Source of the DNA: Acidobacteriaceae bacterium | Lineage (GTDB): Bacteria > Acidobacteriota > Terriglobia > Terriglobales > Acidobacteriaceae | NCBI GenBank assembly: GCA_003171315.1 | Contig: PMYE01000129.1 | Coordinates: 1-35,168, forward strand | DNA length: 35,168 nucleotides | Direction: 5' to 3' | Part shown: positions 1-35,168 of the stretch, in pieces | Layout of the letters: the number at the start of each line of letters is the position of its first letter | Position numbering within the stretch: position 1 is the stretch's first letter | Program-made: the position numbers and the translations under genes | The notes under the pieces: generated by a model | Seen by the model: only the letters and a program-made list of their open reading frames with translations | The model's database searches: none | What the model was told of the DNA's origin: nothing

Positions 1-798
1 CTGCTCATCCGCTTCTTCCGCGATCCGCAGACCAACGAGTTCCTCATCGCCGGCGCCGGCCAGCCGCACATCGAGGCCATCGTCAGCCGCCTTAAAAAGC
101 GCTATCACGCCGAAGTCACCCTCAAGGCGCCCAAGGTCCCCTACCGCGAAACCATCCGCGGCAAGGCCGACGCGCAGGGCCGCCACAAAAAGCAGACCGG
201 CGGTCATGGCCAGTTCGGCGACTGCAAAATTAAGTTGGAGCCTCTGCCCCGCGGCGCGGGCTTCGAGTTCGTCAACGACATCTTTGGCGGAGCCATTCCC
301 CGCAACTTCATCCCCGCGGTCGAAAAGGGCATCGTCGAGTCCGCTGCGCGCGGCTTTCTCGCCGGCTACCCCGTCGTCGACTTCAAGGTCATCCTCTACG
401 ACGGCAGCTACCACGATGTCGACTCCAACGAGCTCTCCTTCAAGATGGCTGGACGCATCGCCTTCCGCAAATGCATGGAGCAGGCCAAACCCTGTCTGCT
501 CGAGCCCGTCATGAAGGTCGAAATCGAGGCCCCCGACGAATTCGCCGGAACCCTCATGGGCGACCTCAACTCCCGTCGCGGACGCGTGCAGGGCATGGAA
601 ACCAAGGGCCGCACCACCGTCATCAACGCCGAAGTTCCCATGGCCGAGATGCTCACCTACGGCACCCAGCTCACGGCGATGACCCAGGGCAAGGGCAGCT
701 ACCGTATGGAAGTCAACCACTACGACATCGTCCCGCAACTGGTCGCCGAAAAAATCCTCGCCAACGCCAAACGCCCCATCGAAGAAGAGGAAGAATAA
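1..798 (+). CDS. fusA: Elongation factor G-like translational GTPase, 3' part only
   Basis: The gene is cut by the left window edge; 265 codons in frame 1 remain, ending at TAA 796-798. The visible part covers the end of domain III (about residues 1-40), domain IV (about 45-165, including the HKKQTGGHGQFGD stretch typical of EF-G) and domain V (about 170-262, with EFAGTLMGDLNSRRGRVQGM). The tail ends in a run of five glutamates. EF-G drives ribosomal translocation and, with RRF, ribosome recycling in the cytoplasm. The GTPase domain lies outside the window, so I cannot separate canonical EF-G from the EF-G2 paralogue; the KKQTGGHGQFGD form and a neighbourhood without str-operon genes make the paralogue more likely. 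A short hairpin (799-811, CCACC-TGT-GGTGG) follows the stop but has no T-tract. Confidence 0.93.
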   Translation: MLIRFFRDPQTNEFLIAGAGQPHIEAIVSRLKKRYHAEVTLKAPKVPYRETIRGKADAQGRHKKQTGGHGQFGDCKIKLEPLPRGAGFEFVNDIFGGAIPRNFIPAVEKGIVESAARGFLAGYPVVDFKVILYDGSYHDVDSNELSFKMAGRIAFRKCMEQAKPCLLEPVMKVEIEAPDEFAGTLMGDLNSRRGRVQGMETKGRTTVINAEVPMAEMLTYGTQLTAMTQGKGSYRMEVNHYDIVPQLVAEKILANAKRPIEEEEE

Positions 799-906
799 CC
801 ACCTGTGGTGGGGCAGACGGCGCTCCCGCGCCAAAGCCCCATTGTTTCAACATCTTGGCTCGGAATCCCTCATTACGCCTTTTATAGCTCAGGCTCGATC
901 CGTCTG

Positions 907-938
907 TATAATGTGGTATCGCCGATGATGTGATATCG
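907..938 (+). promoter_or_regulatory. Promoter -10 box and candidate operator of the PIN/RHH module
   Basis: A perfect TATAAT lies at 907-912, about 33 nt before the GTG start of the PIN gene. No good -35 hexamer is visible. An 11-bp direct repeat with one mismatch (ATGTGGTATCG at 911-921, ATGTGATATCG at 928-938) overlaps the -10 and the expected transcription start, with 17 bp between repeat starts. Ribbon-helix-helix antitoxins usually bind paired short repeats over their own promoter, so this is a plausible autoregulatory operator. The repeat is seen; its function is inferred. Confidence 0.5.
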
Positions 939-945
939 TTTTTAT

Positions 946-1368
946 GTGAGGCTCGTGCTCGACACCGACGTCGTAGTGGCCGCAATGCGCAGCCCGGCCG
1001 GTGGATCAGCCCAGTTGCTTCGAGAAATCGTTGCAGGCAAAGCCGTTATGCTGCTGACCGTCGCGTTGGCGCTGGAATACGAAGCGACCTGCATGTTGGC
1101 CGAGCACAGACTCGTATCGGGACTGAGCGCGTCCGAGACCGGCATGTATGTCGATACTCTGATTAGCATGGCAGAGCCAGTGCTGCTGTTTTTCCGCTGG
1201 CGGCCGCAGCTTCGCGATCCAGGAGACGAACTGGTCCTTGAAGCGGCTGTGAACGGCCGGGCGGATGCGATTGTTACGTTCAACGAAAAGGACCTGCGCG
1301 AAGCGCGAACCAGTTTCGACATCGGAGTGCTTCGCCCAGGAGAAGTTCTAAGGAGGTTGGAACCATGA
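946..1368 (+). CDS. PIN-domain toxin (putative TA toxin, PIN family)
   Basis: This 140-residue protein begins at GTG with MRLVLDTDVVVAAM, the first beta strand of a PIN domain carrying the metal-binding Asp (D6, with D8). A conserved Glu follows in TVALALEYEA (about residue 43), and the C-terminal strand reads GRADAIVTFNEKDL (about 98-111), the usual position of later acidic ligands. PIN toxins are Mg-dependent ribonucleases that cut tRNA, rRNA or mRNA. The length and pattern fit the 'putative toxin component, PIN family' group rather than classical VapC. The stop overlaps the start of the ribbon-helix-helix gene by 4 nt (ATGA at 1365-1368), indicating translational coupling. The toxin precedes the antitoxin, the reverse of the usual vapBC order. 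Confidence 0.85.
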   Translation: MRLVLDTDVVVAAMRSPAGGSAQLLREIVAGKAVMLLTVALALEYEATCMLAEHRLVSGLSASETGMYVDTLISMAEPVLLFFRWRPQLRDPGDELVLEAAVNGRADAIVTFNEKDLREARTSFDIGVLRPGEVLRRLEP

Positions 1369-1616
1369 CCACGAAAGTCGCCACATTCCCGCTGCGGCTC
1401 CCTGTCTCGATGAAAGCAGCCCTGGAGAAGATCGCCGAGCGCGATGGAACCAGCATGAACCAGTTTCTTGTCATCGCTGCGGCGGAGAAGATTTCCGCGA
1501 TGGAAACCGAACGGTTCTTTGCAGAACGCAGTAAGCGCGCCGACGATGCCGCTTTCCTTCGCATTCTCAACCGCAAAGGCGGCGAACCACCCCGCCCCGA
1601 AGACACCATCGAATAG
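1365..1616 (+). CDS. Ribbon-helix-helix antitoxin (CopG/HicB-like)
   Basis: This 83-residue protein has a ribbon-helix-helix DNA-binding domain at about residues 5-43: a beta strand (VATFPLRLP), helix 1 (SMKAALEKIAERDG), and helix 2 beginning at TSMNQFLVIAAAEKI. The remaining 40 residues (ETERFFAERSKRADDAAFLRIL...) are charged and would form the toxin-binding segment. It starts at ATG 1365, overlapping the PIN stop by 4 nt; GGAGG at 1352-1356 is a good ribosome binding site. It should neutralise the PIN RNase and repress the module. Exact family (CopG, HicB-type RHH, Arc-like) cannot be fixed by eye. Confidence 0.8.
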   Translation: MTTKVATFPLRLPVSMKAALEKIAERDGTSMNQFLVIAAAEKISAMETERFFAERSKRADDAAFLRILNRKGGEPPRPEDTIE

Positions 1617-1805
1617 GGTTTGTTCCCGCGGGTGCACCTCCGAAGCGCGCTCTCTGTGTTTAGGATGGGGTCACTTCCTACCCTCTCCAGATCCTCCCCG
1701 GCCGCACCACCGTCACCACGCGCCGGTCGCCTGCTCCGACGTGCAGCGTTTGGCCTCTGCGCGGCCCGGCAACGTTCCCGACCGTGGATGAAAGATGCGC
1801 AGGCT

Positions 1806-2399
1806 CTATGCTTCCCTGCTGCTCATTTCCTCAATCTTCCGCCACAGCTCGCGAATCCCGGCGCCCGTTTTTGCCGAGACAGGAAGAATTTCCTCCACCT
1901 CGAGCTCGCGCTTCAGCGCCGCAAGGCTGCGCGTGCGCTGGTTGCCGCTCAACCGGTCCGCCTTCGTCGCCACCACCAGGAATTCGCGGTCCACGGCGCG
2001 CAGCCAGTCGAGTAGTTGCCGGTCGTTCGGCCGCGGAGGCACATTCGCATCCACCAGGCAGATGCACAGCGCCAGCGTGGCCCGCTCCGCGAGGTACGGC
2101 TCGATAAACGCAGGCCACCCCGCCGCGATGGACTTCGAAATCTTCGCGTATCCGTAGCCCGGCAGATCGGCGAACATCATCTTCCGCCTGCCGCGCTCGT
2201 CGGAAACCAGAAAAAAGTTGATGGCGCGCGTGCGGCCCGGCGTGGAAGAAACTTTCGCGGCCTTCTCGCCCACCAGCGCGTTCAGCAAACTCGACTTGCC
2301 CACGTTCGACCGGCCCAGAAACGCGATCTCCGGCGCTTCGGCTTTGGGAAATTGCGCCGCGGAAACCGCCGGGCGCAGGAATTGGATCGCGTAGCGCAT
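1806..2399 (-). CDS. engB: Ribosome biogenesis GTP-binding protein EngB (YsxC/YihA)
   Basis: The 197-residue product has the full set of small-GTPase motifs: G1 GRSNVGKSS (29-37), the G2 region with STPGRTRAINFF, G3 DLPGYGYA, G4 TKAD and G5 SAK near the C-terminus. The RSNVGKSSLLNAL and DLPGYGYAK variants are diagnostic of EngB. The protein assists late assembly of the large ribosomal subunit. I chose ATG 2399 (MRYAIQFLRPAVS) because typical EngB proteins begin close to such a hydrophobic strand; the frame stays open to an in-frame ATG at 2417, giving 203 residues. The gene stands alone between oppositely oriented genes. Confidence 0.95.
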   Translation of the reverse strand: MRYAIQFLRPAVSAAQFPKAEAPEIAFLGRSNVGKSSLLNALVGEKAAKVSSTPGRTRAINFFLVSDERGRRKMMFADLPGYGYAKISKSIAAGWPAFIEPYLAERATLALCICLVDANVPPRPNDRQLLDWLRAVDREFLVVATKADRLSGNQRTRSLAALKRELEVEEILPVSAKTGAGIRELWRKIEEMSSREA

Positions 2400-2549
2400 C
2401 GGGCTAAAGGATAGCAAGTCAGCGGCCCAGCAAGCGAAACCAACTTCCTTGGGAACTCATTGCAGAACGGGCACGATCGTCAGTTCTGGACCGAGCGATA
2501 GGGCAGGTGCTACCATCGCCGGTCGTAAATTCACGCACGAGGGATAGCC

Positions 2550-2795
2550 ATGGATGCAACAACCGTAATCCGAATTGTCGCAGGACTCTTCTGCATCGTC
2601 GTCCTTGTTATCGTAGTTCTTCCACCATACTGGGTGATTTTCAAGAAGGCAGGTTTTTCGCCGTGGCTTGCGTTGCTCATGTATGTTCCGCTGGCCAATG
2701 TCATCGTGCTTTACTATGTGGCCTTCTCCAGTTGGAAAATGGCGCCGACGCCCCAGCCTGCATCGCTCCCTCAGAGCTTTCCTCCAAAGATTTAG
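2550..2795 (+). CDS. Small two-helix membrane protein, hypothetical
   Basis: I cannot assign a function to this 81-residue protein. Two hydrophobic helices are visible (about 6-27, IRIVAGLFCIVVLVIVVLPP, and about 36-60), joined by the short basic turn IFKKAGFSP. The pattern 'KAGF-PW-ALLM-VP--N' followed by a C-terminal SSWK and a proline-rich tail recalls small inner-membrane proteins found in many genomes as conserved hypotheticals. The start ATG is preceded by GAGGGA at 2539-2544. Codon use is similar to its neighbours. It precedes the JAMM gene by about 136 nt and may not share its transcript. Confidence 0.65.
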   Translation: MDATTVIRIVAGLFCIVVLVIVVLPPYWVIFKKAGFSPWLALLMYVPLANVIVLYYVAFSSWKMAPTPQPASLPQSFPPKI

Positions 2796-2931
2796 CGCTC
2801 TGGTGCCGGGAGTGTAGGTTGCTACGGTTCGCGCGGCTGCCGCGCCGTATACCCGCTGGCGGCGTGAGCAGGCTGGACTACGGGGATATCCTTTGCTTCA
2901 GCGGGCGCGTAAGGGAGGAAGTCAGAGCGCG

Positions 2932-3405
2932 ATGCGAATGACCAGAGCTGTTTACGAGACAATTCGCGCTCACGGCGTGGAGACTTACCCGCACGAAAGC
3001 TGTGGCGCTCTGTTGGGCCGTTCTACACCTGATGGCTGGTGGATCGAAACGACGGTTAAAGCCGGTAACTCGCGAACCGATTCGCCGGAAAACCGGTATC
3101 GGATAGCGCCTGCGGAACTGGTGAAGATTGAACGCGAGGCACGGCGCCAGGGATTGAGTATAGCGGGCTTTTATCACTCGCATCCCGATCACCCGGCATA
3201 TTGGTCGCAGACGGATTTTGCTGAAGCGCATTGGCTGGGCTGCTGCTACGTCATCACCGAGGTGGGCCAGGGAAAGGCAATAGTAACCGACTCCTTTCTG
3301 CTCGCTGGGCGTAGCGAGGAAGACAAGCGGTTCGAGCCGGAGCGCATCGAGGTGATCGAGGCAGTTGAGCCGCCGGGCGCTCCGATGGAATCTTCAACAT
3401 CGTGA
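2932..3405 (+). CDS. JAMM/MPN-family metallopeptidase (Mec-like)
   Basis: The 157-residue protein is a compact JAB1/MPN domain. The JAMM zinc motif is visible: an upstream Glu in the PHESCGALLG stretch, then FYHSHPDHPAYWSQTDFAEA, giving HxHP and the downstream S-Q-T-D aspartate. Bacterial stand-alone JAMM proteins such as Mec of mycobacteria release an amino acid or sulfide from ThiS/MoaD-like sulfur carriers. The next gene encodes a MoeB-type activating enzyme, a common pairing that supports a role in sulfur-carrier metabolism. I chose ATG 2932 with AAGGGAGG at 2911-2918; ATG 2938 and TTG 2893 are alternatives. No ThiS/MoaD-like carrier gene is visible next to it. Confidence 0.87.
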   Translation: MRMTRAVYETIRAHGVETYPHESCGALLGRSTPDGWWIETTVKAGNSRTDSPENRYRIAPAELVKIEREARRQGLSIAGFYHSHPDHPAYWSQTDFAEAHWLGCCYVITEVGQGKAIVTDSFLLAGRSEEDKRFEPERIEVIEAVEPPGAPMESSTS

Positions 3406-3454
3406 GAGAGGAACGAACCCGAATGTAGAATCTGTTCATCAGGAAAGGGAAATC

Positions 3455-4633
3455 ATGGTTCCTGCAACCGGACCGGCCGAGCTGCCCGAGCTGACGAAGG
3501 ATGAGCTTTCGCGTTACTCGCGCCACCTGATCCTGCCCGAGGTGGGCGTGGAAGGACAGCGCAAGCTGAAGGCCGCACGCGTGCTCTGCGTGGGAGCCGG
3601 CGGGCTGGGCTCTCCGCTGGCCTTGTATCTGGCCGCCGCGGGAGTAGGCACACTGGGACTGGTGGACTTCGACGTTGTGGACGCCAGCAATCTGCAGCGT
3701 CAGATTCTGCATTCGACCGCGGACGTCGGCCGCAAGAAACTGGATTCGGCGGAGGAGAAGCTCAAGGCTCTCAATCCGGGGATCGATTTGGTGAAGCACG
3801 ATACGCAGCTTTCGAGCGCCAATGCACTGGAAATTCTGAAGGACTACGACGTGATCGCTGACGGCACGGACAACTTCCCCACACGCTATCTGGTGAATGA
3901 CGCTTGCGTGCTGCTCGGCAAGCCGAATGTGTATGGGTCGATCTTCCGCTTTGAGGGCCAGGCCAGCGTCTTTGCCACGAAAGATGGCCCGTGTTATCGG
4001 TGTCTTTATCCCGAGCCGCCGCCGCCCGGCCTCGTTTCCAGTTGCGCAGAGGGCGGGGTTCTGGGAATTTTGCCCGGATTGATTGGCGTCATCCAGGCTA
4101 CAGAGACCATCAAGCTCATTCTCGGCAAAGGCGACCCGCTTATCGGGCGCCTTCTGCTTGTGGATGCGCTGCAGATGCGTTTCCGGGAATTGAAGCTACG
4201 CAAGAATCCGGAGTGCCCTGTATGCGGCGCTCATCCCACTGTTACCCGGTTGATCGACTATCGGCAGTTCTGCGGCATCGCGTCCGCGGAGAAAGAGGAG
4301 AGCGTAGTGAAGAATGGAATTCCGCAGATCAGCGTGAAGGAACTGAAACGGCGCATGGATGCAGGCGAAGACCTGTTCCTGCTGGATGTTCGCGAGCCGT
4401 TCGAATTCCAGATCGCCAACCTTGGCGGCAAGCTGATTCCGCAAAACGAAGTCCCGCGGCGGCTCGAGGAGATCGACCGCAACCGCGAGATCATTGTGCA
4501 GTGCAAATCCGGCGTACGCAGCCAGCGCGTTGCGGAGTTCCTTAGACAATCGGGGTATCCGAAGGTCGCCAATCTGGCCGGCGGGATTCTGGCTTGGTCC
4601 GATCAGGTCGATCCCTCGGTGCGGAAATATTGA
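3455..4633 (+). CDS. moeB: MoeB/ThiF adenylyltransferase fused to rhodanese
   Basis: The 392-residue protein has an N-terminal E1-like ThiF/MoeB domain and a C-terminal rhodanese domain. Visible motifs are the nucleotide loop GAGGLGSP (47-54), DFDVVDASNLQRQ (71-83), DGTDNFPTRY, and zinc cysteines in CYRC and CPVC. The rhodanese (from about residue 290) carries the active loop CKSGVRS. The enzyme adenylates the C-terminal Gly-Gly of a MoaD/ThiS-like carrier and can pass sulfur from the rhodanese cysteine, as in MoeZ/MOCS3. The frame is open upstream to 3365, but ATG 3455 has GAAAGGGA just before it and gives the usual family N-terminus (LSRYSRHLILPEVG). It follows the JAMM gene by 49 nt, so the two are probably one operon. 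Confidence 0.93.
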   Translation: MVPATGPAELPELTKDELSRYSRHLILPEVGVEGQRKLKAARVLCVGAGGLGSPLALYLAAAGVGTLGLVDFDVVDASNLQRQILHSTADVGRKKLDSAEEKLKALNPGIDLVKHDTQLSSANALEILKDYDVIADGTDNFPTRYLVNDACVLLGKPNVYGSIFRFEGQASVFATKDGPCYRCLYPEPPPPGLVSSCAEGGVLGILPGLIGVIQATETIKLILGKGDPLIGRLLLVDALQMRFRELKLRKNPECPVCGAHPTVTRLIDYRQFCGIASAEKEESVVKNGIPQISVKELKRRMDAGEDLFLLDVREPFEFQIANLGGKLIPQNEVPRRLEEIDRNREIIVQCKSGVRSQRVAEFLRQSGYPKVANLAGGILAWSDQVDPSVRKY

Positions 4634-4650
4634 CGGAGACGCGGAAGGAC

Positions 4651-4679
4651 CTGGCGCTGCCTGCAACGGCAGGCGCCAG
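4651..4679 (+). terminator. Stem-loop after moeB, no T-tract
   Basis: CTGGCGCTGCC (4651-4661) pairs with GGCAGGCGCCAG (4668-4679) around the loop TGCAAC, with a one-base bulge. It starts 18 nt after the moeB stop. There is no following T-run, so it may be a Rho-assisted terminator, an mRNA stabiliser, or part of a dispersed palindromic repeat; a second imperfect palindrome lies at about 4733-4764 around GCAATGCAAAAATTGC. Confidence 0.4.
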
Positions 4680-4809
4680 CCACGCCGGACGAACGCTGGA
4701 TTTCGCCACCGGCGCCGTGCGAAGCGAAAGGTCCGGCCCGCAATGCAAAAATTGCGCGGCCCGCCCTGGAATGACGTAGGATAGGGGCGACTCGGTTTCT
4801 CGCACCAAA

Positions 4810-5697
4810 GTGAATGCGCACGGCAGACCACCCGTTGGCGGCCCGGCGGCCATCACCCGCCGAAGTGGTTCAATGATTGCGCTCGCGGGCATGGCAACGC
4901 TGGGCGCGTTTGCTCTTTCCTTGTGCCGGGTTAGCCCTGCCGGCCGGCGGCTCCTTTTTCCCCCGCATGAGATTCACGCCCAGGCGATTCCGGCGGGTCT
5001 GGCCCAAAGCCGGCTGCATCTGGCCTGGGGCGACCGTTTTGACGATGGCACGCCGGACTTTCTCCGATTAACCGATCCGGCCGACCAGGCGGCTTTTCGC
5101 AGGTGGTTCACGCTGATCGCCGAGTACCAGGCTGTTCGTCCGCGGGCGCAGGTGCCGGAGGAGATCACCGACTGCGCCAGCCTGCTGCGCTACGCGTATC
5201 GCGAGGCGCTCAAGCGCCACGACGAGAGCTGGTTCCAGACCAGCGGAATCGAGGTTCCGGCGCCGCCGGGAGAGATTCGCGCCTGGAACTACCCGCATAC
5301 ACCGCTGGGCACGGCGCTGTTCCGCGTGCGGCCAGGCGCTTTTGAACCGAGCGACCTGGCCAACGGCGCCTTTGCCCAGTTTGCCGACGCCAAAACGCTG
5401 GTAGAACGGAACGCATACTTTGTGAGCCGCGATGTGCGCGCGGCGTTGCCCGGCGATCTGCTCTTCTATCGCCAATTCGGTCAGTCGTCGCCGTGGCATT
5501 CGATGATCGTCGTCAGGTCCGGGGCCGCCGCGGAGGTCGTCTACGACACCGGGCCCGATCGCGGCCAGCCCGGTGAGCTGCGCCGCGTTCTCCTTCCCGA
5601 ACTCCTTGACCATCCCCAGCCGCAATGGCGGCCGCTGGCCGGCAACCCCAACTTTCTCGGCGTCTACCGCTGGAATATTCTGCGAGGAACTCCATGA
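4810..5697 (+). CDS. DUF1175 (YfaT-like) exported protein with an NlpC/P60-like Cys/His pattern
   Basis: The 295-residue protein is recognised as DUF1175 (E. coli YfaT) by its core and by its position before an alpha-2-macroglobulin gene. An N-terminal hydrophobic segment (about 20-38, after RR) serves as signal or anchor. The core contains TDCASLLRYAYREA (Cys122) and PGDLLFYR followed by SPWHSMIVV (His230). That order and spacing resemble the catalytic DCSGLVxYxY, PGDLxFF and H-V-I blocks of NlpC/P60 cysteine peptidases that cut peptidoglycan peptides; enzymatic activity is my inference. The annotated start is GTG 4810; ATG 4873 (codon 22) would keep the hydrophobic segment. The stop overlaps the macroglobulin start (ATGA, 5694-5697), so the two are translationally coupled. 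Confidence 0.82.
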   Translation: MNAHGRPPVGGPAAITRRSGSMIALAGMATLGAFALSLCRVSPAGRRLLFPPHEIHAQAIPAGLAQSRLHLAWGDRFDDGTPDFLRLTDPADQAAFRRWFTLIAEYQAVRPRAQVPEEITDCASLLRYAYREALKRHDESWFQTSGIEVPAPPGEIRAWNYPHTPLGTALFRVRPGAFEPSDLANGAFAQFADAKTLVERNAYFVSRDVRAALPGDLLFYRQFGQSSPWHSMIVVRSGAAAEVVYDTGPDRGQPGELRRVLLPELLDHPQPQWRPLAGNPNFLGVYRWNILRGTP

Positions 5698-8600
5698 TTG
5701 ACCGGAAATCGCCTGACCGGAAACCGGCGCTCCGAAAGCCGCTTCTCGCCGCTCTCCTTCTGCTTCTTTGGGTTGCGCCCGCAGTCCCCGCCGCGGCCAA
5801 CGACGCGCCGCGCTCGTTCTCGCTCTCCACTTCGCGGACCTTCGCGCCGGGCGAAAGCGTCAAGATCCAGCTTTTCGCCCGCAACGTGCCGGAGCTGGAG
5901 TTTCGCGTCTACAAGGTGCGCGATGCGGAGAAGTTTTTCGCCGGCCTGAAGGACGTGCACAGCTTCGGGATACAGAGCTATGCGCCGGAGGAGCAGATCG
6001 ATCAGCTCACCTTTGTCGAGCGGCTGCACGACTTCAAGGCACATCTGTGGTGGCTGATCCGGCATTTCTTCCGCGGACAATTTACCGACGCGGCGCGCGA
6101 CAGCTTTCGGGAGCAGCAGGGAAAGCTGGGCAAGCGCAGCCAGGTGGTGGGCGCGGCGCAGTTCGCGCAGGTTCCCCTGCTGAACGCGAGCCAGCTGGTG
6201 GCGCGCTGGAAGCTGGAAACGCCGCCCGCGCTGGTGAGCGAGACGCAACAGTTGCCCATCGACGGGCTGGGCGCGGGAGTGTATCTGATCGAAGCTACCG
6301 ACGGCACATATAAGGCCTACACCGTCGCCATCGTGACCGCCATCGCTGTGGTGGAGCGGACGGAGAATGGCCAGGCCGATCTCTACGTCGCCGATCGCAA
6401 GACGGGCGCACCGGCGGTGGGCACGGATGTTGCGCTTTGGGCGAACGGGCAACTGCAGTCTTCGGGCAGGACCGGCAGCGACGGTCTTGTTTCGCTGACA
6501 ATGAAGATCCGCGGCGGCGCGCAGGGAGCGGAGCCGGAAAACGTGTGGATCCTGGCGCGGAGCGGAGCCGATGCCGCCCTGGTGACGCCGTGGAGCTACA
6601 ACTTTACCGGCAACAACTCGACACAGGAGCGTTCCTATATCTATACCGATCGGCCGGTCTACCGGCCGGGGCATACGGTGCACATCAAAGGGATCGTGCG
6701 CCGCGAGCAGAACGACGCTCTTGTGCTTCCCGGTCAACAAACGGCCACGCTCGTCGTGCACGGCCCCGATAACAAGGATGTGCTCCGAAAAGAGCTGACT
6801 CTTTCGTCGCACGGAACGGTCGCGGTGGACCTCGACCTGGGATCCGATGCGGCGCTGGGCTACTACTACATCGAGTTAGCGGAGCAGGAAATCGGCGGCA
6901 GCGGCAGCTTCTATGTCGAGGAGTACAAGAAACCCGAGTACCAGGTGACAGTGAAGCCCGCGGCGCCGCGCGTGCTCCAGGGCAACACCATTCAGGCCAC
7001 CATCGAGGCGCGGTACTTCTTTGGCGAGCCGGTCTCAGGCGCCAAAGTGACCTACGTGGTGCACACGTCCACTCATTATTGGTGGGATGAGGACGAGGAG
7101 GCCGAGAACGGCGAAGGCGACGATTCCGCCGAATCGAGCGATCTGGACGAATCCGACTACGCCTGGGGTCAGACCGAACAGCAAGAGCACCAGGGCGTGC
7201 TCGATGCAGACGGCCGGCTGACGGTTACGCTGCCTACGGAAGTTGACGGCAAACACACCGACCAGGACTATCGCGTGGAGGCGCGAGTGACCGACGCGGC
7301 GAACCGCGAGGTGGCCGGCCACGCGACGGTGCTGGCCACCTACGGATCGTTCCGCGTGAGTGTGGAACCCACAAGTTATGTCATCCAGGCGGGGCAGCCT
7401 GCGCGCGTGAAAGTGACGGCGCAGGACTACGACAACAAACCGGTGCAGACCCCGGTGCACATCGCCGCGGCGCTGGAAACCTGGGATTCCGTGACTCACC
7501 AGCGGACCGAGACGCCCACGGCCAGCAAAGATGCTGCGACCGGCGCGGATGGCACAGTCCTGGTGGATCTGCCCATCAGCGGCAGCGGAGACTTCGAGGT
7601 GACTGCCAGCGCGCAGACCCCGGAAAACCGAACCGTCCAGGGCGAGACCTGGATCTGGATCTGGAACGGCGCCGGCACATGGTATCAACCCAACGCGCAG
7701 GCGCAGATTGTTGCGGACAAGAAAACCTACCAGGTGGGCGATACCGCGCACTTGCTGCTGGTGACCGGTTTGTCTGAGTCGTGGGCCGTTATCACGACCG
7801 AAGGCGACAGCGTGCAGTCGCGGCGGCTGATCCACGCCACGGGCGCCAGTGTCGCGTTCGATGTACCCATCACGCAGCAGGCGCAGCCAAACCTAGTAGT
7901 GTCCGCGATCATCGTCCACGACGATCAGTTGATGACGGCGCAAAAGAGCCTGAAGGTTCCGCTCACGGAGCGCACGCTGACCATTACCGCTACGCCGGGC
8001 AAAAGCCAATACGAACCCGGCGAAAAAGGCAGCTTCGACGTGCAGGCGGTGGATTCCGCAGGCAAGCCGGTCGAGGCAGATCTGAGTTTTGGCGTGGTGG
8101 ATGAGGCGCTCTACTCCGTGCGGCCCGATACGACGGGCGACATTGTGGCCTCGTTCTATCCCAAGCGAGAGGTCTATCTCGCCCCGCAAACCTCGTTTGA
8201 GTTCTACTTCTCAGGCCAAGCGGGCGCCAAGAGCCCGCTGCTGGCCGGTCTGGCCAACGGCCTTTACCATCCGCGCATGGCGCAGGTGAAGCCAGGATCG
8301 GACCTGGTAGTTCCCAAGGTGCGCAAGGCCTTTCCCGACACAGCCTATTGGAATCCCGACGTGCGCACCGGCGCCGACGGCCACGCCCGCGTGGAATTCA
8401 ACTTCCCGGATGCGCTGACCACGTGGCGCACAACCGTCCGCGCCATGACCGACGATGGCAAAGCCGGCGGCGTGGTCACGCGCGTGCTCGTGCGCAAGAA
8501 CCTGATTGTGCGGCTGGCCGCGCCGCGCTTCTTCCGGCAGGGCGACGAGACGGTGCTGCGGGTGATCGCGCACAACTACCTGGGGACGGCCAAGGACGTG

Positions 8601-10436
8601 ACCTTCGCGCTGGACGTGAGCGGAGTGGACGTTCTGAGCGGGCAAACGCAGAAAGTGAACATTCCCGCCAAGGGCGAGAGCTACGTGGACTGGCGGGTGA
8701 AGGCACGCGTGACGGGCAATGCCGTACTGACGGCAAAGGCGCTGACGAATGAAGAATCGGACGCGCTGGAAATGACGTTGCCGATTTTGCCCTATGGCGT
8801 CAAGCAGCGGGCCGCGGGAACAGGAGTAATTTTTTCCGGCTCGGGTCAGAACCAGTGGGCGTACACCTATCCGGACGGATCGGATGCGGGCTCGCGCGGG
8901 TTGACCATTACCGTGGCGCCGTCCGTCGCCGGCACCGTCTTTGACGCGCTCGATTACCTCACGAGCTATCCGTGGGGTTGTACCGAGCAGACCATGTCGA
9001 GCTTCCTGCCCGACCTGATCGTAGCGCAGGCGGTCGACAAGCTCCATCTCAAGTCACCCATCGACCGCAAGACGCTGAACGACATGGTGCAGGCCGGTTT
9101 GGAGCGGCTCTACAGCTATCAGCACGACGACGGGGGATGGGGCTGGTGGCAGGACGATCCGAGCATGGTCTTCATGACTGCGTACGTGGTGAGTGGATTG
9201 GGTCAGGCACAAGCGGCGGGCTACACGATCGATTCGGCAACAGCGATGGGTCGTCCCGCGCATCTAGAGAAGGGCCGCAATTGGCTCATCGCCATGCTCG
9301 CCGCGCATCCCGACATGATTCCCGACCTGCGCGCCTACACGGTCTACGCACTCGCCACCACCGGCGGCGCACCGAAAGACGCGCTCGACAAAACGTGGGA
9401 CAGCCGCGACAAGCTGAGCGACGAGGGGCTGGCGCTGGCCGGACTTGCGCTCGATGCCGCCGGAGACAGCCGGGCACATCAAGCCGCGGAGTTGCTCGAA
9501 AAGAAAGCCAAAGCCACGGACTTTGACGCGCACTGGGAGGGCAACTACGACGGCATGATGGATTTCTGGGACGACACCTCGCCGGAGACGACGGCCTTCG
9601 CGCTCAAGCTGCTCATCCGGCAGGATCGCGCCAGCGGCCTGATGCCGAAAGCCGCGCGCTGGCTGGCCGAACATCGTGATGGTGGCTACTGGTACTCGAC
9701 CAAGCAGACGTCGATGGTGATTCAGGGACTCACCGATTACCTGACTCTGAGCGGCGAGCTCGCCAATAGCTCCGATGTGGAGGTGCTGGTGAACGGCGCG
9801 AGCGTGGGCAAGCGGCACTTCGGGCCCGAGGATGCGTTCGCCGCGCCCTGGCAAATCAAGGTTTCCGCGGCGCAGTTGGCGAGCGGCGGCCAGGTGACCA
9901 TCCGCAAGAGCGGCAACGGAATCACCTACTGGTCCGCCGAAAGCAGTTGGTACTCCACCGACCGCAAAGCGTTCCAGCAGGGCCAGCTCGCGCTCAACAT
10001 CACGCGCGACTACTACTTGCTCCAAAAGCGCCAGGATAAGCCAACCGATCCCATCACCTACGACCTGGTTCCGTTGAAAGGCCCGGTCCACGTGGGCGAC
10101 ATCGTGGCCGTCAGGCTGGCGCTCAGCGGGACCGGCTGGAAGTATCTGCTGGCCGAGGATCCGATTCCGGCGGGGACGGAGTTTCTGCCTGAAACCGGCC
10201 TCTACACACTGAACAGCAAACCCGACTGGTGGGCCGACTGGTTTACGCGCAAAGAGTTCCACGACGACCGCGCGGCCTTCTTCAACACCGATTTCGCACA
10301 GCGCACCGTGTACGTTTACCTGCTCAAGGCCGACAATCCCGGCAAGTTCCAGATCAGCCCCGCGCAGGCCGGGCCCATGTACCAATCGAACGTCCAGACC
10401 ACCACCGATCCCGCAACGCTGGAGGTGCAGCCGTGA
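5694..10436 (+). CDS. Bacterial alpha-2-macroglobulin with thioester motif
   Basis: The 1580-residue protein has a signal peptide (about 1-35, hydrophobic LLAALLLLLWVAPAVPAAA) and no lipobox, so it is probably soluble in the periplasm. MG-type beta domains are marked by YTDRPVYRPGHTV (from about residue 317, MG2) and YWNPDVRTGADGHARVEFNF (from 885, the A2M/MG7 block). The thioester motif GCTEQ follows (Cys1096, Gln1099), then an alpha-helical TED domain with GGWGWWQDD. Family knowledge: protease cleavage of a bait region exposes the thioester, which traps the protease covalently. An unusual acidic stretch lies at about 465-490. I chose ATG 5694 because it overlaps the DUF1175 stop; the frame is open to 5625. 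The gene's stop overlaps the next start (GTGA). Confidence 0.95.
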   Translation: MIDRKSPDRKPALRKPLLAALLLLLWVAPAVPAAANDAPRSFSLSTSRTFAPGESVKIQLFARNVPELEFRVYKVRDAEKFFAGLKDVHSFGIQSYAPEEQIDQLTFVERLHDFKAHLWWLIRHFFRGQFTDAARDSFREQQGKLGKRSQVVGAAQFAQVPLLNASQLVARWKLETPPALVSETQQLPIDGLGAGVYLIEATDGTYKAYTVAIVTAIAVVERTENGQADLYVADRKTGAPAVGTDVALWANGQLQSSGRTGSDGLVSLTMKIRGGAQGAEPENVWILARSGADAALVTPWSYNFTGNNSTQERSYIYTDRPVYRPGHTVHIKGIVRREQNDALVLPGQQTATLVVHGPDNKDVLRKELTLSSHGTVAVDLDLGSDAALGYYYIELAEQEIGGSGSFYVEEYKKPEYQVTVKPAAPRVLQGNTIQATIEARYFFGEPVSGAKVTYVVHTSTHYWWDEDEEAENGEGDDSAESSDLDESDYAWGQTEQQEHQGVLDADGRLTVTLPTEVDGKHTDQDYRVEARVTDAANREVAGHATVLATYGSFRVSVEPTSYVIQAGQPARVKVTAQDYDNKPVQTPVHIAAALETWDSVTHQRTETPTASKDAATGADGTVLVDLPISGSGDFEVTASAQTPENRTVQGETWIWIWNGAGTWYQPNAQAQIVADKKTYQVGDTAHLLLVTGLSESWAVITTEGDSVQSRRLIHATGASVAFDVPITQQAQPNLVVSAIIVHDDQLMTAQKSLKVPLTERTLTITATPGKSQYEPGEKGSFDVQAVDSAGKPVEADLSFGVVDEALYSVRPDTTGDIVASFYPKREVYLAPQTSFEFYFSGQAGAKSPLLAGLANGLYHPRMAQVKPGSDLVVPKVRKAFPDTAYWNPDVRTGADGHARVEFNFPDALTTWRTTVRAMTDDGKAGGVVTRVLVRKNLIVRLAAPRFFRQGDETVLRVIAHNYLGTAKDVTFALDVSGVDVLSGQTQKVNIPAKGESYVDWRVKARVTGNAVLTAKALTNEESDALEMTLPILPYGVKQRAAGTGVIFSGSGQNQWAYTYPDGSDAGSRGLTITVAPSVAGTVFDALDYLTSYPWGCTEQTMSSFLPDLIVAQAVDKLHLKSPIDRKTLNDMVQAGLERLYSYQHDDGGWGWWQDDPSMVFMTAYVVSGLGQAQAAGYTIDSATAMGRPAHLEKGRNWLIAMLAAHPDMIPDLRAYTVYALATTGGAPKDALDKTWDSRDKLSDEGLALAGLALDAAGDSRAHQAAELLEKKAKATDFDAHWEGNYDGMMDFWDDTSPETTAFALKLLIRQDRASGLMPKAARWLAEHRDGGYWYSTKQTSMVIQGLTDYLTLSGELANSSDVEVLVNGASVGKRHFGPEDAFAAPWQIKVSAAQLASGGQVTIRKSGNGITYWSAESSWYSTDRKAFQQGQLALNITRDYYLLQKRQDKPTDPITYDLVPLKGPVHVGDIVAVRLALSGTGWKYLLAEDPIPAGTEFLPETGLYTLNSKPDWWADWFTRKEFHDDRAAFFNTDFAQRTVYVYLLKADNPGKFQISPAQAGPMYQSNVQTTTDPATLEVQP

Positions 10437-11314
10437 ACGATGTTGCAGCTACAAGCACTTTGAAAGATCTGTTTCGCCGGCTCCGCTTGAGCGTTGCGTG
10501 GGTTGCAGCCCAGTTCTGGGCTATGCTGCTGCTTGTCCTCGCCGGCGTTGCATGGACCCGCCTGCCCGACAAGCACGCATGGCAAGTGGGATTGACGCTG
10601 CTGCTGCCGCTGGCGCTGCTCGCGGTGTTGCTGCTCCTGAACGCCGGAACCATGCGCGGCCTGCTCAACCAGGAGCAGGGGCGTGTCCCACTGGCTATGG
10701 GCGCACTCACGCTCCTGATCTGGGCCGCCATTGTCTGGGGCGCTTGGGCAATTCTCGACTGGTGCGACGATCAGATTCCCTTATGGGCGGGATATCTGAA
10801 CTCGCGCGCCTCGGCTCACGCGCGGGCCACGCTCTTCACTTACGAGCACATTCAAACCTGGCTCACGCTCCTCGTCTGGATTTGGCGTTGGATTGTGGTG
10901 CCGGCGAAAGTGATTCCCAATGCCATGGCCTCGGCGCAGTGGGGCTGGCGGCTGCCATGGAGAAAGCTCATCCGTCTCCTGCTCAACTGGCGCTGGTGGC
11001 TCGCTGCGGTGATTGCGGCGCTCGTGGCCGTCACGCTGCCAAGCCATTTCTTCACCGGCGAACCTCACGGAACGGTGGCGCATCAGGTGTGGGCCGTGGC
11101 GCTCAAGCTGGCCGGCGCCTATTTGCTGGCTGTAGCAAGTTGGGTCCTGCTGCTGGCGTGGGCGGCAGTGCAGTTGAACCGTAGCGGGCACACCGCGGAG
11201 CAACCCGGCGACGATTCCCTCATTACTGCTCCCGTGCACTCCGGACCGCTTGACGAAGACTCCGTCCGGCTACCGCTGCCTGAGGGAGGCGGCGACTCCG
11301 CTGGGAAGGCCTGA
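10433..11314 (+). CDS. Six-helix membrane protein of the macroglobulin operon, unknown function
   Basis: The 293-residue protein has about six hydrophobic helices (near 20-41, 48-71, 83-108, 140-160, 187-206 and 225-254) and is Trp-rich (for example LVWIWRWIVVP and LLNWRWWLAAV). I do not recognise a family. It starts at GTG 10433, overlapping the macroglobulin stop by 4 nt, which shows it belongs to the same operon; the longer frame to 10229 lies inside the macroglobulin gene and is rejected. The hydrophilic C-terminus (about 40 residues) overlaps the convergent SpoIID gene by 45 bp. It may anchor or assist the macroglobulin system at the inner membrane, but only context supports that. Confidence 0.8.
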   Translation: MNDVAATSTLKDLFRRLRLSVAWVAAQFWAMLLLVLAGVAWTRLPDKHAWQVGLTLLLPLALLAVLLLLNAGTMRGLLNQEQGRVPLAMGALTLLIWAAIVWGAWAILDWCDDQIPLWAGYLNSRASAHARATLFTYEHIQTWLTLLVWIWRWIVVPAKVIPNAMASAQWGWRLPWRKLIRLLLNWRWWLAAVIAALVAVTLPSHFFTGEPHGTVAHQVWAVALKLAGAYLLAVASWVLLLAWAAVQLNRSGHTAEQPGDDSLITAPVHSGPLDEDSVRLPLPEGGGDSAGKA

Positions 11315-13087
11315 ACGCAGCCATTCGAGCAACTGCGCGCGGCCGTAGCGCGCGAGCAGTTGCGCGGTGTACCAGGCGGCGGCGCGATGCGCGGTTTCCG
11401 ACGCAACTTCAGTCGATGCGTGCGCCAGCGCGGAATCCACGGCGTCGGGCGAGAGCGAGGGGGCGGGTGTGGATTTGGACCCGCGCGGCGGATTGATCTC
11501 GGCGCCGGGTCCGCTCCATACTTCCACCAGCCCCTCACGCAGCCAAAGCGGCGCGTTGGGGCCGGCCTGCAGCTCCACCAGCGCGTGCAGAAACTCGTGG
11601 CGCATGGTTCCGGCCAGGAGATGGCGCGCAGCCAGCGTGCGTAATGGCTGGGTTCCGATCCAATTGCCCTCAGTAAAAGCCGCCACCCATCCGGGCGCAA
11701 GCGTGGCCTCACGAAAGGCAGGCGTGGAAACGAAGGCGCGCACGGTGAAGGGAGCGGTTGCGTTCAGGCCCGAGCGCTCCGACGCCTCGGCCAGCGCGCG
11801 GTCCAGATCGGGTATGTATGCCGCGTCGGCGCCATCGAGAGATTCGAGAACAAACCCGCTGCCTGCAAGGCTCCTCCATGACTGCCCGGTTGCTTCGTCG
11901 TCGGCCTCCGCGCCGGGGAAATACTGCCGCAGAATTTCGCGCGCCGTGTGCCCCTGCGCGGCCATCGCCGCCGCGCCCTTCTGGCACAGGCCCACGCCAT
12001 GGCCCCATCCGCGCCCATGAAATTCAAAATGATCGCCCTGGCGGCTCACCTCAAACCATGTGCTCGGAATCCGGTTCCATCCCAGCGATTCGCCGACGGC
12101 CAGCCGGAACTCCTCGGCGTCGATCTCGTGCCCGTCGAGTTTAAGCGCGACAGCGCGGCCGGAGTCGCCACGGCGGGCGACGCTGAGGGCCTGCCATCCG
12201 GGCGCGGCGAGCCCATGCGCGGCGAGGGCCGCAGACAACTCCGCACGCGTGATCTCAGCCGCCCACTCGCTTCCGCCGTCCGCCGTGCAGAATCGATCGG
12301 GCTGCGATGGCATGTAGGGAACCGGCCTGGCATGAGGCCAAATCTCGGCCGGTGAAGCGGTCCGTCCGCCGCAGTCCTTCCCAAAGTAGGCCAGCGCGCG
12401 CTCACCGTGGAACCATAACGTCTCCCCCGCGGTCGCCAGCGTGGCCGCGTGCGCCGCACCCATGTGCCCGCTGTGTTTGCCCCAGTGCAAGAGCTGGCAG
12501 TGAGTCGAGTCGCACAAGTCGTAATCCGCGTGTCCGTGCGCCTCGTGCAGCGCGAAACTCCGCACCACGATCGCCAAGGCCTTCAGCGACTCCTGGCTGT
12601 CCGCAGGGCCGCTCTCGCTTGCCACCACCCGCTCAACATAGCTCTCCACCGGAAGAGTCACGACGATCGCCAGCGCGCCGGCCTTTGCGGTGATGGTCGC
12701 GGGATTCTGAAGCGTTACGCTCTCGCCGTGCGCCGTGAGCGTGACGGGACCAGCAAGCGAGAGACGCTTCGCGCTTCCCGTTCTGCCCGCCGCCGTCAGC
12801 CTCACAGCATCCCCCTCGGCTTTCACATGGGCGGGTTCAGCAAATGTGAGGGTGGCGCACCCGGCGCAGCTTCGCAACACGACTTTGCGATCCGGCCCAA
12901 TCGGTGTCACGACGACTTCGCGGTCATGCCATAGCGTCCACATTCCCACACGCAACGTTTCCCGCGCAACGGGCGGCGCCGCGGCAGCAATCACTGTACG
13001 CCGCGGCACGGATTGGACTCCGCTCAAAACCACGCCGGCAGCCGCCAGCAGGCTCGCCAATGATCGCGCAACCCATGGTCTGTTCAC
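11270..13087 (-). CDS. SpoIID/LytB-domain protein fused to a gluzincin-like peptidase domain
   Basis: The 605-residue exported protein (signal-like segment about 8-25) has a SpoIID core: LPVESYVERVVASE (145-158), CDSTHCQLLHWG (192-203) and HGRGWGHGVGLCQKGA (357-372), the classic signature of SpoIID lytic transglycosylases and LytB enhancers acting on denuded glycan strands. After about residue 410 a second region contains HEFLHALVE (497-505) and, 13 residues on, PLWLREGLVEVW (513-524), the HExxH-plus-Glu pattern of gluzincin zinc peptidases. This fusion is uncommon as far as I know. It starts at ATG 13087, overlapping the transpeptidase stop by 4 nt, so both form one operon. Its 3' end overlaps the convergent membrane-protein gene. 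Confidence 0.88.
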   Translation of the reverse strand: MNRPWVARSLASLLAAAGVVLSGVQSVPRRTVIAAAAPPVARETLRVGMWTLWHDREVVVTPIGPDRKVVLRSCAGCATLTFAEPAHVKAEGDAVRLTAAGRTGSAKRLSLAGPVTLTAHGESVTLQNPATITAKAGALAIVVTLPVESYVERVVASESGPADSQESLKALAIVVRSFALHEAHGHADYDLCDSTHCQLLHWGKHSGHMGAAHAATLATAGETLWFHGERALAYFGKDCGGRTASPAEIWPHARPVPYMPSQPDRFCTADGGSEWAAEITRAELSAALAAHGLAAPGWQALSVARRGDSGRAVALKLDGHEIDAEEFRLAVGESLGWNRIPSTWFEVSRQGDHFEFHGRGWGHGVGLCQKGAAAMAAQGHTAREILRQYFPGAEADDEATGQSWRSLAGSGFVLESLDGADAAYIPDLDRALAEASERSGLNATAPFTVRAFVSTPAFREATLAPGWVAAFTEGNWIGTQPLRTLAARHLLAGTMRHEFLHALVELQAGPNAPLWLREGLVEVWSGPGAEINPPRGSKSTPAPSLSPDAVDSALAHASTEVASETAHRAAAWYTAQLLARYGRAQLLEWLRSGLPSGVAASLRQR

Positions 13088-13983
13088 GGCCGCTCCAGAG
13101 GCGCGTTAGCTAAAAGCTCCCCCGCCACGTGCGCCGCATCCGTGCCCCGGCCTGCAGGCAGGTACACAGCGATCACCACTTCGGGTTTCTGCGCAGGCGC
13201 GAGGCCCACAAACCAGCCATGAGACTGGCTCGATGCCGCGCTACCGGCCGTTCCCGTTTTTCCCAGCACAGCAACGCCGCCCAAACTCGCCTGCCCAGCC
13301 ATGCCGAAACTGGCCGAGTCCTCGAGCCCTGCGCGCACCACCCTGGCTGCTTCGGAATCGGGATGGGCCACGAGTTCCAGCGCCAGCCAGCGATAGGCCA
13401 CGGCCAACTCCAGCGGCGTCACGCGCACGCCTTCCACGCCTAACAAAGTCAACTGCTCCGCATCCACGGACATCGGTTCGCGAAACTCGGCCACCGCTTC
13501 TTCGCGCGCAAGGCCAGTTGCGCCGAGCAAACCGGTGGGCCGAAGCAAGCGGCCCAATTCACCGGGCTGCAGTGTGCGCGCCACGGCGGCAAAGTAGGAA
13601 TTGCACGACCACGTAAGGGCTTCGCGGGCATCGAAGGGCGGCGCGGGCGGGTGCGTACATGCCAGCCGATGCCCGGCGACCACGAGTTGCCGGTTGCAGG
13701 CTATGCGGTTCGCCGGGTCCCAGCGCCCCGCGCTCACCAGACCATACAGAACCAGCGGTTTCAGCGTTGAGCCAGGTGCTGCCAGCGTACGTGCTGCGTC
13801 GGTGAGCCTGTATGCCGCCACTAAACGTCCGCTCGCGATGTCCAGCACCGCAATTCTCGCCTGCGGCGCCTGGCGTGCCGCTCGCTCGGCTGCGTTCTGC
13901 CACGCCGGCGCAATTGTCTGGCAATGAGCGCCCAGACACCCACATGCCGCCACAAAAGCCACTGTCCCGAGGATTCTATGCAC
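13084..13983 (-). CDS. Penicillin-binding transpeptidase-domain protein
   Basis: The 299-residue protein is a minimal penicillin-binding transpeptidase: SxxK at GSTLKP (Ser72, Lys75), SxN at SCNSYF (126-128) and KTGTAG (242-246). These residues build the serine active site that cross-links peptidoglycan or binds beta-lactams. Its short N-terminus is hydrophobic, with VAAC (11-14) resembling a lipobox, so it may be a lipoprotein; the following CLGAHC makes this uncertain. There is no PBP dimerisation domain, so it is shorter than PBP2/FtsI. It starts at GTG 13983. Possible promoter boxes are AAGCAA/AGTATG on the + strand (minus-strand TTGCTT 14017-14012 and CATACT 13995-13990, 16 nt apart). 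It overlaps the SpoIID gene by 4 nt. Confidence 0.88.
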   Translation of the reverse strand: MHRILGTVAFVAACGCLGAHCQTIAPAWQNAAERAARQAPQARIAVLDIASGRLVAAYRLTDAARTLAAPGSTLKPLVLYGLVSAGRWDPANRIACNRQLVVAGHRLACTHPPAPPFDAREALTWSCNSYFAAVARTLQPGELGRLLRPTGLLGATGLAREEAVAEFREPMSVDAEQLTLLGVEGVRVTPLELAVAYRWLALELVAHPDSEAARVVRAGLEDSASFGMAGQASLGGVAVLGKTGTAGSAASSQSHGWFVGLAPAQKPEVVIAVYLPAGRGTDAAHVAGELLANAPLERP

Positions 13984-14239
13984 AGGAAAAGTATGACCTA
14001 TGCGCGTCCGGAAGCAACCTCTTGTTGTGAACCACCCGGTGCAACGGCTTCGCCACTCTGGCTGGACTAAATGGAAGAAGGCATCTCACAGCAACCGGGG
14101 ATAAGGGAAGAAAGCCCTGGCAGGTCCTTCGCAACGCACGCCTGACTGCGGAACAGATTGCATTCGCAGTGCTGCGTAAAGGCTCGTTGATCGCGAACCG
14201 TACTTTTCCCTGTTCCCTGCTCCCACTTCCCTGTCTTTC

Positions 14240-16831
14240 TCACTCCTCGCGCAACGTCTCAAGAGGACGCAGGCCGAGGATCCGGTAACTGGCGATCCAG
14301 CCCGTGGCCGTGGCCAGCACCGCGGTTCCGGCGAGCGCCGCGAGCGTCGCGCCCCATTCGATTTGAAAGGTCACGTCGAGCCGGTGCAAAAGGACGCGCG
14401 CGAGCAGGTTGGCGAAAACGACACCGACCGCGCCTGCCAGCAGACCCAGAACGCTGAACTCCACGCTGAAGGTGCGTACGATACGCATACGCGTGGCGCC
14501 CAGCGTTTTGAGCACGACCGCCTCTTGCATGCGGCGGAAGCGCGTGCCGGCGATGCTCGAAGCGAGAATCGTTAAGCCCGCGAGCATCGAGAACCCGGCG
14601 AGCAGCCGCACCACGAAAGTGATCTGATCGACCACGCTCTCTATCCGCTCCAGCACATCGGCGACGTTGATGACGGTAATGGTGGGATAAGCCAAGTACA
14701 AAGCGCGCTCCAGCGCGGCCACCTGTTGGGGATCGATATGCGCGCCACCGTACCATGTGGACGGCTGATCGGAGATCAACCCAGACGGCAGAACAAACTG
14801 CACGCGCGCACCCAGATGCTGACCGTCGGCGCGATAGATGGCGGCTACTTTGAGCGTCCGCGTCGTTCCCCCGGTCTCCAGCTCCATCGTCGAACCCACG
14901 CTAAGATGGAGGCGTTGAGCCACGGAGGTGCTTACCGCAAGTTGCGCAGCGCTGGCGTTCGTCCACCACGCGCCTTCCGTCACTTTGTCGCCTTCAGGCG
15001 GCGCATCGGCCCAACTCAGTTCGGCGCTCTCCAGCATGCGGCGCGGGTAGTGCTGGCCTTTCATCTCTTGCACAGGCTGCCCGTTGATCGAGACGAACCG
15101 TCCCATTACCACGGGAATCAGGTTCGGCGGCTGGCTGACGCCCGGCTGATGCGAAAAGAACGCTTTGACACCATCGACCTCATCGGTCCGCACATCAATC
15201 AAGAACACATTGGGCAGCTTGGGCGATGCCGTTTCCCGCAGATCGCGCAGGAGGCCATTCTGCATGAGATAGACCGTGAGAATGAGCATGACTCCCGAGC
15301 CCAGCGCCGCCAGCACCGCGGCGGACTGGTTGCCCGGCCGGTAAAGATTGGCGAGGCCGTGGCGCAGCGACGAAGGCAGGCGCAAACGCGTGCGATCGAG
15401 CAGAAACCGAACCGTGCGCAGCGCCACGGCAGCCATCGCGAGCAGAACCACAAGAGCAATGGTGAACAGCAAAGCAAACCACGCGCCCACCCTGGGCGAA
15501 TCGGAGAGCGCCCACGCGATGGCGCCCAGCGCGACCACCACTGCCGCGGCGATCCCGAGTTGCACGCTACGCGCCCACCAGCGCGCAAACCATCCGCCAA
15601 TGCCCGGCGCTCCCTGCTCCACCAGCCTGCGCAGCACCAGCACCGGCCTTACTGCGCGCACGTCGAGCAGCGGCGGCAGGCAGAACAGCAGCGTGGTCAA
15701 AAGTCCCGTCCCCAGTCCGGCCAGCGCCGACTGCCAGGGAAACCGAAGAATCACGTGCAGGGGAAGCAAATGGACAAAGGCTGCGGGCAGCGCCGCCATC
15801 ACGGCCACGCCCGCGGCCACGCCCAGCAAGCCGCCGGCAAGGCCCAGACCCAGCGTCTGCAAAAGAAAGATGCGCAGCAGGTCCGAAGAGTCCGCGCCCA
15901 GCGCCTTGAGGATCGCCAGCATGTCCATGCGCTGCTCGAGGTGCGCGTGCATGGCCATGGCTACACCGATGGCGCCCAGCACCATGGCCACCAGGCAGAT
16001 GAGACTCAAGATGGAAGTCGCATTGTCGAGGCCGCGAGTGAGCGCGGGATTACCCTCGCGAAAGTCGATCACTTGCGCCTCGGGCAGCGCCGCTTCCAGT
16101 TGCGCGCGGACCGCCGCGGCCTCGGCGTCGGCGGTGAGTCCGCGCGGCGGCTTGTCCGGCAGCTTGACGAGTAATCGCCGGCTTGCACGACTGCCAGGCG
16201 CCAGCAATCCGGTACGCGCGAGGGCTGCCTGCGAGATCATCACGCGCGGCCCCAATCCCATGCCCGAGGAGATGCGGTCGGGCTCCTGTTTCAGCACCGC
16301 TGCGATGCGGAAGTCTCTGCCACCCAGTCGCAGCGTGCCGCCGACGCGTGCGTTGAGGCGGATGAGGAATTCATCCGCCACCACGGCGGAGTCGTCCTGG
16401 AGAGCCTGCCGCAGCGGCATCGCCGGATCCAGTTCCGCCGTTCCATAGTAGGGATACTCCGCGGGATCAACCGCCTTGAGCGAGACCGGCAGCGGCACGG
16501 GATCCGTTGAAACGGAAGCCATGGAGACGGTTTCAGTGACCCATGTGGCGCGGATTGCACCGCCGCTTTGCGCTTCGATCGCAACAACCTTGCTGAGCTC
16601 CTCGGGCGTGGGCGCACGAAACATGCGCGCGCTCAGATCGGCGGCCAGCAGCGAGCGCGCCTCTGTATTGAAAGTGCCGCGAAAGCTATCGCTTAGCCCG
16701 CGCACACCCACCAGCGCAGCTACGCCAACGGCCACGGACAAAACGACAAAGGCGAACTTGCCGGGTGCGGACTTGAGGTCCCGCCAGCCGATGGCCGCCG
16801 CGCGCTTCCAGCTCAATGCGCGCTTGGCCAT
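14240..16831 (-). CDS. ybbP: ABC transporter permease, YbbP-like (FtsX superfamily)
   Basis: The 863-residue protein has the duplicated MacB/FtsX permease layout: an N-terminal helix (about 25-45) followed by a large periplasmic domain, a three-helix FtsX block (about 270-400), a further membrane pair (about 420-470), a second periplasmic domain, and a C-terminal FtsX block (about 740-860) ending in RILGLRPLETLREE. The ATG has GGAGA just upstream. It overlaps the ATPase gene by 19 nt. With its partner ATPase and the divergent tesA-like esterase, it reproduces the E. coli tesA-ybbA-ybbP order. The substrate is not established for the family; lipid, lipoprotein or peptide extrusion from the inner membrane is the usual suggestion. 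Confidence 0.93.
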   Translation of the reverse strand: MAKRALSWKRAAAIGWRDLKSAPGKFAFVVLSVAVGVAALVGVRGLSDSFRGTFNTEARSLLAADLSARMFRAPTPEELSKVVAIEAQSGGAIRATWVTETVSMASVSTDPVPLPVSLKAVDPAEYPYYGTAELDPAMPLRQALQDDSAVVADEFLIRLNARVGGTLRLGGRDFRIAAVLKQEPDRISSGMGLGPRVMISQAALARTGLLAPGSRASRRLLVKLPDKPPRGLTADAEAAAVRAQLEAALPEAQVIDFREGNPALTRGLDNATSILSLICLVAMVLGAIGVAMAMHAHLEQRMDMLAILKALGADSSDLLRIFLLQTLGLGLAGGLLGVAAGVAVMAALPAAFVHLLPLHVILRFPWQSALAGLGTGLLTTLLFCLPPLLDVRAVRPVLVLRRLVEQGAPGIGGWFARWWARSVQLGIAAAVVVALGAIAWALSDSPRVGAWFALLFTIALVVLLAMAAVALRTVRFLLDRTRLRLPSSLRHGLANLYRPGNQSAAVLAALGSGVMLILTVYLMQNGLLRDLRETASPKLPNVFLIDVRTDEVDGVKAFFSHQPGVSQPPNLIPVVMGRFVSINGQPVQEMKGQHYPRRMLESAELSWADAPPEGDKVTEGAWWTNASAAQLAVSTSVAQRLHLSVGSTMELETGGTTRTLKVAAIYRADGQHLGARVQFVLPSGLISDQPSTWYGGAHIDPQQVAALERALYLAYPTITVINVADVLERIESVVDQITFVVRLLAGFSMLAGLTILASSIAGTRFRRMQEAVVLKTLGATRMRIVRTFSVEFSVLGLLAGAVGVVFANLLARVLLHRLDVTFQIEWGATLAALAGTAVLATATGWIASYRILGLRPLETLREE

Positions 16832-17541
16832 TGCTCTCCTTGCTGTGGATGCGGGTCAGGCGGAAACGGACCGGGCTTTGAGTCCTCGACCACAAGGCCA
16901 TCCTTAAGCACAATCCTGCGGTCGGCGCGGCTGGCGACTTCAGGATCGTGCGTAACCAGAACCAATGTGGTTCCCGCCTTGCGATTCCGTTCGAGGAGCA
17001 GATCGAGAACCATCCGGCCGTTCGCCGAGTCGAGGTTGCCGGTGGGCTCATCGGCCATCACGATCGGGGGCTCGACAACAAAGGCCCGCGCCAGGGCCAC
17101 GCGCTGCTGCTCGCCGCCAGAAAGCTGCACGGGATAGTGATCCATGCGCTCACCCAAACCCACCGCATCGAGCATGCGGCGCGCCTGTGCCAGACCGTTG
17201 CCTTCCACGTTTAGTTCGTAAGGCAGCAGCACATTCTCGAGAGCGGTAAGCGTTTGAATCAGCTGGTAGGACTGGAAGACAAAGCCGATCTTGCGCCCGC
17301 GCACCGCTGCCAGTTCAGTCTCCGCCAGGTTGTGGATGGGTACGCCATCCAGCCAGATCTCGCCCTCGCTGGGCGTGTCGAGGCCGGCGAGCAAACCCAG
17401 CAGCGTGCTCTTGCCGCTTCCACTCGCACCGATAATGGCCACAAACTCCCCCGCCGGAATCTCCAGCGAGATTCCCTGCAGAATGTCCACGCGCCGCGCG
17501 CCGTTCTGGATCCACTTCTTCGCGCCTTTGACCTGAATCAA
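16813..17541 (-). CDS. ybbA: ABC transporter ATP-binding protein, YbbA-like (LolD/MacB type)
   Basis: The 242-residue ATPase has Walker A GASGSGKST (about 38-46), a Q-loop in GFVFQSYQLI, the ABC signature LSGGEQQR, Walker B IVMADEPTGNLD and the switch His in LVTHDPEVA. The EPTGNLD form places it with the LolD/MacB/FtsE group, which powers FtsX-type permeases by mechanotransmission. It starts at ATG 17541 with AGGAGGG seven nt upstream. The last residues (PPDPHPQQGEQWPSAH) are extra to the core and encode the overlap with the permease start. The 55-bp gap to the divergent esterase gene must hold both promoters. Confidence 0.95.
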   Translation of the reverse strand: MIQVKGAKKWIQNGARRVDILQGISLEIPAGEFVAIIGASGSGKSTLLGLLAGLDTPSEGEIWLDGVPIHNLAETELAAVRGRKIGFVFQSYQLIQTLTALENVLLPYELNVEGNGLAQARRMLDAVGLGERMDHYPVQLSGGEQQRVALARAFVVEPPIVMADEPTGNLDSANGRMVLDLLLERNRKAGTTLVLVTHDPEVASRADRRIVLKDGLVVEDSKPGPFPPDPHPQQGEQWPSAH

Positions 17542-17596
17542 TCCGCCCTCCTGCCACTCGCAGTGTAATTGCCCGATCCTCTGAACTTTGGCGCGG

Positions 17597-18259
17597 ATGC
17601 GCCCTCGCGCGCGCAGCTACACTGTATACGTGGACGTTCGGCGCGCGGTTCTTGTTGCATGTTGCCTGCTTGTGTCGCTGGCGGGGCCGCTCCATGCCGC
17701 CGATCGGCCGATCCTTGTTTGCTATGGCGACAGCATCACCGCCGGGTACGGCCTTTCCTTCGGCCAAGCTTATCCCGACTTCCTGCAGAGCATCCTCGAT
17801 GCGCAGGGTTACGCATACAAGGTGATCAACCAGGGAACGCCCGGCGCCACCACCAAAGACGCGCTTGCCGGCCTGCCCTACGTGTTGCAGCTGCATCCTA
17901 CCATCGTGATTGTGGAGTTTGGCGGGAACGACGGCCTGCGCGGCCTGCCCGTCGACCAGACGCGCAACAATCTCGACCAGGTGCTCACGGGCCTGGAGAA
18001 AGCTCACGTGAAGATCGTGCTCGCCGGCATCACGCTTCCGCCGGATTATGGGCCTGACTACATCCGGTCGTTCGATCGGATCTTCCGCGATCTCGCCGCA
18101 CGGCACCACGTGGCATTGGTGCCCATGCTCTACAAGAATCTGGTCCACGTTCCGGGAACCATCCAGAGCGATGGCATACATCCCACCTCGAAGGGGTCAG
18201 AGATCATCGCCTATACGCTTTATCCGGTTCTTAAGCCGCTGCTGCGCAAGAATCCGTGA
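17597..18259 (+). CDS. tesA: GDSL/SGNH arylesterase, TesA-like, exported
   Basis: The 220-residue SGNH hydrolase has block I YGDSITAGYG with the catalytic Ser, block II NQGTPGATT, block III FGGNDGLRG and block V SDGIHPTSKG with the catalytic Asp and His. E. coli TesA, its closest named relative, is a periplasmic thioesterase/lysophospholipase/arylesterase. A hydrophobic signal segment (VLVACCLLVSLAGPLHAA) precedes the core. I chose ATG 17597; TTG 17588 and GTG 17630 are alternatives, and none has a good ribosome binding site. The divergent ybbAP pair supports the assignment, since this order is shared with E. coli. Confidence 0.9.
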   Translation: MRPRARSYTVYVDVRRAVLVACCLLVSLAGPLHAADRPILVCYGDSITAGYGLSFGQAYPDFLQSILDAQGYAYKVINQGTPGATTKDALAGLPYVLQLHPTIVIVEFGGNDGLRGLPVDQTRNNLDQVLTGLEKAHVKIVLAGITLPPDYGPDYIRSFDRIFRDLAARHHVALVPMLYKNLVHVPGTIQSDGIHPTSKGSEIIAYTLYPVLKPLLRKNP

Positions 18260-18339
18260 GCCGGCATGACGCGCCAGCCGAGAAGAAGAGATTGTGCGAC
18301 TGCCACCTGGCAGCGCGCGTGCTGGAGAAACCTCGGGGC

Positions 18340-18370
18340 AAAAAGCTACAGCCGGGATCGCTCCCGGCTG
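18340..18370 (-). terminator. Rho-independent terminator of rpsT
   Basis: CAGCCGGGA (18349-18357) and TCCCGGCTG (18362-18370) form a perfect 9-bp stem with a four-base loop. On the reverse strand the stem is followed by TAGCTTTTTG, a T-run. It lies about 40 nt past the rpsT stop. The forward side has no T-run, so it serves rpsT rather than the esterase gene. Confidence 0.8.
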
Positions 18371-18408
18371 CTCGTGTTCTGCCGATTGAATCTGCGGCAA
18401 CGGCTCCG

Positions 18409-18684
18409 TTACGCCTTGGCAGTGGCCAGAGCCTTCAGGCGCGCGTTCAAACGGCTCTTGTAGCGGGAAACGGTGTTCGAGTGGAGTACGCCCTTTTGCA
18501 CGCTTTTGTCGAGGGCCGAAACGGTGGCCCGGTACTGCGCCTGTGCTTCTTTCACATTGCCCTTGGCCAGAGCCTCGCGCAGCGAACGCAGGCTCGAGCG
18601 CACGCGGCTGCGGTTGGCGCGATTGACTTCAGTGCGGGTTTCGGTCTGGCGGACGCGCTTCAGCGCTGATACGTGATTTGCCAT
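18409..18684 (-). CDS. rpsT: 30S ribosomal protein S20
   Basis: The 91-residue basic protein matches S20: [20 protein letters not shown] at the N-terminus, then alternating Arg/Lys-rich helices including [11 protein letters not shown], and the [20 protein letters not shown]-terminal helix. S20 binds the 5' domain of 16S rRNA early in small-subunit assembly. The ATG follows GGAG at a normal distance. A consensus-like promoter (18790-18818) and a terminator (18340-18370) frame it as a single-gene transcript with a leader of about 100 nt; rpsT of E. coli is translationally autoregulated, and whether this leader does so cannot be judged. Confidence 0.97.
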
Positions 18685-18789
18685 GGTTTTGCTTCCATCT
18701 CCAAAGCCTGAAGTGCAGGGGTGGTCCTGTTTTCAGGGAAAATGATGCGGTGTGGAAGGCAGCTCGAGCCGCATCCCTCGCAATCTTTA

Positions 18790-18818
18790 AGTCTACGGGA
18801 ATCCGAGGGGCGGGTCAA
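18790..18818 (-). promoter_or_regulatory. Sigma-70 type promoter of rpsT
   Basis: On the reverse strand TTGACC (18818-18813) and TAGACT (18795-18790) are separated by 17 nt. Transcription would start near 18783, about 100 nt before the rpsT ATG. Confidence 0.65.
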
Positions 18819-18912
18819 TCGGCGCGGGGCATGCCATGCGGCCGCGATGGCGGTGAGCGGAATGCAGTGATGTTTCGTTCTCCCGCCATGGACTTGCACG
18901 GTGCGGGCCGGT

Positions 18913-18941
18913 TTGACCCGGTTTTCGCCGCCCGGTATACT
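18913..18941 (+). promoter_or_regulatory. Sigma-70 type promoter of the tRNA pair
   Basis: TTGACC (18913-18918) and TATACT (18936-18941) are separated by 17 nt. The expected start near 18948 is about 8 nt before the tRNA-Gly 5' end. Box match and position are both strong. Confidence 0.8.
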
Positions 18942-18955
18942 CGAACTTGCGTCAA

Positions 18956-19030
18956 GCGGGAGTAGCTCAGTGGTAGAGCATCGCCTTGCCAAGGCGAGGG
19001 TCGCGAGTTCAAGTCTCGTCTCCCGCTCCA
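18956..19030 (+). tRNA. tRNA-Gly (anticodon GCC)
   Basis: The acceptor stem GCGGGAG/CTCCCGC, the D arm GCTCAGTGGTAGAGC, the anticodon stem-loop TCGCC-TTGCCAA-GGCGA with anticodon GCC, and a T arm with TTCAAGT are all present. The discriminator is T and CCA is encoded (19028-19030). Confidence 0.97.
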
Positions 19031-19109
19031 TTCCGTATCTTCCCGGAGCATTTCGGCCGGCTGGATCGCGGCGTGGACCGATCCGCATCCGGTGAGGCGG
19101 GCAGCCCGA

Positions 19110-19184
19110 GGCGCGGTACCCAAGTGGTAAGGGAGAGGTCTGCAAAACCTTTATGCGCCGGTTCGATCCCGGCCCGCGCCTCCA
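19110..19184 (+). tRNA. tRNA-Cys (anticodon GCA)
   Basis: The acceptor stem GGCGCGG/CCGCGCC, the D arm CCCAAGTGGTAAGGG, the anticodon loop CTGCAAA with anticodon GCA, and the T arm CCGGTTCGATCCCGG are present. CCA is encoded (19182-19184). It lies 79 nt after tRNA-Gly and probably shares its transcript; no clear terminator follows. Confidence 0.97.
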
Positions 19185-19785
19185 AATCCTTCAATAACTC
19201 CAGCCGATCAACCGCTGAGCGTCATTCTGTCACTGTGGGGACTGCTTGCATTTTCTCTCTTCCCAGCGCTGTCTTTCGGACCACGTTTGGCGACGTTTGG
19301 CAACGAAAATCGCCGCGGTTTTGAGCCTTTTTGGACGGGCCGTTATTGATTCTGAAAGACTTAGACTGGAAAATGAGCGGTTTTGATACCCCACCTGGGT
19401 ATAGGGGGGTAGGGGTGAAAAGCAGCTCTTAGCTTTTAGCTTCTAGCTTCCAGCTCGTGTTGCTGAATTGGATAGCCTGTAGCCGGTTGCGAAAGACGGG
19501 GGACAGGAGATACCCCGGCTTCGCTCAGGACGGGTTCCGGGACGCAGGACGGACATCTCAGACGATGTATACAGACATTGTGCGCTGAACAAGGGAAATT
19601 CTCTGCAAACATGAGGGAACGAGGGAGCGAGGGGACAAGAGACTAAGAAAACAACGACTTAGGACAAATGAGGAGGTTCGATCCGGGCGGCGGGGGGCTT
19701 GACAACTTCCGAATGGCTCAACCGCAACGATTGCGGAGGAGAGACCACGTCGCTTCAGGCGCTTCATCAGGCAAGAGATACGGGC
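19185..19785. other. 601-bp spacer with repeats, no gene seen
   Basis: I see no convincing coding sequence here. The spacer holds a G-rich stretch (19387-19416) with an inverted repeat TACCC-CACCT-GGGTA, a run of TAGCTT hexamers (19426-19455), a fragment GGCTTCGCTCAGGA (about 19517-19530) matching the dispersed element at 21486 and 23201, and a purine-rich GAGGGAACGAGGGAGCGAGG tract (about 19612-19635) resembling the complement of the tract at 30481. It lies between the tRNA pair and the convergent acr3 3' end. Confidence 0.6.
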
Positions 19786-20877
19786 TTATTTCCGGGCGGA
19801 TACGCAGACGGAATCGATCCGCGCCGGCTGCGGATCGGGAAAATAGCGGCGCTGAAAGAAGAGTGCCACGTTGACCAAGGCAATCATCACGGGAACTTCG
19901 ACCAGCGGCCCGATGACGGCGGCGAAGGCAGCTCCCGAATTGATGCCGAAGACGGAGACGGCGACAGCGATAGCCAGCTCGAAGTTGTTCGAGGCGGCGG
20001 TGAAGGAAAGCGTCGTGGTTATGGAATAGTCCGCGCCGAGCCTGCGGCTCATGTAGAACGAGACCAGAAACATGACGACGAAATAGACTAGGAGCGGCGC
20101 GGCAATCCTGAGGACATCGAGGGGGAGACGGACAATGTAGCTCCCTTTGAGCGAGAACATGACGACGATGGTGAAGAGGAGAGCCACGAGGGTGAGCGGA
20201 CCGACGCGCGGGACGAAGTTGTGGTCGTACCAAGCGCGGCCTTTGGCGCGGACGAGCACGGTGCGGGTGAGGAATCCGGCAAGACAGGGGACGCCCAGGT
20301 AGATGAATACGCTCTGCGCGATTTGACCGATGGAGACATGGACGACCGCGCCCTGCAACCCGAGCTTCGCCGGGAGAACGGTGATGAAGACCCAGGCATA
20401 GAGCGAGTAGAAGAAGACCTGAAAGAGAGAGTTGAAGGCCACCAGGCCGGCTGCGTAATCGGTGTCGCCCTTGGCGAGCTCGTTCCACACGATGACCATG
20501 GCGATGCAGCGCGCGAGGCCGATCATAATTAGGCCGGCCATATATTCCGGGTAGCCGCGCAGGAACACGACGGCCAGGACGAACATAAGAACGGGCCCAA
20601 TGAGCCAGTTCTGCACCAGCGAGAGGCCGAGCACTTTCTTGTTGCGAAAGACTTCGTGCAGCTCTTCGTACCGGACCTTGGTGAAGGGCGGGTACATCAT
20701 CACGATCAGGCCCACGGCGATGGGAATGGAGGTGGTGCCGATGCTGAAGCGGTTGAGAAATGGAACGACGCCTGGAACGAGCCATCCGAGCGCCACACCC
20801 ACCACCATGGCGGCGAAGATCCACGCGGTGAGATAGCGATCGAGAAACGAGAGCCGGCGTGTCATCTTCATAAGCAA
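19786..20877 (-). CDS. acr3: Arsenite efflux transporter, ACR3 family
   Basis: The 363-residue protein has about ten membrane helices. The family-defining conserved Cys lies in [14 protein letters not shown] (Cys124), and a conserved Glu in [11 protein letters not shown] near residue 300; both are implicated in As(OH)3 transport by ACR3 proteins. It exports arsenite across the inner membrane using the proton motive force. It is the last gene of the reverse arsM-arsC-acr3 group, 63 nt after arsC, so it takes the product of the reductase. The N-terminal [15 protein letters not shown] is normal for the family; ATG at codon 3 or 5 could also be used. Confidence 0.96.
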
Positions 20878-20926
20878 ACCTCAGAACAAAGAAATATACT
20901 TGCCGCCTTGCGGCGCGAACCGCTAG

Positions 20927-20954
20927 TCAGGAGCGGCCGATCAGGAGCGGCCGA
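20927..20954. repeat. 14-bp perfect tandem duplication at the arsC stop
   Basis: TCAGGAGCGGCCGA occurs twice back to back (20927-20940 and 20941-20954). The second copy holds the arsC stop (TGA on the reverse strand) and its last codons; the first copy is untranslated. It looks like a recent slippage or tandem duplication. Confidence 0.9.
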
Positions 20955-21432
20955 TTTTGTCGATCTCGCGCTGGATGGCGAGCTGCTCGAGCGAAGCAAG
21001 CGGCAACGAGAGGAACAGGCTGATACGCCGGTCGAGGATGGAAAAGGCGTCGCGGAAGGCGCGATCAATCTGTTCCGGTGTGCCCGTCACCGCGGCTGGA
21101 TCGGGGACGCCCCAGTGCGCGGTCATGGGCTGGCCGGGCCAGTAGGGGCAGGTTTCCTTGGCCGCGTTGTCGCAGACGGTGAAGACGAAGTCCATCTTGG
21201 GCGCGGAGGGTGCGGCGAACTCGTCCCAGGATTTGCTGCGCAGGCCGGCGGTGGGTATGTGCGCAAGGTCAAGCTGGTTCAGCGCCTCGGGCCGGACCGT
21301 TCCAGACGGATGGCTGCCGGCACTGTAGGCAGTAAAAATGCCCCTGCCCTTGCGATTCAGGATGGCCTCAGCCAGAATGGACCGCGCGGAGTTCCCGGTG
21401 CAGAGAAAGAGGACGTTGTAGTGGTTGGGCAT
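20941..21432 (-). CDS. arsC: Arsenate reductase, low-molecular-weight phosphatase type (thioredoxin-coupled)
   Basis: The 163-residue protein starts MPNHYNVLFLCTGNSARS, giving the P-loop CxGNSxRS with nucleophile Cys11. The redox cysteines of the thioredoxin-linked ArsC family are at Cys87 and Cys95 (VCDNAAKETCPYWPG). DPAAVTG supplies the general-acid Asp. It reduces arsenate to arsenite in the cytoplasm for export by ACR3. The C-terminal helix (SILDRRISLFLSLPLASLEQ) extends beyond the minimal fold by about 25 residues. It is separated from arsM by a 296-bp spacer with repeats and hairpins, so it may have its own promoter. Confidence 0.95.
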   Translation of the reverse strand: MPNHYNVLFLCTGNSARSILAEAILNRKGRGIFTAYSAGSHPSGTVRPEALNQLDLAHIPTAGLRSKSWDEFAAPSAPKMDFVFTVCDNAAKETCPYWPGQPMTAHWGVPDPAAVTGTPEQIDRAFRDAFSILDRRISLFLSLPLASLEQLAIQREIDKIGRS

Positions 21433-21728
21433 GATGCGGCTCCTAGTGTGGTGACTCCGAATTTCGTGACAAAAAAGCGAAGAACAACCGCAGATCCTTC
21501 GACTCCGTCCGCCGCGGCGGACTCCGCTCAGGATGACAATTTTCTATTGATACGAACTTTAGACTCAGGACACTCGATCTCTCGTCGTGCAATTCCTTGG
21601 TTCGCGATTTGAGCTGGCGCTATCCGAGGTCCCAAAATCGGGACCTCCACCCCACAGACAAAGACCTGTCTGTGGGGACCCCGGGACCTGGGGCACCCCG
21701 GGTTTACACAGGATTAACGGCCAGAGGC
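21433..21728. repeat. Repeat-bearing spacer inside the ars group
   Basis: This 296-bp spacer between arsM and arsC has no gene. It holds one copy of a dispersed element (21486-21539) around the perfect palindrome GTCCGCCGCGGCGGAC (21507-21522). It also holds a hairpin AGGTCCC/GGGACCT (about 21628-21645), a hairpin CCCCACAGACA-AAGACC-TGTCTGTGGGG (21650-21677), and two direct copies of ACCCCGGG near 21678-21703. These may interrupt or attenuate the reverse transcript from arsM into arsC. Confidence 0.7.
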
Positions 21729-22592
21729 CTACGATGTTGCACCCTCGCCGCAGCACCCGGGCGCGCAGCAAGAGGGTTGAGGTTTGACGGCGCGGATGAA
21801 GGCGCTCAAGAACTTGCCTTCGACCTGGGGAGCGATGGCGTCGACATCGACGCCCGCCTCGGTGAGCGACCTGCGGGCATCTTCGACGTTGTAGATGCGC
21901 GTGGGCTCGATGGTGACATCGGTGAAGCCGGCGGCGATGAGCCTGGCGCGGTAGTCCTGCTCTTCCAGAGCGCCCGCCATGCAGCCCACCCATAGCAACA
22001 TGCTCTGGCGCACGGCACTGGGAACGGCGCCGAGCACGACGATGTCAGAGACGGCGAAGCGGCCGCCCGGCTTGAGCACGCGAAACGTCTCGCGCAGGAC
22101 CCGGTCCTTGTCAGCAGAGAGGTTGATGACGCAGTTGGAGATGACCACGTCGACCGAGTTGCCGGGCAGGGGAATGTTTTCGATCTCGCCTTTGAGGAAC
22201 TCGACGTTTTCGACGCCTGCCTTGCGCTGGTTTTCGCGGGCCAGGGCGAGCATGTCATCGGTCATATCGAGGCCGTAAGCCTTGCCGCCGGGAGCCACGC
22301 GGCGCGCGGAGAGCAGCACATCGATACCGCCGCCGGAGCCGAGGTCGAGCACCACGTCACCGGGTTTGAGATCGATGAGCGCGGTGGGATTGCCGCAGCC
22401 CAGCGAGGCCTGCACGGCCTTCTCAGGGATGAGGCCCTTTTCGCCGTCGCTGTAGAGATTGGCGGTGATGGGGTCGCAGCAGCGCAGGCCGGGGTCGCAG
22501 CATGCCTGCAAAGTGCCCGACTCCGCCACGGCGCGCGCCGCGCTGCCATACTTCTGCTTCACTTGTTCTTTCACTTCCGCCGGGGCTGCCAT
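21729..22592 (-). CDS. arsM: Arsenite S-adenosylmethionine methyltransferase ArsM
   Basis: The 287-residue protein has a class I methyltransferase fold: motif [17 protein letters not shown] (about 81-96), then GLDMTDDML, and SNCVINLS. The arsenite-binding cysteines of the family are recognisable at Cys66 (LGCGNP), Cys154 (SNCVINL) and Cys204 (WVGCMAG). The product methylates As(III) to volatile or less toxic methylarsenicals. The C-terminus is cysteine-rich (CCAPGCC), a feature seen in some ArsM proteins. I chose ATG 22592 because AAGGAGGG lies seven nt upstream; an in-frame start at 22610 is possible. It is the first gene downstream of the strong reverse promoter. Confidence 0.95.
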
Positions 22593-22603
22593 TCGCGCCC
22601 TCC

Positions 22604-22650
22604 TTCGCATATGCTTAAGCGAATATATTCCCGGCGATTATATTTGTCAA
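22604..22650 (-). promoter_or_regulatory. arsM promoter with candidate ArsR operator
   Basis: On the reverse strand TTGACA (22650-22645) and TATATT (22627-22622) are 17 nt apart, a near-perfect sigma-70 promoter firing toward arsM. An inverted repeat TTCGC-N10-GCGAA (22604-22623) covers the -10 edge and the expected start near 22615, the position of a repressor site. AT-rich copies of CGAATATATT/CGATTATATT/CGTATATTTA recur across the gap and may extend the operator. Forward TATATT at 22655-22660 lies only 7 nt before the arsR ATG. Boxes are seen; ArsR binding is inferred. Confidence 0.75.
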
Positions 22651-22667
22651 GGCGTATATTTAGAGAG

Positions 22668-23075
22668 ATGGGACGTGGCCCTCAATCCTTTGACCTGCCT
22701 CGCCTGTTTGCAGCCCTGGGCGACCGCACGCGGCTGCGCCTGCTGAACCTGATGAGCGGGCGCGAAGTGTGCGTGTGCTACTTCGTAGAGATCCTGAAGC
22801 AGGGCCAGCCGAAGGTGTCGCGGCACCTTGCGTATCTGCGCCGGGCGGGGATTGTGAAGGCGCGGCGCGAGGGCAAATGGATGCACTACAGAATCGAGCG
22901 GCCCGCGGATGCCGGAGCGGCCGCGATTCTGCAAGCCACGCTGGAATCGCTGGGCGCAGACCGGGAGATGCAGGCGGATCTGGCGCAGCTAGAGAAAGCT
23001 TGTTGCCGGCCCGAACGATTCGTGACACTTGCAGGGGCGCCGGTCCCAGTCGAACTGCAATCGGAAATCGCGTGA
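22668..23075 (+). CDS. arsR: ArsR-family arsenic-responsive repressor
   Basis: The 135-residue protein is a winged-helix ArsR/SmtB repressor: FAALGDRTRLRLLNLM is the first family block, REVCVCYFVEIL carries the As(III)-binding CxC pair (Cys35, Cys37) in the alpha-3 position, and QPKVSRHLAYLRRAGIVKAR is the recognition helix with the wing start. A CC pair occurs near the C-terminus (KACCRPERF). It would repress the divergent arsM promoter and itself, releasing on arsenite binding. The frame stays open upstream to 22563 inside arsM, but ATG 22668 gives the normal family N-terminus. No strong ribosome binding site is visible (AGAGAG only). Confidence 0.95.
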   Translation: MGRGPQSFDLPRLFAALGDRTRLRLLNLMSGREVCVCYFVEILKQGQPKVSRHLAYLRRAGIVKARREGKWMHYRIERPADAGAAAILQATLESLGADREMQADLAQLEKACCRPERFVTLAGAPVPVELQSEIA

Positions 23076-23200
23076 TGCGGAGCTACGGCGCGGAGGGTGG
23101 TCTGTGGAGCGGCCGTCGCGGCACGCCGGTTCAGGTTTCCCGATCAGGATTATTGATCCGGCCCGATATTGTTGCTACAAAATAAGGCCCCAGCAAAAGC

Positions 23201-23296
23201 AACCGCAGATCCCCATTCGACTCGTTCGCTGCGGCGAACTCGCTCAGGGCAGGCTTTCGACTGCGTCCGCCGCGGCGGACTTCGCTCAGGATGACA
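23201..23296. repeat. Dispersed palindromic repeat, second copy (compound)
   Basis: This copy shares AACCGCAGATCC and the tail TTCGCTCAGGATGACA with the 21486-21539 copy (one base differs in the tail). It is longer because it has two hairpin modules: GTTCGCTGCGGCGAAC (23224-23239) and the same perfect palindrome GTCCGCCGCGGCGGAC (23265-23280). It sits in the spacer between arsR and a convergent small gene. Confidence 0.85.
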
Positions 23297-23312
23297 GCTT
23301 TGTACGTTGCAA

Positions 23313-23723
23313 TCATTTCGGGCCGGATCCATAAGGCGGGGTAGTTCCCGCGGGGGGTTGGCGCCCGCTAGCTTCCACCGAAACCACGGCTCGTTTCGAT
23401 TTGCGGTAAACGTTGGCAACGGCAAGCGTCCAGAGAGGAACAAAATCGACACCAGGCACGAGCTTGGCGAGAAACGACGGCGCAAACTCCCAATGCCAGC
23501 CGAGGAGAAGGGTGAGCACGCCCCCAATGCAGAGATCGAGGATGTCGTCAGCGGGCGAGGCGGCGCCCTCGACGAAGAACGGAAAAACGGCGATCTGGAA
23601 TACGTCCGCGAGGATGGCGAGGATGAGGGCTGCTTTCAGGCGTGGACCCGGGGAGATGATGACGGCGTCCTGGTTCGCGCCCACGGGCTTGAGCGACCAC
23701 TGCATATAGAGAGTATCGTCCAT
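23313..23723 (-). CDS. Small membrane protein, hypothetical
   Basis: The 136-residue protein has two or three hydrophobic segments (about 30-50, ALILAILADVFQIAVFPFFV; about 62-80, DLCIGGVLTLLLGWHWEFAP; about 90-104 around VDFVPLWTLAVANVYRK). I do not recognise a named domain, but the VDFVPLWTLAVANVY ending of the hydrophobic region looks like a conserved membrane-protein core. The C-terminal 30 residues are Pro/Gly-rich and encoded by sequence beside the dispersed repeat, so the true family end may be shorter. ATG 23705 is an alternative start. It is convergent with arsR. Confidence 0.65.
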   Translation of the reverse strand: MDDTLYMQWSLKPVGANQDAVIISPGPRLKAALILAILADVFQIAVFPFFVEGAASPADDILDLCIGGVLTLLLGWHWEFAPSFLAKLVPGVDFVPLWTLAVANVYRKSKRAVVSVEASGRQPPAGTTPPYGSGPK

Positions 23724-23867
23724 GCGCCAGGGCGGGCCGAGACGAAAGCCGGGCCGTAACTCAACCGCGCCCCCCTCGGGATGGCAAGAGCCGGGTAGAT
23801 TCCGCGCGGATGGCGATGCGGCATTCGGGGCTTTTCAGACGCCCGCTTCTGTGTCATGCTTGCGAAC

Positions 23868-23984
23868 ATGGGTAACAAGGACAAGGGAAGAAAAGAGACG
23901 AAGAAGGCTCCCAAGCCGAAACCGAAACCGGAACCGGGGCAGAGGCGCGAGATCTTTGCGCCGCCGCCCGCGCCGCCGAAGTAG
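23868..23984 (+). CDS. Small basic protein, 38 residues, hypothetical
   Basis: ATG 23868 opens MGNKDKGRKETKKAPKPKPK, followed by a proline-rich end and TAG at 23982-23984. Short Lys-rich proteins beginning MGNKDKGxKE-KK are common unannotated products in bacteria, which is why I list it. An in-frame ATG at 23856 would add four residues. A stem-loop with T-run at 24141-24168 lies downstream in the same orientation. There is no strong ribosome binding site, so expression is uncertain. Confidence 0.5.
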   Translation: MGNKDKGRKETKKAPKPKPKPEPGQRREIFAPPPAPPK

Positions 23985-24140
23985 CCGGCGGTTTTCGCGC
24001 CTGAATCGTCTTGCGGCTGAAGCGCCGGCGATGGGGAGAGTGTACAGGTGCGTGCAGTTTTACGCCGGGCGCGAAACCCTTCCGCAATGCAATCCGGCGC
24101 GGGCCGGGACGTGAGCGCCGCGGGCAATTCAAGGAATAAG

Positions 24141-24168
24141 AAGGCCATCCGCAAGGGATGGCCTTTTT
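24141..24168. terminator. Terminator hairpin, possibly bidirectional
   Basis: AAGGCCATCC (24141-24150) pairs with GGATGGCCTT (24156-24165) around GCAAG, followed by TTTTT on the forward strand. The reverse side reads TTCTTATTCC after the stem, a weaker U-tract. It separates the small basic gene from the convergent S41 peptidase gene, whose stop is 28 nt away. Confidence 0.8.
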
Positions 24169-24195
24169 GGCATGGATGGAAGCGGCGATGCGGAG

Positions 24196-25845
24196 TTACG
24201 GCTGCGAGGCTGCGCCCAGTGTTTCCGCGGCGCGGGCCTGCGCCTTTTCAGCGAGGACCTTGTGAGCGTTATCCTCGAGGGCCTGGGCTTCCGGCATGTA
24301 GCCGAGCGCCTTCTGGATCATGGGATCCCAGTCGGCGATGACGCGCAGGCCGGCGAGCTGGCCGAATTGGATGGTGATGATATCCTTCTTGATTTGCGCC
24401 TTGAGCCAGTCCGTGCAACCGTTCAGGTCGGCTTCGGTCCAGTCAATGTCCTGGCTGGTGAGGAACTTCTTGAAGTCGGCCAGGACGGCGTCGTCGACCT
24501 GGAAGTTCTTGTCTACGGTGTGCGTGGCCACGTAAACCGGCGCGAAGCGGAAGAAGACGTCCTTATAGTCGAGCTCGTCCTGGAAGCGAGCGGTCTTGGG
24601 CGACTCGATCTTTTCGTCGGGCGTGATGCCGCCGCCGCCGTAAACGGTGCGGCCCGAGTCAGTGAGCTTGACCTCGCGGTTACTGGAGTCGGAAGAGGGC
24701 CCGCCGCCGGCGTGATTGTAGTAGTCGTAGAGCGAAACCCCCTGGTAATTGCGCTGAATCAGACGGCCGGAGGGCGTGTAGTAGTGATAGGTGGTGAGGG
24801 CGAGGCCAGTGTCCTCGCTGAGGTTGTAGACGGTCTGCACCAGGCCTTTGCCGAAGGTGGTTTCGCCCACGATGAGGGCGCGGTCGTGGTCCTGCAACGC
24901 GCCGGAGACGATCTCCGCGGCGGAGGCAGTACCGCGGTTGACCAGCACAACGATGGGAAAGGTTTTGCCGCCGTTGCCGTGGGTGGCCACGTAGTTCTGA
25001 TCCGAGTAGGCGCGGCCGCGCTGGGTGACGATGGTTTGGCCCTTGGCGAGCAGGCGGTCGCAGACGTCCACGGCCTGGCTTAGCAGGCCGCCGGGATTCT
25101 CGCGCAGATCGAGGACCAGGCCCTTCAGGTCGCCAAAGCTATTGATGGCGTCGTCCATCTCGTCGCCGGTGGTTTCCTGGAACTCCGTGAGATGGATGTA
25201 GCCGATGCCGGGGCGGATCTCGAACTTGAGATCGATGGAGGGGTGGGGAATCTCGTCGCGGACGAGGTCGAAGATCAGCGGCTTGGTCTGGCCGTAGCGA
25301 ACCATCGAGACCTGGACGTGCGTGCCCTTGGGGCCTTTGAGCGCCTTGGCTACCTGATCAGCGGACCAGCCGTCAGCGGATTTTCCGTCGATCGCGGCAA
25401 TCAGGTCGCCGGGGTGGATGCCGGCGCGGTAGGAGGGCGTGTCCTCATACGGGGTCACGACATAAACGTTGGTCTTGCCGCCGTCGTTTTGCTGCCGGAT
25501 GATCATGCCCACTCCATAGTAGTGGCCGCGCTGGTCTTCGCGCAGGCGGGCGTAGGCCTTGGGATCGTAGAAATGCGAGTGCGGGTCGAGGACCTGCAAC
25601 ATGCCCGGGATGGCGCCGTCGTAAACGGCGTCATCGGCTTTGTCGGAAGTGATGGGCTCGGCGTAGTTCTGCTCCACGACCGCGTAGACATCGGTGAAGG
25701 ATTTCAGGCTGTCGCGGAGCTGGCTCTCATCCTGCGAGGCTTGAGCGCCCACGCGGCGCTCGAGAACGGCGCCGGCCACGGCGCAGACGGCGAAAAAGAG
25801 GGTAATGGCGAACAGTGCGCGGCGCGCACGGGGGGTCATAGACAA
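24196..25845 (-). CDS. S41-family C-terminal processing peptidase (CtpA-like)
   Basis: The 549-residue exported protease has an N-terminal signal anchor (about 10-30), a PDZ domain (about 105-195, YYGVGMIIRQQ to VSMVRYGQ), and an S41 protease core. The catalytic pair is Ser308 in NRGTASAAEIVSG and Lys333 in ETTFGKGLVQ. Such enzymes cut unstructured C-termini of envelope proteins; the PDZ domain senses the substrate tail. The C-terminal extension beyond about 470 (helical, ending EKAQARAAETLGAASQP) is longer than in CtpA of E. coli-type minimal forms. It is divergent from the SurA/PpiC gene, both being periplasmic protein-quality genes. Confidence 0.94.
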   Translation of the reverse strand: MSMTPRARRALFAITLFFAVCAVAGAVLERRVGAQASQDESQLRDSLKSFTDVYAVVEQNYAEPITSDKADDAVYDGAIPGMLQVLDPHSHFYDPKAYARLREDQRGHYYGVGMIIRQQNDGGKTNVYVVTPYEDTPSYRAGIHPGDLIAAIDGKSADGWSADQVAKALKGPKGTHVQVSMVRYGQTKPLIFDLVRDEIPHPSIDLKFEIRPGIGYIHLTEFQETTGDEMDDAINSFGDLKGLVLDLRENPGGLLSQAVDVCDRLLAKGQTIVTQRGRAYSDQNYVATHGNGGKTFPIVVLVNRGTASAAEIVSGALQDHDRALIVGETTFGKGLVQTVYNLSEDTGLALTTYHYYTPSGRLIQRNYQGVSLYDYYNHAGGGPSSDSSNREVKLTDSGRTVYGGGGITPDEKIESPKTARFQDELDYKDVFFRFAPVYVATHTVDKNFQVDDAVLADFKKFLTSQDIDWTEADLNGCTDWLKAQIKKDIITIQFGQLAGLRVIADWDPMIQKALGYMPEAQALEDNAHKVLAEKAQARAAETLGAASQP

Positions 25846-26235
25846 ACCGAACCTCCGGACGGCAAACGCGCCGTGCGCCTGGCGGCGAACTCCCCCCGCC
25901 CGAGAGCGAATCCACCGGCTGCTGGATCGGCGCTCGATAAAAATTGACCTTGCCCGTTAACGGCAAGGCCGGCGAGATGGAAGAGCCGCTCGCGCTGAGG
26001 CCGCGAGACCGTCTTCGGCTAAAGTATAGCACCGTAGGATTTGACGCGTACGGACCCGGCGCGGTAGCAGAGGGTTGCGGAGCCTATTTGCTGGAACACG
26101 AGGCCCGATGGGCTGGCGAAAGCAGCAGCGGTCGTGCGCCCGCTTTCCGTTTCTGCTCTCCGGGGATTTACAATGGCGTCTATGCATCAGGCGGCAGAGG
26201 ACCACGCGCCAGCCACCCGGCCGGTACCCGATTTT
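25846..26235. other. 390-bp divergent spacer, no gene seen
   Basis: No coding sequence is convincing here; forward frames are open into the PpiC gene but lack family sequence. The spacer must hold promoters for both genes. Candidates are reverse TATACT (26028-26023) toward the S41 gene with no good -35, and forward TTGACG (26041-26046) with weak TAGCAG 18 nt later toward the PpiC gene. Both are weak. Confidence 0.4.
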
Positions 26236-28029
26236 ATGACTTTGAGACTTCATCGCATTTGCGCAGCGCTCGTGGTCGCCACGGCGCTGCTTGTGGCCGC
26301 CAGCCCGGCGCGGGGCCAGGCCAACGAGCCAGGGAGCCCCTATGGCGGGACGACGGTCGAGGACATCATCGCCCGCGTCAACGACCAGATCATCACCCAG
26401 TCGGATTACAACCGTGCGCTGGACGAACAGGACCAGGAGGGGCGGCAGCGCGGCGAATCGATGCAGGAGATGGCGGAGGCGCGCAAGGATCTGCTGCGCA
26501 ACCTGATCGACCAGCAATTGTGGCTCTCAAAGGGCAAGGAACTGGGCATTACCGGCGAGACAGAACTGGTAAAGCGCCTGGACGAGTATCGCAAGCAGTA
26601 CAACCTGGATTCGATGGAGGACCTCGAGAAGGCGGCCAAGGAACAGGGCGTTTCGTTCGAGGACTTCAAGGCCAGCATCCGCAACCAGATCATCACCCAG
26701 GAGGTGATGCGGCAGGAGGTTGGGGAACACATCCAGATCACGCTGGGCGAGGTGGAGCGGTACTACGAGGCGCACAAGCAGGATTATGCGCAGCCGGAAA
26801 GCGTGCGGCTGGGCGAGATTCTCATCTCGATGGGGCAGGCGAACGAGGACGATCCGGCCAAGGTGGCGGCGGCCAAGGCGAAGGCCGACGACATAGAAGC
26901 CAGGCTGCACGCGGGCGGCGACTTTGCGCAGTTGGCGCGGAGCTTCAGCGACGGTTCGACGGCTGCCTCGGGCGGCGATCTGGGGCAGTACAAGCGGGGC
27001 CAACTGCCCAAAGTGCTTGAGGACAAGACATTCGGCCTGAGCGCGGGGCAGTACACCGAACCGATTCTCACGCGGCAGGGCTACATCATTCTGAAAGTGA
27101 TACAACACACTCCGGGCGGGCCACGGCCCTTCAAGGACGTGCAGGAGGACGTGGGGCAGGCGTATTACATGTCGCTAATGGGGCCGGCAATTCGCGAGTA
27201 TGAGAACAAGATGCGCGATGAGGCCTTCATCCAGATCAAGCAGGGATATGTCGACACCGGTGCGACGCCCGCCGAACTGCATTCGAGCATCACGTTCAGC
27301 GCGTACGTGCCGCCGGCGCCCAAGAAGAAGGCTAAGGTGGAGCGGACGCGGTTCCGCGAGAGCACGCACACGTTCCGGCAGAAGCCGGGAGCGGCCGCGC
27401 CGCCAGCGGCGCAGGCCTCGGCGACGGAGACAAACGCAGCGTCAACAACACCGGCGGCGGCCGAGAAAAAGAAGAAGAGCAGAAAGAAGGAAGAAGCCGC
27501 CACAGAGAAGCCCGGCAAGCGAGAAAAGATCCGCTATGGGCAGGCGCCGCGCGAAACGCTGCCCGCCGCCACAAGCAATACGGCCACGGAGAACGCGGGC
27601 GCGCTGCCGGAGACGGCCTCGAGCACGGAGCAGCCGGCCAATCCGCTGGAGCCTACCGCTCCCACACCACAGAAGACCCGGTTCAGCGCTCGCGCGCGAG
27701 CGCCAAAGAAGTCAAAGGCGAGCGGAGGTGAGGCGCAGGCGGGTTCGACAGGGCCTGCGCCACCGGGTGCGGCCGAGGTTGCCGACCAGCAGACACAATC
27801 GGCTCCGCTGGGCATTGCGGGCGACACTTCGAACAAGAAGAAGAAGAAAGCGGCCAACGCCGTCGCGGAGAAGACCCGCCTGGCGAACAAGAAGAAGAGC
27901 CCGGAGGAGTCCCAGCCCAAGCCGGTGCAGCAGCCGACGCCCATTCCTGCCGTGCCCGGAGCGCCTGCGCCTGCCGACCACCCCACGGCGCCCCAGCCTC
28001 AGCCAGACTCACAGCCGACCGGGTTATAG
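26236..28029 (+). CDS. SurA/PpiC-type periplasmic peptidyl-prolyl isomerase with long basic C-terminal tail
   Basis: The 597-residue protein has a signal peptide (LRLHRICAALVVATALLVAA), a SurA-N-like helical domain (about 35-185, starting TTVEDIIARVNDQIITQSDY), a parvulin PPIase domain (about 189-293, VRLGEILISM ... GGDLGQYKRGQLP ... GYIILKVIQHTPG), then a linker. From about residue 363 the tail is low-complexity Ala/Pro/Lys with basic clusters at about 410-432 and 531-557. SurA-like proteins escort outer-membrane proteins; the tail is unusual and might bind anionic cell-wall polymers, but that is inference. I chose ATG 26236; upstream in-frame starts exist at 26134 and 26182. A terminator follows at 28058-28096. 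Confidence 0.93.
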   Translation: MTLRLHRICAALVVATALLVAASPARGQANEPGSPYGGTTVEDIIARVNDQIITQSDYNRALDEQDQEGRQRGESMQEMAEARKDLLRNLIDQQLWLSKGKELGITGETELVKRLDEYRKQYNLDSMEDLEKAAKEQGVSFEDFKASIRNQIITQEVMRQEVGEHIQITLGEVERYYEAHKQDYAQPESVRLGEILISMGQANEDDPAKVAAAKAKADDIEARLHAGGDFAQLARSFSDGSTAASGGDLGQYKRGQLPKVLEDKTFGLSAGQYTEPILTRQGYIILKVIQHTPGGPRPFKDVQEDVGQAYYMSLMGPAIREYENKMRDEAFIQIKQGYVDTGATPAELHSSITFSAYVPPAPKKKAKVERTRFRESTHTFRQKPGAAAPPAAQASATETNAASTTPAAAEKKKKSRKKEEAATEKPGKREKIRYGQAPRETLPAATSNTATENAGALPETASSTEQPANPLEPTAPTPQKTRFSARARAPKKSKASGGEAQAGSTGPAPPGAAEVADQQTQSAPLGIAGDTSNKKKKKAANAVAEKTRLANKKKSPEESQPKPVQQPTPIPAVPGAPAPADHPTAPQPQPDSQPTGL

Positions 28030-28057
28030 CGCCGCGGCTCAGACAAGAGAACAAAGG

Positions 28058-28096
28058 GCGGGCCTGGGAGCTGATTCCCGGGCCCGCGGTGTTTTT
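28058..28096 (+). terminator. Rho-independent terminator after the PpiC gene
   Basis: GCGGGCCTGGGA (28058-28069) pairs with TCCCGGGCCCGC (28076-28087), 12 bp with one T-G wobble, and TTTTT follows at 28092-28096. It starts 29 nt past the stop codon. Confidence 0.9.
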
Positions 28097-28169
28097 GGCG
28101 TGTGTGGGTTTTCGGCCCGGAGTGGGATTTTTGGGCAGGGCAGGCCGATTGCGTTAATCTTTCGGCAGA

Positions 28170-29165
28170 ATGAAAGACATCTACATCGCCGATCTGATGG
28201 GCTTTGACGAGGGAAAGCTCTTCGACAGCTTTTTTCTCGTTCTGGCCAAGCAGCAACGAACCACAAAGCAAAACAAGCCGTACCTGAACCTGATCCTGGG
28301 CGACAAGACCGGGCAAATCGAAGGGCGCGTGTGGGATCCAGGCGACCCGCGCATCGCCAGAGATTTCGAGCGCGGCGATCTGGTGAAGGCGCGCGGCAGC
28401 GTTTCGAAGTACGAGGATCGTACGCAAGTGAAGGTGGATCAACTGCGCAAGGCGCACGAGGGCGAGGCGGACAGGATGGACATGCTGCCCGCGACCACGC
28501 GCGACGTGGTCGAGCTGTGGGCCGCGCTCGAGGCGAGCGTCGCCAGCCTTACGAATCCCGACCTGAAGCGGCTGCTTGAAACGGTGCTTGCCGATCCGGC
28601 GATGGCGCAGGCGTACCGCGAAGCGCCGGCGGCGCGGCAGCTCCATCACGCGTGGCTGGGAGGGCTGCTGGAACACGTGGTGAGCCTGCTGGGGTTGGCC
28701 GATCGCGTGGCGGCGCATTATCCCATGCTCGACCGCGATCTGCTCGTCACGGGCGTGGTGTTGCACGATATCGGCAAGATCCGCGAGCTGACGTGGGAGA
28801 CGGGCTTCGACTACACGGTGGAGGGCGTGCTGCTGGGGCACATCCAGATGGGCGTGGACCTGGTGGAGAAGACCATTGCGGGCCTGCCCGGTTTTCCCGA
28901 CCGGCTGCGCACACTGGTGCTGCACATGATCCTGGCGCACCACGGCAAGCTGGAGTTCGGCTCGCCCAAGCTGCCCATGATTCCCGAGGCGCTGGTGCTG
29001 AACTTCCTCGACGATCTGGACGCCAAGATGCAGGCTATGGCCAGCGAGTTCGAGAAGTCGGCGCGGGAGGGCAGAGCGCCGGATGAGATGACGGGGAAGG
29101 TGTGGGCGCTGGATCAGCGGCAGTTGCTGAACACGAGGGCGTGGCTGGGGAAAAGCGGGGAGTAG
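28170..29165 (+). CDS. yhaM: 3'-5' exoribonuclease YhaM-like (OB fold plus HD domain)
   Basis: The 331-residue protein begins with an OB-fold nucleic-acid-binding domain (about 15-95, with FFLVLAKQQRTTKQNKPYL and GQIEGRVWD), then an HD phosphohydrolase domain: GGLLEHVVS (His169), VVLHDIGKI (His199, Asp200), and LAHHGKLEFGSPK. The OB-HD order and the LEHV/HDIGK/HHG set are those of YhaM/CBF1, a 3'-5' exonuclease acting on RNA and single-stranded DNA. It ends 5 nt before the convergent PIN toxin stop-side boundary. The ATG is preceded only by a weak ribosome binding site, and the terminator upstream suggests its own promoter. Confidence 0.92.
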   Translation: MKDIYIADLMGFDEGKLFDSFFLVLAKQQRTTKQNKPYLNLILGDKTGQIEGRVWDPGDPRIARDFERGDLVKARGSVSKYEDRTQVKVDQLRKAHEGEADRMDMLPATTRDVVELWAALEASVASLTNPDLKRLLETVLADPAMAQAYREAPAARQLHHAWLGGLLEHVVSLLGLADRVAAHYPMLDRDLLVTGVVLHDIGKIRELTWETGFDYTVEGVLLGHIQMGVDLVEKTIAGLPGFPDRLRTLVLHMILAHHGKLEFGSPKLPMIPEALVLNFLDDLDAKMQAMASEFEKSAREGRAPDEMTGKVWALDQRQLLNTRAWLGKSGE

Positions 29166-29166
29166 G

Positions 29167-29586
29167 TCAGAATCTGCGCCGGTATTCTTCCGGCGTTTCA
29201 ATGACAAACGCCGTCTGCCCAGCCAGCGCCAGCAGGTCTTCGTCACCGGTCACCAGCAGGCCGGCTTTGCCGCAGTGGGCCAGATCGAGGAAGGGTTGAT
29301 CCTTGGCATCGCGGCAGGAGACCGGGCATTTCTCCGTGGGATCGAATTGCTCGCAGTAGGGAAGGTAGTCGCCCTGCAACTCCAATCGGCGTTCTACGGA
29401 AAGTTGAAATTTAGAATACGCCAGAATGCGTATCAGTTCCGCGACAGTGGCGCGGGAGACAAGCGGAACGCAGGCGTAGTCCCGCCAGTGCAAGCGCAGC
29501 CACGCCAGGCGGCTGGTAGTAAATACAAGGGCTGAAATGACGGTATTCGTGTCGAAGACGACGCGCGGGACTGGCTGCACGGTCAC
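29167..29586 (-). CDS. PIN-domain toxin (second TA module)
   Basis: The 139-residue protein has PIN signatures: RVVFDTNTVISALVF with Asp12, SRATVAELIRIL with the conserved Glu (about 50), CRDAKDQPFLDLA with acidic residues near 92-101, and LLVTGDEDLL. It belongs to the same 'putative toxin, PIN family' group as the protein at 946, although the two differ clearly in sequence. It would be an Mg-dependent RNase. Its start overlaps the AbrB/MazE-type antitoxin stop by 4 nt (29583-29586), giving the usual antitoxin-first order. Its 3' end meets the convergent yhaM stop with 1 nt between. Confidence 0.88.
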   Translation of the reverse strand: MTVQPVPRVVFDTNTVISALVFTTSRLAWLRLHWRDYACVPLVSRATVAELIRILAYSKFQLSVERRLELQGDYLPYCEQFDPTEKCPVSCRDAKDQPFLDLAHCGKAGLLVTGDEDLLALAGQTAFVIETPEEYRRRF

Positions 29587-29807
29587 TCAGTTTCGCGCGC
29601 CCACTTAACGGCGTCGCTCACATCCTGCTCGGTGATTCCAAGTTGAGCGAGATATTCCCGCACCTCGTCGGCCCGGCTGCGCTCGAATGGGCGGAGCGTA
29701 ATGGAGCTTCCGTCGGTGCTGACGTCAAAGTATTCCACTCCTGCGAAAGACTTAACTACCGCCTTGGGCAGGGTGAGTTGGTTTTTAACGGTCAATTTGG
29801 CCAGCAT
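29583..29807 (-). CDS. AbrB/MazE-type antitoxin
   Basis: The 74-residue protein starts MLAKLTVKNQLTLPKAVVKS, the swapped-hairpin AbrB/MazE/SpoVT DNA-binding fold, followed by YFDVSTDGSSITLRPF. The C-terminal part (about 42-74, RADEVREYLAQLGITEQDVS) is a helical toxin-binding tail. I chose ATG 29807, with GGAGGAG eight nt upstream; a TTG at 29822 would add five residues. It should inactivate the PIN toxin and repress the pair. A large inverted repeat lies just upstream (29829-29871). Confidence 0.85.
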   Translation of the reverse strand: MLAKLTVKNQLTLPKAVVKSFAGVEYFDVSTDGSSITLRPFERSRADEVREYLAQLGITEQDVSDAVKWARETE

Positions 29808-29828
29808 GGCGCTCCTCCGCAAGCAAGG

Positions 29829-29871
29829 AAGTAAGGAAACAAGGAAATCTTACTACATTGTTTCCTTACTT
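29829..29871 (-). promoter_or_regulatory. 14-bp inverted repeat between the EVE gene and the antitoxin
   Basis: AAGTAAGGAAACAA (29829-29842) and TTGTTTCCTTACTT (29858-29871) are perfect complements around 15 nt. In the reverse direction the stem starts within the last codons of the EVE gene and ends about 20 nt before the antitoxin ATG. It may be an EVE terminator (no T-run follows), an operator, or an attenuator. Confidence 0.7.
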
Positions 29872-30246
29872 TGCAAACCAATCCCACTGGTCTTTGGTGA
29901 GCGGGACGACGGAGAGGCGGCCGATTATGAGCAGTGGCGAGCGGGCAAAGAGCTTTTCGGCTTTGATTTCAGCGAGCGTCCTGAGGCGCTTGAGGCGCTT
30001 GCCGGCCTTGACGCGGACGATGGGAACCTTGGGATCGGACGCATCGACGCTCAGAACCGTGCCAGTGCCCACGGCGGTACGTTCGTCGCCGGTGTGATAG
30101 AAAATCCACTTCGTTCCCGGCTTCATCTCGCGCAGGTGCTTTACGGCGGTGGGATTCGTGACGCCGTCCCACACGGTTTCGCCGTCGCGCAGCAGGTCGT
30201 CGAAGGAGTAGACACCGGGCTCGGATTTGAAGAGGAAGCAGGGCAT
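29866..30246 (-). CDS. EVE-domain protein
   Basis: The 126-residue protein is a single EVE domain (PUA-like fold): CFLFKSEPGVYSFDDLLRDG at the start, VWDGVTNPTAVKHLREMKPG, FYHTGDERTAVGTGTV and the C-terminal RLSVVPLTKDQWD. The full aromatic cage segments (WDGVxNPxAxxxLR, FYHT) are intact. EVE proteins bind modified bases in DNA or RNA and often accompany restriction or TA genes; their cellular role in bacteria is often unknown. The ATG is at 30246. The product runs in the same direction as the antitoxin-toxin pair and may be cotranscribed with it, though the hairpin between them leaves this open. Confidence 0.93.
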   Translation of the reverse strand: MPCFLFKSEPGVYSFDDLLRDGETVWDGVTNPTAVKHLREMKPGTKWIFYHTGDERTAVGTGTVLSVDASDPKVPIVRVKAGKRLKRLRTLAEIKAEKLFARSPLLIIGRLSVVPLTKDQWDWFAK

Positions 30247-30582
30247 AAACAGTGGTCAGTGGTCAGTGGTCAGTGGTCAGTGAGTTGGATGCTTCAAGAG
30301 GGACAGGACTTCAATCTTCGCACATTCTTAGCAGGTGTTACATTACCATTTCCGGCTGTTTTGGGGTATCGCCCTCAGGGGCTAAAGCCCTTTGTTTTGG
30401 CGCTTTATTTCGGCCCGCGACCCACCCACTACTGGGTGGGTGCCCCGGTCGTGCCCTTGTTACAAAGCTGCTGATGGGCTTCGCTCCCTTGTTCCCTCGC
30501 TCCCTGTTCCCTTGGTCCCTTGGTTCCTTGTTCCATTAGTCCCTTGTTCCCTTAGTCCCTTGGTCCACTGGTTCCTGCTCTT
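30247..30582. repeat. 336-bp spacer of simple and palindromic repeats
   Basis: No gene is seen. The spacer contains four perfect CAGTGGT heptamers plus a diverged fifth (30250-30284), a hairpin GGGCTAAAGCCC (about 30379-30390), and a perfect 9-bp hairpin ACCCACCCA-CTAC-TGGGTGGGT (30420-30441). It also has a degenerate tract of CCCTTGGTTC/CCCTTAGT-like units (30481-30576) ending 7 nt before the response regulator stop. Confidence 0.85.
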
Positions 30583-32040
30583 CTATTCCCTGCCCTTTTT
30601 GCGGATCTCGATGTTGAGGCGCTTGATCTTCTGGTTGAGGGTAGAGAGGGGGATGCGGAACTGCTCGGCGGCTTCGGTCTGGTTCCAATTCGAGCGCTCG
30701 AGCTTTTCCATGATGATGCGGCGCTCGATGACTTCGAGGATGTCGAAGAGCGAGGAGTTGGGGTTGTGCTCGAGGAGCGCGTCCTGGAAGCTGCGTCCGG
30801 TGATGTGTCCGGGGAGGAGCTCGGCGCCGATGACGGGGCCGGAGGAAAGGACGACGCCGCGTTCGATGGCGTTCTCAAGCTCGCGCACGTTGCCGGGCCA
30901 GTCGTAATCGATGAGGGCGCGCATGGCGTCGGGCGAGAGTTTGCGCGAGGCGAAGCTGTTCTCGCTGGCGTAGAAGTCGAGGAAGTGCTGGACTAGCAGC
31001 GGAATGTCTTCACGGCGGGCGCGCAAGGGCGGCAGATCGACGGCGATGACGTTGAGGCGGTAGAAGAGATCCTCGCGGAAGCGGCCATCGCGGACGGCCT
31101 GGCGCAGATCGACGTTGGTGGCGGCAAGAATGCGCACGTCCACCTGGATCTCCTGAATGCCGCCGAGGTGCATGAAGCGCTTGTCCTGCAGCACGCGCAG
31201 AATCTTGGACTGCGTGTCGAGGCCCATGGTGGCGATCTCGTCGAGGAAGAGCGTGCCGCCGTTGGCCACCTCGAAGAGGCCTTTCTTGGAGGCAATGGCC
31301 GACGTGAAGGCGCCCTTGACGTGCCCGAAGAGCGTGGACTCGAGCAGCTCGGAGGGCATAGCGCCGGTGTTGATGGGGACAAAAGGCTTGTCGCGGCGCG
31401 GCGAGTTGGCATGGATGGCCTTGGCGATGATCTCCTTGCCGGTGCCGCTCTCGCCCTGAATGAGGACGGTGGAGCGGCTGGGGGCGACCTGCGCCACCAG
31501 GTCGAAGACTTTCAGCATGGACTCGCTTTTGCCCACGATGTTGGAGAAGTTATAGCGCTGCTTGAGGGTGCGCTTGAGTTGAAGGTTTTCCTCCTCGGCG
31601 CGGCGGCGGGCCACGGCGGAGCGAATGTCGGCGAGCAGCTTCTCGTTGTCCCAGGGCTTCTGGATGAAGTTCTCCGCGCCGGCGCGGATGGCCTCGACGA
31701 CGTTATCCACGGTGCCGTAGGCGGTGATCATGATAATGGGCAGATCGGGCTGCCGCTCCTTGAATTGCGGCAGGAGCTCGAGGCCGCTCTGGCCTGGCAA
31801 GGCGAGGTCGAGCAGGACCAGGTCGAAGGCCGACTGATCGAGCAGGCGCAGTCCTTCCTCGCCGTTGGCCGCGGTTTGAACGGCGTAGTTTTCGAGTGAA
31901 AGCAACACTTCCAGCGATTCCCGGATGCCGGCCTCATCATCGACCACAAGGATGGAGGCCGCGGGGACAGCGCCGTCGCTTGCCGGGGCCGAAACCGGCA
32001 CGTTCATGGGCAATGTATCCTCTGCTACGCGCTCAGGCAT
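30583..32040 (-). CDS. NtrC-type sigma-54-dependent response regulator
   Basis: The 485-residue protein has a receiver domain (about 28-145, phosphoacceptor Asp78 in LLDLALPG, Lys128), a sigma-54 AAA+ domain (about 165-395) with Walker A GESGTGKE (196-203) and Walker B GGTLFLDEI, and a Fis-type HTH at the C-terminus (QTEAAEQFRIPLSTLNQKIKR). The sigma-54 contact loop reads GAFTSA (243-248) instead of the classical GAFTGA. Phosphorylation would drive ATP-dependent opening of sigma-54 promoters. The ATG at codon 12 is an alternative start. It overlaps the kinase gene stop by 8 nt, so the kinase at 32033 is its cognate partner. Confidence 0.95.
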   Translation of the reverse strand: MPERVAEDTLPMNVPVSAPASDGAVPAASILVVDDEAGIRESLEVLLSLENYAVQTAANGEEGLRLLDQSAFDLVLLDLALPGQSGLELLPQFKERQPDLPIIMITAYGTVDNVVEAIRAGAENFIQKPWDNEKLLADIRSAVARRRAEEENLQLKRTLKQRYNFSNIVGKSESMLKVFDLVAQVAPSRSTVLIQGESGTGKEIIAKAIHANSPRRDKPFVPINTGAMPSELLESTLFGHVKGAFTSAIASKKGLFEVANGGTLFLDEIATMGLDTQSKILRVLQDKRFMHLGGIQEIQVDVRILAATNVDLRQAVRDGRFREDLFYRLNVIAVDLPPLRARREDIPLLVQHFLDFYASENSFASRKLSPDAMRALIDYDWPGNVRELENAIERGVVLSSGPVIGAELLPGHITGRSFQDALLEHNPNSSLFDILEVIERRIIMEKLERSNWNQTEAAEQFRIPLSTLNQKIKRLNIEIRKKGRE

Positions 32041-35000
32041 GGACGGAATTCCTTAATAGGGGAAACTCAAGATGAAACGTGGTGCCGGAGCCGACCGCGC
32101 TTTCCACATGGATTTTGCCGGCGTGTTCCTGAATGATGCCGTAAGAAACAGAGAGGCCAAGGCCGGTGCCGCGCCTATCGCCCGACAGGTTCTTGGTGGT
32201 GAAGAAGGGGTCGTAGATTCGCTTGAGGTGCTCGGGCGCGATGCCGGAGCCGGAGTCGGAGATAACGGCCTCGATTTGGCCATTGAGGAGCGTAGCCACG
32301 CGCAACTGCCCACCGCCGGGCATGGCGTCCTTGGCATTCAGCAGCAGATTGAGGAAAACCTGCTGCAGTTTGCCCGGATTGCCGTGGATGGGCGGAAGAT
32401 CGCCGGCTAGATCGAGATCGACAAGAATATGCGCGGTCTTGAACTGGTGTTCGAGCAGCGAAAGCGTGTCGCGAATCACCTGGTTGAGATCGGTGGAGCG
32501 GAACTCGGTGGTCGAAGTGCGGGAGAAGTTGAGCAGGCCGTTGGCAATTTCGGCGGCGCGGAAGCTCTGCTGCGTGATCTTGTCGAGCACGGGGCCGAGG
32601 CGCGTATCGCCGCGCAGTTGCTTGGCCAGCATCTGGGCGTAGGAGGAAATGACGGCCAGCGGCGTATTGATCTCGTGCGCGACTCCGGCGGCAAGCAGAC
32701 CGATGGAGCTGAGTTTATCGGCCTGGGCTAGCTGGGTTTCGAGGGTGACGCGCTCGGTGATGTCGTCCACCAGGACGATGCGGCCCACGGGAACGAAGTC
32801 GCGCGAGAGCAGAGGCGCGATGGCGATGTTGGTGGTGCGCTGCTCGCCGGCGCGCGTGGTGAGAGGGAACTTATAGAGGTGGTGCACGCCCTGCTCGCCG
32901 CGGAAACCTTCCAATGCCTCAATAAATTCCGCCGGGAAAACGGAACCAAGTTCCTGGCCGATGGCTTCAGCGCGGCTGAGGGCGTACATGGCCTCCATCT
33001 GCGCGTTCCAGCTTTCGATGCGGTCGCCGAGATCGGTGGCGAAGATGCCCACGTTGATGGACTCGACGATGTTCTCGTTGAACTCCTTGAGGCGCTCGAA
33101 CTCGGCGATCTTCTCCTCCAGGCGCGCGTACAGGCTGGCGTTCTGCAGGGCGATGCCGATGTAGCCGGCCAGGGATTCGAGAAGCTCGACGTCTTCGCTC
33201 GACAGGAAGTCGCCGCCCAGCGTGCGGCCGAGGCCAATGACGGCGATGGTGCGGCTGGCGGTCTCGCCGCTATCGAGATGCACAGGGGCCACGCGGCACG
33301 GCAAGTAGTAGTTCAGGTCAAGCAGGGCCGCGGCGCGCTGTTGATCCGGCGGCAGATGAAGGACGGCTTGAGCGTTTTCGAAAAAGATGTGGGAGTGGTC
33401 CTTGGCGCGGTCGAAGTTGAGGAAGCCGAGCGCCAGCTTGTCCTGAGCGGCGCTGATCTCTTCGGGCAGGCCATGAGAAGCTGCCAGGCGCAGGCGGCCA
33501 GACTCCTCGGTGAGGAAGATGGCTACGCGGGCAACCAGAAGAGTGCGCGGCAACTGCTCGACGATGGAGTTGAGCAGGGCCTGGAGGTCAGTTTCGGAGC
33601 TGAGCCCGCGGCCGAACTCGACCAGAGCCCTGCGATAGTCGTAGCGATGGCGGTCGAAGGCGCGATCGACCCAGCCCTGAATGCGGCGCTTGAGGGGGTC
33701 GAAGACGGCGGCCGTGACGAGGATGGCAATGACCAGCGCCGATTCGCGCATGGTTTCAGGCATGCGCTGGTGGGCTACCAGGGCGATGAGCGCGATGACG
33801 CCGAAGTAACCGCCGGCGATGAGGGCGGTGGCCAGCGTGTAAGCCACGCCGCGCTTGAAGATGAGGTCGGTGTCCATCAGCCGGTAGCGGACGATGGCCC
33901 AACTGAAAGTGAGCGGCAAAAAGACCAGCGAAAGACCGGCCAAATCGGTGAGGAGCCGCGGCGGGTTGAGGTCGAGCAGGTAAGGGATGGCGTAAAAGAA
34001 CGTAAAGGGGAGAACCGCGAGCAGAGTGCCTCGCGTGACCCACTTCAACTGCTGGCGCAGCAGGGGGCTGGTGGCTCGGCTGTAGCTGAGCAGGAAGAGG
34101 AGAGCGGCGGCCACGTAGAAGATGGCATCGTACGCGGTCGCGGTCTGGTCCAGGCGATGCTTCAGCAGTCCGGTTGCCAAGCGGGTTTCAATGGCCCAGA
34201 CCCACAGCCCTACCAGCGCTACGCCGGGCGCGTAAACCAGCGGCAACAGCCAGCGGCGGCGCAGATTCTTGAACCGCTCCTCCGGAAAACTGAGCGCAAA
34301 GTGCAGAAAGAGCGCCGGCTGCAACGCTTCAGCTACGACATTCGTCCAGAAGACGGTCCAGTCCAGCGTGCCGAAGGTCCCCGTGTACTTGAGCGCATAG
34401 AGCGCGAAAGAGACCAGGCAGAACATGTAGAAGTGAGTGGCGCGCGGAGCCGTCCAGCGGCGAAACAGCACGTACATGCCGATAGCCAGGTAGATGAGTC
34501 CGATCAGACGCTGCCCCAGCGCCAGACTTCGGTCCATCGGCTCCGGGATCACCTCGACGATCACCTCCGCCGGCCTGCCCCCAGAGATACCGTTGCGGCT
34601 GACCCGGTAATAGATTTGGAAGTAGTTGCCTGTGCGGTAAAGGGCGCGCTCCAGATCCGCCGATCTGACAATGGGGGAGAAATTGACCTCGGTGGATAGG
34701 GCAAGCGGCTCGTTGCCGGCGCTCTGGGCGGTTTCCTCCGGCAGTTCTTTCACTCCTCCAACCAGCGGCTCGTGCGGGCGAATACCTGTGTGCAGGCCCG
34801 CTCCGACAGTTCCCACAGGCAGGATATTGACTCCGGTGAGCAGGTCTCCCGCGCGGATGCCCGCGCGCTGTCCGGGGCTGTCCGGCAGCACCTTGTCGGC
34901 CACCAGACCGCTGCCATCGGCGGCCTCGCGCCACCAGACGCCGTCGTCGGGTTGCTGAGAATGGCGCTCCTCAACAAAATTCAACACTGCCAGCAGCACC

Positions 35001-35062
35001 AGACCGGCCGTGACCACGGCCAGCAGTGTCGCCTGCAAGCGGTTGAAGAGACTCGTCTCCAT
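32033..35062 (-). CDS. Membrane histidine kinase with PDZ, GAF and PAS domains
   Basis: The 1009-residue kinase has an N-terminal helix (about 10-30), a PDZ-like domain (about 38-105 with LPDSPGQRAGIRAGDLL), a periplasmic segment to about 180, about eight further helices (185-455), a GAF domain (about 490-645), a PAS domain (about 660-775), HisKA with His796 in GVAHEINTPL, and HATPase with N-box NLLLNAKDAM, DSGSGI and GTGLGL. It phosphorylates the downstream NtrC-type regulator. The PDZ domain on the outer side of the membrane suggests sensing of misfolded or unassembled envelope protein tails, but the signal is unknown. The 106 bp upstream to the window edge must carry at least part of the promoter; I see no clear boxes. 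Confidence 0.94.
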   Translation of the reverse strand: METSLFNRLQATLLAVVTAGLVLLAVLNFVEERHSQQPDDGVWWREAADGSGLVADKVLPDSPGQRAGIRAGDLLTGVNILPVGTVGAGLHTGIRPHEPLVGGVKELPEETAQSAGNEPLALSTEVNFSPIVRSADLERALYRTGNYFQIYYRVSRNGISGGRPAEVIVEVIPEPMDRSLALGQRLIGLIYLAIGMYVLFRRWTAPRATHFYMFCLVSFALYALKYTGTFGTLDWTVFWTNVVAEALQPALFLHFALSFPEERFKNLRRRWLLPLVYAPGVALVGLWVWAIETRLATGLLKHRLDQTATAYDAIFYVAAALLFLLSYSRATSPLLRQQLKWVTRGTLLAVLPFTFFYAIPYLLDLNPPRLLTDLAGLSLVFLPLTFSWAIVRYRLMDTDLIFKRGVAYTLATALIAGGYFGVIALIALVAHQRMPETMRESALVIAILVTAAVFDPLKRRIQGWVDRAFDRHRYDYRRALVEFGRGLSSETDLQALLNSIVEQLPRTLLVARVAIFLTEESGRLRLAASHGLPEEISAAQDKLALGFLNFDRAKDHSHIFFENAQAVLHLPPDQQRAAALLDLNYYLPCRVAPVHLDSGETASRTIAVIGLGRTLGGDFLSSEDVELLESLAGYIGIALQNASLYARLEEKIAEFERLKEFNENIVESINVGIFATDLGDRIESWNAQMEAMYALSRAEAIGQELGSVFPAEFIEALEGFRGEQGVHHLYKFPLTTRAGEQRTTNIAIAPLLSRDFVPVGRIVLVDDITERVTLETQLAQADKLSSIGLLAAGVAHEINTPLAVISSYAQMLAKQLRGDTRLGPVLDKITQQSFRAAEIANGLLNFSRTSTTEFRSTDLNQVIRDTLSLLEHQFKTAHILVDLDLAGDLPPIHGNPGKLQQVFLNLLLNAKDAMPGGGQLRVATLLNGQIEAVISDSGSGIAPEHLKRIYDPFFTTKNLSGDRRGTGLGLSVSYGIIQEHAGKIHVESAVGSGTTFHLEFPLLRNSVHA

Positions 35063-35168
35063 CAGGGAAACACCCTACATCCTTCTGTTTTGCTGCACGT
35101 CTGTTGCCATGGGTAAAAAATACGGCGAACACCTAAAACGGAAATGCAATCGATTGAGAATACGCGAG

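Follow-up and report, generated by a model that had tools for sequence, protein, structure and literature searches.

Do the five genes that meet at positions 4810 to 13983 of the window (the whole stretch of DNA that was analysed, 35,168 nucleotides) form a new kind of module, or a version of a known one? They encode a DUF1175 protein, an alpha-2-macroglobulin (A2M), a membrane protein and two cell wall enzymes (Table 1). The following paragraphs draw on gene content, motifs, folds, conservation, a fusion of transpeptidase, SpoIID and gluzincin domains in relatives, and a correspondence with the Escherichia coli genes yfaT-yfaS-yfaQ. We infer that this island is probably a form of the Mag (yfa) envelope-defence system found in Acidobacteriota, with a function in protease trapping and wall repair.

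Table 1. Coordinates of the island genes, domains and motifs in the window.
Feature	Position	Strand	Match or motif
DUF1175 (MagC/YfaT-like NlpC/P60-fold protein)	4810..5697	+	PF06672 E 2.7e-69
Alpha-2-macroglobulin (A2M), MagD/YfaS position	5694..10436	+	MG2, A2M_BRD, A2M, TED, bMG10 Pfam domains
A2M thioester motif CTEQ, residues 1096-1099	8979..8990	+	
Six-helix membrane protein, candidate A2M membrane anchor	10433..11314	+	AlphaFold model
SpoIID lytic-transglycosylase + C-terminal gluzincin metallopeptidase gene	11270..13087	-	TIGR02669 E 4e-40
SpoIID domain, residues 142-394	11906..12664	-	conserved Glu within 12608-12619, Cys pair within 12497-12514
Gluzincin (peptidase MA-like) domain	11321..11857	-	HEFLH 11585-11599; third-ligand Glu in LREGL 11528-11542
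Minimal transpeptidase	13084..13983	-	PF00905 E 4.7e-22; STLK 13759-13770, SCN 13600-13608, KTG 13252-13260

An earlier sequence-only reading of this DNA described the five genes and 4-nt overlaps between them, and both were borne out by the open reading frames, the domain matches and the overlap letters themselves (ATGA at 5694, GTGA at 10433 and GTGA at 13084-13087). The two gene sets are convergent and their 3' ends overlap by 45 nt (11270-11314). A scan of 4500-14300 gave no sigma-70-type promoter consensus, as compared to 1.4 expected; the transcription units are therefore proposed from the overlaps only. The promoter/terminator scan returned 14 terminator-like sites (7.6 expected), none of them at the convergent ends (11270-11314). 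Comparison of the whole window to Rfam at gathering scores yielded two tRNAs only and no regulatory RNA.

The DUF1175 protein has a hydrophobic segment at its N-terminus, a Cys encoded at 5173-5175 and a His encoded at 5497-5499. The DC and H residues are kept in all 45 aligned rows, one of which is E. coli YfaT. Its sole sequence match in the PDB at E 0.01 was MagC (7bk8), which has been reported to bind peptidoglycan and to be inactive (PMC10318531). The NLPC_P60 profile matches DUF1175 proteins weakly (E 0.051 for the window copy, 3.8e-4 for YfaT). The NlpC/P60-like protein that had been listed among the wall-side partners is thus in all likelihood the DUF1175 protein. The A2M displays a signal-like N-terminus, a bait-region domain and a CxEQ thioester. 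CxEQ is present in 45 of 50 aligned A2M rows; the exceptions are two truncated contigs and three yfaS pieces from E. coli K-12. The A2M profile training set contained E. coli yfaS pieces, and A2M profile scores for YfaS are therefore not independent.

The third gene had been described as encoding a six-helix membrane protein, and its AlphaFold model (mean pLDDT 79), with six long helices and some shorter ones, is consistent with this. By a simple hydropathy scan, the window copy has five segments, and most relatives examined in this way have six. No Pfam match was found at E 0.1 and no Foldseek match in the PDB at E <= 0.001, which does not by itself establish a new fold. Of the 14 DUF1175 loci outside family f23, 13 have a relative at this position and the fourteenth is cut by the contig end; none of the 14 f23 loci has one, as counted with a profile built from these same loci. 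The protein resembles its counterparts from other families (hhalign P 3e-8 and 7e-10), and the f1 membrane protein showed no similarity to YfaA or YfaP. A DUF2138 relative was also sought among the upstream genes of the f23 loci, and the comparison gave no support for one.

On the opposite strand, the SpoIID gene is the only PF08486 match in the genome from which the window comes. The conserved SpoIID Glu, which we take to be the catalytic Glu, is present in 100 of 100 aligned rows. The C-terminus of this protein is a gluzincin zinc-metallopeptidase domain that was overlooked by the sequence-only reading. It combines an HExxH motif and a downstream Glu with a matching predicted fold (AlphaFold, Foldseek, VIA-align) and is accordingly a predicted peptidase; the gluzincin alignment includes 37 of 49 gluzincin stretches and three Deinococcota proteins. 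The fused gluzincin sets the island SpoIID apart from the SpoIID lytic transglycosylase of sporulation, and Acidobacteriota are not known to sporulate. The neighboring gene encodes a transpeptidase domain only, with no transglycosylase domain, and all three of its motifs (SxxK, SxN and KTG) are intact. Across the aligned transpeptidase rows, SxxK and SxN are found in 38 of 40 and KTG in 37 of 40; L075 and L079 are missed through gaps or misalignment, and L090 carries KSG.

A neighbourhood search of 247 Acidobacteriota genomes was performed to assess conservation, and the grouping was found well beyond this strain. DUF1175 occurs in 28 genomes, with an A2M adjacent in every one, and transpeptidase, SpoIID and gluzincin lie in the same stretch in 25 of the 28. 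The grouping is kept in nine families of the sample, and the core is also seen in other phyla. One carrier of the island is Terracidiphilus gabretensis (L061). Of the 25 stretches that hold the complete set, 18 have the A2M and SpoIID genes on one strand. This conservation and shared strand place joint function on a better footing than before, and the combination of protease defence with wall repair is still a proposal. A gluzincin match of at least 100 bits was found in 27 of 28 genomes with DUF1175, whereas only 7 of 219 genomes lacking it had one (Fisher p 1.7e-28, a test that ignores phylogeny, with one family, f23, supplying 14 of the 28 genomes and with the cut set after the hit list was seen; the next match is 88 bits). 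The annotating profiles were trained on the loci that they annotate, with the exception of the Deinococcota proteins. In that phylum, three of four plasmid loci opened (five records matched) have DUF1175, a thioester A2M and a stand-alone gluzincin in order, and these gluzincins match the gluzincin part of the SpoIID-gluzincin model, which was not trained on them, at E 2e-22 to 8e-21.

The wall enzymes are fused in some relatives and split or permuted in others, an arrangement that the earlier reading also missed together with the link to YfaQ and MagE. Seven of the 25 stretches encode transpeptidase, SpoIID and gluzincin, in this order, in one protein, and one encodes transpeptidase-gluzincin-SpoIID. 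Where the linkage to DUF1175 is lost, the pair or fusion is retained in the genome, on another contig (G171) or about 31 kb away (G054).

A closely related known arrangement is the E. coli operon yfaA-yfaT-yfaS-yfaQ-yfaP (NC_000913), in which yfaT encodes DUF1175, yfaS an A2M, and yfaQ a transpeptidase-like and SpoIID protein. YfaQ matches the SpoIID profile, and its residues 5-217 are homologous to the transpeptidase (hhalign P 5e-7, score 58). Only a fused relative and a bifunctional PBP outscored this among 150 comparison ORFs, the next one reaching 26. Both YfaQ parts have been reported from homology and structure prediction (PMC12282094), and no solved structure was found for YfaQ by sequence at E 1. 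The gluzincin profile was not significant for YfaQ (P 0.012, 1 of 100 decoys higher), and the case for such a domain consists of an HEYLH motif and its position. In the magABCDEF operon of Pseudomonas aeruginosa (PMC5764988), MagC (DUF1175) likewise directly precedes MagD (A2M), followed by the partner in the MagE position; the transpeptidase/SpoIID likeness of this partner was tested on E. coli YfaQ, as a stand-in for MagE. The island corresponds to this yfaT-yfaS-yfaQ (magC-magD-magE) core and is therefore a variant of the known Mag system. The claim of a type not described under that name is not supported, as DUF1175-A2M-(transpeptidase/SpoIID) is the E. coli yfa core and, by the identity of DUF1175 with MagC and by gene order, the Mag core.

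The variant differs from its relatives in several respects. DUF1175 adjoins the A2M as in Mag/Yfa (Type II) systems, but the MagE/YfaQ-like partner, fused in relatives, is here split into a transpeptidase and a SpoIID gene that run convergent to the others. The island A2M has CxEQ, whereas P. aeruginosa MagD lacks the thioester and CxEQ is missing from the three YfaS records examined; the second A2M class has been reported to lack CxEQ "in many species", not in all (PMC3328433). YfaQ has degenerate motifs (KTW, SCG) in place of the island's KTG and SCN. A six-helix protein follows the A2M, and no match to DUF2138 (MagB, PF09909) or DUF2135 (MagA/F, PF09906) was found in the whole genome, which is 91% complete. 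The island thus appears, from its motifs, to be a relative of the Mag operon with more of its active sites intact, namely the A2M thioester and all transpeptidase motifs. No paper was found that ties A2M to SpoIID in bacteria or describes the island gluzincin; Budd 2004, Robert-Genthon 2013 and Zouhir 2021 may cover parts of this, and a search for macroglobulin with SpoIID matched only a thylakoid proteome.

We propose that the island proteins act in sequence. DUF1175 would sit at the peptidoglycan, as suggested by MagC. The exported A2M would have its bait cut by an invading or stress-released protease, exposing CTEQ for a covalent bond to the attacker, a step modelled on Type I A2Ms. The six-helix protein may anchor the A2M to the inner membrane, as MagB does in Pseudomonas. 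At the breach, the SpoIID domain, as its family suggests, would trim damaged glycan and the transpeptidase, with its motifs, would re-form cross-links. The gluzincin domain might process or clear the A2M or its cargo; its assignment as an A2M-processing protease is speculative.

A sharper form of this last step, which we consider possible though doubtful, is that the gluzincin is a dedicated maturation or activation protease that cleaves the A2M in the way that C3 convertase cleaves C3, and that the fused wall enzymes place the cut at wall damage. In both Acidobacteriota and Deinococcota the gluzincin, either stand-alone or joined to SpoIID, recurs together with DUF1175-A2M. This agrees with the idea, as does the report that MagD processing is disturbed in P. 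aeruginosa deleted for magE, which occupies the yfaQ position; a role for MagE as a chaperone or signal peptidase was suggested there (PMC5764988). However, MagE is cytoplasmic according to the same report and does not bind the Mag complex stably, and the YfaQ gluzincin is not significant by profile. It is rather unlikely that transpeptidase, SpoIID and gluzincin instead make up a wall-remodelling enzyme of growth or division, linked by co-regulation to an A2M that only guards. Deletion of yfaQ gives wider E. coli cells and a wall-enzyme phenoprint, with connections to mepK, mepS and nlpI (PMC12282094), and some loci have SpoIID-gluzincin or transpeptidase-SpoIID without A2M. Only 2 of the 7 DUF1175-lacking genomes with a strong gluzincin match have an MG2 match; four such loci that were opened carry SpoIID-gluzincin with no transpeptidase match in the stretch, and two loci (L082 and L090), in Deltaproteobacteria and Bacteroidetes, pair a transpeptidase with SpoIID but have no gluzincin, nor any A2M within the stretch retrieved. 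A general growth enzyme would not be expected to follow DUF1175 as the gluzincin does, with 212 of 219 DUF1175-lacking genomes having no strong match.

That the island is a Type I protease-trap pair (A2M + pbpC) with its pbpC replaced is disfavoured and very unlikely. It shares CxEQ and an adjacent wall transpeptidase with YfhM/ECAM and SaA2M, and A2Ms beside bifunctional PBPs (Transgly + Transpeptidase) occur in the same phylum (L145 and L147). DUF1175, SpoIID and gluzincin are foreign to that pair, however, and no PBP1c (transglycosylase + transpeptidase) is adjacent. In the A2M tree, drawn with midpoint rooting by a quick method and with long branches, YfhM among them, YfhM clusters with L145, L146 and L147 and is separate from the island A2Ms. 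With no transglycosylase domain and a separate A2M branch, the pbpC system was set aside. Chance neighbours without joint function are a scarcely credible explanation even with the linkage lost in two genomes, as 25 of 28 are linked and the partners are kept through fusion, splitting, permutation and unlinking.

The reading as a Mag version bears on a puzzle in Pseudomonas. In P. aeruginosa, MagD gives protection from two T6SS effectors that target the wall, VgrG3 and, in limited measure, Tae1; it did not protect from TseH, and it was not needed against B. thailandensis (PMC12663445). The protection from VgrG3 and Tae1 speaks for the Mag reading, as do the effects of magE and yfaQ deletion given above, and the results with TseH and B. 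thailandensis speak against it. MagD protects without a thioester, and the role of MagE has only been guessed. The Acidobacteriota relatives keep the thioester, intact transpeptidase motifs and a conserved metallopeptidase partner, which offers a concrete hypothesis for MagE/YfaQ, wall patching with A2M processing, and makes the island a system for testing trapping and repair with intact active sites. A bolder idea, which we hold to be quite improbable, is an analogue of the complement cascade: a wall-bound gluzincin, fused or coupled to enzymes of damaged peptidoglycan, would cut its own thioester A2M, which would bond covalently to attacker or damaged wall while SpoIID and transpeptidase patch the breach, and the thioester-less Mag/Yfa of Gammaproteobacteria would be a simplified descendant.

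An anti-phage role was set aside, with 0 of 5 island proteins matching PADLOC at E 1e-3. Besides the strong gluzincin matches in genomes without DUF1175 and the transpeptidase-SpoIID pairs without gluzincin, some observations on distribution weigh against the Mag reading. DUF1175 is patchy, occurring in 5 of the 25 f1-family genomes listed and missing from a genome of the same genus (G007), and one Deinococcus locus has DUF1175 without A2M. In the same quick tree, the second A2M of genome G075 (L152), from a stretch without DUF1175, sits inside the island A2M clade.

The island lies on one complete contig (C77, 35,168 bases) of the 204 in the genome. The sequence-only reading had proposed a DUF1175 gene, an alpha-2-macroglobulin (A2M) gene and a six-helix membrane protein gene facing a SpoIID-transpeptidase pair, and this five-gene arrangement was confirmed, including the overlaps ATGA, GTGA and GTGA; the two gene sets converge and share 45 nt at their 3' ends. 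Pfam and NCBIfam assigned DUF1175, A2M (MG2, bait, A2M, TED and bMG10), SpoIID and transpeptidase domains, and returned no family match for the membrane protein. The DUF1175 copy has both its signature Cys and His, the A2M has the thioester motif CTEQ, the SpoIID domain has its signature Glu and Cys pair, and the transpeptidase has STLK, SCN and KTG. Within this 91%-complete genome, PF08486 is matched by the SpoIID gene only. A genome-contig scan with the SpoIID alignment retained the best 80 of 559 relatives, among which the closest named ones come from an Acidobacteriaceae MAG, a Terracidiphilus MAG and Terracidiphilus gabretensis, at 71%, 63% and 58% identity, respectively.

Coordinates of the island, its surroundings and a Deinococcus plasmid locus
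Location	Position	Strand	Feature	Remark
Window	2893-4633		JAB-domain gene (PF14464), then ThiF-rhodanese gene	Directly upstream of island; sulfur-carrier type pair, apparently unrelated to it
Window	4810-13983	+/-	Five-gene island	
Window	14240-17541	-	FtsX/MacB-type permease and ABC ATPase	Directly downstream of island
Window	18956-19181		Tandem pair of tRNA genes	
Deinococcus sp. D7000 plasmid (L140)	852-11690		DUF1175 locus	

Conservation of the neighborhood, which the sequence-only reading had proposed to check, was assessed in 247 Acidobacteriota genomes by comparing the stretches around all 27 DUF1175 genes outside the window. DUF1175 occurs in 28 of the 247 genomes, spread over nine families, and is patchily distributed within the window organism's own family. 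An A2M gene adjoins it in all 28, and the transpeptidase, SpoIID and gluzincin (the HExxH zinc-metallopeptidase domain at the C-terminus of the window SpoIID protein) lie within the same stretch in 25. Of the three stretches missing this set, one (same genus) retains the pair on a different contig, one retains a fusion approximately 31 kb away, and one is a fragment whose contig stops within the A2M gene.

The layout of these partners varies. Separate transpeptidase and SpoIID-gluzincin genes lie opposite to A2M in four stretches, including the window, and a transpeptidase-SpoIID-gluzincin fusion is found on the A2M strand in four and on the opposite strand in three. In family f23 the order is permuted, with a separate transpeptidase and gluzincin-SpoIID (n = 13) or a single fused permuted protein (n = 1), all on the A2M strand; the partners are thus co-directional with A2M in 18/25 stretches. 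Five inspected f23 transpeptidases carry SLAK, SCN and KTG. Because identical partners persist despite splitting, fusion and permutation, there is strong evidence that the island genes share a joint function. The f23 loci (L045-L058) also have a gene 3' of A2M weakly resembling YfaP/DUF2135 (hhalign P 6e-4), and eight of the 14, as called, have a conserved protein of ~730 residues and unknown family upstream of DUF1175. This family may carry a fuller Mag-like operon.

Strong gluzincin matches (at least 100 bits) were found in 34 of the same 247 genomes, comprising 27/28 with DUF1175 versus 7/219 lacking it (Fisher p 1.7e-28, without phylogenetic correction). Weaker matches are common (184/247 at E 0.001) and are probably general gluzincins. 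The seven DUF1175-lacking genomes belong to families f24 and f46; four of their loci, when opened, showed SpoIID-gluzincin with no transpeptidase match, and two of the seven genomes have MG2, which occurs in 163/247 genomes including all 28 with DUF1175. Among the best 80 of 559 SpoIID relatives, 26 loci contain A2M, DUF1175 or gluzincin, and 19 of these 26 have A2M, one being titled Verrucomicrobia and one Acidimicrobiia; in the rest of the 80, SpoIID mostly lacks the gluzincin part. In two of the 80, from Deltaproteobacteria (L082) and Bacteroidetes (L090), transpeptidase and SpoIID ORFs overlap by 4 nt, and the fetched stretches contain neither gluzincin nor A2M. At L154, L155, L156, L158, L074 and L076-L078, SpoIID-gluzincin proteins lie in fetched stretches where neither a transpeptidase nor DUF1175 nor A2M was matched; this is a second context for the domain pair.

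E. coli K-12 has the order yfaA-yfaT-yfaS-yfaQ-yfaP, in which yfaT is DUF1175 and yfaQ matches DUF2300 and SpoIID. The transpeptidase profile aligned to a three-sequence YfaQ family over residues 5-217 (P 5e-7, score 58). Two of 150 comparison ORFs outscored YfaQ, a fused relative (L066) and the bifunctional PBP of L145; the next scored 26. HEYLH at the YfaQ C-terminus occupies the gluzincin position of the fusions, and the gluzincin profile match to YfaQ was not significant (P 0.012; 1/100 decoys higher). Transpeptidase-like and SpoIID-like parts of YfaQ and an envelope phenotype are already published (PMC12282094), and the word macroglobulin is absent from the main text of that paper.

By its DUF1175 and YfaQ-like partner, the island belongs with the Mag/Yfa system (P. 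aeruginosa magABCDEF and E. coli yfa), and the suggestion of a type not yet described was not supported. It differs from the published Type II description (PMC5764988) in that its A2M has a thioester and its genome has no DUF2138 or DUF2135 match, although PMC3328433 describes CxEQ as missing "in many species". A quick tree places the island A2M with those of other DUF1175-linked loci and Deinococcota. The f23 A2Ms join this group at support 82, and it includes a second A2M of one genome (L152) from a stretch lacking DUF1175. YfaS and a group of five further A2Ms each branch from a long stem of their own. YfhM, a pbpC-linked Type I A2M, clusters with three A2Ms of DUF1175-lacking genomes, two of which (L145 and L147) adjoin bifunctional PBPs (Transgly and Transpeptidase); a pbpC-type pair therefore coexists with the Mag-type island in the same phylum. 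The shared partners, the differing thioester and DUF content and the tree placement together identify the island as a variant of Mag/Yfa.

In P. aeruginosa, MagD is reported to shield cells from VgrG3, an effector that targets the wall, and to a limited extent from Tae1; it gives no protection against TseH and is not needed against B. thailandensis (PMC12663445). MagB is reported to tether MagD to the inner membrane, and magE deletion to disturb MagD processing (PMC5764988). MagC is described as an inactive, peptidoglycan-binding protein of the NlpC/P60 group (PMC10318531). The Cys and His of the island DUF1175 are also found in MagC. From gene order, we infer that MagE is YfaQ. Set beside the island gene content, these facts suggest a five-step model for the window organism, in which DUF1175 would hold the wall, A2M would trap proteases, the membrane protein would serve as anchor, SpoIID and transpeptidase would cut and re-link the wall, and the gluzincin would act in processing or clearing.

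A DUF1175 search of plasmids matched 12 records, five from Deinococcota, and four of the five were opened. Meiothermus taiwanensis and two Deinococcus have the order DUF1175, A2M with CxEQ, and a stand-alone HExxH protein of 198-214 residues that also has WLAEG or WKAEG. Against the SpoIID-gluzincin model, which was built without them, these proteins align over the gluzincin region at E 2e-22 to 8e-21. The fourth stretch, L140, contains no A2M; its DUF1175 gene lies beside anhydro-MurNAc kinase and near murQ, neighbors that hint at a role for DUF1175 in peptidoglycan turnover.
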